Shown one piece after another: positions 1-60,000 of a stretch of 60,000 bases of DNA. The notes under the pieces were generated by a model. It did no database searches. It was given only the letters and a program-made list of their open reading frames with translations, and had not been told where the DNA came from. Both the position numbers and the translations under genes were made by a program. Positions within the stretch are counted from its first letter, which is position 1. The number at the start of each line of letters is the position of its first letter. The DNA is from Bolinopsis microptera (taxonomy: Eukaryota > Ctenophora > Tentaculata > Lobata > Bolinopsidae), in the NCBI RefSeq assembly GCF_026151205.1, contig NC_087073.1, positions 19,188,837-19,248,836 on the forward strand. Reading direction: 5' to 3'.

Positions 1-154
1 CTAGTGCTTAGGTCGGCTTAGAACGGAGTGAATGTAATTGTGAAATGATCAGATTACGGAATTCTTGATATCACTATTTGTAGTTAGGTTAAACTATGTT
101 TACATTTTTGTGTGATCGTCTCCCTTTTATTGACTTGTATCCTCTTTGCTCGTG

Positions 155-1261
155 ATGAGTGACCGTTCCTTGTTTCAGATGAAGAGCCGAGTGCTGTGGC
201 CGCCGGTGCGGAGCAGCGAAATCAGAGTAGCGCTTAGTGCTAGCTACTGCAGGCAGGTGGTGAGTAGCCACTACGAGACACTCATAGAGACCGCCTGGAA
301 GGAGCAAGCGGAGGGGAGACTGTACTGTTCTCCCCTGTTCCGACTCCACGCCACCTCCCTACCAGGGGCTTGTTCACAATTCGAGTGTAGGGCGGGACTT
401 ACCTGCATGTGTGATGATGACAGTGTGTTGGTGGAGGACTTTAAAGAGATCGAACTGAGGGTGGGACTTACTAATACCCGGGAGAGCTCAATTACACGGC
501 ACTTATCTGCCGTGTCAAGTGACTTGGCGTACATTGGGTACGAACTGCACAAGAAACCGCAAATGTTTTTAGCAGACAGTATAGATATGCATGCTATATT
601 TGTCACTAAGGACGCTCTTACACCCTTGGTGAAATCCCTGTCATCGGCTACTAACGGTGCTGTTGTTGAAAACGTTAGTCTGGATAGGACCAAGAGTAAC
701 GGGAGTCTGAGCAGTAAATCGGGGAGTGTGAGCAGCAAGACCTCACTCCGTGCCCCGACTATCATCCCTAAGTGGAGCCTGCCAACAGGACAGCCTGAAC
801 CTACTACCTGCAGTATCTTCTCTTACAAGGACCTTGTAACGAGGAATGTGAAGGAAGTACACAAGGAGATGGTTGAGAGCATGTTCAGGTTCCTTCGTGA
901 GATGTTGGGGCTTAAAACTCCCTCCTCCGAACCCACCGCTCTCCTTGCCATACACTACGACAAGAAACACAACAACAAACCCGAGCTCGTATTCCTCCTC
1001 AAGTCAGGCCTGACCTCTATCGAGCTGGCGGACATTTTCAAAAAAAGTAAAGCCAAAAACTCGTACGAGCTTGCCTTCATCCAAAATGCAGATCTCAAGA
1101 TTCCCTTCAACGAAAACGAACAGCTGCCGTTATGCCAGGTGGTGGAGAGAAAAGTGACCCGAAACTTTGTTGAGACTCAGTCTGTTGGCGAAACCACTAA
1201 AAATGTCATAAAATTGATTCAAAAATTCGATGGCATAGATTTCGCCAGTTTCAAGTTTTAA
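155..1261 (+). CDS. NUDT22: NUDT22-like UDP-sugar diphosphatase
   Basis: An uninterrupted frame of about 368 codons. From the ATG at 155 it aligns by eye with vertebrate NUDT22, a divergent Nudix enzyme that hydrolyses UDP-glucose/UDP-galactose to sugar-1-phosphate and UMP. Matching blocks are the FRLHATSL segment, the RVGLTNTRE segment, FLADSIDMHAIFVTKDAL, the PTGQPEP turn (PGGHPEP in human), the helix VHKEMVESMFRFLREMLGL at the Nudix-box position, and a later GLTSIEL/AFIQNADL pair. A Ser-rich insert around residues 180-200 makes it longer than the human protein (303 aa). The ATG at 155 is in frame; a second at 179 directly follows a ttccttgtttcag tract, so this may instead be a terminal exon beginning there. 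A polyadenylation signal AATAAA lies at 1504-1509. The family call rests on remembered similarity. Confidence 0.75.
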   Translation: MSDRSLFQMKSRVLWPPVRSSEIRVALSASYCRQVVSSHYETLIETAWKEQAEGRLYCSPLFRLHATSLPGACSQFECRAGLTCMCDDDSVLVEDFKEIELRVGLTNTRESSITRHLSAVSSDLAYIGYELHKKPQMFLADSIDMHAIFVTKDALTPLVKSLSSATNGAVVENVSLDRTKSNGSLSSKSGSVSSKTSLRAPTIIPKWSLPTGQPEPTTCSIFSYKDLVTRNVKEVHKEMVESMFRFLREMLGLKTPSSEPTALLAIHYDKKHNNKPELVFLLKSGLTSIELADIFKKSKAKNSYELAFIQNADLKIPFNENEQLPLCQVVERKVTRNFVETQSVGETTKNVIKLIQKFDGIDFASFKF

Positions 1262-2309
1262 TTCTTCCTTTTAGTTTTAAACAACTTTTTACTCCTCGCC
1301 TGAGATGATTCACATTTTTTTGTAAATAATTTTAGGAATGATGATCCTTATTTTTAGCTATGCTGTATAACTTATATTGTTATGCTACTGATTAATTTGG
1401 ATAGGCTCAATGTATTCGTACCATGCAATTTAATACTGCATCCCGGCCCCTTCCTATCAGTTAATGTAAATATCTGTTTGTCGTAGAATGTGCAAAAAAG
1501 ACTAATAAAGTTATGTTTACATTTTTTTCGGGGAAATGATAGATTGCATTGTGTACTATTAACTACATGAATGAACCTCAACCGAAAAACATCCGTGTTC
1601 ATTTTGGTAGAGAATTGCTATTCTCCCAGATTTAAAAAAAACTTAAATATTAATTTTTCCATAAAATTTCTAAATATGTAAGCTTTCTTGTCTCTTAATC
1701 TTAGTTGTAAATTGAAAATTATTTTGGTGTCGCTGGTTCACTGGATTGTTGAAAAGTATGCAAGCATTAATTCCAAACGCTGAAAAGTAACGGTACGTGT
1801 TAGCAATTTACACTGAATACAAAATGTTGTCGTTAGCACTTTTCTACAATACTAAACGCTGTTAGAATTTTATTTTTTGCTACACAAAATCCAATGTTAT
1901 AATTCGATGAAAACCCAGTCTAATTTGGTAAAAGAATGCCGTAAAATGTTTTGTCAACTCTGGGATATTTTTACAACTGACCCATAATAGCAGAGGGTCA
2001 GGTATTTAAAAATAACATTGGATTTACACCGACCCTTGTAACCGGTGATTGTTCCACTGAATGGACCCCAAGGAATATATTACGTGAGTTTTGATGTTAC
2101 AATAAATTATAATATGCTGCTAGTTTTACATAGCATGAGATCAATTGATTGTGAGTTTGTTCTTTTGGTAAATGGTTGATAATTAATTGAATAATTCTGT
2201 GCATCAATCATCTTTTATACTTGACTATCATTTCTTAAATACAAATTGGGACAAGACAAATTGACATATGGTAAATCACCTTAATAACACCAGAATGTGT
2301 GTGTGTGTG

Positions 2310-2341
<32 letters not shown>

Positions 2342-2744
2342 CGTGTGTAATTTCCGGTCGGTTATACAAAAAAAACGGTAAGAGTTACGGGACTGATTTT
2401 TTCGGTATAGTGTCGACAAAACTCTGATGAAGCCCATAGGAAATTTTTTTTTAAATCGGCCGATGGTAAGTGGTTTAATTGATGGTTTTGTACCACAAAT
2501 GTTACATAAAATTGCGTGAGCAGAACGGCAAGAGTTACGGGGCTTGCTCTCTCTCTCTCATTACTGTGTAATATAGACAGTTTTTGGGTTTTTCCAAATA
2601 GTTTCTGATTATTCTGATTTGCGACAAATGATATTGCACTGTTAGGATAAACGACGTTTCAAAGTAACAACTTCTTATTCATGCTGACAAAATTGGTAAA
2701 TATGTGAGAAAACTGTCTCATAAAATTTATTAATCAAAAATGGC
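1262..2744. other. AT-rich 3' flank with GT/CTGT microsatellite
   Basis: No coding potential is seen. The stretch holds the 3' UTR of the NUDT22-like gene. A (GT)n-(CTGT)n microsatellite at about 2296-2343 is followed by low-copy-looking sequence that repeats the phrase cggtaagagttacggg / cggcaagagttacgggg about 150 bp apart (2378 and 2528). That arrangement suggests a small dispersed element carrying its own microsatellite. A CT-repeat lies at about 2548-2560. Confidence 0.5.
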
Positions 2745-3097
2745 TAAACGACAACAAATTGTTCAAATACTCGACTAAAATTAGAATCAAAATCTATATA
2801 TATACAACACTACTCGATCTGCTATTCAATAAACTTAAAACATCCACTAAACAGCAAGTACGTGATTGTGATCGTGTGATGGAATGACATGTACAGTGAT
2901 AACAGATGATTTAAGATGTAAGTGATAACAGATGATAAGGTAAAAGATACAATACATGTGAGATGGTGTATACACAATGTGAGTGAAAATATAGTGAGTG
3001 GTTACTGATTGTGAGCGAGATGTGAAAAAACATTAAAACTTACTACTGCTAGAAAACTTAAACTGTATGCAATAAAAAGGGAATGAAACTAAAATAT

Positions 3098-4561
3098 CTA
3101 AAATTCTTCAGTACTAGCTATGATAAAACGTTTAATAGTATCCAGTTCTTCTCTCTTGTTAATTGTAGGGTTCAGATTAATAATAAACATCGCTTCAAAA
3201 ATCTTTCTTCTGACAGTATTGGGTTCAATTCTTAAAATATCTACTTCTAAACTGGGATTTAACCCCTCATGACAGCTCGAATAATGTATGGCAAAAGCTT
3301 GACTAACATTAGAAGGGGTAGCAGGGTAGGTAGCGTAACGTAAGTGTTCTCCTACACGAGCATGTACTTTCCTACTGGTTTCTCCAACGTACAGCTGGTC
3401 ACATAATTTACACTTAATCTTATATACAACATTCTTCACTTCACAATCTTTATTACAAACTATCAAAGGACAAATTTTACATGAATTAATACTGCACACA
3501 CGTTTATCATACGGTCTGTTACTACATAAAATATTTCTCAATTTCGAAGTAGGTTTAAAGTTTACTTTAATAGGTAAATTGTTCTGCTTTACATAATTTC
3601 TAATCTTATTGCTAGTACTGTCCGAAATAAAATCTAAATTAAGAACTGTCCTGGAATCATCCTCAACACTCTGACGCCTGTTAGAATTACTACTGTTACA
3701 ATAACGTCTTGGGTTCTGGTAACCGTTTTTCTGTAATAGATCATCAAGGAGTCTGAGAGAGTGCTCCTTTTCCGCTGGACCAGATGAGATACGGCAAGCC
3801 TCGCTATATAGGTTCTTCACTGTATTAATCTTAACAGACTCAGGATGGCAAGAGTTGTTGTGCAGGGTAATATCCTTTTGTTGCGGCTTGCGGTACAATC
3901 TGCTGGTTAATTTACCGTTTGGCTCGATCCGGACCTCAGTGTTCAGGAAGGGGATAAAATCGTCCTGTTGTTCTGGAAAGTCGACCTCCCACTTCAACTT
4001 TTTGTCCGGATCTTGGTCTGCAATCTGTTGAACCAGAGCAAGGGCTTCTTCTTTCGTCTCTGCAGTACTGGCAGCATCATCTATGTAGCGTTTGTAGAAG
4101 TTCGATAAGTATACCGATAGGTAGTGTCGATCGGTGTAGATAGAGTTCTTCTCGAACTTGTACACTCTAATGATGGCACAGAAGGGCCCTGGCCTCAAAC
4201 CCATGAACAGACCATCCTGCTGTAGCCAGAGAGTCCTGTTATACACAAAGAAAGAGTTGGTAAGGATGTGTAGTAGGATCTCATGAATGTCTGTCAGGCT
4301 GAGTCCCATCAGGTCCAAACTGTCTCGGTGCTCTGTAGCTAGCTCAATGACATCGTCTATACAGCCCTGTACGTTTATGTTAGTGTATGAAGCTGAAATA
4401 TCCGCGGCAAAGAACTTTCTCCTGGCAAGCTGTTCCTGAGAGATCTGGCGGAGCATCTCTATGTGCTGGATTAAATTACTCAGGTGACTAGGCACCTCAT
4501 TAAGGAGAGGTTTAAGAATGGTCGTCACTAGCCAACTGAGTCTCTCTGTAGGTGAGTCCAC
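3098..4561 (-). CDS. Penelope-like element RT + GIY-YIG polyprotein, 5' truncated
   Basis: An open frame of 487 codons. The N-terminal half is a Penelope-type reverse transcriptase: the first catalytic Asp is in AADISASYTNIN, the conserved loop reads GLFMGLRPGP, the active site is RYIDDA, and a FLNTEV motif follows. The C-terminal 100-110 residues are a GIY-YIG endonuclease with LYVGETSRKVHARVGEH and a late Glu in a KIFEAMFI helix, preceded by a Cys-rich stretch (CKIC, CNKDC) typical of the linker. The N-terminal region of a full element is missing: reading upstream, the frame continues only to a stop near 4600. The AT-rich stretch 2745-3097 is probably its 3' UTR. Not interrupted internally, so this is a fairly young 5'-truncated copy. 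Confidence 0.92.
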   Translation of the reverse strand: MDSPTERLSWLVTTILKPLLNEVPSHLSNLIQHIEMLRQISQEQLARRKFFAADISASYTNINVQGCIDDVIELATEHRDSLDLMGLSLTDIHEILLHILTNSFFVYNRTLWLQQDGLFMGLRPGPFCAIIRVYKFEKNSIYTDRHYLSVYLSNFYKRYIDDAASTAETKEEALALVQQIADQDPDKKLKWEVDFPEQQDDFIPFLNTEVRIEPNGKLTSRLYRKPQQKDITLHNNSCHPESVKINTVKNLYSEACRISSGPAEKEHSLRLLDDLLQKNGYQNPRRYCNSSNSNRRQSVEDDSRTVLNLDFISDSTSNKIRNYVKQNNLPIKVNFKPTSKLRNILCSNRPYDKRVCSINSCKICPLIVCNKDCEVKNVVYKIKCKLCDQLYVGETSRKVHARVGEHLRYATYPATPSNVSQAFAIHYSSCHEGLNPSLEVDILRIEPNTVRRKIFEAMFIINLNPTINKREELDTIKRFIIASTEEF

Positions 4562-4694
4562 GCAGCTGATGTAATATGTTATAGCTGCATTTAAGTAGCG
4601 TCATAATTGGATTAGCCCGGAAGATCCGCTGTAATGTTATACCTTAAGCTTATTAGGGGAGGGGGGACTGTTAGTGTTTGGGGTCTGTTTGGAC

Positions 4695-4697
<3 letters not shown>

Positions 4698-4733
<36 letters not shown>
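4698..4733. repeat. (AG)n microsatellite
   Basis: About 18 uninterrupted AG dinucleotides directly upstream of the Penelope-like fragment. Confidence 0.95.
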
Positions 4734-4736
<3 letters not shown>

Positions 4737-7080
4737 ATACGACAATGTTATGCGTGTTTTCAAATATAATATGCGGGTGTGGTGCGGAGTTAACAAGGGT
4801 TAATTTCTATAACGATTTAAATAAAAATAGAAAGCGGTTCAAGACGGTAGTGATAAGGTGTAATACTCGGTGTTCAGACTAATAATGACTTAATTATCCA
4901 CAAGAAATAACTGATTATGAGATTATTGTTTAAGAAACTATTGGGTCACCTAATGCGGGTTTTGACTCAGCGGGTAATTACTCCTACCCTTTTTAACTGC
5001 GGCAGTGAAATCCCGGCCGTAGGCCGGGTTACACTAGTATTGAATAATTCCAAAACGTGAGCCATGATGATCTTCTTCTTCCAACAGTAATTAGATCATT
5101 AGATAATTACACACTGAGTTTACGGAATGTAGGTTATGACCTTCCAACCCAATAAGTTAGATCTACACACCCCTAACCTAATCTGTTTGTGTAGTAGGGA
5201 CCACTGTTAGACTTCTGATCTGTTAATGTACGTGTTTTATACCACCAACCTTCTAATTAAATGTGTTGAGAGCTCTTCCGCAACATGGATGTGGCAAGAC
5301 AAATAATAATATTATCTCTGGTAATCGATTTAGGAGTAAGTGTTAGTCTTGGTTATTCAATGATAAACGCCATTGTTTGTTGGTTTGACTCATATTTCAT
5401 CTGCTGTTTCTTGTCTACCTGTCTGTGTGTATATAATCTTCTTCCTGATTTTGTACTGTGTTCTTAGGATTCAAGGGCACAACCTTAATGTTCATCATCC
5501 TCATCAAAGTAAAATAAGATCATTTTTAACGAAGTTTAAGATTGTAGCGCATTTGTTTATTCTTGCAGATTTGTTATAATTTAACAGACTCATGACGTAT
5601 TTGAAATGTAAATTAATTTTGTGAAACTTTATCTCCCTCACTCTAATTCACAAAATATTGAGTTTAAGTAGACAATTGTGGTTGTGGTCTAAAGTTGAAT
5701 TGCAAGGTGAACGTACTAGAAGTGGTGTACGTACTAGTAATATACTAGCGCTGTACTTTTATTGTTTATTCCTCTAAGTTAACTGCAGCCATTTGCACAT
5801 AACGGCTGACGACGATGACCACATGTTACTAGAAAATTACTGAAAAGTGAAACATGAGCTACCTAATTAGTTGCGACTCAAGAACCTCACTTCACAGTTA
5901 CGTGTATACACAAACCTTCCGTCTTCAAATTGGTTTATGCGTGTGTCACAAGTTATAAGCTGTCATTCCAGTAAGAAAATCTGGAAATATAAATACAGCA
6001 TTCCAGAAAAGCAGAAACTGGAGCTGATTTAAAATTTACGGATAGCCGGTAGGTATGAATTCCCAAATAAATTTAGATTTAAAGGTAAGATTAGTAAGGA
6101 ACGAAGTTCAGAACTGCATAAAAACTTGAGCTGGCAGTGGAAACATGGAATTTTATATTCTAATTAAACAAGGAACTGAAATTTAACAGGCCTCTCATAT
6201 CTGCTACTGTCCTGTTCGAATGTCCGGTAAAATCTACTAAATAATACACGGTAGTTGAATATCTTATTTTATGGTTATTGGAAGTTGTTGGTTGTTTGAT
6301 GTTGTAGCTGTGTTATGTGTTGTGTATCGCCTGTAAACTATACAGTGTGACGTAGGTATTGTACAACTACAAGTTGGTGCAGATCGTGCACAGTGTTCAG
6401 TGTGATACACGAGTTAACGGTAATAACTGTAATGTCCTTACTTATTACCTCTTATTACTTCTGTCTACAATGTAGTAGTTGGTGGTTCTGTTTTCGGTCA
6501 ACATACCTATTTGAACTGTGAGACTGAATGAAATTTGAGCCACATCTCCCATTCTTTCAATGAGTGTGTACTGTAGTTTAGCTGTGTGGACGTTACTTCA
6601 TGCCTTATACAAAGCTTGTCATTGTTAAAGACACAGCAATTGTCTGTCACTATGATGTTATACTTTGGAAGTGTTGTGATTAGTGATAATCGTCTAAACT
6701 TACGCTCCAAACTGTTTCTAATATGGTACAGACCGAAGAAGTCTAGACCATGACTTTGTGAAATAATAGCGCAATGAAGGATGGTCAACATATAACGTCA
6801 GTATCTCACAGTGGAGGAAAGGGTTTTGAAACATGTTACTTTCAAGCGAAACGCACTTTTATTTTTAAACTATCTGACGGAAGGGTGAGGTGGGTTAATA
6901 GTGCTGACGTTATTTGTTCCTATATTAGTTAATAGTGCTGACGTTATTTGTGATCTACTAGTTTCTTAACACACAGCTCTTTGTCCGCATTAGGACCTGT
7001 AAATTATACACAAGTTATAGAGCAGTATTCAGTAAACATAAACCAGAATAACAAGTCTGCAGAGTAGGGTCCGCTATAGA
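4734..7080. other. Intergenic region with one possible short first exon
   Basis: No gene is recognised. A weak candidate first exon is ATG at 5285 to 5335 (17 codons, hydrophobic), which ends at a strong-looking donor GGA|GTAAGT. No convincing downstream exon was found. An open frame on the minus strand at 6507-6791 resembles nothing I know and has no supporting signals. Otherwise AT-rich sequence with no obvious repeats. Confidence 0.3.
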
Positions 7081-10374
<3,294 letters not shown>

Positions 10375-11159
10375 TTTTAACCAACACGATTGAGTACATT
10401 TTTATTAGGGTATATAATTATTATTAGTTCAAGGGGGCTATATTTATGAGTCGCATTTGAACTTGATTTCTCTTGGAGAATTTCTCTTTAGACTCTTAAC
10501 TTGCGAACAAATTGAAGCAGCAAACTTTAGGCTAGAAACTTTATTGAATTGAAATAATCATTCCACGTAACAACGTCTTCTTCAGTTCTGTAATAAAATT
10601 GTTAAACATAATAATTATTATTTTGATGAAATTAATGGGGTAAAGATTGATTGGGGCGAACATACTGATTACTGATACAATTACATGCTGCCTTAAATTA
10701 TTTTGACAATTGTTTATTCGCTTTTTGATTTTGAATTTATGTAACAGCGCATGAATGATGAATATTTGTCTCTATAAGCAGACATTTAACACAACGGTAA
10801 ATGCTTTAAAACAGTTTATTTATTATGTTTGTAAATTTATTAGTTCAAAGTGATATAGTCGTTGTAAATATTTGGTTTTACAATTTCAATTCCAAAAACA
10901 TTAATCCGTTGTGTTCATTTCAAAGCTAATCTTAATCTGAACTATCTAACAGTAACATTTGCTGTGCTTTATTCCATATTCTATATTCTATGTAACAGTA
11001 ACACCAAGTTTACTTATCAAATTCTTAAACTACAAATTTAACTTTGTCTATTACAGAATTGATTGTATTTTCCCAATCCAATATCCATATCATTATCTCT
11101 TTTATTGCTTACGTGCCCTAGTGCGTAGACACATAACTATAAGATTAACATTGTCATAC
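10375..11159. other. GNPNAT1 3' flank, nothing recognised
   Basis: AT-rich sequence with a polyadenylation signal near 10592. No coding frame or repeat that I can identify. Confidence 0.5.
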
Positions 11160-11730
11160 GTTGTATGACCCGCCGCGCACGAGTGCGCGGCTCCCCCTGT
11201 ATCGTAGAAACTCTATATAATAGTGAAGCGACAGTCATGGGGGTCACCACGTGATACAAGATTGACACACGTTGTAATTGTAAAGCATATATAGTGTAGC
11301 AACTATAAGAGTACGACAGTACGTACGTCAAGGTACAGTTGTCAATTACTTAGTTTGCTATAGTCTATTAGTATTATAAATTGCTTGATTCTCTCAAGGA
11401 TATTATGCAAGTAAAGCTTTGACATACGTTGCGTCGTTGTGCGTTGCATGCCACTTTTCGCGCGCCGCCGATGTTTGTGATACGCAACATGTATCAAATG
11501 ACTGTAAAGCTCAAAGCTTGATTCGCGATGTCAATTGCGATGTCAATGTCATTATTTGATGAGCGGCCCAGTTGCCATTAAATTTAATTGACGATGTCAA
11601 TTCATGGCAGCTCGGCGCGGCACAGTAGCGCATGTCGCCGATCTAGCCGATCTCGCTGTGAGAAGCCTCATTGAGTGCGCGGCGCGGCACAGTAACGCAT
11701 CGCGCTAAAACCATTAAATGTAATGCATCG
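11160..11730. repeat. GC-rich dispersed palindromic repeat, copy 1
   Basis: An abruptly GC-rich patch in AT-rich surroundings. It contains several copies of gcggcacagtagcgcat or a variant (about 11615, 11690), the module ttgacgatgtcaattcatgg (about 11588), and a block around cgcgcacgagtgcgcgg near 11175. The same modules, in a different order and partly inverted, occur at 26405-26890, so this is one family. No coding capacity; likely a non-autonomous foldback-like element. Confidence 0.6.
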
Positions 11731-12764
11731 CGCTACAAGCTCAAAGCTATAAGTTTGAAAAAAAAGAGCGCCGCGCATGCTCTCCTTTACCTGGGGACAA
11801 ATTGGCTTCTTGACTGCTTTTGGCGAAAGGAAGAGTTGGTGATTGCTTCCATATCGCAAAAATTTGCAAAATGAAACAGATGTTTTTTAAACGAATCAAT
11901 TAAACGTAAGTCATAGAGCTACAGTATCAGTAATTGTATAAGAGTATAAAAGTTAAAAATAACAAAAATAAAAGAAATTCAAATTTAATACGTAACTTTG
12001 AACTTGAAGCGATTGTTTTAAACGGTTTCAAATTGTTGATCTATGATTGGTACCTCTCTATTTATTACTAATAAATTCATGACTGTATAGGTAAAAACAT
12101 GTTTGAATGACCGTGTAATCAAATGTTTGAAAAATAAACGATTAATAAATTCTAAACTTTTATGGAATGACTATGGCGAACCATCTGCATCAACGAAATT
12201 TTAAAGAAAATGCACAGACGATTGACCCAACCATTTAGATTACTATCACAAAACATTGCAAGGATTACGTTTAATAGAAAAGAGATCAGCGAACGTTGCA
12301 TAATCATTCATTCAAAATGTTCGAGAAGATAGAAAAACTTAAATTATTTAATTTACTGAAAATCATTTAGCGGCTTTACTAAGATATTGAAAAATGTAGG
12401 ATGTTAACAATATCTGCTTATAAAAATATGTTTAAATCTTAATACTTTAGTAAAAGATTAACGCTTTTAAAGTAGATAAGGTCATATTACTTTTATGAAA
12501 GTTTCTCAAAATATAGTGAATATTTCAGGTTTAACCAGTTTTTTTTTCAATGTCATTGCATTAAATTTAATCAAAATCACAAAACAATCTACGGAACAGT
12601 CCGTGAAACCTTTGTTCAAATAAATTGATTCAGTCTAAATCTCATGAACGTCAAATAGCACCAAAGCAAACAAATTCGCAATATCAACCATATCGAAATA
12701 CATCACATAATGTCACAAATCTATCTACAGTGTAATCCCTGCACATTCCACAAATGTTCCAACT
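11731..12764. other. GIT 3' flank, nothing recognised
   Basis: AT-rich sequence downstream of the GIT stop codon (the gene is on the minus strand), so it probably includes the GIT 3' UTR. No other feature seen. Confidence 0.5.
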
Positions 12765-15700
12765 CTACTTCATGGTCATGGCGTTCTGGACGTATCCCAC
12801 CAGGGACTTAGTGGCCCGAGCTATGTCCTTGGCCAGGTTCACGTGACTGTCGATGAAGATCTTCCTGTCTCCGTTGCAGCCGGCTAGAGAGAGTTGGGAC
12901 AGTTCTGTAGCACTTCTCTTCAGCAGCTCCAGACTCAGCTTTATCGTCTGCCATTGGGGGTTCTGGATGGGGTGAAATAACGTTAATTGTAAGGTTGACA
13001 TCATATTAGTTATTATAGTGGTGAGTAGGACGAAACTAAGTGTAAACTTAGCTTCCGACTTAATAAGCACAGGTCACTCTCAAATCCTAAAGATAAGCAG
13101 TGGCCTTCGGCACTTGAAACCTCTTCAAACCCCCCCTGATTTATTTATTATTGATATTGTTTGATTGTGCCTTAAAAATAAATATTTGTTTTATTAATAA
13201 CTCCCATAACTTTGATCCAAACAGATACATGGTTTCTAATGTTCGGTCATAATGTAAAAGTTAAACCTCAGGAAAGACGGAAGCGACGCCCTGGCTAGCG
13301 GCCAAGATGCGCTGGTAGACCTCCGGGAGCTGGTGGAGGTTGTCGTTCCGTATGGCGTCTCGGAGGAGTGTCACAGCAGATGTGATGTGTTGTGTCTTCT
13401 CACTGACCGTATCCATGTGAGGGAGGGTCTGGTGGCGTGGTTGTGGAGGTGCCTGGGAGAGGTCACGTGAGGCACCAGTCAACACGTGGAGATCACGTGA
13501 GTTACGGCGACTCACCACAAAGATTAGAGGGATGATGTAATGCAGCCTAATACAGGACTGAGGGCATGCTCCTACTTAACGCTCAATTTAAACTTTAGCA
13601 TTCATAATTAGGGTCGTTGGCAGAAAACCAAATTTGGAGTTTAAGAACGATCAGCGACGTGATGATTTTGTTTTCTTGCTCAATCACGTTAAAAAGTCAA
13701 ATTAAAATGAATTTCCCACCTTCTTCGGATCTTCCCTAGAAATGTTGGAGTAGTCGTTGGTATAAGAAGGTCTGTTGTTGGTGGTGTTTGTTCGGGGTGG
13801 AATACTGCTCCGCATTGGTGGAGGTGGGTGAGTTGGAACAGTGTCGTTAAAACTGCTTACACTCCCGCCCTGACGATTTCAGAATAGTTAGTCTTTCAAA
13901 ATATACTGTATCATCACATCAGTTTACAAGACAAGCTGGACTTGCAGTCATGTCAAATCAGACATTATGATCAAACATTTTACATTTCATTTTCATATAA
14001 TATTAAAATATACAATATATATGTATGTAAAAAATAATACCAGAAAATATATCCACACAAGCTTTTGGAATGTTTGTTTACTTCTAGGACAAACTCTTAC
14101 CGATGAGTGAGGCAGATCGTAGTCATAAGCGCCCTTATTCTGAGATAGCACAGTCTGCAGTCTGGACATGAGCTCGCGGTTCTGGTTCTCCAGGAAACTG
14201 TTCCTCTGTTCCAGATTGTTTATGCGGAGTTGCAGCTGATTGTTCTGGTCTTTCATATGTGTTATCACACGCTGAAAAAGAAACACTGGATTTAGAAATC
14301 TAATAAACCCTAATATAAGTTTTAAAACCCAGAAAATATTCCTTGAATGATTAAAGAATCAAAAAGAATCAAAAAGAATCGACAATAACTAATATAACCA
14401 TCACAGATGTAATGTCAATACCTGTTGTGAATCAACTTTAGCAAGCATCATGGTCTTGTTATCAATGTACTCATCTCGTTCTGGCACCTGATCGTATACT
14501 GGGGAGGAGTGTCCCTCCGCCTCCTCCGTGTCCTGAAGGAGACCCTCATCGTAAACAGGTTCATTGTCACTATACTCGCTGGGAACCTCACAGTAAGACG
14601 GCTCGTCGTCATCTGAAGCAGTGGAGGGAGTTAGGATTTGAGAAACAACTTGCAGTATTACAGGAGTTGATTATTGGACAACATTCGGGACAGTAAAGAG
14701 TGGTTATTGGGAAACAGTCAGAACTGTAAGGAGCGGGTATTGGGAAACATTCGGGACTGTAAGAAGCGGTTATTTTGAAACAGTTGGGACTGTAAGGACT
14801 AAGGAGCGGTTATTAGAAATAGTCAGGTCTGTAAAGTGCGATCTTTGGTAATGAAAAGTCAGGAATAAACAATGGGTTATCATCTTCAATCTCGATAACG
14901 CTCCACTTTTGACAAAATCGCTTAAGTTTTTGTTCGACGTGTTCCAATTCTAGTGTGTAGATAAACTTAGAAGAAACTGTAAGCAGTCTGATTTGAGGTA
15001 TGTTGCAGATGTGAATTCTCAACTAAGTAACGGTACCCTGGCATAAACACAACAACAAAAAAGCTGAACAACCTATCGATTCTAAATATGCCGGATTTAT
15101 TGGGATCTCCGAGTAATCACTGTCGATCTCCACGTCCTCGTTCAAAAAGTCTATTGCTATTGGGATCTCAGAGTAATCACTGTCGATCTCCACGTCCTCG
15201 TTCAATAAGTATATTGCTATTGGGATCTCAGAGTAATCACTGTCGATCATCAACCCCTCATCATCCAAGGAGTCTTTACGGCGCTTGGTGCAGCCACATA
15301 GAAATGAAACCATACACGATGTACACAGAACAAAACTTGGAAAAGGAGGGTTTAAGATTACAATACACAAAATGACACTGAGCCGCTCAGCTGTTATCTT
15401 ATCTCTCTTTACCAGTGTTGTAGTGTTCTACTCAAAGTTCAGATTAATGCAGGTACCAGGAGTTGACGGAAGCTAATGGTGCACAGTAGATATGATGTCA
15501 CGTTTGTGGTATCATGACAAATTGTACTCATTCTAAGTCGTACCTCCCAAAATACCTTGTCAAGATTTTAAAAGTCTCACTTACATGAGCCATAGCTGAC
15601 ATTGGTTGCTGGTCGGGATATCTGCTCTCTTCTCTTCCCTTCCTCAAGAATGTGAGCGATGAGTATGGCGAAATCTTTGGCGCTCAGTGTTCCCAACTTT

Positions 15701-18700
15701 TGCCTACCCTGTAAAAACAGTTCTGTGTAAAGTAAGATCACAAGATATAACGAAAATGTCTCCTGTAAAGTCCTCCTCTTCAGAATCCATTTTAAGAAAT
15801 TTAAGGTTTAAATTTAAATGTAGGAGAGGAGAGCGTATGTACCTGATTTCTAAGAGAGCTGAAGGTGGGATTTGTTGGGAGAAAGCGAACATCCAATCCA
15901 TTGTTATTCTTGCCTGCTTTCCAAACTGAACATAATTTGTGAGTCATTTGAAATCTGAAGAATTAAATGACGCGATTAAATAAAGTCATGGGCCCTGAGT
16001 GAATTACCTACAGCAAACGGATCTTTAATGGGTTATAAGATATTATAGTGTGATTTAAAGCACTGTGATTGCTCACCTTGTTCAACTTCACGCCTATCTA
16101 CTTCATCAAAAATATCAGCCGCGAGTTCTTCGAACGCCTGGTTATCCAACTGAAAATGGGCACTTTGTGTAAAAATTGCAGAATGCAAGTGGCCTCTGGT
16201 TTTAAACTATTGGCCAAACGAGCGCTGTTAAAAGTTAGGAGACACTTGACAGGGTGTCAGTGTGACTTGAAAGTTTCAACATCTTGGCTGCAGGAAAAAT
16301 GCCATCTACCAATATCTCTTGTCATAAGCTGGTAAGCAGGGATCACAAATATAATTAATAAAAAGATTTCGTTCACTAAATCATGCACAATCAGAGAGAA
16401 AATATTGCTCTGTGGTCTATTATCCTAAAATTAGATTCGCTTACCATCTTTAGCTTGTTCTGAGCTTCAATCACCGTTGGACCCCTGAAAAAAACTGAAG
16501 TTTATTACTGCAAGCTACTTGTTATAGATTAAAATTTAATCATCAACCAAGTTTGTGTTTTAATGATTTTTTGGCAAAGGAAAATAGTGTGGTAAATAAT
16601 GGTTTTGGATCTATTGCATATGAACCCAGGGTTGGATCGAAAAAATTTGACGTTGATATGAGCTGAGCTGATCCATAGTCAAAATTAAATGCAGTAAATT
16701 TATAAATTGTTATTTAATTATAATATTAAATAAATATTTATTCATTATTTTAAAGACGCGCAAATTGTCACTGGTTAGTCATTTGCCTTTTACTACTATT
16801 TTGTTTTGGCGCGTTCCAAATACTCCTCATTATTTTGCCACATAATTTGGTCTTGTGAGTTGTGGCTACTTCTTAACTTCTCGATTGGCTCAATTGGTTC
16901 AATATCGATTCAAAACACGAGGAATTGTCTCTTCGAATAAGGATGTTTTGCCTAAATTTGCAGATAATCGAGAGGTAAAGCTGTTGTATTCCGATTCCTT
17001 CGATCTGAGAGCCAAACACAATAGAGAAATAAAATTGAAATAAAATTACATATGCAAAAACTTCTTTAGTAGTGCAATGGACACTGACAAAATATAAGAT
17101 TTTTTAAATCTCAACACTTATTTTACTTCGGACATTCCAACAGCCACATTGTTATACAAGTGTAACCAGCCAATTACAGGAAGTCGAAGGATTCAATTAT
17201 ACATTAGGCAAGTGACGGTTAAGGTAGTGTGTACCCTACTTTCTTCGCCTGAGACTTTGCTGCAATGGGCAGCTCCTCATTTAACCCTCACACCCGATTT
17301 ATCGAGCATTCGGCTGAGTGGACCGGGGGGCTGCATAAACCACTCAGGATCCTTAGCTGAGCGTCGACGACGCTCACCTTACGGCTTGTGACAAAGTCGG
17401 GAATCGAATCTGGTACCTCGAGAAAAAGCCTCGAGATAAGCATTTAAGATTTTATTGATTCGAGTGATTTTAATCGCAAATCTGGCAGTTTTGACCATTT
17501 TGGCGGAAATGACACATTAATTTCACGAAACTTGTAAGTCAGTTGCTTTATCTACCAAAAATCAAGAAACGTTTTGGAAAAACAGTTATAGCATCATCTT
17601 GATACATTTTGAATTCATATCCCTACATCTCTATTATAATTCAGAGAATTGTATTTGTATGTACGACCGCCCACGTGCAAATCAGACGAGAAATAGGAAG
17701 TTGCGTAGTAACCATAGTAACGAGGATTGTTACACGCACGTGCACGTGCAATGATTGTTTTAACGTCATTTTAATCGGTTTTGTTGATATTACGCTGTGT
17801 TTAGTACGAGCAACATTTTATTTGGCTGTATCTTCGGTGGGGATGAATACTTTTTGACACGATTAAAACTGACTTCCAAACAATACTATTAGGTTCCTCC
17901 CTGTGACCACGGGGTTTCTAGTGTATTATAAAGTTATAAGTTTTCACTATCACTATGTTCGTAGAAATATTTCCTTTAACCTCATTATATCAGGTTGTGA
18001 CCACCATCGTTGTTTCACTTGATGGTGTCGGGGTGAAAATCACGATATACAGCCGCACACTCGTATGTGCCTACAACGTGAGGCGATACCCTGAACCCTC
18101 ATGAGCTTTTCTCCATATTGTGTTCGTATTATACAACATTTCTAAATTATTCCTACACATTTGTAAATAATTAGAATTGTGTAACTTAAATTATTTCAGA
18201 ATTACAACTATTGTGTACTCAATAAAGTAATCATCACTTTTGTATCCTTGTATCCTTGTATTATCCTTGTATTATAAATCAAGAGGCTTGCATATAATGA
18301 ACACATTGACACGGGTGCAGAGTTGAGTCTGTACGGAACCTAGCAGTTTCAGATCCTTGTTTAACTTGCCGTACAACAAGGTCATCCACTACTTTAGCCC
18401 GGCGAGGCACATAACTCCCTCTACAACTCCATGACAAATGTTTCATATATACTAGCCGAGTTCACAAGAATATATCCTTGTGTTTGAGAAGAGCTCGTTA
18501 GAACTGCTTCCTTTCCCTTCAGTATATTAATTATCCTTGTATTATCCTTGTATTATCCTTGTATTATCCTTGTATTATCCTAGTCTTACTTATAATTCAG
18601 AGAATTCCCTTTGTATGTACGACCTTTGTATGTACGACCTTTGTAATTTGTATGTACGACCGCCCACGTGCAAATTAGACGAGAAATAGGAAGTTGCGTA

Positions 18701-21700
18701 GTAACCATGGTAACGAGGGTTTTTACACGCACGTGCACGTGTAATGATTGTTTTAACGTCATTTAGCGGGAATCGGAGAACAAGGTCTGGTGATGTAATC
18801 ACGTGACCTTAGACCCAACCAATTGGGTTCTGGTCTGGTCAGCCCCCTGTCTCCCGATCTTGAGGTGACGTACGACACCTCGTTGACCCAATCAATGTCT
18901 GGAAGGCTGCAAATTTTCACATGCCAAATTCACAAGATTCTTAAAGCTTTAAAGAGTTGTGCGAGATGACGATACATAGAGGCCGCAGAATTATGAGGAC
19001 TACCAGATCCTGGTGGAACCTAAGCGATCCATGATATCACGACAGGCCCTACAACTTTTACCAAAATTTTTGTTTCTTAAATATCTTTAGTTGTGGACAT
19101 CGTAGAATAAGTAGATTCGACAATTGTCACGTCAGATGATCAGTTAAATTAGACAATTTGCTAATTAGTTAATACTAAAAATGTTGTTCTGTCTTTTTAT
19201 CTTGTTTATCCTTTGTCTTTATTGGTTCAACAACGACAAGCATGAACACTTTATTCTTCATTGCTCATTTATTGACAAATTTATCTGCAGTATTTCCGTC
19301 TGGTCAAGAATGTCTTCTTCGCAGAACGCGTGGACAAAAAGTGACTACATCCTATTAGCTTTGGATGTCTGATGAACTTCGGGGATGGAATAGAAATAAA
19401 TCTACCTGGAGTAATCACACAAAGAGTGTCCTGTGAAATGAGTGTAGTCTCTGTTCAAGAGAGTATTTTGGGGAGTGTTTTCTACATGACCCTATCCTTC
19501 TCTATCATCATAGCTGGTCCCCTTGCAGTTCGGTTTGGAAGAAGAGAGGTTTGTCTCTTCTCCCTGTACACCAACGCTTTAGTAAGCATACTCTGTGCCA
19601 TAGTTGCCAACTTCTACACCCTGCTCCTCTCTCGAGCCCTGATCGGGTTTACCGTTGGTTTTAACCTGGTTATTCACTGTGTTCTGATCAGTGAACAAGT
19701 TTCCTGCAAGGCAGTGCTCAACAAGATTTGGCTGATGATGAGCATCGTGTACTCGTTGGGAGGTGTCTGGGTGAGTGTGCTAGGATACCTGACCCTGGAT
19801 AAGGTAGGATGGAGAGTCTTCGTTGTCCTGACATCCCTGCCCGTCTCCATACCTCCTATCATCATCCTGCACTTTTATATATCTCCGGAGCAAGAAGAGA
19901 GTAACGAAGATGAGGTTGATGCAGAATCTGATGTCCTCTCTATTTCTGAAGTTATTACTCGCACCTGTAAAGCAGCTATATTTATAGCAACGGGATTTTT
20001 TGAGAGCTGGTCGACAATCCTTATTTTGCCAGCCCTAATTAAGATGCTGAACATGAAGCAAGGATCCGCGGAGGACTGCGAACATATCACTCAGGGCTTG
20101 GAGTTTCTCCTGTTGGCTTTAGTGGCATTTGCAGAGGTGGGTGGCAGGATTAGCTTTTATTTTCTCTACCGCAAGATTAGGTTTAGAATTATGTTTGTTC
20201 TTCTGGCGATGCTGATTTCAGGAAGTTACACAGCAATGTTGGTGACACAATATCTTCCTGTGGTGGTGCTGGCTAACTTTCTGGTTAAATGGGGGGTCGG
20301 AATGGTGATGATGCAGTTTACTTTCTTCAACTACCACGCCGACTATTACGGCACCAAGTGGCTTGCAGTCTGCTCTAGTTATATATAATGCATAACATAA
20401 TGTAATCGAGAAATGGGCGTTTCTTAATTACGTATTTCTATAAATAAAGTTACGTTACTATTGCGTTTCATTTGTCCATTTCTAAGGTTGTTATATTTTA
20501 GGGCTCAGTAATAGCTCTGTGACATAAGGGCTTAATTATAATCACTTATAAGGCTACCATTGACGTAAAATTATGTAATAGAGTCCACTTTGAAAATACG
20601 ACCAATACGCCCTTTCTTCCTTTGAAAAAGGACCGATAGACTGCACAATTAATTGCGCAGTTAAGTTAGTCAGTACATTTAACTACACCGCGTTGAGCAT
20701 TATTACCGCATTGCTGCTCTAATTCTGGAACTTTTAAAATAAGTCGACAATTAGTCAATTTAGCCGCAAACAGGAAAATTAATCAAGACTGTTTATTCTA
20801 GATTAATCTTTAATTTAAAGTAATGTTAAAGCTTGTTTCAGTGTGAAACCTCCCTTAAAAGTGGTGACAACAAAAGACTTGCAAACACTCGAATTTAAAA
20901 GTGTGCAACTGAAACTTACCGCCTCTCAATCTCCGGTATGATGATGTGTTGTCCGTTTATGTGATCTGGGGGGGGGACATTAACTGGTGATAGATGGGCA
21001 AATACTTTAAGGTTTCACCCAGAATGTTAATTATCAATTTGAACGATCTGATGTGTACCAGTAAGATAGCTTCTCATGTTTCTTGCACACGATTTGCATT
21101 ACTTTTTAAAATTCAGAACATCCCATATATAGAGACATTTTAAACAAATGAAGGGAACGAAATATCAAATTGTTTGGTATAACGTAGGTTAAGGTATTTA
21201 CAATTTACATTTTACACTACCACACTGCACATACCTGGTTGTTTGCTGTTGATAAAGAATATGAGTCTGTCAGTCAGTTCGTATTGCAGCGACAAAATTC
21301 TGTTGGCCGTCTGATAGAACCCGCATTTCCTGGTGAATTTTGGTAAAAATGCTACATGTAACCTTTACAGTAAGGCACTCGAGTGAGATCGCGGAATTGC
21401 AAATATGTGTAGCGTACGTGATGAGTGATAAATTGTTGGTGGTATAGCCGTTCTGGTGAATATGTATTTCTATTAATCTACATGTATTTCAGTTAAAATG
21501 TGCTATGCATTTAAACTCAGCCAATGACAGCTACATATTTCACGTTAGTACATCATATTGTACTAAAGTCAATGACATGTCTAATTTTATAAATTTACAA
21601 CACTATTATGTGCAAATGTTAGTACAACATACATAATTCAAAATAATGCAGTTTATTATATTCCCAGCTGGCCATCCATCAGAAGACAGAAAACTATTCC

Positions 21701-24282
21701 GCTCCATTTGTAACTATTCCTAATTACAAGCAATTATCTCGTAATTACAGGCAATTATTTCTTATAATGTATCCAAACTGAGGCCCATCAACACAGGGTG
21801 GAAGGTGTAGAAAACTATTCCTGACTTCCTGGTTTGACAGCGTGTTAAGGACGTCAATGTGATGCAGAGTGTTTGTGGGAGTGTTTGTGAGTGTTTGCAC
21901 TTCAACAGGTAGAAAACGGAAATTTGTACAACGCAAGCCACTGGGCGATATTCACATGACGTGTTTAACATTGCAATTGCCAGTCAGAACTGCAATTTAA
22001 AATTCTACTGATCGTATTGATTTTGGGGAAAACAAGTTCGGCGATAATTTGAGACGTTATGAAGCATAGATTGAGTATAGCGGCGTATTCCTCGCTTCAT
22101 TATAAACTTATATCCACGAAGTAAGGGTTAAAATACGTCATAGTTACACTGAAATGTTTTTTGTTACAGTGAGCTATGAGGTGTTACAGTGAGGTATGAG
22201 CGTTACAATGAGGTATGTGGTGTTACAGTGAGGTATGTGACGTTACAGTGAGATATGTGGCGTTACAGTGAGGTATGTGGCGTTACAGTGAGGTATATTA
22301 CCTGGCTACATCGTAAGGAGTGTGGTTGTCCTTGTTTATACGGTTAGGATTAGCACCGTATATTGAGAGTAACTCATACTGTAGCAACTGGTCGTGAGCT
22401 GAAAATAATGTGCTAATAAAATAACATATCACACTGAAATTGTCGAATGTGTTGTTTGAGCAGTTGTTGTATGCAAATGGTCTGCAGCTCAAACAAATCT
22501 AAGAGTACTTTAGAAACTGATAATTACTCTACTATTACTCTAGTTTCAGAGAGGGTAATTATAGATAATGACCTGAGGCCTGATGAAGGGGAGTGTTCTG
22601 GTCCCCATTACTGCAGTTCACGTCAGCTCCCATCACCAAAAGTCTGAGGGTCGTTTCTGCTGAACTCTGGGTCACTGACAACAGCAGTTGCTGAAAAATA
22701 TCATCTCTTTGAAACTGTATTTGAGTGTAATGAATTTTATACATCATAAGACATATTTTCAAATATTGGCGATATTCCAGTCATAAATGATAGTTGCTTG
22801 ACACACCTATAGCTCTAGCTCACGACAAATATATACTTAGAGTCTGTCACAATGTACACTGTTAAACATGAGCATATATAATTGTTAAAATTACATTATT
22901 CAGAGAGTCCACATTAACTTCGTCCATCTTTTGACAAAAGCGCCCGTCTTTGTACTTTGCCAATATGAAGCTCTCTTTTGTCGGCCTGGTCAGAGGGGAT
23001 TAATAACATACACATTGTATAATACATGCTATCTGGTATTAAAACACTGAGCTAACAATAACATACACATTGTATAAAACATGCTATCTGGTATTAAAAC
23101 ACTGAGCTTACAATAACATACACATTGTATAGTACATGCTATCTGGTATTAAAACACTGAGCTTACAATAACATACACATTGTATAGTACATGCTATCTG
23201 GTATTAAAACACTGAGCTAACAATAACATACACATTGTATAATACATGCTATCTGGTATTAAAACACTGAGCTAACAATAACATACACATTGTATAATAC
23301 ATGCTATCTGGTATTAAAACACTGTCAAGCTAACAATAACATACACATTGTATAATACATGCTATCTGGTATTAAAACACTGAGCTAACAATAGCTTACA
23401 ATAGCCCAATGTTGAGACGAATCTTAGAGTTTTATTTAAGAATATTGATCCTACCGGTAACGTATATCATCAAGCAAACAAGAATGCAAACCTCAGTTTA
23501 TCAGACGGGCTTGGTTTAGGTGGATAAGAAGAGCTCTTGGAGCTGGAGTTGTACAGCTCATGTTCCCAAATGTTATTTGCTCCATTCTGCACCAAGTTGT
23601 GCAGCATCTGAAATACGGTGAATTTAACTGACCCACTATCCAAAATCAAGCAATTTCTCCGAATCTCAGTGGTTAGTACAGCATACAAAATAAGTCGGTT
23701 GAGCACAAAGTGAACTTCTATGAAAAGTTTGAGATCTGTCCCATAGACTTTAATCATATCTAACAAGTGGTGTAGTGTTGTATATAACTGTACCACCTTG
23801 TACGAGTACAGTGAGGAGAGGTGAAGTAAAGACCTCATATTCATATTTTAGTGATACCTGGAGACGCGGAGGGGCCCAGTTTCCGTGCTGTAGAGAAGCA
23901 ATCTCTGAGATGTGACGACCCAGAGTCCTGTGTATCTGACAACAATCTCCACATAACAACACACCCCTGTTTACACTTGCCCAGGTCGGATCTGGCAAGG
24001 TGAAGATAATGTCGATGACATAGTTGGATATTAAAGTGAATAATTGTATCTCATCAAAAAATGTAAACTTGATGTTTTGTTTGTAAAACTATTGATTTAC
24101 TAATGATATCTCATGCCATCTTCAATTTCTAAATGGCTATAAATACCTCATCATCTACCTTCACAATTTTATAATATTGATTGTACCCCAAAGATGAATT
24201 AATATTTACCTGGAGCATTGCAGTCAGAACATTTCACATGTTTAAATGCAGTAGCAACATAGGTTTGTTGCTTGAATGGCAT
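12765..24282 (-). CDS. GIT: GIT ArfGAP scaffold (GIT1/GIT2 orthologue), eighteen exons
   Basis: ArfGAP and PIX/paxillin scaffold of adhesions and synapses. Exons (minus strand, high to low): 24282-24210, 23991-23858, 23607-23492, 22985-22895, 22690-22573, 22398-22302, 21329-21235, 20965-20920, 16484-16445, 16149-16077, 15925-15843, 15708-15585, 15273-15073, 14612-14422, 14271-14101, 13869-13720, 13452-13267, 12962-12765. All phases agree and the product is 728 aa (human about 760). Exons 1-3 carry the ArfGAP zinc finger (CSDC, then CGDCC) and the arginine-finger region IHRTLGRHIS. Exons 5-6 are ankyrin repeats, followed by a QYELTDRL segment. Exons 10-12 hold the two Spa2-homology repeats (FEELAADIFDEVDRRE; KDFAILIAHILEEGKRRE) that bind PIX. 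Exon 15 is the coiled coil and exons 17-18 the paxillin-binding FAT-like domain. The weakest site is the exon 13 acceptor (taaag). Intron 8 (4.4 kb) hosts an MFS gene. Confidence 0.96.
15073..15273 (-). repeat. In-frame 66 bp tandem repeat in GIT exon 13
   Basis: Three near-identical 66 bp units encode DSDYSEIPIAI plus LNEDVEI repeats; the third unit is cut short at PINPAYLES. The frame is kept, and the segment sits between the SHD repeats and the coiled coil, a region that in vertebrate GIT is unique acidic sequence with tyrosines. Confidence 0.9.
17116..17450 (-). mobile_element. SINE, body copy 1 with a divergent tRNA-like head
   Basis: The segment from cttattttacttcgg to gacgctcacc is about 85-90 percent identical by eye to 46690-46950. 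On the minus strand the body is preceded by a different 5' head containing a plausible Pol III B box, GATTCGATTCC, near 17405, next to a short hairpin ctcgag-aaaaag-cctcgag. Located in GIT intron 8. Confidence 0.7.
17630..17785. repeat. Dispersed 150 bp repeat, copy 1
   Basis: Shares about 150 bp with 18594-18775, including tatgtacgaccgcccacgtg, gttgcgtagtaaccat and acgcacgtgcacgtg. Contains several overlapping CACGTG/ACGTGC boxes. Both copies are in the same orientation in GIT intron 8. Confidence 0.8.
18235..18590. repeat. 12 bp tandem repeats (ccttgtattatc)
   Basis: Two short arrays of ccttgtattat at about 18241-18275 and 18530-18585, separated by about 250 bp of unassigned sequence. The second array abuts copy 2 of the 150 bp repeat. 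Confidence 0.85.
18594..18775. repeat. Dispersed 150 bp repeat, copy 2
   Basis: Second copy of the repeat at 17630-17785, in the same orientation. It differs by a local triplication of tttgtatgtacgacc at its left end. Confidence 0.8.
19291..20388 (+). pseudogene. SVOP/SV2-like MFS transporter, frameshifted and C-terminally short
   Basis: A major-facilitator frame resembling SVOP/SV2-type transporters. Reading begins at the ATG at about 19310 (behind an acceptor-like tctgcag) and encodes WTKSDYILLA. At the TTT run 19360-19362 the frame must shift by one base to continue into FGDGIEINLPGVITQ, the first-helix signature with its acidic DGIE. The second frame then runs to 20388 with the loop RFGRREVC between helices 2 and 3, further helices, and an acidic loop between helices 6 and 7. 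It stops after about ten helices, where relatives go on through helices 11-12. A polyadenylation signal AATAAA follows near 20443. A single homopolymer base error could explain the frameshift but not the short C-terminus. Lies antisense in GIT intron 8. Confidence 0.8.
22165..22300. repeat. 19-20 bp minisatellite (gttacagtgaggtatgtgg)
   Basis: About seven degenerate head-to-tail units directly adjoining the 3' end of GIT exon 6; the last unit runs into the donor site. Confidence 0.85.
23003..23395. repeat. 55 bp minisatellite, about seven copies
   Basis: Nearly identical 55 bp units starting aataacatacacattgtata and ending acactgagctaac, in GIT intron 3. Copies differ by one or two bases, and one carries a three-base insertion (ctgtcaagc). 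Confidence 0.95.
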
Positions 24283-25075
24283 AGCACCAAACCATAAATA
24301 CCTAACCTAAGATGAAAATAAATTTGAAATACAAATATTCATGATTTCTATGAATTCCTTGCCATTGATAATAAAACTATGATTAATGTTTATCCTAATC
24401 ATGTTGGAAATCGGGTTTTAGTTCCCTGATTTATGATTATTCAAAATTTAATTACATACATACAGAATGATTGAATAAAGCTCAATTAAATTGATCCATC
24501 CCCGTAGAGCACACCTGTTCAAGTTCTAAAAAACTTTATTTAGATTCATTCTTCAAAAGCACAAAATTAGAAAATTTAAAAAAGAGTTATAAAAATTTAA
24601 AACACATAAATGAAATTTTTTAAATCTATGGATATCATGATTCATTTCTCACAGATCAATAGGCGTTATTATCAAAGCATAATTTCAATTTAAGGGAGGG
24701 GCAGCAAACAAATTAGTGGTGGTGGCACACAGGTATCTTTCGCCACTGACCAGCTCCTCAGCATCACAACATGTGTGTGGATCATGCCCCCTTGATAGCC
24801 TACACATCTGCTTCTGTCGAAATACAACATGCCATATGGAACTAAAGAAGGAGCCAGGTTGAAAGGCGAATGAGATTGGCTGACTCATCAGGGAAAATGC
24901 ATTGCACAAGCCCAATGACCATGTGCAGAGAGAGTATCATCATACTGTTAAAACTTATCTGAGAAAATGTCAAAATGTATATTATATACAATAAATTAAA
25001 TCAAGTGATGCAATTGGCAGAGCACAATCCTAAATCATGAGCAATAAATATCATTAATCCCTCGTAGCTCTTCTC
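24283..25075. other. GIT upstream region
   Basis: Presumed promoter/5' UTR side of GIT. AT-rich. An open frame on the minus strand at 24685-24915 (76 codons) is not recognised and may belong to a decayed repeat. No clear promoter motif. Confidence 0.4.
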
Positions 25076-25079
25076 CTCA

Positions 25080-26130
25080 GGTTGAGGGAGACATTGGATA
25101 TAGGGAGGTCCATGCCTTCTTTGCCTTCCCACTTACACCTCTAACTGCTACTAGCACACTCCTCATTATATCCATGCTCAGGCGCAGTAACGAAGCTGAC
25201 CCTGCTGTGCGGGGGGTGCAATCTTAGACGGGGGGGGGGGGGGGGGGGGGGGGGGGGCGGGGGGGCAAAATCGTAGTTTGAATATGAACAATATTGAAAA
25301 ACTTAACTGAGGTACTAGCAAAACTGCGCGTTTTGCTCTAGAAAAACACTTTTTTAGAGATTTTACCGGCATATCCTCTAAAATCACCTAATTTGTTCAA
25401 GTTAAGGGAGGGGTGCCGGCGGGGCCGGGGGGCGCCAACAGGCAACGTTACGCCACTGCTCAGGCGTGTCCTGATGTTACACATCACCTGGCTGTAGCCT
25501 TCTTGGTCTTGATGGCTATCAACACAGCAAGTATCCTTATGAAACGCTTGGCCTCAGGTGCCATTCCTCCTGTAGTGGTAAATACAAGTGGGACGAATGA
25601 CCCTTTCTCCAATTGTAGCACTCGGTTCATGCACTGGTTCTTTTTCTCATTCTCATGCAGAGAGCTGTGGCATGGTCTTTCCTTAATATGTAGGCGATTT
25701 GGGATTGAAAATTCGCACGTCAAAGAAAGTTCTCTCAAATGTGCTCCACACCCTTCTTGCAGATATATCGAGCCTGGCCTTATCAGCATTGCTGCCCTTT
25801 TGTTGGAAGTTGGCTGATTCTATAGGTGTTAACAGGGGCTCAATCCTCACATCCTTGGTCACCAGCCTAAGGTATTCAGCAACAAACAAACCGAGTCTCT
25901 TACAGTTGATGATATGGCTGTGATCGTTCTTGGCTCCATAATCACAAAATCTTGGGGTGTTAGGGATGTCCCAACCATACCGCGGAGATGAACAGCATCT
26001 CGAAAGTCTTGCTTGCTGTAAGGATTAACAATACTGAGCCCCTAAATCTTACAGGTAGCACAAACATTCTCATGAGCAGGTCGGCCACGTTCCTACCAAT
26101 GATTACCGGAATGAACTTTTCTCTTAAACG
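25080..26130 (-). pseudogene. Decayed mobile-element C-terminal domain (PD-(D/E)XK-like)
   Basis: Minus-strand pieces in more than one frame match a C-terminal domain I recognise from many cnidarian and other invertebrate mobile-element proteins. In order they are KQDFRDAVHLR, a Cys/His-containing segment, KARLDISARRVWSTFERTFF followed by DVRIFNP, then FVPLVFTTTGGMAPEAKRF, and finally RLSMDIMRSVLVAVRG. The D...FFDVRVFNP core looks like a PD-(D/E)XK-type nuclease fold; that is inference. The frame shifts near 25690 and again near 25490, and a hAT MITE interrupts the last segment. Clearly dead. Confidence 0.65.
25176..25466. mobile_element. hAT-type MITE with an internal poly-G tract
   Basis: About 273 bp flanked by the direct duplication CTCAGGCG (8 bp; 9 bp counting the adjoining G). 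The right end read inward is CAGTGGCGTAACG, a classic hAT terminal repeat; the left end CAGTAACGAAGC looks like the same terminus with a small deletion. Inside lies a run of more than 30 consecutive G around 25220-25258, broken by a single C. Inserted within the decayed mobile-element ORF. Confidence 0.8.
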
Positions 26131-26404
26131 CTTCTCCAATGGGATGAAGAGGTCTTAAGTGTCTTGGATGGTACGCATCACAAAGGTCCACCAATGACCA
26201 ATGACAGAGGGCTTTGATATACCCTGATAGGGCTGCCTGAGGCTCATCATACTATTATGCTGGACTGGACACCAAATGCAATGTGGATTGTAGTTTTGAG
26301 CAGCCAAACCATAATTTACCCCCAGTATGAGGTTTGTGAGGGTGGATATGAAATGACCATCCAATAAAAAGTCCTCAAGTTTGGTGCTACGCGATCCATA
26401 TTTA

Positions 26405-26890
26405 TGATCTCATCGACGATGATGTGGCGACTTGTATCACGTCGTGACCCCCACGGTCGTTACCCCTGTAGAGTTTCTACGATACAGGGCGAGCCGCGCA
26501 CTCGTGCGACAGGCAGTGTAAATATTTATTCGACCTTTAAACGTGTGATATAGATACTCGTAAATTGTAGCGCGATACGTTACTGTGCCGCGCCGCGCAC
26601 TCAATGAGGCTTCTGATCACAGCGACATTGGCTAGATCGGCGAAATGCGCTACTGTGCCGCCATGAATTGACATCGTCAATTAACTTAATTGACGATGTC
26701 AATTCATGGCAGCTCGGCGCGGCACAGTAGCGCATATCGCTTCAATCAATTAACTCGTAAAATATTTGTAGCGCGATGCGTTACTGGGCCGCGCATTCAA
26801 TAATGCTTCTCCTTAGATCTAACCGGCGAGATGAGCTACTGGGCCTCGCCGAGCTGCGAAGAATTGACATCGTCGATTAAGTAAAATATT
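26405..26890. repeat. GC-rich dispersed palindromic repeat, copy 2
   Basis: Shares modules with 11160-11730: a segment around ttgtatcacgtcgtgaccccc and gagccgcgcactcgtgcg, then gttactgtgccgcgccgcgc and ctcaatgaggcttct. At 26640-26740 a near-perfect hairpin is formed by ctactgtgccgccatgaatt with its inverse, around the loop ttaacttaa. Between GIT and PWP2. Confidence 0.65.
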
Positions 26891-27333
26891 TGTTCCAAAT
26901 ATTAGACCGTCGACGAGTCCAGCTCGTGGCGTGTCTTGCTAGATTATAAACTTACAATACCGACCTGAAGCCGAAATAAGACGTCGTGTTCTACATTCTA
27001 TGTTTTAGTCAATTCGATTTCAATTCGATCGATCGATATTATATCATATCATGCGCGCAATTAAAATAACGCAACGAACGTACGTGCGCTGAAATTGACT
27101 TTTCATAGCTTCATACGCAGTAAACTAGCAATAGCAACTCATTCCCGCTCCTGATATTGGCGGATGAGGGATGTCTTTGCCATGTGGGATATTGACTGTT
27201 AATTTTGAAAAAATTAGATATTTTGGACAGCAAAAGCATTATTTGATCGAGTGCATGTTAAAAATATAATTTAAAAAGTACAATAAGTTACCCTAAAAAA
27301 GATTAAAGGAAATATATTAAAAAGCTTTTCCCA
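26891..27333. other. PWP2 3' flank
   Basis: Sequence just downstream of the PWP2 stop codon (the gene is on the minus strand), presumably its 3' UTR. Nothing else is recognised. Confidence 0.4.
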
Positions 27334-30300
27334 TCAGAGTACGTCCATTTCAACGCTCAACAAATTGTTAGATTTCTGAACTTTTCCGAGAGTTAATATG
27401 ACATCCAAGAAATACTGATTGCTATCACACAGTGAACTCAAAGTTCTAGTTTGAGCAGTAAGAGCTGATATGATTCCGTTCAGAGTGGACATTATCTGAG
27501 ATGAACTTTTCTTTAGTGCCAGACCGTGGGTTGTTAAAATGCTGCTGATCCACAAGAGGTAAAAGTTGAGATGTCTAGACGTACTCAACTGAAATGGATG
27601 TCTTCAAGGTGGGGTATTATCATGCTTCACTTAACTTAAAAATGGATAACAGCCGCGAAAATTGTTATACATTTACATATATGAGATATATCCTACATTC
27701 AACTAACCTGATCAACAAGGAATTTGAGCAGTGAAGTGACGTGATGTAACGGCAATGCACCAACCACATAATGGATCTGATCTTGGGGAACTTGCTCCAG
27801 CACTTCTACTACCAGTTCAGCTGTATTAAGTCTCAAACTTATAACCAGCCCTCGCAGGTACGATTCTGAAGGAATTATCGTTTTAGATTGTTGAATTTTA
27901 CAGCTGAAATTAGATAATTTGATAAAATGGGGAATCTTGAGCTAAAACAGGAAGTGACAGGTATGTTTACAGATGTTAAGCAGAGCAAAGCAGACTGCTG
28001 CAGCCAGCACTACAATATCTTCTACCCCATATAAGGAATAATCGGATATAACAGCACAATATGATGCAAGTATTCTGTTGCATATTGCCGGGCTCAGTGG
28101 CGCGAGTCTATAATCCAGCTACTTGGAGGCGCTAAGGCTTGAATGTCTTGAGGTAGGGAGTTCTGGGCTGCGCTGTGCTATGTTGAACTGGTGTCCACAC
28201 TAAGATCGGTGCCAATATGGGCTCCTCTCGGTAACTTGAGGGGTCCAGGTTGATAATTAGAAGCGTACCGGCCCAGGGACGAAAGTCAGCAGGCAAAAGC
28301 TTCAGTACTGATCAGTAGTGGGATAGCATCGGTGAATAGGCACGTAGTTCAGCTCTACCAAAACAGGCAAACTTGTCCTTTTGTACGTACACCACATAAA
28401 TGTTTTTGTGATAAATTAACAATTTAATAATACCTGAGACGAGTGCAGCTCTCATTGTTTGAGGTGTGATGTCCGTGTCCAGATCAACAGGATCAAATGT
28501 CAGGGTATTGTCCAGGGAGTATATCAACAGCCCCTCTGTCGTGGCAGCACACCAGCTTTGACCTGTAAGATTGCGACACTGTACACACACGGCTGGTAAT
28601 TACTTAAACTCGTAATCACGAAATCGGCAAATTTACCGCAGTGATTTCCAGTAAATTGACGAAAATGTGTACGAAATTATCTGCCGTCTTTTGTTTAAGG
28701 AGGATTATTGGACACATTTACAGCGAAATGGTACAAATTCACAATCATTAGGTACAATTTTGTAATATCAATCTTCGGAGTCTTATCTCTAATTTTACGC
28801 ACTATTTGATAGCATAGCTGTGAGCTCTAGTTTGGAAATTGAATATGTTTGAATCAAGTACAGCTATTAAAAAACATAGAAAATATTTTGGTTACGAAGC
28901 CACACTATTATCGTGATTATAAAGTTTGTTATACGTGTAGCGAATAGTGACAAAGTGAGACAACGATCCTAGCATACTATAAGTTTAATGGCAGATAACA
29001 ATCGTACTATAGTGTTCCATGTTTAAAACTTATGCATCATATTCCGTAGCAGATAATATTATCCTTTAACAGCACACCCAAAAACCATAGAAATAAGTTG
29101 TGAGTCTGTAAAGGATTGCCACAGCAACGCCCCACGCCAGTATTGAGCTTACCATATTTCTGTCGATTACTAATCCTCATTAATTTCCGTACAGCAATAA
29201 TGATCACCTTCATTGTGACACTTTCCCTGGTTTGTGTTTCAGCCTCTAGTAATGACAGACTGAAGGTCCGAGCTCTGTCATTTGGTCGAACAAATGCAGA
29301 TTATGTAGAATTCCAACCTAGTGATATGTCTCCGTTCTCTACTTCCTTTACCATATGCTCATGGATGAAGAGACTTCATGATGCGAGTTCACCGATAGTG
29401 TTGCGCTACTATCCAGGACATGTCATCGTCGGAGACGAAGGAAATTGGAATTACGTCAATGGCTTGAACCTAGGTCTAAAAGGAAGGTTCCCAGAAGCTA
29501 AACTGTGGTTCCATCACTGTTTATCGTGGGTGACTGGAGGTACACAGAGAGTGTACGTGAACGGTGTACAATTAGGCAGCACATCCGCTTCAGCTGACAA
29601 CCTTCAAATGGGAGGGACCATCGCTTTAGGGAACTCTAATTCTAAAACTACGAATTACGTATTCGGTGGACAGTTACTCAAGCTGAACTGGTATTCTGAA
29701 GAACTTACCTCATCCCAGATAAGAAAGATGTTTGAAGCTGGTATGTGTTCTACTGTTATAGAGGAGGAGTATAGCAGCAGGGAGATAAAGTGGGAGCTGA
29801 TTCTGACGAAACAGAGAAACGGCAATGTTACAGAGTTTCTCCCAACAGAATGTGCCACGTATGAGGTAGAGACCAAGCTGGAGGAAACTGAGGTTAAACT
29901 TGCCACCATTGAGCAGAAACTACAGGAAGTGACTGCAACTCTAAACGACACTCTATCCGAACTACAGGAAAGGACTACAACTCTAAACGACACTGTATCC
30001 GAACTAACAGAAACTAAAACAGAACTGATTGAGACCAAGGCAGAGTGTAGGGAATCAAAGATTGTGCTCCAGGAAAAAGAAACCAAGCTTAACAGAACCG
30101 AACAGAAACTACAGAAGGTGACTGAAACTCTTAACGAAACTTTAACAGAACTGAATGGGACCAAAGCAGAGTGTAGGGAATCAAAGATTGTGCTCCAGGA
30201 AAAAGAAACCAAGCTTAATAGAACCGAACAGAAACTACAGGAAGTGACTGAAACTCTTAACGACACTTTAACAGAACTGAATGGGACAAAAGCAGAGTGT

Positions 30301-33300
30301 AGGGAATCAAAGATTGTGCTCCAGGAAAAAGAAACCAAGCTTAACAGAACCGAACAGAAACTACAGGAAGTGACTGAAACTCTTAACGACACTCTCTTGG
30401 AGGAGGCTAGAAGTCTTGAAACTGTTAGTAGATGGGACGTTCTGTTCACTCCCCCTTACCTGAATAAGCTCTTTACACGGCAGCTCTACAATCAACTGAC
30501 CAACTGGGTTATGATGGGTAAATCTTTCTTACTTTTTTAAATTTCCCAGGAAATGTATAATTGTTTGTATAATTGTATAATTGTTTCATATTATCATTAT
30601 TTAACAACGTGACCAGATAAAGCTCATACCACTGTTGACCTGACAAACTTATAACATTTCAGAGGATTTCATTGGGGTGAACGTTACAGTGGGACTGGTG
30701 AAGCATTTCAAACAACACCACGAGGAACAAGAGGACCACGAAACTTGCGAGGAGGACTGAACAACAACTACTGTTATCTACTATTGAAGTTTTAATTAAG
30801 TGCATGGTACACTGTAACCTTTGTCATTTGGCCCTGTAATCGTCTGTAATCATCTGTAATTGTCTGTAATCGTCTGTAATCAACATTTTAGCTGTAATAT
30901 TAACATTACTAATATACTGTTATCAGCTATTAACTATTAACTATCAACTAATATTATTCTATGTGACTGTATTAAACTGTACTGACTTAATATGACGTAA
31001 ACATTTATTATGATAATAACGATTTACATATGACTAAAATCTTTGATTTTAAGCTGTGTTCAACTGTTAACACTAACATTTGACGAAATCAACACTTATT
31101 ATAAAAACTCCAACTAATCATCTGGCAGCTGTTCTTATGAGGTCTTTAAACCTACCAACATTAGGCGTGCCCATCCAGAAAGGGTCCTAAATTAACAGAT
31201 TGGTCAACAAACACGTTTTGAGTCTTTAGTTTGGTGAAATACAAAAACATTGCACATGAAATTATGAAACGACTTGAAAGTTGGCGAATTTTACATAATA
31301 TTCTAGATGGTTCAGCAAATTAGTATTTTTGATTTCTGGAACCATTCGTCGAATGGCTCATTTTAAGGTTATCCATGCTCTTACCTGATCACGTGATTAC
31401 TATTAGATGACCCGTTAAATTGTGAAGGCAGCCCAGTTATAAATTTTGTTAACGAGATACACAAAATGCTTTATAACTTCGTCATTTCATATCCTTTTTG
31501 CCTCAAACTTGCTGAATCTCAGATCAGACTCAGCAATTAATTATCTACAGTAATCTGGGAAAATTAGGCGTCTAGAATTTTCGGGAAGAACAATATAGGT
31601 GATTTAATATTATATGGGTGTGGTCTGAAAAAAATTTTCGAATTTTGGCGATGGGATCCTCGGAGTAGTTACAACATGCCATCTGCAAAATTACATGTCC
31701 CAAACATGAAATACGGCGGCCGCCGCGGTACTATAAGACCCAGCGTATGTAACGTTGCTTTTAGCCCCCCTGTATGTTTAAAATTTGATTTTTTTAATAT
31801 CAAATGACTAATTTTTGACACACGCTTTTGCGTCCCATTTTTATTGATATTTCGACAGATTTGTGCAAAAATAATCATCGGTTCAAAAATAATTGGTTCA
31901 CTCCGGTAGGTATGTCTGGCTAGCTTTATTCTGAAGTTAAACCATTTTGAGCAGAAGTTTTTATGGCCTCTTAATTAACTACTTCTTTTTGTTTTTAATG
32001 TAAAGATTTCATGAAGAGCTTTTATTTGATGCCCCTATATTTTCATCAAAAATTAGAACTTTCCAGAACAAAACCAATGTTATTTCTGCAAAATTTAGGT
32101 GCGCAATAACGAAATAAGGTAATTTAGCCAAAAGATATCGGTAACTGGTAGTTTATTGAAACTGGTGTTTCATGAGAAATAGCCTTGTTAGCACTTGTTA
32201 TCAGCCAAAGAACATAAATCTAAATTTCTTCAAACAGTTGAAAACCATTATTTACTCGATTTCAAGTTTAAAAGTGACAGATTGTGGATGCGCGAAATCT
32301 TAGCTAATAGCTTACCTAATACCTATCTTATAACCTTGTGAGTATCAAGATACTGTCTACATGGTAGGTTAGGAGGTGTAAAGATGGTACGTATAGAAAA
32401 TGTCTTCCTTCTAAAATATCACCAATCGCTACACCTACGCTATGCATTTTTCTAGGCAAGGGTCGACCGAGGGCAGGATTTGCGACCGAGGCCGAGGAAA
32501 TTTTGCTTTGATAAAACCGAGACCGAGGCAAACCGAGGAATTGTCCTCCTGACCGAGGCCGAGGAAAAATCGCTATTTCTCGGTAAAACCTTCAAAATTT
32601 CGCCGAGGCCGAGGAATAGCATCTTAATTTTTAACCGAGGCCGAGGCGAACCGGTCGACCCTTGTTATCGTGAAGCTCAGCACGTCAGCAAGCCAGTTGG
32701 TTGATCTATTTTGAAAAATAGTTTAGTAATATACAGCTCTATGTTTAGTATATACAGCTCTATGCAGATGATTCTCAACTGTACATCTCATTTAAACCAA
32801 ACCGTGTGGTACAGTTCATTGATGTCCAAGACAGAACAAACAAATGTCTTGCAGAGATAAAAGCATGGATGGTGAACAACTACATGAAACTGAACGAAAC
32901 AAAGACAGAACTACTGGTGTTAGGAAAGAGCCATGTTCTAAAAAAGTGTGAACTCAGTGTCAGACTGCAATTTGGAAGCACTGAAATTCTGCCTACGGAG
33001 TGTAAAGGAGACAGCTGGAAGAGTCTGGGTGTCAAATTTGATGAAACTCTAAATATGGAAAGACAGATCAATAATGTCAAAAGGAAATGAAGCTGGACAA
33101 TGATGAATCTAAGAACCATTGGTCGTTACCTTGATGAAGGCATTAAATTGATGCTGGTGAAACAACTGGTCATATCTAAATTAGACTACTGTAATTCTCT
33201 TTACATGAATCTACCCAAGACCAGATTGAACAAACTTAGATCAACCCTTAATGGGGCAGTTCGTTTCATCTATAACATAGAAGAGAGGACCACGGACTTG

Positions 33301-36300
33301 GTTCCCTTCTATAAGAAGGCCCACATACTCCCTATAGACCAACGAATCTTCTTTAAAGTTTGTCTTTTAACCCACAAATCAGTTCACGGTACCGTACCTG
33401 ATTACCTCAAAGCACTGCTGGATGTGGATGTAGTGGATAAAGAACTCTCAAACACCATGACCATGACCAGGTCGAAGAGACCTGATGACCATCTCATGCT
33501 CAAGGTACCAAAGAATAAAAGATCCAAAGTTGATGACAGACGTTTCTCAAGCCATGCACCGATTGCATGGAACTCTCTTCCCCTGATGTTGAGATGTATC
33601 ACTGATAAATAAATAAATAAAATAAATAAATAAAGTCAATTTTTACAGCACAGCAATATATATCTAAATATCAGATCCTCTGTAATCATAATGTATAAAA
33701 AAAGGAGCTTTTCTCTGTGCTGAAGGATGAATCAAGGCAGATCATGGTTCTGTTAGCAGGCCACCCTAGTTATGGACAATACATATATATAAAATAATTA
33801 AATTATAATTTTAAAATTGTGTCAAGATTGAACTAAAACATAACTCAGGGTAAAATAGACGTATTCCCTTCGTCAAATTAACTATTTACAATACTAAACT
33901 TAAACGAACTCCGGGTAAAATAAACGTAATCCCTTTGTCAAACTTGCTATTTACAATAAGTTAATAAATTAATACGGTTGAAAATTATTTCATATTCAAT
34001 AACAATGTAGCATCAATATAATTGATACAAATGAGGAGCATACAGTGAGAATTGCACATAACAGGAGGACTGTAGGTATGGAGCAATAATGATTGACAGT
34101 GCACCTTTCCACTGATGTTCCTAATTTCCTGTAATAGCTTAATAGGCATGGAAATACTTTGATTGCAGGGGATAGATTGGATTCACTTATGTACTGAGAT
34201 AACTTAACCGAAATAACATAACTGCCTAGATACATTGGCTAGTGTTGGGTGGGATCATGAATTTATCGTAAGAGTTATCCCCTTGGTAATTCTCATCAGT
34301 TAGCAACATATTCATAAGAGTTTCTTTGTATAACTTAGAAAATTTCTTAACGTCGTCACACTCTCTAAGGGACTTTGGTAATATGTTCCAGGCCTTAGTT
34401 CCTAGATAGTTAAACTCCTTGTGAGATCTTGATTTAGGAGTATAAAGATTGCAGTTTTCTGCCTCACGTGATCCACCAGAAATATACGAGAATTTCCCGA
34501 TAAAATGCTTTGGACATGTTTCATTGATTATACGGTACATATATGAGCTAAGATGAACCTGTCGTCTCAAATGGAGAGGAAGCCATCCCATATTTTTGTA
34601 TACATTAACCGACCTCTCTCTGATGTTTACATCTAGGGCTATTTTAGCAACCTTTTTGTACATGATATCTAACTCTCCTAGTCGTTTTTTATATGTTCTT
34701 GACCAGATGGTGTCTAAGTAGTCAAAATGTGGCAACATAAGTGCATTAGCAAACATCTTCCTGAACTTAAGAGGGAGAAGTTTTTTTGATCTATACATAG
34801 CACCAATTCTTTTGGATATCTTTTTCTTAATGTTATCAATATGTTCATTAAATGTCAATCTGCTGTCAACTATAAGTCCAAGGTACTTATGGGATTTAGT
34901 TTCACAGATTACCAAAGTAAGGTCATCACAAATTTCAACAAGGATGGCATCAAGGTTAGGCTTAGAGTCAAGGATCATTAGTTTTGTTTTTTCATTATTC
35001 AGGGATAGTTTATTAGCCTGAAGCCATCTGATAACTAATTTCAACTCTTGTTTGATGTTACCATAGTTTCCTCTAGATATATTGTCAAAATATAATGCAC
35101 CGTCATCAGCAAATAGATAAGGTTTAGAAAATAGGCATGCATTAGGCAGGTCATTGATAAAAATGCTGAATAGAATTGGTCCTAATATACTTCCTTGAGG
35201 CACTCCAGAGTTCAATGAATGTAAACTGCTTATCCTACTCCCAACTCTAGTTTGCTGTAATCTATCTGTGAGGAAGCTCCTAAACCAGCTCAATGCAGTA
35301 TCTTTTATTCCATAATGCTTCAGCTTTTGAATGAGAATATCATGGTTAACAGTATCAAATGCCTTTCTGATGTCCAGGAAGATAATTGCAGGATGCTTGG
35401 CACTGTTCTTAGCAGTAAATATACGATCAAACAGATCTAACATGAGATAAGTTGTAGAGTGATCTTTACGGAAACCATATTGATGCTCTGAAAGTATTCC
35501 CTTTTCATCAAGATATTGAGTCAGTTGGGAGTTCACACAAAATTCGATGCACTTTCCAAGAATCGGTAAAATTGAGATTGGTCGATAATTACTAGGATTC
35601 TCAGTATCACCATCCTTATGGATTGGGGTGACTTTTGCAACCTTGCAGCTGTTTGGCATGATGCCACTGGATAAACTCAAATTTACAAGATGTGTTAATG
35701 GAGCAATAAATGCAGGTAAAATTTGTCTAAACACTCTCAATGGTATATGATCATTAGTGGATTTGCTACAAGGGATACTTGCCACATAGTCTAAGATATT
35801 GGACTCAGTTATTTCAGTAAAGCTATTCAAGCTGGTCTCGTTGTCAATCTGCTCATTTTGTAGATAAGATAGAAATTCATTTTCATTTTCCAGCTGCACT
35901 TCTGCTTGGATCTTTGGACCTATTTCAGCAAAATATTTATTGGTGGTTTCAGCATCAAGATTGTTATTGATATTGTTAGCTTTAACAGGCAGATTTGATG
36001 CTGTCTTTATCGTTTTCCATACACCCTTTAGATCATTCATGGCACACTTGGCTTTCAGTTCTGTTGCTAAGTTAGTCTTCCTATTAATTCTAGACAAATA
36101 GGTTGAATAGTTTCTCTGCCGTTTATATGCCATCCATAATGAGTCACATTTATTACAGTGTATAAGACCATTTGGATGTATACGTCTGTTCTTGTTGTGT
36201 GTTAAAAATTTACGGTAAAGTTTCCCTTTCAATTTCTTACTTTCTAAAAATTCTGGAGATGGCTTATGGATGTAATCACTATGGCACTTAATTTGTTTAA

Positions 36301-39300
36301 TTGGACAGAAGTGATCATAGTAGTGATCAATATGTTCGTTTAAACCATCAACTGCATCATTCAGACTAGTTGAATCTATTATTGGTCTATAATCACAGGT
36401 TTCCAAAAATTCTTTAAGAGCAGTAACATTCATTTTGCTGTGATCTCTTATTAGTAACTTCTTGAATTTTGAGGCCTTATGCACATTGAAATCGACAATG
36501 AACTTTACGACCTGATGATCTCCTATACAATCATCAAGGACTTTGCAGTCAAGAAACTTGGAGTAAGTGTTTGTTATGACAACATCGATTGTGGTCTTTG
36601 TGATTCTGTTTCCTAGTTTAGCAATGCGGGTAATATCCTGAACTACCTGTACCATTCCAAACATTTTCATTGTAATGTCTAATTTCTTATAGTTCATACT
36701 GCTGATGTTGTTTTGGTCTACATTTACATCACCCAGCCAAATAACATTCTTACTTCCTATACTCATCATGCAGTCTGTCATATAATCTAAAAATTTGTCA
36801 AGAGGACTAAACAACTCAGATCTGTAGAAACAGCAGATGAAAATATTGCAATCTGTAAGATGGATCCAAATAGCCTCGATTTGGTCATATTGCAAAACTA
36901 AGTTTAGTTGAATCATTTTAAACTTTATGTGCTCACTGATGAGAATGCCACATCCCCCATGACCATTGTCGTTAGGACGGTCTTTGCGGATAAAAGTAAA
37001 ATTCTTGGGTAGGTTTAGACTGGCTGAGTCAATATCCGACTTAAGATTTGTTTCATTCAGGCATAAAACATCTAATTTCTCTTTCCAGATTAGATCTTGG
37101 ATTTCAAGACATTTTGGCATACCTGTTAGTCCTCCCTGCATGTTGCAATGTCCCACTGCAAGCTTTTTGGCATGGTATGAAACTGTGATTTTACTAATGC
37201 ACGGGTTAATGCAAGAACTGCTGTGAGAGCATGAAAATTTTTCCAATTTATGCTGCTATAAACTTGTCAGAATAAGATAAATTGCAGAACTGGCAAATTT
37301 GTATGAGATAATAACAAAGCTTTCTAAAACTTCAATAAACATGAGGAACAATGTGTAATTATCCCTTATCTAGAATCTAGATGAAATAAATGTTAACAAT
37401 CTTTCTGAAAATTCAAACTTGCTTATGGGCCCAATACTTCAGAAATTTAGCAAGTCGAATAACACCGCTTGTATTGAGGTGACAGTTATCAGATATTTTT
37501 GCAGATGGTCTGGCAAAATAAAATTCTTTCCTGAATCCACTTCTATTATAGTTAAATAAATTATGGGTGCTAATGTAATTAAAACAAGAATCTTTGCTAC
37601 ACATATCCTTAATAACCTTATTCAGCTCTGCCACAACATCATTGCGGCCTTTTGTACTCCTGGGAAGAATATTGAGAACATTAATTGTTGCATTCGGATA
37701 CACTGACTTGAGATAATTTAAGAGATTACTAATGTCACCCGCTGCATCCTTCAGTGACTTTGAGCCAAAATAGACTGTGTTCACATTATTAGTTCCTGTC
37801 ATAATATAAATAATAGATGGGGATGGAACGGAGTGTAGGTCAGTTTTTAGTTTATTTAACATTACTTTGGCATCAGCCCCAGGATAAAACAGTTTACTAG
37901 CACTAACAGTGGACGATGATAACTTGTCCGCATCAAGAAACCTGAACATAGAGCTGCTTATGAATAGGACAGACTTTTGTGAAGCTTTGGCTGGCTGTTT
38001 GCAAACTGAGAGTGCAGGTGAAGAAGAGTCTGTCAGTTTGTGTCCTGAATGAGGGATGGGTGGGGGCGGTGAACGCAGACCAAACTCAGTTGACTGAGTG
38101 ATCCTAGGGGGCTTCATCAGTCTTAGGGTGATGCTGATCCGGGGTTCATCACACATTTCGTCTGGCAGTATCTCATGTTGAAAGTCAGCCTGAGACAATT
38201 TGGACATAATGAAGACATCTCCATGCTGAAGCTGCACAGAGCCCACAACTTCATTGCTGCCGTTTGATCTAATTTGCAGTGTTCTCGTCGCACCAAGTGA
38301 AATGGTTACAATATCAGAGTGTTCTACAATACATGATTCAGAATCGCTATGAGCTGGCATGAACTCTGCTCCAGTTTCATATAGATTGACGAGAATACTA
38401 TTGTGTCTGAAATTGGGTAATATCACATTAATGTAGGAGCTGAGTTTAGCAAGGTAGGAATCATTGTGTACACTTTTTGGGTCATGTGTTGCACCTGAAT
38501 ACTCATAGGGAAAGTCACCAAAATAAACCGATTTCCTGTTTTTAAAACCGTGACTGAACTCAAGTTCTTCCATTAATAGATCAAGTGAAAATTTAGAGAA
38601 TGGACCATCATCTAGTAGGGTAACTGGTTTCACTGGTGATGGGGAACAAGTTACAGATATATTCATTGGCCCCGGTGTTATAGGATCGTAGACAGGGGCA
38701 GGGACCAAGTTTGGATATTTGTCTCTGGGCTTAGGGGTGTTGATCCGTGATTCACCAGTAGCAGTAGATACAGGGAGATCAGACACATCATCCTCGTCTG
38801 CCATAACCTCGTTAACAACAATCTCACTGATAACAATCTCGTTTCCAACAACCTCCTGTGGAACAACCTTGTCCACGACATCGTTGTCAACAAACAAACT
38901 GTCCGATACAACATCTTCCACAACAATGTCATCTACATCAAACGCTTCTACTTGATTGATAACAACGTGTGACTGAGGGGTAATGGTTATGATCTCACAT
39001 TCAATCTCCTCTGATAAGTTCGGCAGCAAATTTTCACACTTAAAACTCTGTTCTTGTATTTGAGTTTGATCTGATATGAGACTATCATTGTACTGAGCAA
39101 TGAGATCACTAGTTCTGATAATTTCATTCAATAAAGACAACTTTTTTTCTAAAAAGTCAATCTTGATGTCTTTTGACAGACAATTGTTACAGTTCTCTGA
39201 TTTTTCAGACTGGAATGAAAAGTTCAAATGTTCTAAAGGGCGCTCACAAAAGTGGAGACTAATGTCTGAGCTCTGATTATTTGACATAGTTATATTATCA

Positions 39301-42300
39301 AGAGTTCAATGTTCAGAAGCACAATAAACACTGTAAACGCAATACCTTCAGTCCAGATAGTAGTTTTGATGAGAATAGTTTTGATGAGAAGGAGGAGGAT
39401 GAGTAATCTTCAAGTACACTCACAGCAGTCCTTTGCACGTCAACACTTACGCTCGTCTATCATATCTCATACCTCAATAAATGTAATAGATTTGTAGTGT
39501 TGTAATTAGTTTAAAACCAACTGTTTCAAGCGAATGTTAAAGAATCATTTATATAATCAGTTCTGATGTTTTTCTTTCCATTGTCTTCACTTTTCAAGAC
39601 ACATTGGCTTTTTTTTTAATTTTTTTAACCGCACTCCATTTTATGCCTTGATCTCTTACTTACTTGGATCTGATTCTTTCTTGATTGATTATGTCACTGT
39701 ACTAACCTTTATTATACCTACATGTACTGTATGGTTTCTGCTTCTATTTAGTTTAGTGTGGTTTACAATAAAAGATGTTTTAATTTTGTCTTTGCCTTAT
39801 GTAGAGTTATACTTTAGTTCACTTTTTACACTTTTGCTCACATCACTCACAGTCAGCCGCTCTGACATGGTTAACCACCTTCCTTGTGTTGTTGGTTAAT
39901 CATATGAGCGGGATATAAATACCTCATTTCATTTCATTTCAATATTGACATGTGTATGACGTAATTGTGTGATAGTAGTGATAGTAACAAACGTTTAAAC
40001 AATTCTCTCAATTATTGCAACATATCCTTGTTAGTATTCTCACTGAGCTGCGAGGGCCACATCGCTGCAGTGTTTCTATTTCTATTATGGATTGTATTTG
40101 TATTTATATTCATTTATTTATTTATTAAGATGACTAACCATCTATCTCCATAGGAGTGGTGGGGCTGTTTTTACACTACAATTACTGCCTATCATTGCAC
40201 CGTCTAACCAATAAAACATGGTAAACAGTGAAGATGAAAAAGAAAGTAATCCACCACCTGATACAGCAACATCATCAAATGTTCAAGGAGCAGTACTGCA
40301 ACCAGAGCCAATACAAGTGCAGTACCAACAGCCAGCAGCCCGCCTTACAGCCCCACCGCAATGGAAAGCATCTATGAGTTATGAGGAATGGAGACTACAA
40401 GTTGAGATGTGGGACAAATTATGTGCAGTCAGAAAAGTAGACCCCGCAGAGCAAGGGTATGCCTTGTTCAACCTAGTATCTCAACACACTGATCATAATA
40501 TCGTATCAAAGCTCAACTCAGCAGTAAAAAACAAAGACATCGATGTTCTTGACGGGGAAGGAGTACAAAACATCATGAAGCTATTAGATAGAACATACAG
40601 GAAAGATGATACCAGTAAGATGATGAAATCCTGGTCGGATTTTATCAATCTTAGGAGAAAGGACAGTCAAGATATGTCAAGCTTTCTCAATAACTTTGAT
40701 CAAGCCAACACCAACTTGAAAATTAGCAAGATATCTCTTCCTGGAACTGTGTTAGCATTACACATGCTAGAAAGATCCGGTTTATCAGCAAATGACAAAA
40801 AGCTGGTAATGACTGGAGTTGAGTTAGTTAAAACAGAGTCTGTTGTTGAAGATATGATGAATTCAATCAAGAAATACTTTGGTGAAGGAATCCGTGAGGT
40901 TGAAAAGAGACCACAATGTGATACGCCCATCAAAGAAGAGCCAGTATTCAATGGTGAGAGACTTTTTTCTGAATCGTCAGAATCTACACGTTCATCATCA
41001 GATCCTGATAACATGTCTGAAGAAGAGGAAGCCTACTACACCAATTGGAGAAATAGAGGAAAGGCTTGGAGAAGAACAGATAATAACAGATCATACAACA
41101 ATCACATCTCAAGATTTAATCGTGACAAAAGGGATAATGACAAAGGAGAATACAAGCCAAAGAGATATTCAGATAATGATCGAAGAAGAGATAACTCTAG
41201 AAGTTTCAAAAAAGAGTACTCTAAGACATATAAGACAGCTGATGACTCTAGGGCAACTCAGAAGTTTAACCCCCGGTTGAGATGTAATAGATGTGAATCA
41301 GTAATGCATTTGATTAAAGATTGTCCTCATTCAGATAGATCAGAAAATGTTAATGAATGTAGAGAGATTTCAGAGATGGAGACAGCAGAATGCCATCAGG
41401 TAGCACTTTTAGACTCTGCTTGCTCGAAGAATGTAGTTGGCGAAGAATGGATTCGTGAGTACATAGATAACCTGACAGAAGAGGACAAAGCACTCCTGAA
41501 AGTGTCAGACGCCCGTTCAAAATACAGTTTTGGAGGTAGTGACCCTATTGCTGCCGCAGATGCGGTGAGAGTACCTTGTATAATTGCCGGAAAGAAGACA
41601 TTCCTTTGGGCTGATATAGTGCAAAGGAATATTCCATTTCTGATCTCCAAAGAAGAGATGGCAAAGCGAGGGTTTAAATTAGACCTTGGTACAAGTACGA
41701 TTGAAGTAGATGGAGAGATGATCCCTGTTATAACAACCGAGTCAGGTCTGATTGGCATATCTCTATGGGATTATAATGAAGTTGCTATAGAAGAGCAATG
41801 TAATCTAGTCAATCTAGATGACACAGTCAGCAGTATTACCAAACTTCATAAGCAGCTGGGTCATTGTTCAGCAGAGAATCTGAAAAAGATTACCAAAAAT
41901 GCAAACGTACAAGGTGAAAATGTGAACAAGGTGATTGATCAAGTGCTAAAAGAATGTGATGCCTGTGCGAGATATAAAAGAACACCCTCCACACCAGTCG
42001 TTGGATTACCTATGGCAACGAAGTTCAATGAGGTAGTAGCTCTTGATTTGAAACAATTTACTGGAATCAATGGTTATGTGATTTACATTGTTGATATGTT
42101 CTCAAGATTCTGCAAAGCTAGGGTGATTTCCAACAAAAAGCCAGAGACAGTAATAAAAGCCTTTACTATGGAATGGATTGCAGCAGGTATGGGACCTCCA
42201 GGAAAAATATTAGTGGACAATGGAGGAGAATTCGCAAACAATGAACTTAATGATCTCAGTGAACAACTCAACTTTGAAATTTGTGTTACCAGTGCCTACT

Positions 42301-44968
42301 CACCTTGGTCAAATGGCTTATGTGAAAGAAACCATGCTGTGGTTGACAAATCAGTGCTTAAAATGATGTATGACGGGTTTCCATTGAAGATAGCACTTGC
42401 ATGGTCAATCAATGCCAAGAACACACTGTACAATGTCAGTGGATTTTCTCCAGTGCAGATAGTGACAGGTCAGAATCCAAACTTTCCTGGGGTATCTTAC
42501 AACTTGCTACCTGCTAATGAAGGAGCAGATGAATCATTATCAAGCGACATTCAAAGGAATCTTAATGCAATGTATCTAAGCAGAAAAGCATATCTAGAGG
42601 CAGAGAATTCAGAAAGAGTTAAAAGAGCTTTGAAAAGACCCTTACGAGATATCAACCAAGACTTTATGATTGGTGATGTTGTATTCTACAAAAGACCTAA
42701 TATTGAACGCTGGAAAGGACCTGCCAAGATAGTCGGCAAGGAAGGAAAGACTCTTATACTGAGGCATGGAGGACTGCTTATCAAAGCAGCAAGCTGTAGA
42801 ATTGTGAAACGAGAATATATAGTGAGTGACGAGCACAACCAAAACAATGATGATATCTTGGAAACAGAGAATAGCATACATGATGAAGCAGTCAATCTTA
42901 ACGATGATCAGTTTGATGAAGCTGCTGAAAACATAGAAGAAATGCCTATTCAATTTCAAGTGCCAGTGGAAACAGAGGAAATACCAACAGGACAAGAAAT
43001 TATGAGCTCCTCTCCAATACTTGAAATAGACTCTAAGGTAATTTCCAATGAACAAAAACAACAACTCAAGATTAAGTATTTGGAAACTAGACTTCAGAAA
43101 AACGATGTTTCGGTCGGAGATACGGTGAAACTTGTTAAAGAAGGAAAAGAAAATGAATGGGAGACATGTACCGTGACTCAAAAAGGAAAACGGCTTGGCA
43201 GAAAAGATCACTGGGTGAAACTTATGACAACCCAAGGTGAAGAAAAGCTGATAGATTGTACAAAGACGGCTATGTACAAAGCTGATGCTGCTATTGATGC
43301 AGAACCTGGAGACGATCACGAAGAATGTAATGTTGTGACAATTCCCACTTCCAGACACAATGAAGATGTGGTTATTAAGGCTAAAGTTATTGAATTGACT
43401 AACTGGAAGCAGAGAGAAGTATATGATGAAGTCAAGGATTGTGATCAGAATGTCATTACAACAACTTGGGTAATAACAGAAAAACCCAGCACTGAACTTG
43501 GAGTTAAAGCCCGGTTAGTAGTCCGTGGATTTCAAGAGCAAAATCAGTCGATTGAAGTGGAGTCACCTACAGTATTCAAAAACACTCTCAAGGTTGTACT
43601 TGCTATAGCTGCAAACCAGCAGTGGCAACTAACAACGATTGATATCAAAGCTGCCTTTCTGCAAGGAAATAAAATTGAAAGAAATGTTTATGTCATACCA
43701 CCCAAGGAAGCTCATGTAGAAAAAGGTTATTTGTGGAGATTGAGAAAGACAGTGTATGGTTTAAATGATGCGGCAAGAGCTTGGTTTATCAGTGTGAAGG
43801 GACTTCTTATCAACCTTGGTTGTACTCAATCAGTGTTAGATCCTGCTTTGTTCATATGGAGAACTAGTACTGGATTCGAAGGAACACTTGTGCTTCACGT
43901 TGATGATTTCTTAGTAGCTGGTACAAAGTCATTCTTTGATAGAGTTGTAAAAGAACTGACATCAAACTTTGAAGCTGGTAAAATCTGCAAATCAAAGTTC
44001 AATTACATTGGTCTATCAGTTGAGCAGACAGAAGACGGTATCCTAGTGAACCAACATGAATATATCCGAGATCTAGCAGATGTCATCAATGATAAAGAAC
44101 ATGAGATATATCATCTGTCGACTGACAGGAAGCTTAGAACAATATGTGGTCAGTTGAACTGGGTAGCTGCTCAATCACGCCCAGATTTGTCATTCATGAC
44201 GTATGATTTAAATGTAACAAAGAGTGTAGATCCAGTAGAAGCTGTTAAGAAGGCCAATAAAGCATTCAGACGGATGAAAGAGCTCAACGGTTGTTACAAC
44301 ACAAAGTTCTCAAAGTTAGGAGACATTTCTACACTAAAGATTGTGATCTACTCTGATGCATCATCTATGAACCTCGGTGACAAGGTGTCCACAGGAAAAG
44401 GTCATCTAATAGTCCTAATGAATGAGGAAGGAAAGATATCACCGTTATCATGGGGAAGTCATAAATGTAAACGAGTTGTAAGCAGCACTTTGAGCGCAGA
44501 GACTTTGGCATTCAAAGATACATTAGATCATGGAGTGTATGTCTCTCATCTGATAAGTGAGATCTACTTCGATCAATTTGATAAGTCAATGGTTCCAGTA
44601 ATAGGCTTTACAGACAATCAATCATTAGATAAAGCTTTGCGATCAAGTAAACATGTTGAAGAAAAGAGGTTGAACGTTGATCTGGCTACCATTAGACAAA
44701 TGCAGCAGAAAGATGAGATTGAAGTAAAATGGGAAGAGGGAGCTAAACAGCTTGCGGATCCCTTTACTAAAATAACCAGTAACAGTGATAAACTTTTAGT
44801 GATGCTAAATAAAGGAGAAATTGTTTCAATTTAATTGGTATTTAATGGTTTTTTAATTAGTGGTAGGTTTTGACGCCAATGAAACAGTGTGCATTTGTTT
44901 TTTTTAATTGTTTATAATTTGTTTATAATTACGAGTGACGATGACTTTAATGTATAATTAACCTTTAA

Positions 44969-45027
<59 letters not shown>

Positions 45028-45140
45028 AACAACAACAACAACAACAATCCGAAGTCCCGGTGACACTTTGTCAAGAACAGCTTATTAAAAGAAAAAGACA
45101 ATCCGAAGTCCCGGTGACACTTTGTCAAGAATCAGCCCAT

Positions 45141-45188
<48 letters not shown>

Positions 45189-48100
45189 AACAATATTTAC
45201 AGGGTTTCACAAGGAATTGGTACCTGTGCATCTCTGTTTTGGTTTTGGATCTTGTGATCTCCTGTGGTAGTGTGGCTCTCCTCTTGGCTAGTACCTACTC
45301 TCACCTTGCTCTCAACGTGACAGACTACTTACTTTCTCCTGCTATCTATGGCCGTTGTGAGAACGGGATACAGACTATGAATAGTACAGTGTAAGAAATT
45401 GAAAGGACGGAAAGAATTGAAATGAACAGTATTATTATGATTTTTGAAAAAGGAAGGAAGAAAGAATTGAGAATGTGATGATAGTTTTTGGAAAAGTGAT
45501 GATGATTGTTTTTTTGGAAAAGTTTTAATCTGTTTTAGAAATTGGGGTAAGATGTTAGTATTCTCACTGAGCTGCGAGGGCCACATCGCTGCAGTGTTTC
45601 TATTTCTATTATGGATTGTATTTGTATTTATATTCATTTATTTATTTATTAAGATGACTAACCATCTATCTCCATAGGAGTGGTGGGGCTGTTTTTACAC
45701 TACAATTACTGCCTATCATTGCACCGTCTAACCAATAAAACAATCCTCAATTTAATTCTTACAGTTATTCAGGTTCATGCCGGTTCATGAGGTTTGAATT
45801 GAGCCCTTTATTAACTATCACAATAATTAACCAGTTTGATGTAAATTTGAGTCATAATGAACTAAACGTTTCTGAGTAACTTTTTACCTTTCATTGCACA
45901 AAGGAACTCCCCAGTATACTAACAATTTGTATCATCTATTTGATGTGGAATAGGTTACATGTTGCTCTCTATAATGAAAGTGAAACTATCTATTTCAGTT
46001 TCTTTTTAGTTTCTGGATAAATCACGCCCGTGTTAAAACAGAGAACACATCAATTTTAGTCGATCAAACTTAGTTCGCACTGCTCTCATTCATTTCGCAA
46101 CTTTATCCTTTCGAACTTGGTGACGTTTATAGTCTTTATACTTTCCTGCTTAGATGAGCATGAACTATTAGTACTATACCCACTACCTAATAGTTAACCT
46201 AATCTGAAGTCTTTATGTATCCTTCAAACAAGTCCCCTGTTATCTTCTTAATTATATATCTACAGTACTTTAAACTATTATTCCGTTCTGTGAACGATCC
46301 CAAGGCATCTTATCCTCAATTTTCATTCAATAGCAACAATTTCTAAAATTTAGTCGGCAAAAAAATAGCAGGCAAATGGAGTCGACTTTTAGCAAGGTTG
46401 TAGAAAAATGATATGCTGCTATAAATGTAATTTTAGGATTTGATAATGGCCTTACTTGGTTATAAGCTCATGAGGGTACTTTCCAACTCTTCGTCAGGGA
46501 TTGTTCGCATATTATTACGCTACGAGGTGACAAAGTCACTACTCCCTCAGTCAAGTGACTATTATAATGTAAAGAGGCTTTTAAGTTTTAAATCGTATTT
46601 TAACAAGATATTATACACAAAACGAAATAATTACGTAAAGGCTGTAATTTTACTTTTATATGGAATATTAATGGATTTTTTTTATCTAGACACTTATTTT
46701 ACTTCGGTGTATTCCAACAGCCACAATGTTACACAAGTGCAACCAGCCAATTACAGGAAGCCGAAGGATCTTTTTGGCCAGTGACGGTTAAGGTAGTGTG
46801 TACCATACTTTCTTCGTCCGAGACTTTGCTGCAATGTGCAGCTCCTCATTTAACCCTCACACCCGATTTCTCGAGTATTCGGCTGAGTAGACCGGGGGGC
46901 TGCATAGACCACTCATGATCCTTAGCTGAACGTCGACGACGCTCACCCCACGACCAGGCAGTCAGTGGGTTTCGAACTCGCAACCTAACGATTGTAAGAC
47001 AGGCGTTCTAACCAACTGCGCTACCTGGCCGTTAAAAAAAAGTAAATGGATAAAATTTTTACTATACACATCTAGAACGGTTCCTAAATTAACAGATCGG
47101 TCAATTATAAACACGACATAGTGTTCCTTGTTTTGAGTCTTTAGTTTTGGGAAATACAAAAAGTTTCACCAAAAACGACTTGAAAGTTGGCGAATTTAAC
47201 ATATTAATGGTTCAGCAAATTATTATGTCTGATTTCTGGAACCGTTTGTTAAATGGCTCCATTTGAAGGTTATGGCCACAATTTTGTCAAAAATACAGGG
47301 TGGGGGGCCAAAGTAACGTTGCATACATTGGCCTTTATGGCTCAGTCACTGATCGTCCGATTGAGGTAATTCTTTTTGGTATGACTTACTTTCACCACTC
47401 ATTCGAGGAATATGTTAAATCAAAGAATATTCATGTTAATTTTTTTCGAATGAAGGTTCATTATCGCATTTATTTGATAGTTCTGATAATCGGATCGAGC
47501 CAAATTTTATTGAATTGTGTTCGGCCATTCGAATCACGTTTGTCCTGAACAGATGAGAGTTGTAGCTTCTCAGATAACTGAGATAGAAGCATAACGAGTT
47601 TATTCATTATGTGTGATCAGGCTTACCTGATTGTGAAGGCAGCCCAGTTAAGGTGTCGTGTCACATAATCAACCAATCAATTTTGTTAAAGAGATACAAA
47701 AAATCAAAAATTCTTGATAACATCGTCATTTCATATCTATCTATTATATGGGCGCGGTCTGAAATACTCGAATTTTCGAATTTTGTTAACTAGTAAGGTT
47801 TTTTTCAAACCTTACCAGTTACCACTTACCATGGCCAAAGATCACGAATAAATCTTAATGTTTTCAAACAGTTCAAACCCCATTCAAATTTACTCGATTT
47901 CAGGTTTAAAAAGTGGCAGATTTTACACTTGGAGGAAGCTTAGCTTGGACAAAATTTAAAACCAGCAAAACTATGGTGCAATATAAATTGGGACAATCTA
48001 ATATAGCCTATAAAAGTACTAAGTACTATTAGTTTCATGTTAGATAACAATCGTATAGTTTCTTTGCGTGTACCACTTTTATTTGTGAACATTCTTAAAT

Positions 48101-51100
48101 ACTGTGTCCAACTAGTATTCCGAATTTAAATGTTATTAACATTATACGATATATCCTGTAGTTCATTTTATCAGCACACCTAAAAGAGCTCACTTGCGTA
48201 TTGAGCCTAATGTTTGTTTAATTTTTCTGTCGATATTACTAATCCTCGTTAATTTCTGTATAGCAATGATGATCACCTTCATTGTGACACTTTCCCTGGT
48301 TTGTGCTCTAGCCTCTAGTAATGACGGACTGAAGGTCCGAGCTCTGTCATTTGGTCGAACAAATGCAGACTATGTACAATTCAAACCCAGTGGTGATATG
48401 TCTCCGTTCTCTACTTCCTTTACCATATGCTCATGGATGAAGAGACTTCATGATGCGAGTCACCCAATAGTGTTGCACTACTGGCCATGGGAATTGGTCA
48501 TCGGAGACAACGGATATTGGAATTACGCTAACGGGTACCTAGATCTAAGCGGAAGGTTCCCAGAAGCTAAACAGTGGTTCCATCACTGTTTATCGTGGGT
48601 GGTTGGAGGTACACAGAGAGTGTACGTGAACGGTGTACAATTAGGCAGCACATCCGCTTCAGCCTTCAGCTAAGAGGCTTACAATGGGAGGGACCATCGC
48701 TTTAGGGAACCAGGTACAGAGTGGTAAGGATACAAATTACATATTCGGTGGACAGTTATTCAAGCTGAACTGGTATTCTGAAGAACTGACCTCATCCCAG
48801 ATAAGAGAGATGTTTGAAGCTGGCATGTGTTCTACTGTAGAGGAGGAGTATAGCAGCAGGGAAATAAAATGGGAGCTGATTCTGACGAAACAGAGATACG
48901 GCAATGTTACAGAGTTTCTCCCAACAGAATGTGGAGTAGACTGCAAGACCAAGCTGGAGGAAACACAGACGAAGCTAAATTAATCAGAAACCAAGCTACA
49001 GAAAACACAGACAGCGCTAGAGGAATCAGAGACCAAGCACCAAGGGACCAAAAGTGTGCTAACAGAATCAGAGACCCAGCACCAAGGAACCAAGACTGAG
49101 CTAAGTGAATTAGAATCTGAGCTACAGGAAGCATGGACAGCGCTAGAGGAATCAGAGACCAAGCACCAAGAGACCAAAAGTGTGCTAACAGAATCAGAGA
49201 CCCAGCACCAAGGAACCAAGACTGAGCTAAGTGAATCAGAGACCGAACTACAGCAAAAAGAAAACAAACTAATCAAAACCGAACAGGAACTACAAGAAAT
49301 AACTAAAACTCTAAACGACACTCTATCGGAACTAACAGAGATGAAAGAGAACAAGGCTGATTGTAGGGAATTAAAGATGAAGCTCCAGGAAACTGATGCC
49401 AAACTTAACAGCACCCAACAGGAACTACAAGAAAACACGAAAACTCAGAACGGAAACCTTTTGGAGGAGGCTAGAAGTCTTGAAACTGTCAGTAGATGGG
49501 ACGTTTTGTTCACTCCCCCTTACCTGAATAAGCTCTTTACACGGCAGCTCTACAATCAACTGACCAACTGCAGTTGGGATATGATGGGTAATTCTTAACT
49601 CTTTTCTTCTTGTCGGTTTTGTATCTTTCAGAGAATATTAGTTATACAGAATACTATATTTAAATAACAATGAATCAGATAAAGAATACCACTGATCTAA
49701 CCAAACTTATAACATTTCAGAAGAGTTCATTGGGGTGAACGTTACAGTGGGACTGGTGGAGCATTTCAGACAAAACCACGCGGAACACGAAACTTGCGAC
49801 GAGGAATGAACTGAACATCAGCTACTGTAGTCAACTACTTGTTATTGGGTCCTGTTATCATTTATAATCATCTGTAATCGTCTGCAATCATCTGTAAATC
49901 ATCTGTAAATCATCTGTAATCATCTGTAATCATCTGCAATCATCTGCAAATCATCTGCAAATCATCTTTAATCATATGCAATCAACTGCTTTAGAGCTCG
50001 GCTAATAGCCGGCTAGTGACCGCTTAGTAGCCGGTTAGTAGCCACTTTGTGGTCACTAGCCGGCTAGTAGCCGGTTAGTAGCCGGCTAGTGACCACTTTT
50101 CAAGTGCCGGTTAGTAGCCGGTTGGTAATGTGAAGTTGAGGAGCTGTTATTACAAAAGTGGCTACTAGCCGGCTTGTAGCCGGCTAGTAGCCGGTGTTCA
50201 TATGGTACTGTGCAGGGACGTTGCATAGACGTTGCATAGACGTTGCATAGACGTTGCATAGACTGACCGTGCAGGGAGTGTGCATAGAGTGTTCATTGTG
50301 CAGGGACGTTGCATAGACGTTGCATAGACGGTTCTTTTGTTGTTGCACGGACGTTGCATAGACGTTGCATAGACTGTCCGGAGCTAAACGACCAACTTCC
50401 CTGATTGGCAACTTAGTCGTTTAGCTCCGGACAGTCTATGCAACGTCTATGCAACGTCCATGCAACAACAAAAGAACCGTCTATGCAACGTCTCTAAAGC
50501 AGACCTATTAGTAGCCGGTTCTAAACCGGCTACTAGCCGGCACTTGAAAAGCGGTCACTCGTCGGCTACTAACCGGCTACTAACCGGCTAGTAACCGCCA
50601 AGTGGCTACTAACCGGCTACTAACCGGTCACTAGCCGGCTATTAGCCGAGCTCTAAAGCAGACCTACTAGTAGCCGGTTCCAAACCGGCTACTAGCCGGC
50701 ACTTAGAAAGCGGTCACTAGCCGGCTACTAACCGGCTACTAACCGGCTAGTAACCACCAAGTGGCTACTAGTAGGTCTGCTTTAGAGCTCGGCTAATAGC
50801 CGGCTAGTGACCGCTTAGTAGCCGGTTAGTAGCCACTTTGTGGTCACTAGCCGGCTAGTAGCCGGTTAGTAGCCGGCTAGTGACCACTTTTCAAGTGCCG
50901 GTTAGTAGCCGGTTGGTAATGTGAAGTTGAGGAGCTGTTATTACAAAAGTGGCTACTAGCCGGCTAGTAGCCGGCTAGTAGCCGGTGTTCATATGGTACT
51001 GTGCAGGGACGTTGCATAGACGTTGCATAGACGTTGCATAGACGTTGCATAGACTGACCGTGCAGGGAGTGTGCATAGAGTGTTCATTGTGCAGGGACGT

Positions 51101-54100
51101 TGCATAGACGTTGCATAGACGGTTCTTTTGTTGTTGCATGGACGTTGCATAGACGTTGCATAGACTGTCCGGAGCTAAACGACCAAGTTGCCAATCAACT
51201 TTAAATCATCTTTAATCATATGCAATCATCTTTAAATCATCTTTAATCATCTGCGATCATATATAATCATCTATCATCATATTTTATCATCTGTATTCTG
51301 TAATCATCTGTAATCATCTGTAATCATCTGTAATCATCTGTTATCATCTTATAATCAACAATTTAAATTAGCTGTGACATTAACAGTGACAATAGTTTAT
51401 AGTTTATTATATTATAATAAACTATAAACTATAAACTATAAACTATAAACTATAAACTATAAACTATAAACTATAAACAATAAACTATAAACTATAAACT
51501 ATAAACTATAAACTATAAACTGCAATATCAGCTGCTGCTATCTATTCTATGTGGCTTTTTTAAATTACTAAAATGTGTCAGTTATATATTAAGCTATTTT
51601 GCTGTGGTTTAAACGTCTTATTGATAAGTTTTATTGCATGCTTAAAGTTAAAACTCGATTTTACATCCGTACGCGTAGGGTCATAAGAGTTTCAAATAAA
51701 TTTAAGTTTTGAAATGATTTTTCTGGTTCCGGAGACTTTAACAAGTGATCGGAGAGGTAATAATTCACCGTACTCTGAGTAAAGTACTAAACTATTACCT
51801 GTTCACTCTTTCTAAACTCCGCGATATGGAATTTGAACTGATAACAATTATCATTTAAACTCAGTTGTGTTATGAAGAACTAATTTATCAAAATTATTGA
51901 ATACGGTTTTATTATTTTTTAAGATTATAGCAAATAACTTACAGCTTACAGTAAATTGATATGTTCCAAGATGAAGTGTTCGTTATTATTCTACTGACCA
52001 GCTTCATAACTAACTATATAATTACATCAATAGTAACCTTTCATGATGTTGTTAGAAATGAACAAATTGTCAACCTCCCCTAAATTTTAAAAGATCCTAA
52101 TATCAGATCATCAATCTTAACTAAATGATTCACCATCACATTCTCCTGGAACAGTAATGTCTCAAGTGGAGATAAAGTCTATAACTTAACCAAATTCAAA
52201 TTATCTTCCAGATGATACGATAAAATATTCTCATATTGATAACTATCTTGTAAATATATATATAGATATGTGTGCCGAACGGAGATGCCTGGGTATGAAA
52301 GTACACATTACAATGCATATAGTTAGGCTATAACATGCGAATAAATTATACGAGAAGGTATATAATATTATGTAAGATATTATCTCGTGTAATAGTTAAT
52401 CAGCTTGACAATCCTTTACAAATATCAACAGTTCACAGCTCTTGTTTTGAGTGACATGGTTCCAGTTAAATTATTAAAATACAATTTGTCGATTTTCTTA
52501 GAGATAAAAGGCTACACTTGAAGCAATTAAAATGAGAGCGCTAGATTTCTGGATGTTTGAAATTTCCCTATTTACATCTTAGTGTAAAAGTGTGTATTTA
52601 AACACCAAAACTGCATTTACAATGAGAACTTAAACAGTCAAGCTCTTGTATTACTGGAGTAGCAGGGAGGGGCTACTTATACTCCAGTATATTGTGTATC
52701 CAAATGAGCACATTTCTTACTAATATAATATCTGCCTGTCTGAGAAAAAACATGAACTCAGTAACTTCAACTCCACCCCTCGGCCTCGCACGGCGCACAT
52801 GACGTATCACTGTACTGTATAAAATAGAAACCGAAAGCTGGAGAATCCCTCCAGAAAAAAAGCCAAAGGTATTGCAAAATGCTAACAATAAAAGCAGACT
52901 CACCAGTAGGACAGAACTGTACAGACTGTACATTTATCTGGGGTTCCACTCTGCGCTTGGAGAAGTCTCCCCTGGAGACACCAGGTAGGGCTATCTCTGA
53001 ACCGTGCTCGTGCTCTCCTGTCTCCATGAGATCTAGTGGACCCTGGTCTGTCATGTTATCACTGCGCAGGAACTGGAGCATCGCATCGTAGGACAGGTTC
53101 CGGGACACTTCAAAGCGTTTTATCAGCACTGTTTGTTCTACGTTGTATATACAGATGTACTTTGACCTGTTGGGAATTGTGGAAATTTAGCTATGATTTT
53201 AGACAATTAAGCATCCCGTATAATTCAACACTAGATAGCCTTCAGGAGTGTGTCAGAGACTCTATCGAACGTACATCGACTTTCCCTTTAAAAACTGAAA
53301 TTATCAACTCAGATCGCTATTACAGTACAATAAGAGTGGTTGCTAACCTGCCACCAGCGAGAATAACACTACCATCAGCACTGTAGCTGAGACTGGTAAA
53401 GCAGCGGTTAAGTTTCTGCGAGTCAGCTGATATGAGATCGTCCTTAGACCGTCCCGCCCACAGGTCGTTCCTACCCTCCACACTTCCTACAGTTACTCCT
53501 AACTTCAGGTTGTAGAATGTTATCTCAGAGTTCAACGTCGCTACCGCTATCTGAAGTGTCAAGTGGATCAGGGGGTTAAAGTTTTGGTAATTGGTACATT
53601 TTTGTTTTAGGTCATTTTGTCGCAATGCCTCACAAATGGGAAGGAGGGCTTCGTTATTAGCCCAAAAGCTGACGCTCATGTTATTTTTACACAATAGCCA
53701 TCTTCAAAATTGTTAACGGAGGGGTAGAAGGTCTGAAAATGGCAACATATTTGCTGACGTCATTATAAGTGTTCGAAACAAGACCATCGAAGAAAAGAAT
53801 TTAAAAGCTGCGGCTGGTATTGGTGAAATGGTCACTTATCTATTTGAACAATGAATAATGTAACGTGAACTGTGACGTCATGTTCACCTATTTAGCTGTT
53901 ATACATGTCGATTGTCGGAGTGCCTAATGTGTCTAGTTAACCTGCTTCTCAAGATGGGCAATTTGGGGATCATTTTCGAACGATTATGACTTTTAAGGAC
54001 AATTAAATCGTTGGGTAACCTGCCCGCTGTCCTTTTACCTGACTTCAAAGTTTAATAGCCGAATTCTCTTTAAATAAAGTAACCCTTCAAGTCTGCTGTT

Positions 54101-56471
54101 GAGTGGTTTTGACGTCTAACGTCATACGGTATTAAAAATAACTTGGACATATAATATTTGGAGTTCTGCCACCAAGATTAGAACACGTGTCATTGTGTAC
54201 CTGAGTGTTGTCAGGACTAGCCACAACAGCAGTGCAGTCTGAGGAAAGTGTCAGGGTGTCGGTGGTTCCCTTCCGCTCAAACGTGTCCCAGACTCGAGCT
54301 GTTTTGTCCCAAGAGGAGGATACCAACATTCCTGGTATAGAATTTCAGATAAGACAGGTAGAATAAGAAACAGTAAACACATCAAACTAATATTTTATTG
54401 AGGCCAACAGCTAACCCATCGCGGGTATATTACTACAACGGACAACTTGGATAGGATTAATTTATCATAATTCAATTATGAACAAGCTGGGATGTATTAG
54501 TGAAATTACCTTCAGTAAATACGAGAGAGGAGATAGGACCAGCGTGTCCAGACAACAGTTCCAACAATCTTCCAGTCTGCATGTTCCACGTACATACCTG
54601 AGAAAACCATTATTAGGTTCGTTTCTCGCTAGTACCATTATATTACCCAGATAAAACTGATTCACTTTTATTCCATTTAAAATCTAAAGCTTTATAGATA
54701 CCTGGAAAGTGTCCGTAGTTCCAGCAGCTACAATCTCACCACTAGCATCACATGAGACACAACTAAACTGAACCGGTGTAGGACAGGTCATCGTCCGGAA
54801 ATTCCGGTACCTGGTAACGGAAATAGCGCGTGATAACTGGTGCAGTTTAGATTCACACGAGAATTACTAATAATAATATGTATGATAATTCTATGTGTAT
54901 TCCTAGAACAGATGTTGTAATATTTAATAAGAATAAGAAAAATGTTTAATATGTTTCTTTAATTGCAGAGGATTATATCTTTAATCATTTTCAAGTATCA
55001 CGATATTTAAGAAGATGATGCTTGATTATCTGAAAAACCTGTAAAGCTTTCCTTATTAAACCTGTAAAGATCGAAAGCTCTGACAGTCCCATCTAAACTA
55101 GCAGAGAGAGCGACATTTCCAGTCTTTCTAAAGTGCACATCAGTTACTCCAGCAGTGTGCTCGTTGAATGTGACGTAACAGAACCCTGTTTCTGTGCTCC
55201 ATACCTTTACTTTACCATCGTCTCCCCCTGAGTAGGGATGAGAGATGTCAGCTTAGAGCTTGTGGTGCCCAAAACATTCTTTCAGTCTTTTAAAGGAATT
55301 AAAGGGGAATTGATCCTGGAAATCACCACCAAAACTGTGTTTAAAATATTTACAATTTATAATAGATAGAATTGTTCAAACATGAAAAATAGTTCGAAAT
55401 ATGAACTTAAACGAGTTACCAACCAGTAGCAATAGCAAGAGAGTCGGGACTGTAAGACACACAATTCATATTGTAACTGTGACCCTGCTGTTTAAGAACG
55501 TATGTCTCACTCTTCCACTCCCATACCAGGAGTTGACCGTGCCCCCGACACCCAAACCCTAGCAGATCTCCTGAAGATGTTTATTGTTAACTAACACTGT
55601 TACTAACTAACACTGTTACTAACTAACACTGTTACTAACTAACACTGTTACTATTTACTTACTAACACTGTTACTAACTAACACTGTTACTAACTAACAC
55701 TGTTACTAACTAACACTGTTACTAACTAACACTGTTACTAACTAACACTGTTACTATTTACTTACTAACACTGTTACTAACTAACACTGTTACTAACTAA
55801 CACTGTTACTAACTAACAATGTTACTAACTAACACTGTTACTAACTAACACTGTTAGTACTAACTAACAATGTTTGTACTAACTAACACTGTTAGTAGTT
55901 ACTAACACTGTTACTAACTAACACTGTTACTAACTAACATTGTTAGTACTCGTGTTATTCTAGTCATTTCTTTGTTGAGAATATTGATTATTGATTGTAA
56001 GTTGTGGTGGTTGTCAAAAATTTCATGAGACGAAATGTATCGAATTCCACATGGAAAATTACCTTTTAAATTGCTTACTTTACTTAAAACTGCAGATCTT
56101 ATGTAGTACAGTGACTACCATTGCAAATATGTAATAAGTGTAGTAAACGAGCAATTGGAACCAACTGTTCCACTAAGTTTAACCACAGGAATGTAATTTG
56201 ATACATTATGTTCCCCTGGTGCAGTGTCAATCATTGACATTACTTATAATTTACAGAACTGTGTTTTACAATACTTATCATTACAGACCGTTATATTTAT
56301 AGTAAAAACATTCGTCTGGAATCTGGATCATTGTGTCTATTATATACTTATTATATACTTAGTACATCTCACAGACTGTAGACTGTACAATGAGCTATTT
56401 GTACTAGATAAACACACACAGTCACATGGAATGTAGTATGTTGCCCGGTTAGTTGACAAAATGGACACACA

Positions 56472-56531
<60 letters not shown>

Positions 56532-56537
56532 CCACCA

Positions 56538-56628
<91 letters not shown>

Positions 56629-59600
56629 TACATCATCACAGTAGTACAGAACAGATCCCTGGAGGTGATACACAGTGCTCATTACACAGAACCATGTCAA
56701 TGTAATCTGGTAGCACTGCAACTAACAGCTGTATCATCCTACTCATTAGTTGATTGGGCAGCAGAGGAACGTGCTAACTGTAGCTGTCACGTGACTGACG
56801 TAACAACCATTATTACAGCGAGACTTAAGGACTGTGATATCTAGAGAGACTGACTGTAAAAGCGTAGTGTGATTAATTTTGCCCTGATTATATCGGAGGC
56901 GATCTGGGCACGATTTTCATACTACAAACTTGTCAAAGTCAATGAAACTGAAGCCACAGTGTGACAGAACATTTGGGTATTAATGTCTTTGTGTAAGGAC
57001 TGAGAATAACACATGTATCTATTAGCAATACTAGCAGGAACCCGTCTACCCTAAAGTGGTGTCAAGACTCGAGAGACTAAAATAATTATTACCTAATTAA
57101 TTCGCGTTTTTGACACCACTTGGGAGTCAAAATTTTGGGCACTAAAATTCTTATTCCTTGGCCAATTTTTAATTTTTTCATGCTTATTTGAAGGCCATTA
57201 AAGCATTTGACCCAGTCAAAAAAATTTCAGTTGTATATCTTTTACGGTTTTTGCGGAAAGTCGCGTTAAAGTTGATGCCGTGGTGTCAGTAAAATGGCAC
57301 GGATCCATATACATATTATATATATATTTCATGGCTGGACTTCTACACAATAAAAGAAAGCGGTTGTGATTAGATCTTCGAAAGTCTTTGCATCGTTTAT
57401 TTACATCAATTCTGAGAAATTATATCATTAAAGTAACTACAACAGATACGAATCATATACAATTGAGAATAAATACAAACTAAAAGCAGTGGGAAAATCT
57501 GATGAACTGAAATTTAAAAAAGAAACTGAAAGCCGTTAAAAATGTACTCTTATCTTATCTCTTATCTAAATACTGATAACTGATTCTCGGAAAATCACTT
57601 AAAATCACAACAAAAACCTGTAAAATTTATACTTAAGTAAAAAATGTAATATGCACGTCTCTGGAATAATGGTATAACTAAATAAAATCTACAAAATATA
57701 CTAAAACTAAAACTAAGCTCCGGCAGATTTAAAAAGTAGATGGTTACTATCAAGGGTGTTCATACCCCCAAACCGTTCAAGGGTTTTCAATTGGGTCTGG
57801 TAGAACCCCTCTCTAGCTTCCATAGCCTTTTCTTTGTCTGCTTTACTAATATTAGGCTCAAATACTAAAGCGTCTACTATAATGACAGAAAGGTGCTTAC
57901 TGAGTGAGGAATTATAGGAGGCTATGGTACTAAAATCTAAATCATGATCAATATCTAAAAAATGGTTAACTAATTTACAACTTCTTATACCTTTCTTTAT
58001 GTGACTCTTATGGTTAGAGAATCTCTTAGGGAGATTTGAGGTAGTATAACCGACATACGACTGTTTACAAGTCTTACACTCCATTAAATAAATGAGGTTA
58101 TAACTCTGACAAGATATATACTTAGTTATAGGGAAAACTTGTTTAGAATGGTGACTACTAAAATTGGAACAGGGGGACAGGAAATTTTGCTTACAAACAT
58201 AACATTTACCACAAGCATGGCACCCTGGGTCGACAGCCCCGGGAACCGCCCTTAGACTTTCGGAGTCCGGTTCCTGGATCTGGCTTGCAGTTGTTTCTCT
58301 CTCATTATCACAGTTTAAAGTTCCACTGGCACGGTACTTATTGTGTACAAGCATGCCACCGATAGTTTGATTCTTTCGATGACTCACGAATACACTGTCC
58401 ACACGTACCAGCTTCTTCAGGGCCGGTTCAAGGTTGAGAAGGTGCTTATACTTATGGATAATGCCCCCCATGTTGGGAAGTGCTGGATTTTGATCCATCA
58501 CCATGGGTATTAAACAGGCAGTCGACTCATCCTTGTCTTTAAGGGTATACAAGTTTTTCCTATTAGCTATATCACTAAATTTGTTAAAGGCATCTTCTAT
58601 AATACTGGAATGATAACCTCGGGCTATATATATTATATATTTTATTACTAAATATATAACTTGTCAGAGTAATAACCTTATTTATTTAATGGAGTGTAGA
58701 ACTTGTAAACAGTCGTATGTAGGATATACTACTTCTAATCTCCCTAAGAGATTTTCTAATCATAAGAGCCACATTAAGAAAGGTATCAGAAGTTGTAAGT
58801 TAGTAAATCACTTTTTAGATATTGATCATGATTTAGATTTTAGTTCAATAGCCTTATATAACTCTTCACTTAGTACGCACCTTTCTGTTATTATAGTGGA
58901 CGCTCTTGAATTTAAACCTGAAATAAGTCAAGCAGATAGGGAAAAGGCCATGGAAGCTAGAGAGGGGTTCTACCAGACCCAATTGAAAACCCTTGAGCGT
59001 TATGGGGGTATGAACACCCTCGATAGTAACCACATCCTTTTTAAATCCGCTGGAGCTTAATGTTTAGTTTATTTATTTTATTTGACATGATCTCAGCCTA
59101 TTAACCAGTGTTTAGTTTACAATATTGCTATCAGAGACGTGTTATATTCATTACTATTTATATATTTTTACTGCTTGATTCAGAGAAATCTAGCTTTTTC
59201 CGAGAAACTAATCTTTAATAGATTAGATAAAATGTACGCAGCCATTCTTTTCGTTTGATTATTACTCAGTATATTTTAGTTTTGTACCGTTTTAAGTCAC
59301 ATAGTTTTGTACGTCTTCCTAAGACTTGTTTTCCTTTCCTAGTTTGTAAGTTATTTTAAAGATTTGTGAATATTCCAGTTGCTTTTAGAACAATTTTATC
59401 TCAGATAACGATGTTTAATAAAATGATGCAAAGACTTATTTCGAAGATCTAATCAACACCGACTTTTAATGTGTAGGAGTACAGCTACAAAATATATATA
59501 TATATATCGTCTCGCTATATTATATAGTAAGATAAAAGGAATATAGGCTGTAGTGTATGTACAATGAAAACCTACACTAAAATTACTAACCCGAAGGACT

Positions 59601-59688
59601 AATGGAAACTGTAGAGATATCTTTCTGGGAGATTGAGAGGGTGTGTATCTGGTCAAATGTGGGGAGGTCATACAACGTGAACTGACCA
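27334..59688 (-). CDS. PWP2: PWP2 / UTP1, WD40 protein of the SSU processome (5' end outside window)
   Basis: Component of the UTP-B complex that binds pre-18S rRNA in the nucleolus. Exons (minus): 59688-59591, 55570-55424, 55227-55062, 54810-54702, 54597-54510, 54331-54201, 53550-53348, 53166-52904, 28562-28434, 27865-27708, 27588-27334. All junctions are phase-consistent and reproduce the human order: LPTFDQIHTLSIS, GQLLVWEWKSETYVLKQQGH, GGDDGKVKVW, SSSWDKTARVWD, CFTSLSYSADGSVILAGG, IALPGVSRGDFSKRR, WCAATTEGLLIYSLD, then the helical C-terminal UTP12-type domain with RHLNFYLLW. The visible part is about 580 aa and begins near human residue 330. The second exon uses an unusual donor (ACTG|GTTGGT). 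The intron 52903-28563 splits a glycine codon (FCPTG/QSWCAATT) and is about 24.3 kb. The intron 59590-55571 holds inverted Penelope fragments and long simple repeats. Confidence 0.95.
28087..28382 (+). ncRNA. RN7SL: Signal recognition particle RNA (7SL)
   Basis: About 296 nt (human 7SL is about 300) collinear with metazoan 7SL over its whole length. The Alu domain begins GCCGGGCTCAGTGGCGCG and has TATAATCCAGCTACTTGGAG. The middle carries GTTCTGGGCTG and GGTGTCCACACTAAGATCGG, then CAATATGGG. The S domain has the helix-8 segment ACCGGCCCAGGGACGAAAGT with a GNRA-type loop (GAAA), then CAGCAGG, the SRP54-binding internal loop. It continues with CTGATCAGTAGTGGGAT and GGTGAATAGGCAC and ends in a Pol III terminator TTTT at 28379-28382. 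Nothing suggests a pseudogene. It lies antisense in the PWP2 intron between exons 28562-28434 and 27865-27708, so Pol II transcription of PWP2 runs through it. Confidence 0.95.
29200..30760 (+). CDS. Secreted LamG/pentraxin-like protein with coiled-coil repeats (copy 1)
   Basis: Exons 29200-30517 and 30663-30760 (phase 1 junction), 471 aa. The first ATG gives a signal peptide (MITFIVTLSLVCVSA). Residues 20-205 form a concanavalin/LamG-like jelly roll: FTICSWMKRL, WFHHCLSWV and GTQRVYVNGVQLGS, with the Cys pair placed as in pentraxins. A Cys-containing hinge (FLPTEC) leads into about 190 residues of heptad-rich coiled coil. This contains three nearly identical 39-residue (117 bp) units, ECRESKIVLQEKETKLNRTE and onward, each with N-glycosylation sequons (NRT, NDT/NET, NGT). 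A conserved tail (SRWDVLFTPPYLNKLFTRQL) and a short acidic second exon with one Cys follow. Function unknown; an oligomeric secreted lectin-like protein is a reasonable inference. Nested antisense in the 24 kb PWP2 intron. Confidence 0.88.
30834..30886. repeat. Short array of (tctgtaatcg/a)
   Basis: A few degenerate 10 bp units behind LamG copy 1. The same motif is expanded behind copy 2 (49862-49980 and 51200-51350). Confidence 0.8.
31100..32320. repeat. Spacer repeat shared with 47060-47950
   Basis: Dispersed blocks (around gacttgaaagttggcgaatt, gaaggcagcccagtta, cgtcatttcatatc and ttactcgatttcaa) occur in the same order and orientation at 47060-47950. No coding frame. It lies downstream of LamG copy 1 and upstream of copy 2, as expected for the spacer of a former tandem array or a dispersed element captured in it. 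Confidence 0.65.
32457..32664. mobile_element. 208 bp MITE with CAAGGGTCGACC termini
   Basis: Perfect 12 bp terminal inverted repeats, CAAGGGTCGACC at the left and GGTCGACCCTTG at the right. The interior consists of repeated ccgaggccgagg modules. No clear target-site duplication. Non-coding. Confidence 0.75.
32745..33640 (+). pseudogene. 5'-truncated CR1/Jockey-type LINE ORF2 fragment
   Basis: The sequence starts almost exactly at the RT active-site motif (LYADDSQLYISF) and reads through the thumb region and C-terminal domain (LVKQLVISKLDYCNSLY, KLRSTLNGAVRFIYN, APIAWNSLP) to a stop at 33612, followed by an (AAAT)n tail. One in-frame TGA at 33088-33090 interrupts it. A typical dead-on-arrival insertion; it is not the same family as the intact LINE next to it. 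Confidence 0.9.
33641..34225. other. Probable 3' UTR of the minus-strand LINE and flank
   Basis: AT-rich, non-coding. It includes two similar stretches around gggtaaaatagacgtattccc and gggtaaaataaacgtaatccc about 60 bp apart. The exact 3' end of the LINE was not located. Confidence 0.4.
34226..37246 (-). CDS. LINE ORF2: AP-like endonuclease + reverse transcriptase, intact
   Basis: 1006 uninterrupted codons. Residues about 28-255 are an exonuclease-endonuclease-phosphatase domain: Asn in HCNMQGG, Glu in CLNETNL, Asp in WLGDVNVD, and a final GDHQVV replacing the usual SDH. The RT follows at about 560-830, with NYRPISILPILGK, YGFRKDHSTT, FLDIRKAFDTVNHD, SGVPQGSILGP near 684 and the catalytic FADD near 712. 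A C-terminal region ends with KEFNYLGTKAWNILPKSLRE. CR1/L2/Jockey-superfamily organisation; the exact clade needs phylogeny. It lies 166 nt downstream of its ORF1 partner on the same strand. No stops or frameshifts, so the element may be recently active. Confidence 0.96.
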   Translation of the reverse strand: MEKFSCSHSSSCINPCISKITVSYHAKKLAVGHCNMQGGLTGMPKCLEIQDLIWKEKLDVLCLNETNLKSDIDSASLNLPKNFTFIRKDRPNDNGHGGCGILISEHIKFKMIQLNLVLQYDQIEAIWIHLTDCNIFICCFYRSELFSPLDKFLDYMTDCMMSIGSKNVIWLGDVNVDQNNISSMNYKKLDITMKMFGMVQVVQDITRIAKLGNRITKTTIDVVITNTYSKFLDCKVLDDCIGDHQVVKFIVDFNVHKASKFKKLLIRDHSKMNVTALKEFLETCDYRPIIDSTSLNDAVDGLNEHIDHYYDHFCPIKQIKCHSDYIHKPSPEFLESKKLKGKLYRKFLTHNKNRRIHPNGLIHCNKCDSLWMAYKRQRNYSTYLSRINRKTNLATELKAKCAMNDLKGVWKTIKTASNLPVKANNINNNLDAETTNKYFAEIGPKIQAEVQLENENEFLSYLQNEQIDNETSLNSFTEITESNILDYVASIPCSKSTNDHIPLRVFRQILPAFIAPLTHLVNLSLSSGIMPNSCKVAKVTPIHKDGDTENPSNYRPISILPILGKCIEFCVNSQLTQYLDEKGILSEHQYGFRKDHSTTYLMLDLFDRIFTAKNSAKHPAIIFLDIRKAFDTVNHDILIQKLKHYGIKDTALSWFRSFLTDRLQQTRVGSRISSLHSLNSGVPQGSILGPILFSIFINDLPNACLFSKPYLFADDGALYFDNISRGNYGNIKQELKLVIRWLQANKLSLNNEKTKLMILDSKPNLDAILVEICDDLTLVICETKSHKYLGLIVDSRLTFNEHIDNIKKKISKRIGAMYRSKKLLPLKFRKMFANALMLPHFDYLDTIWSRTYKKRLGELDIMYKKVAKIALDVNIRERSVNVYKNMGWLPLHLRRQVHLSSYMYRIINETCPKHFIGKFSYISGGSREAENCNLYTPKSRSHKEFNYLGTKAWNILPKSLRECDDVKKFSKLYKETLMNMLLTDENYQGDNSYDKFMIPPNTSQCI
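37413..39287 (-). CDS. LINE ORF1: AlkB-type 2OG-Fe(II) oxygenase fused to SGNH hydrolase
   Basis: 624 codons, no breaks. Residues 40-70 look coiled-coil. Residues 115-165 are an acidic V/D/E-rich low-complexity tract, followed by a Pro-rich linker. Residues 228-392 match AlkB-like dioxygenases: NLYETGAEFMPAHSD with the Fe(II) ligands H313 and D315, SLGATRTLQIR, the distal ligand H371 in FQHEIL, and the 2-oxoglutarate/substrate arginines in RISITLR (R383, R389; AlkB consensus RxNxTxR). After a second Pro-rich linker, residues 438-622 form an SGNH hydrolase: block I VLFISSSMFRF, block III GTNNVN, and the Asp-His pair in SDNCHLN (D600, H603). SGNH domains are known in CR1-type ORF1 proteins; the AlkB domain in an ORF1 is the remarkable part. 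No RNA-recognition or CCHC motif is seen. Confidence 0.92.
   Translation of the reverse strand: MSNNQSSDISLHFCERPLEHLNFSFQSEKSENCNNCLSKDIKIDFLEKKLSLLNEIIRTSDLIAQYNDSLISDQTQIQEQSFKCENLLPNLSEEIECEIITITPQSHVVINQVEAFDVDDIVVEDVVSDSLFVDNDVVDKVVPQEVVGNEIVISEIVVNEVMADEDDVSDLPVSTATGESRINTPKPRDKYPNLVPAPVYDPITPGPMNISVTCSPSPVKPVTLLDDGPFSKFSLDLLMEELEFSHGFKNRKSVYFGDFPYEYSGATHDPKSVHNDSYLAKLSSYINVILPNFRHNSILVNLYETGAEFMPAHSDSESCIVEHSDIVTISLGATRTLQIRSNGSNEVVGSVQLQHGDVFIMSKLSQADFQHEILPDEMCDEPRISITLRLMKPPRITQSTEFGLRSPPPPIPHSGHKLTDSSSPALSVCKQPAKASQKSVLFISSSMFRFLDADKLSSSTVSASKLFYPGADAKVMLNKLKTDLHSVPSPSIIYIMTGTNNVNTVYFGSKSLKDAAGDISNLLNYLKSVYPNATINVLNILPRSTKGRNDVVAELNKVIKDMCSKDSCFNYISTHNLFNYNRSGFRKEFYFARPSAKISDNCHLNTSGVIRLAKFLKYWAHKQV
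39288..40023. other. LINE 5' UTR side, then a possible LINE 3' tail (+)
   Basis: Sequence up to about 39500 is probably the 5' UTR of the minus-strand LINE. From about 39600, ending near 39943, a non-coding stretch finishes gggatataaatacctcattt followed by repeated ATTTC. That resembles the 3' end and tail of another, plus-strand CR1-type LINE. Boundaries are uncertain. Confidence 0.4.
40029..40218 (+). repeat. Copia 5' LTR
   Basis: 190 bp, TG...CA termini, contains an AATAAA at its 3' end. Its last base is the A of the gag-pol ATG. Confidence 0.95.
40218..44834 (+). CDS. Copia Gag-Pol polyprotein (1538 aa)
   Basis: One frame in copia order. Gag fills residues 1 to about 350, with a zinc knuckle CNRCESVMHLIKDC (C-x2-C-x4-H-x4-C) near 355. 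The protease active site is LLDSACSKN near 400. The integrase has an HHCC finger (HKQLGH ... CDACARYKR) from about 543, and the catalytic DDE in ALDLKQF, LVDNGGEF and NGLCERNH (about 608, 664, 700). The reverse transcriptase has TIDIKAAFLQG near 1140 and HVDDFLVAG near 1227. RNase H follows with IYSDASS, LSAETLA and FTDNQS (about 1377-1465) and a terminal QLADPFTK. The protease motif is DSAC rather than DSGA/DTGA, a variant I recall from other animal copia-like elements. The ATG overlaps the LTR by one base, leaving no untranslated leader beyond R-U5. Confidence 0.97.
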   Translation: MVNSEDEKESNPPPDTATSSNVQGAVLQPEPIQVQYQQPAARLTAPPQWKASMSYEEWRLQVEMWDKLCAVRKVDPAEQGYALFNLVSQHTDHNIVSKLNSAVKNKDIDVLDGEGVQNIMKLLDRTYRKDDTSKMMKSWSDFINLRRKDSQDMSSFLNNFDQANTNLKISKISLPGTVLALHMLERSGLSANDKKLVMTGVELVKTESVVEDMMNSIKKYFGEGIREVEKRPQCDTPIKEEPVFNGERLFSESSESTRSSSDPDNMSEEEEAYYTNWRNRGKAWRRTDNNRSYNNHISRFNRDKRDNDKGEYKPKRYSDNDRRRDNSRSFKKEYSKTYKTADDSRATQKFNPRLRCNRCESVMHLIKDCPHSDRSENVNECREISEMETAECHQVALLDSACSKNVVGEEWIREYIDNLTEEDKALLKVSDARSKYSFGGSDPIAAADAVRVPCIIAGKKTFLWADIVQRNIPFLISKEEMAKRGFKLDLGTSTIEVDGEMIPVITTESGLIGISLWDYNEVAIEEQCNLVNLDDTVSSITKLHKQLGHCSAENLKKITKNANVQGENVNKVIDQVLKECDACARYKRTPSTPVVGLPMATKFNEVVALDLKQFTGINGYVIYIVDMFSRFCKARVISNKKPETVIKAFTMEWIAAGMGPPGKILVDNGGEFANNELNDLSEQLNFEICVTSAYSPWSNGLCERNHAVVDKSVLKMMYDGFPLKIALAWSINAKNTLYNVSGFSPVQIVTGQNPNFPGVSYNLLPANEGADESLSSDIQRNLNAMYLSRKAYLEAENSERVKRALKRPLRDINQDFMIGDVVFYKRPNIERWKGPAKIVGKEGKTLILRHGGLLIKAASCRIVKREYIVSDEHNQNNDDILETENSIHDEAVNLNDDQFDEAAENIEEMPIQFQVPVETEEIPTGQEIMSSSPILEIDSKVISNEQKQQLKIKYLETRLQKNDVSVGDTVKLVKEGKENEWETCTVTQKGKRLGRKDHWVKLMTTQGEEKLIDCTKTAMYKADAAIDAEPGDDHEECNVVTIPTSRHNEDVVIKAKVIELTNWKQREVYDEVKDCDQNVITTTWVITEKPSTELGVKARLVVRGFQEQNQSIEVESPTVFKNTLKVVLAIAANQQWQLTTIDIKAAFLQGNKIERNVYVIPPKEAHVEKGYLWRLRKTVYGLNDAARAWFISVKGLLINLGCTQSVLDPALFIWRTSTGFEGTLVLHVDDFLVAGTKSFFDRVVKELTSNFEAGKICKSKFNYIGLSVEQTEDGILVNQHEYIRDLADVINDKEHEIYHLSTDRKLRTICGQLNWVAAQSRPDLSFMTYDLNVTKSVDPVEAVKKANKAFRRMKELNGCYNTKFSKLGDISTLKIVIYSDASSMNLGDKVSTGKGHLIVLMNEEGKISPLSWGSHKCKRVVSSTLSAETLAFKDTLDHGVYVSHLISEIYFDQFDKSMVPVIGFTDNQSLDKALRSSKHVEEKRLNVDLATIRQMQQKDEIEVKWEEGAKQLADPFTKITSNSDKLLVMLNKGEIVSI
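44835..45202 (+). other. Copia 3' non-coding region with two long poly(A) tracts
   Basis: A57 at 44970-45026 is followed by (CAA)n. Two tandem copies of a roughly 54 bp unit beginning caatccgaagtcccggtgac follow (45045 and 45099), then A45 at 45142-45186. It ends in a branch-point-like ctaac and acceptor tttacag at 45202. Unusual for the inside of an LTR element. Confidence 0.9.
45203..45394 (+). CDS. Putative spliced third ORF of the copia element, membrane protein
   Basis: A 63-codon frame without its own start, opening right after the acceptor ctaacaatatttacag and ending TAA at 45394. It has a charged/aromatic start (GFTRNWYLC), a long hydrophobic stretch (about residues 7-30), then a polar tail with sequons NVT and NST and one Cys. 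The gag-pol ATG at 40218-40220 is followed directly by GTAAAC, a plausible donor, and joining there would put ATG in phase with this frame. That makes a spliced subgenomic product possible. This is inference from splice-like signals; the alternative is a transduced host exon or chance. Confidence 0.4.
   Translation, partial: GFTRNWYLCISVLVLDLVISCGSVALLLASTYSHLALNVTDYLLSPAIYGRCENGIQTMNSTV
45553..45742 (+). repeat. Copia 3' LTR
   Basis: 190 bp, identical to 40029-40218 as far as I can compare by eye. Confidence 0.95.
45748..46689. other. Intronic spacer, nothing recognised
   Basis: AT-rich sequence within the large PWP2 intron between the copia element and a SINE. An open frame at 46440-46784 runs into the SINE and is not considered a gene. 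Confidence 0.4.
46690..47035 (-). mobile_element. tRNA-headed SINE, body copy 2
   Basis: On the minus strand it starts with a tRNA-like head at 47033-46945. The acceptor-stem halves GGCCAGG and CCTGGTC pair, the A-box-like segment is TAGCGCAGTTGG and the B-box is GAGTTCGAAACC; the D and T stems have decayed. The body runs to 46690 and matches 17116-17380. A run of A (seven bases on the plus strand) lies just outside the head. Confidence 0.85.
47060..47950. repeat. Spacer repeat shared with 31100-32320
   Basis: Ordered homologous blocks as described for the first copy, more compact here. It lies directly upstream of the homologous 5' flank of LamG copy 2 (block agataacaatcgta at about 48043, shared with about 28995). 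Confidence 0.65.
48266..49809 (+). pseudogene. LamG/pentraxin-like coiled-coil gene, copy 2 (broken)
   Basis: Homologous along its whole length to 29200-30760. It has a signal peptide, a jelly roll with FTICSWMKRL and WFHHCLSWV, a hinge, a coiled coil, a SRWDVLFTPPYLNKLF tail (donor after 49587) and a second exon 49721-49809 ending TGA. Two lesions break it. A net +7 bp change at about 48665-48682 puts a stop after SASAFS and shifts the frame. An in-frame TAA lies at 48981-48983 in the first coiled-coil segment, after which the same frame continues open. The coiled coil carries a different repeat (ESETKHQGTK / ESETQHQGTK) from copy 1, so the repeat region evolves separately from the lectin domain. 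Splice sites are intact. Confidence 0.88.
49862..49979. repeat. (aatcatctgt/c) minisatellite, left part
   Basis: Degenerate 10-11 bp units continuing at 51200-51350 on the other side of the foldback element, which has evidently split one array. Confidence 0.85.
49980..51200. mobile_element. Palindromic foldback element (1.2 kb)
   Basis: Two nearly identical direct units of about 405 bp (49988-50393 and 50777-51187) flank inverted copies of the same modules (about 50405-50775). Modules are strings of tagccggc-type octamers and 12 bp repeats gacgttgcatag. At 50326-50485 the sequence forms a hairpin with arms of about 66 nt around a roughly 20 nt loop. The whole is bracketed by AATCAACT on both sides (49980-49987, 51193-51200), a possible 8 bp target duplication. 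No coding frame. Confidence 0.85.
51201..51522. repeat. (aatcatctgt)n right part and (ataaact)n array
   Basis: The 10 bp array resumes after the foldback element to about 51350. It is followed by non-repetitive sequence homologous to the 3' flank of LamG copy 1, into which a 7 bp array (ataaact, about 15 units, 51416-51520) has expanded. Confidence 0.9.
51523..52903. other. Remainder of the large PWP2 intron
   Basis: AT-rich, no gene or clear repeat. It ends at the donor CCTACTG|GTGAGT of the exon 53166-52904. Confidence 0.5.
55585..55950. repeat. 16 bp minisatellite (aacactgttactaact)
   Basis: About 20 units with minor variants (gttagtac, tatttacttac insertions). It directly abuts the acceptor of the PWP2 exon at 55570, so the polypyrimidine/branch region of that intron is partly made of repeat units. 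Confidence 0.95.
55951..57330. other. PWP2 intron with (ACGC)n(CA)n alternating tract
   Basis: Holds a purine-pyrimidine alternating tract at about 56466-56626: roughly 14 ACGC units, a short CACCACCAC break, then about 45 CA units. Otherwise no gene or element recognised. Frames of Thr-His or Cys-Val repeats through the tract are artefacts. Confidence 0.8.
57340..58625 (-). pseudogene. Penelope-like element, 5'-truncated copy (minus)
   Basis: The frame 58552-57713 (continuing upstream to about 58620) encodes the region after the RT (GYHSSIIEDAFNKF, then MVMDQNPALPNMGGI), a Cys cluster CHACGKCYVC, and a GIY-YIG domain (YLMECKTCKQSYVGYTTSNL) ending KSAGA. The 3' UTR ends near 57340 in a segment (gatgcaaagactttcgaaga) shared with the plus-strand copy. 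The RT itself is missing. It differs from the element at 3098-4561: it has another Cys-rich linker and another GIY-YIG variant, so a second Penelope-like family. Confidence 0.88.
58640..59485 (+). pseudogene. Penelope-like element, 5'-truncated copy (plus)
   Basis: The frame 58689-59060 encodes only the GIY-YIG domain. It is about 90 percent identical in protein to the neighbouring minus-strand copy and is followed by a 3' UTR that ends in the shared terminal segment (about 59430-59485). It meets the minus copy head to head with only about 15 bp of AT-rich sequence between the truncation points. Confidence 0.88.
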
Positions 59689-59818
59689 CTGAAATTATTT
59701 ACATGTTATTCGTTTTCTTTATAGATATTTATTATATAACTATTCAAATCAAAAATAGAACATAGAGAACATCTTGATGACCTGATAAGTCACCAAGAGA
59801 AAAATAACACAGAATAAA

Positions 59819-60000
59819 CTAAATCATGCTTAACTCTCTCCATGCTTTTCTATCTGTTGCAAAAAGTCTTAAATGGTATAAATCGTCTGTATTTACAAGT
59901 CTAAAGTTTCTGTCACTTAAATCGTTCAAAATAGTTTTTAACAAGTTTGACTGGTGTCGTCCGACTCTACCTCTCATCAAACTCTGACTCTCTACAGCAA
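59819..60000 (-). pseudogene. LINE ORF2 C-terminal fragment, runs off the window
   Basis: Reads minus strand from the window edge to a TAG at 59821-59819. About 60 codons are open, containing MRGRVGRHQSNLL and a terminal RKAWRELSMI, a layout like the C-terminus of LINE polyproteins (basic GRxGR followed by a late AWR motif). Only the tail is visible; the family assignment is tentative. Confidence 0.45.

Follow-up and report, generated by a model that had tools for sequence, protein, structure and literature searches.

Predicted AlkB-type dioxygenase and SGNH hydrolase domains joined in the ORF1 of a ctenophore LINE

Of all parts of a LINE, the ORF1 protein is the least understood, and it seldom contains an enzyme. 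A 60,000-nucleotide stretch of DNA from the ctenophore Bolinopsis microptera (NC_087073.1; referred to as the window) raises the question of whether a LINE can carry in ORF1 both an AlkB-type demethylase and an SGNH hydrolase and, if so, what the former might do for the element. In agreement with the initial annotation, coordinates and translations indicated an intact ORF1 of 624 codons on the same strand as ORF2 and separated from it by a gap of 166 nt. This frame (37413..39287, minus strand) runs from ATG to stop and encodes 624 amino acids in the order coiled coil, acidic linker, AlkB, linker and SGNH. The motifs that had been named were found at the residues given, i.e., NLY at 301, HSD at 313, H371, RxSxTxR at 383-389, GTNNV at 498 and D600/H603.

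The AlkB 2OG-Fe(II) dioxygenase domain (residues 217-393; 38109..38639, minus strand) was recognized by Pfam, phmmer, profile comparison and predicted fold. Thus, the match to PF13532 (2OG-FeII_Oxy_2) exceeded the gathering score (E 3.6e-18), the best sequence match by phmmer was ALKBH3 (E 8.8e-15), and predicted structure and alignment placed key residues H313, D315, E317, H371, R383 and R389 in a double-stranded beta-helix fold with HxD...H and R...R; the three lines of evidence together excluded a chance resemblance. The SGNH hydrolase domain (residues 435-624; 37416..37985, minus strand), with key residues S446, G470, N500, D600 and H603, was weakly indicated by single-sequence Pfam searches (PF13472, E 8.5e-5 and PF00657, E 4.3e-4, both below gathering) but was clear once profile comparison, alignment and predicted fold were used. 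The predicted fold was confident for both domains. Closer to the N-terminus, a single helix predicted as a coiled coil spans residues 34-80 (39048..39188, minus strand), with block means of pLDDT of 70, 87, 88, 85 and 66. The C-terminal domain is basic (25 K/R vs 12 D/E), and a Pfam scan of ORF1 up to E 1 revealed neither RRM nor CCHC, nor did Pfam detect a PHD in it.

Blastn comparison with 20 other copies at different sites delimited a LINE of approximately 5.9 kb (33606..39517, minus strand) that ends in a spliced-leader exon at its 5' end and a (TTTA)n short tandem repeat tail (33606..33634, minus strand) at its 3' end. ORF2 (34226..37246, minus strand; 1006 amino acids with a TTG start in the open reading frame list) encodes an endonuclease and a reverse transcriptase. 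The former, of the exonuclease-endonuclease-phosphatase type (ORF2 residues 49-247; 36506..37102, minus strand), was indicated by candidate motifs and by matches to PF03372 and PF14529 that were both below gathering (E 1.9e-4 and 4.7e-4), and the latter (residues 542-792 with FADD at 712; 34871..35623, minus strand) by PF00078 (RVT_1, 6e-37) and by matches to L1 and R2 reverse transcriptase structures (1.9e-13 for L1 ORF2 structures). The structure predicted from the single ORF2 sequence had a mean pLDDT of 32 and was not used. No ATG is present upstream of the ORF2 endonuclease, the frame being open for only three codons (nine bases) above the TTG (37246), and thus ORF2 probably starts at a non-AUG codon or through reinitiation. 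Judged from its motifs, the LINE may belong to the CR1/L2 (Jockey superfamily) clade. Taken as a whole, the domain matches make the element almost certainly a LINE whose ORF1 joins AlkB and SGNH.

Other features were noted in the window. An intact 1538-amino-acid Ty1/copia-like polyprotein (40218-44834, plus strand), with RVT_2 and rve above and gag_pre-integrs and zinc knuckle below the Pfam cut-off, adjoins the LINE, while a fragment of another LINE ORF2 (32758-33612, plus strand), 23% identical to the window ORF2 and on the opposite strand, ends at about the 3' end of the element. Frames at 3098-4561 (minus strand; weak matches to reverse transcriptase and GIY-YIG, each under the cut-off) and at 57713-58552 (minus strand; GIY-YIG above cut-off) have features suggesting Penelope-like elements. 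A gene for Metazoan signal recognition particle RNA (217.8 bits) is present at 28087-28382 (plus strand).

A genome search of the kind proposed in the initial annotation revealed at least 81 ORF1 matches in 264.65 Mb (71 of 991 candidates scored). Stop-free ORF1 copies that covered the full span (residues 1-622 or 1-624) with 99-100% identity were present at 20 places, including the window. The loci examined with flanks, 20 besides the window, comprised 18 of the 19 other complete copies (the one on C231 excepted) and two incomplete copies. The span from leader to (TTTA)n was present in 17 of these 20 loci, the leader being partial in two of the 17. Among defective copies, an insertion lies close to the 3' end of L023, L014 ends early, L011, located by the end of a contig, is fragmented, and L027 is 5'-truncated inside ORF1 at window position 38788. 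Flanks were different at every copy, and the longest aligned pieces of other copies were 98.9-99.9% identical to the window copy by blastn. Target-site duplications, judged by eye only, ranged from 0 to about 5 bp, and no LTRs were present at the element ends in the 20 loci or the window. The dispersed, near-identical copies and the lack of LTRs indicate that the element is a mobile and recently active non-LTR retrotransposon.

The 5' end of the element consists of a 45-nt SL1 spliced-leader exon (39473..39517, minus strand), identical to a stretch in a unit of approximately 434 bp on C1 (L045), followed by the 5' UTR of the element body (39288..39472, minus strand), which extends from the leader exon to the ORF1 ATG. 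Near-identical bodies (the window copy and L009-L028, the count excluding L027, which lacks a 5' end) carried leaders of 42-45 nt that were SL1 in 10 of 20 cases, SL2 in nine and a third variant in one. Leader type was scattered on the body tree, with 6 changes vs 6.6 after shuffling and 242 of 500 shuffles as low; resolution of this tree was poor, 15 of its 17 inner branches being open, and a minimum of two changes is required by its two starred branches. The last 30 bases of SL1 had 486 exact genomic occurrences (reversed control, 0) and, among the SL1 matches listed, 73 of 100 fell within 14.49-14.55 Mb of C1, most of them spaced at about 434 bp. The region C1:14490815-14549182 is a tandem array of mostly 434-bp units that are probable spliced-leader RNA genes. 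In unit L045 of this array, the 45-nt exon is followed directly by the donor-like sequence GTAAGA, and an Rfam search of an array unit yielded nothing beyond a match to SmY that, at 17.6 bits, fell short of the gathering value (39).

The last 29 bases of SL2 had 1150 exact genomic occurrences (control, 0). At 12 SL2 loci (L033-L044, two of which overlap), several kinds of downstream sequence were seen, some of them shared between loci, as if leader-tagged retrocopies were common, and no SL2 RNA gene was identified among these 12. An apparent secreted-protein reading frame was noted downstream of SL2 in L036/L037. By eye, SL1 and SL2 resemble the leader that has been reported as trans-spliced to mRNAs of Hormiphora (PMC8527503). 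The varied leaders on near-identical bodies, the spliced-leader array and the likeness to Hormiphora thus suggest that the element was probably mobilised as a trans-spliced mRNA, with the leader replaced over successive rounds. Such replacement could come about if the AG that terminates the leader already in place were used again as an acceptor.

The same genome contained at least three further families with AlkB and SGNH matches, the ORF1 identities of which were 41-44%, 50-53% (AlkB) with 38-40% (SGNH), and 36-37%. In the one copy considered per family (L029, L030 and L031), ORF1 was followed by ORF2 sequence with identities of 54-57%, 54% and 47%, respectively, although only the first part of ORF2, about 203 aligned residues, was present downstream in the 36-37% family (L031). 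L032, a candidate family member, proved to be a truncated copy in which AlkB is present and SGNH absent. The DNA of L029 and L030 is approximately 97-98% identical from just after ORF1 onwards but only about 69.5% identical over the first 1.2 kb of ORF1, with no DNA match thereafter; this pattern indicates a recent swap of whole ORF1 modules between LINE families.

Protein database searches identified 66 relatives and then, with four distant queries, 53, two of which were shared, for a total of 117 that are known from protein sequences alone and include some that lack one of the two domains. All seven relatives with an organism name were from the ctenophore Mnemiopsis leidyi, which, like the leader sequences, accords with a ctenophore host. 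The second search also brought to light a sister clade whose members combine, in this order within one protein, a PHD-like finger, AlkB and SGNH. PHD was noted in four of the six sister-clade proteins scanned, at Pfam E-values of 1.4e-4 to 7.4e-3 that were below gathering, and profile comparison of the finger with the BPTF PHD gave 3.5e-4. Quick-search, unrooted trees of AlkB and SGNH were obtained from 98 fusion rows of at least 480 amino acids together with human ALKBH3, P0064 and P0118. One branch divided 57 coil-type from 38 PHD-type rows in both trees (SH-aLRT 98 for AlkB and 100 for SGNH) in a group test performed without P0063, P0065 and P0066, which were present in both alignments. Since the two unrooted trees divide the coil and PHD types alike, a single AlkB-SGNH fusion that predates the split fits these results, and the architecture, judged from its distribution, is old and maintained. 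Human ALKBH3 and P0064 were joined on long branches in the AlkB tree and thus neither a root nor a donor is claimed. A viral origin was not indicated, a single scan in which six peptide patterns were compared with viral contigs having revealed no relative. An apparent free-standing AlkB, P0118 (200 amino acids, E 1.6e-7; one match among 24 candidates scored with query residues 215-395), was rejected as such since it also aligns at S446, G470 and N500 and is probably a fragment of an AlkB-SGNH fusion.

Catalytic residues were highly conserved among these proteins. In an alignment of 66 rows (the window, L029, L030, L031 and 62 proteins), H371, R383, R389, S446, G470, N500, D600 and H603 were unchanged in all 66, and H313 and D315, like E317, in 65 of 65, P0041 having gaps at H313, D315, N296 and Y303. 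Four proteins had been dropped from this alignment, i.e., P0027, in which part of AlkB including the distal histidine is lost, P0010 and P0037, which look like chimeric gene models, and P0064, which differs in architecture from the AlkB-SGNH fusion. In a wider alignment, limited to fusion rows of at least 480 amino acids, the six AlkB sites were identical in 101 of 101 rows, three of which were AlkB-only additions, and the SGNH serine, glycine and asparagine were unchanged in all 99 rows with a letter. D600 was D in 96 rows and E in one (P0068), H603 was H in 97 rows, and the remaining four rows had gaps. Exceptions were noted in a 53-row alignment of the PHD-like sister clade that included fragments, where Q replaces the distal histidine in P0110 (350 amino acids) and K replaces the glutamate in P0111 (477 amino acids). 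Three proteins from the second search (P0115, P0116 and P0117) were omitted from the corresponding alignment.

The dN/dS comparison proposed in the initial annotation was performed with 18 intact copies out of 21, including the window (L024, with 626 amino acids, and the incomplete L027 and L028 were omitted). AlkB contained 10 variable codons, two of them amino-acid changing (pN/pS 0.069; p 1.4e-4 against a neutral share of 0.78), and SGNH contained 15, seven of them amino-acid changing (0.19; p 0.007 against its own neutral share). Corresponding counts were 22 and 13 for the N-terminal part (0.42; p 0.03 against its own neutral share) and six and four for the linker (0.51). Thus, from small numbers of sites in copies that share ancestry, both AlkB and SGNH appear to have been under purifying selection during recent amplification. 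Tighter constraint on AlkB than on the rest of ORF1 is suggestive, the comparison with N-terminal part plus linker giving p of only 0.06 by Fisher test. For L029 against L032, which belong to another family, omega was 0.21 (AlkB) and 0.34 (N-terminal part). Although counts are small and the copies share ancestry, it is firmer that AlkB is constrained at all than that it is more constrained than the rest. The description of this ORF1 as a fused AlkB-SGNH protein of a LINE was therefore upheld and extended to a multicopy, recently active element, with an AlkB profile match, iron ligands retained in the many copies and apparent purifying selection on the catalytic domains, and none of the three outcomes that the initial annotation had named as refuting was observed.

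AlkB folds can act on DNA, RNA or protein; the classical targets of ALKBH2/3 and AlkB are m1A and m3C, which block Watson-Crick pairing. Profile E-values of the ORF1 domain were 1.3e-28 for ALKBH3, 8.4e-25 for ALKBH2 and 2e-3 for ALKBH5, which indicates that the domain is of the ALKBH3/ALKBH2 rather than the ALKBH5 type, a placement based on scores against solved structures, to which identity was only 23-30% over the aligned fold, the AlkB tree holding one human sequence on a long branch. This type favours m1A/m3C over m6A as substrate. Position 316, adjoining E317, was variable (N in 23, S in 18 and D in 18 of 66 rows) where ALKBH3 has D, and thus substrate choice may have drifted. The domain is predicted, with considerable confidence, to be an active dioxygenase.

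LINE reverse transcriptases copy RNA at the target site, and ORF1 proteins of this type are regarded as forming multimeric RNPs. According to the reading that we hold as a whole, with somewhat better than even expectation, multimers of ORF1p would coat element RNA to give an RNP, the SGNH half would bring this RNP to membranes, as proposed for zebrafish L2 ORF1, and the AlkB half would use Fe(II), 2-oxoglutarate and oxygen to strip m1A and m3C from the RNA template, the single-stranded cDNA or both, and thereby keep reverse transcription from halting or becoming mutagenic. On the evidence of subtype, ligands and selection, the chances are about even that repair of the element's own RNA or cDNA is the main use of AlkB, and tolerance of m1A by the LINE reverse transcriptase could make such repair unnecessary.

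As the main alternative, it is possible, if rather doubtful, that AlkB instead erases host m6A, m6Am or m1A from element RNA, which would thereby avoid decay or silencing by readers. An orchid Ty3/Gypsy ALKBH5-like protein that demethylates m6A in vitro and for which such evasion has been proposed (PMC9289625) provides a functional precedent, the PHD-like finger of the sister clade is compatible with such a role, and the element RNA, being apparently a trans-spliced mRNA, should meet host mRNA-modifying enzymes. However, the domain is far from ALKBH5 by profile score, and m6A in human cells helps L1, which ALKBH5 suppresses (PMC7873242, available text), so that erasure of m6A need not favour an element. 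An unlikely reading is that AlkB replaces an RRM or zinc knuckle as a module for binding single-stranded nucleic acid, with catalysis unnecessary. With RRM and CCHC not found by Pfam, another part of ORF1 must bind RNA, ALKBH3 binds single-stranded DNA according to crystal titles, and P0110 lacks the distal histidine; in such a case losses would be expected in more lineages, whereas the iron and 2OG ligands were unchanged in the 98 fusion rows of at least 480 amino acids and kept in all but one of the 53 sister-clade rows.

It is very improbable that AlkB eases integration by acting at the target site on the DNA or chromatin of the host, for instance on 6mA or damaged bases. Matches to ALKBH2 and nematode NMAD-1 (which its title describes as demethylating 6mA in DNA) and the finger of the sister clade point in this direction, while the failure of Pfam to find PHD in the window ORF1 and the general view of ORF1 proteins as RNP proteins (PMC3905857; PMC4120745, both in available text) point away from it. 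Capture of a host ALKBH gene once beside a LINE, a candidate rejected by the multicopy genome matches, or an assembly artefact can be practically dismissed given the 20 places with complete or near-complete copies free of stops, the three or more additional families, and Mnemiopsis and many other database relatives with the same two domains. A broader and tentative proposal, which we regard as possible but not probable, is that this ancient enzymatic ORF1 of ctenophore LINEs serves as an epitranscriptomic editor, in which an ALKBH3-like eraser, joined in the sister clade by a PHD-like reader, would demethylate trans-spliced, capped RNA and so evade control by the host and maintain a readable template, leader and cap being renewed from the host in each round.

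The presence of a conserved, selected demethylase-like domain would imply that methylation of retrotransposon RNA or cDNA is costly enough to warrant an enzyme, and makes methylation of LINE templates in the germ line, and the stopping of reverse transcriptase by it, directly testable. Such elements also provide naturally paired reverse transcriptases and putative nucleic-acid demethylases, which may be of use when methylated RNA is to be read.

The ORF1 types described so far (I-V) are built from RRM, CCHC, coiled coil, PHD and esterase modules, and in a survey of 448 elements esterase ORF1s occurred only in two vertebrate groups (PMC4120745), whereas the host of the window LINE is a ctenophore. 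The terms AlkB, dioxygenase, oxygenase, ctenophor and Mnemiopsis each had 0 occurrences in the available text of this survey. The initial annotation knew of no LINE with AlkB-SGNH architecture, and no LINE with an AlkB domain was found among the matches listed in titles and abstract openings of the open-licence literature. By its domains, the window ORF1 is a type IV (esterase) ORF1 with an added AlkB enzyme. Thus, it shares with type IV ORF1 of CR1 and L2, as represented by zebrafish ZfL2-1 (PDB 4c1a/4c1b; PMC3905857, in part), a coil followed by an SGNH esterase, to which its SGNH domain is homologous (profile E 4.5e-12), and a position upstream of an endonuclease-reverse transcriptase ORF2, but differs in that its coil and esterase are separated by an AlkB domain, some 177 residues in length, and an extended acidic linker. 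Fold, HxDxE...H ligands and RxSxTxR motif are shared with ALKBH3/ALKBH2, which, unlike the window AlkB, are not retrotransposon-encoded or fused to a coiled coil and esterase. The PHD-like finger at the start of sister-clade proteins recalls the PHD-bearing (type III) ORF1 of CR1/L2, although in these proteins, known from protein sequences alone, it is combined with AlkB and SGNH. The Ty3/Gypsy elements of the orchid Phalaenopsis likewise encode an AlkB-family enzyme, but are LTR elements with a separate ORF of ALKBH5 type (PMC9289625) as opposed to a non-LTR element with an ALKBH3/2-type domain within ORF1. Plant RNA viruses (Alpha- and Betaflexiviridae and Closteroviridae; PMC9289625, available text) are also mobile RNA-based elements with an AlkB domain, and their AlkB-bearing replicases were among the top matches of the ORF1 AlkB in a viral structure library; in these positive-strand RNA viruses, however, AlkB lies inside the replicase, whereas in the window it lies in the ORF1 of a LINE.
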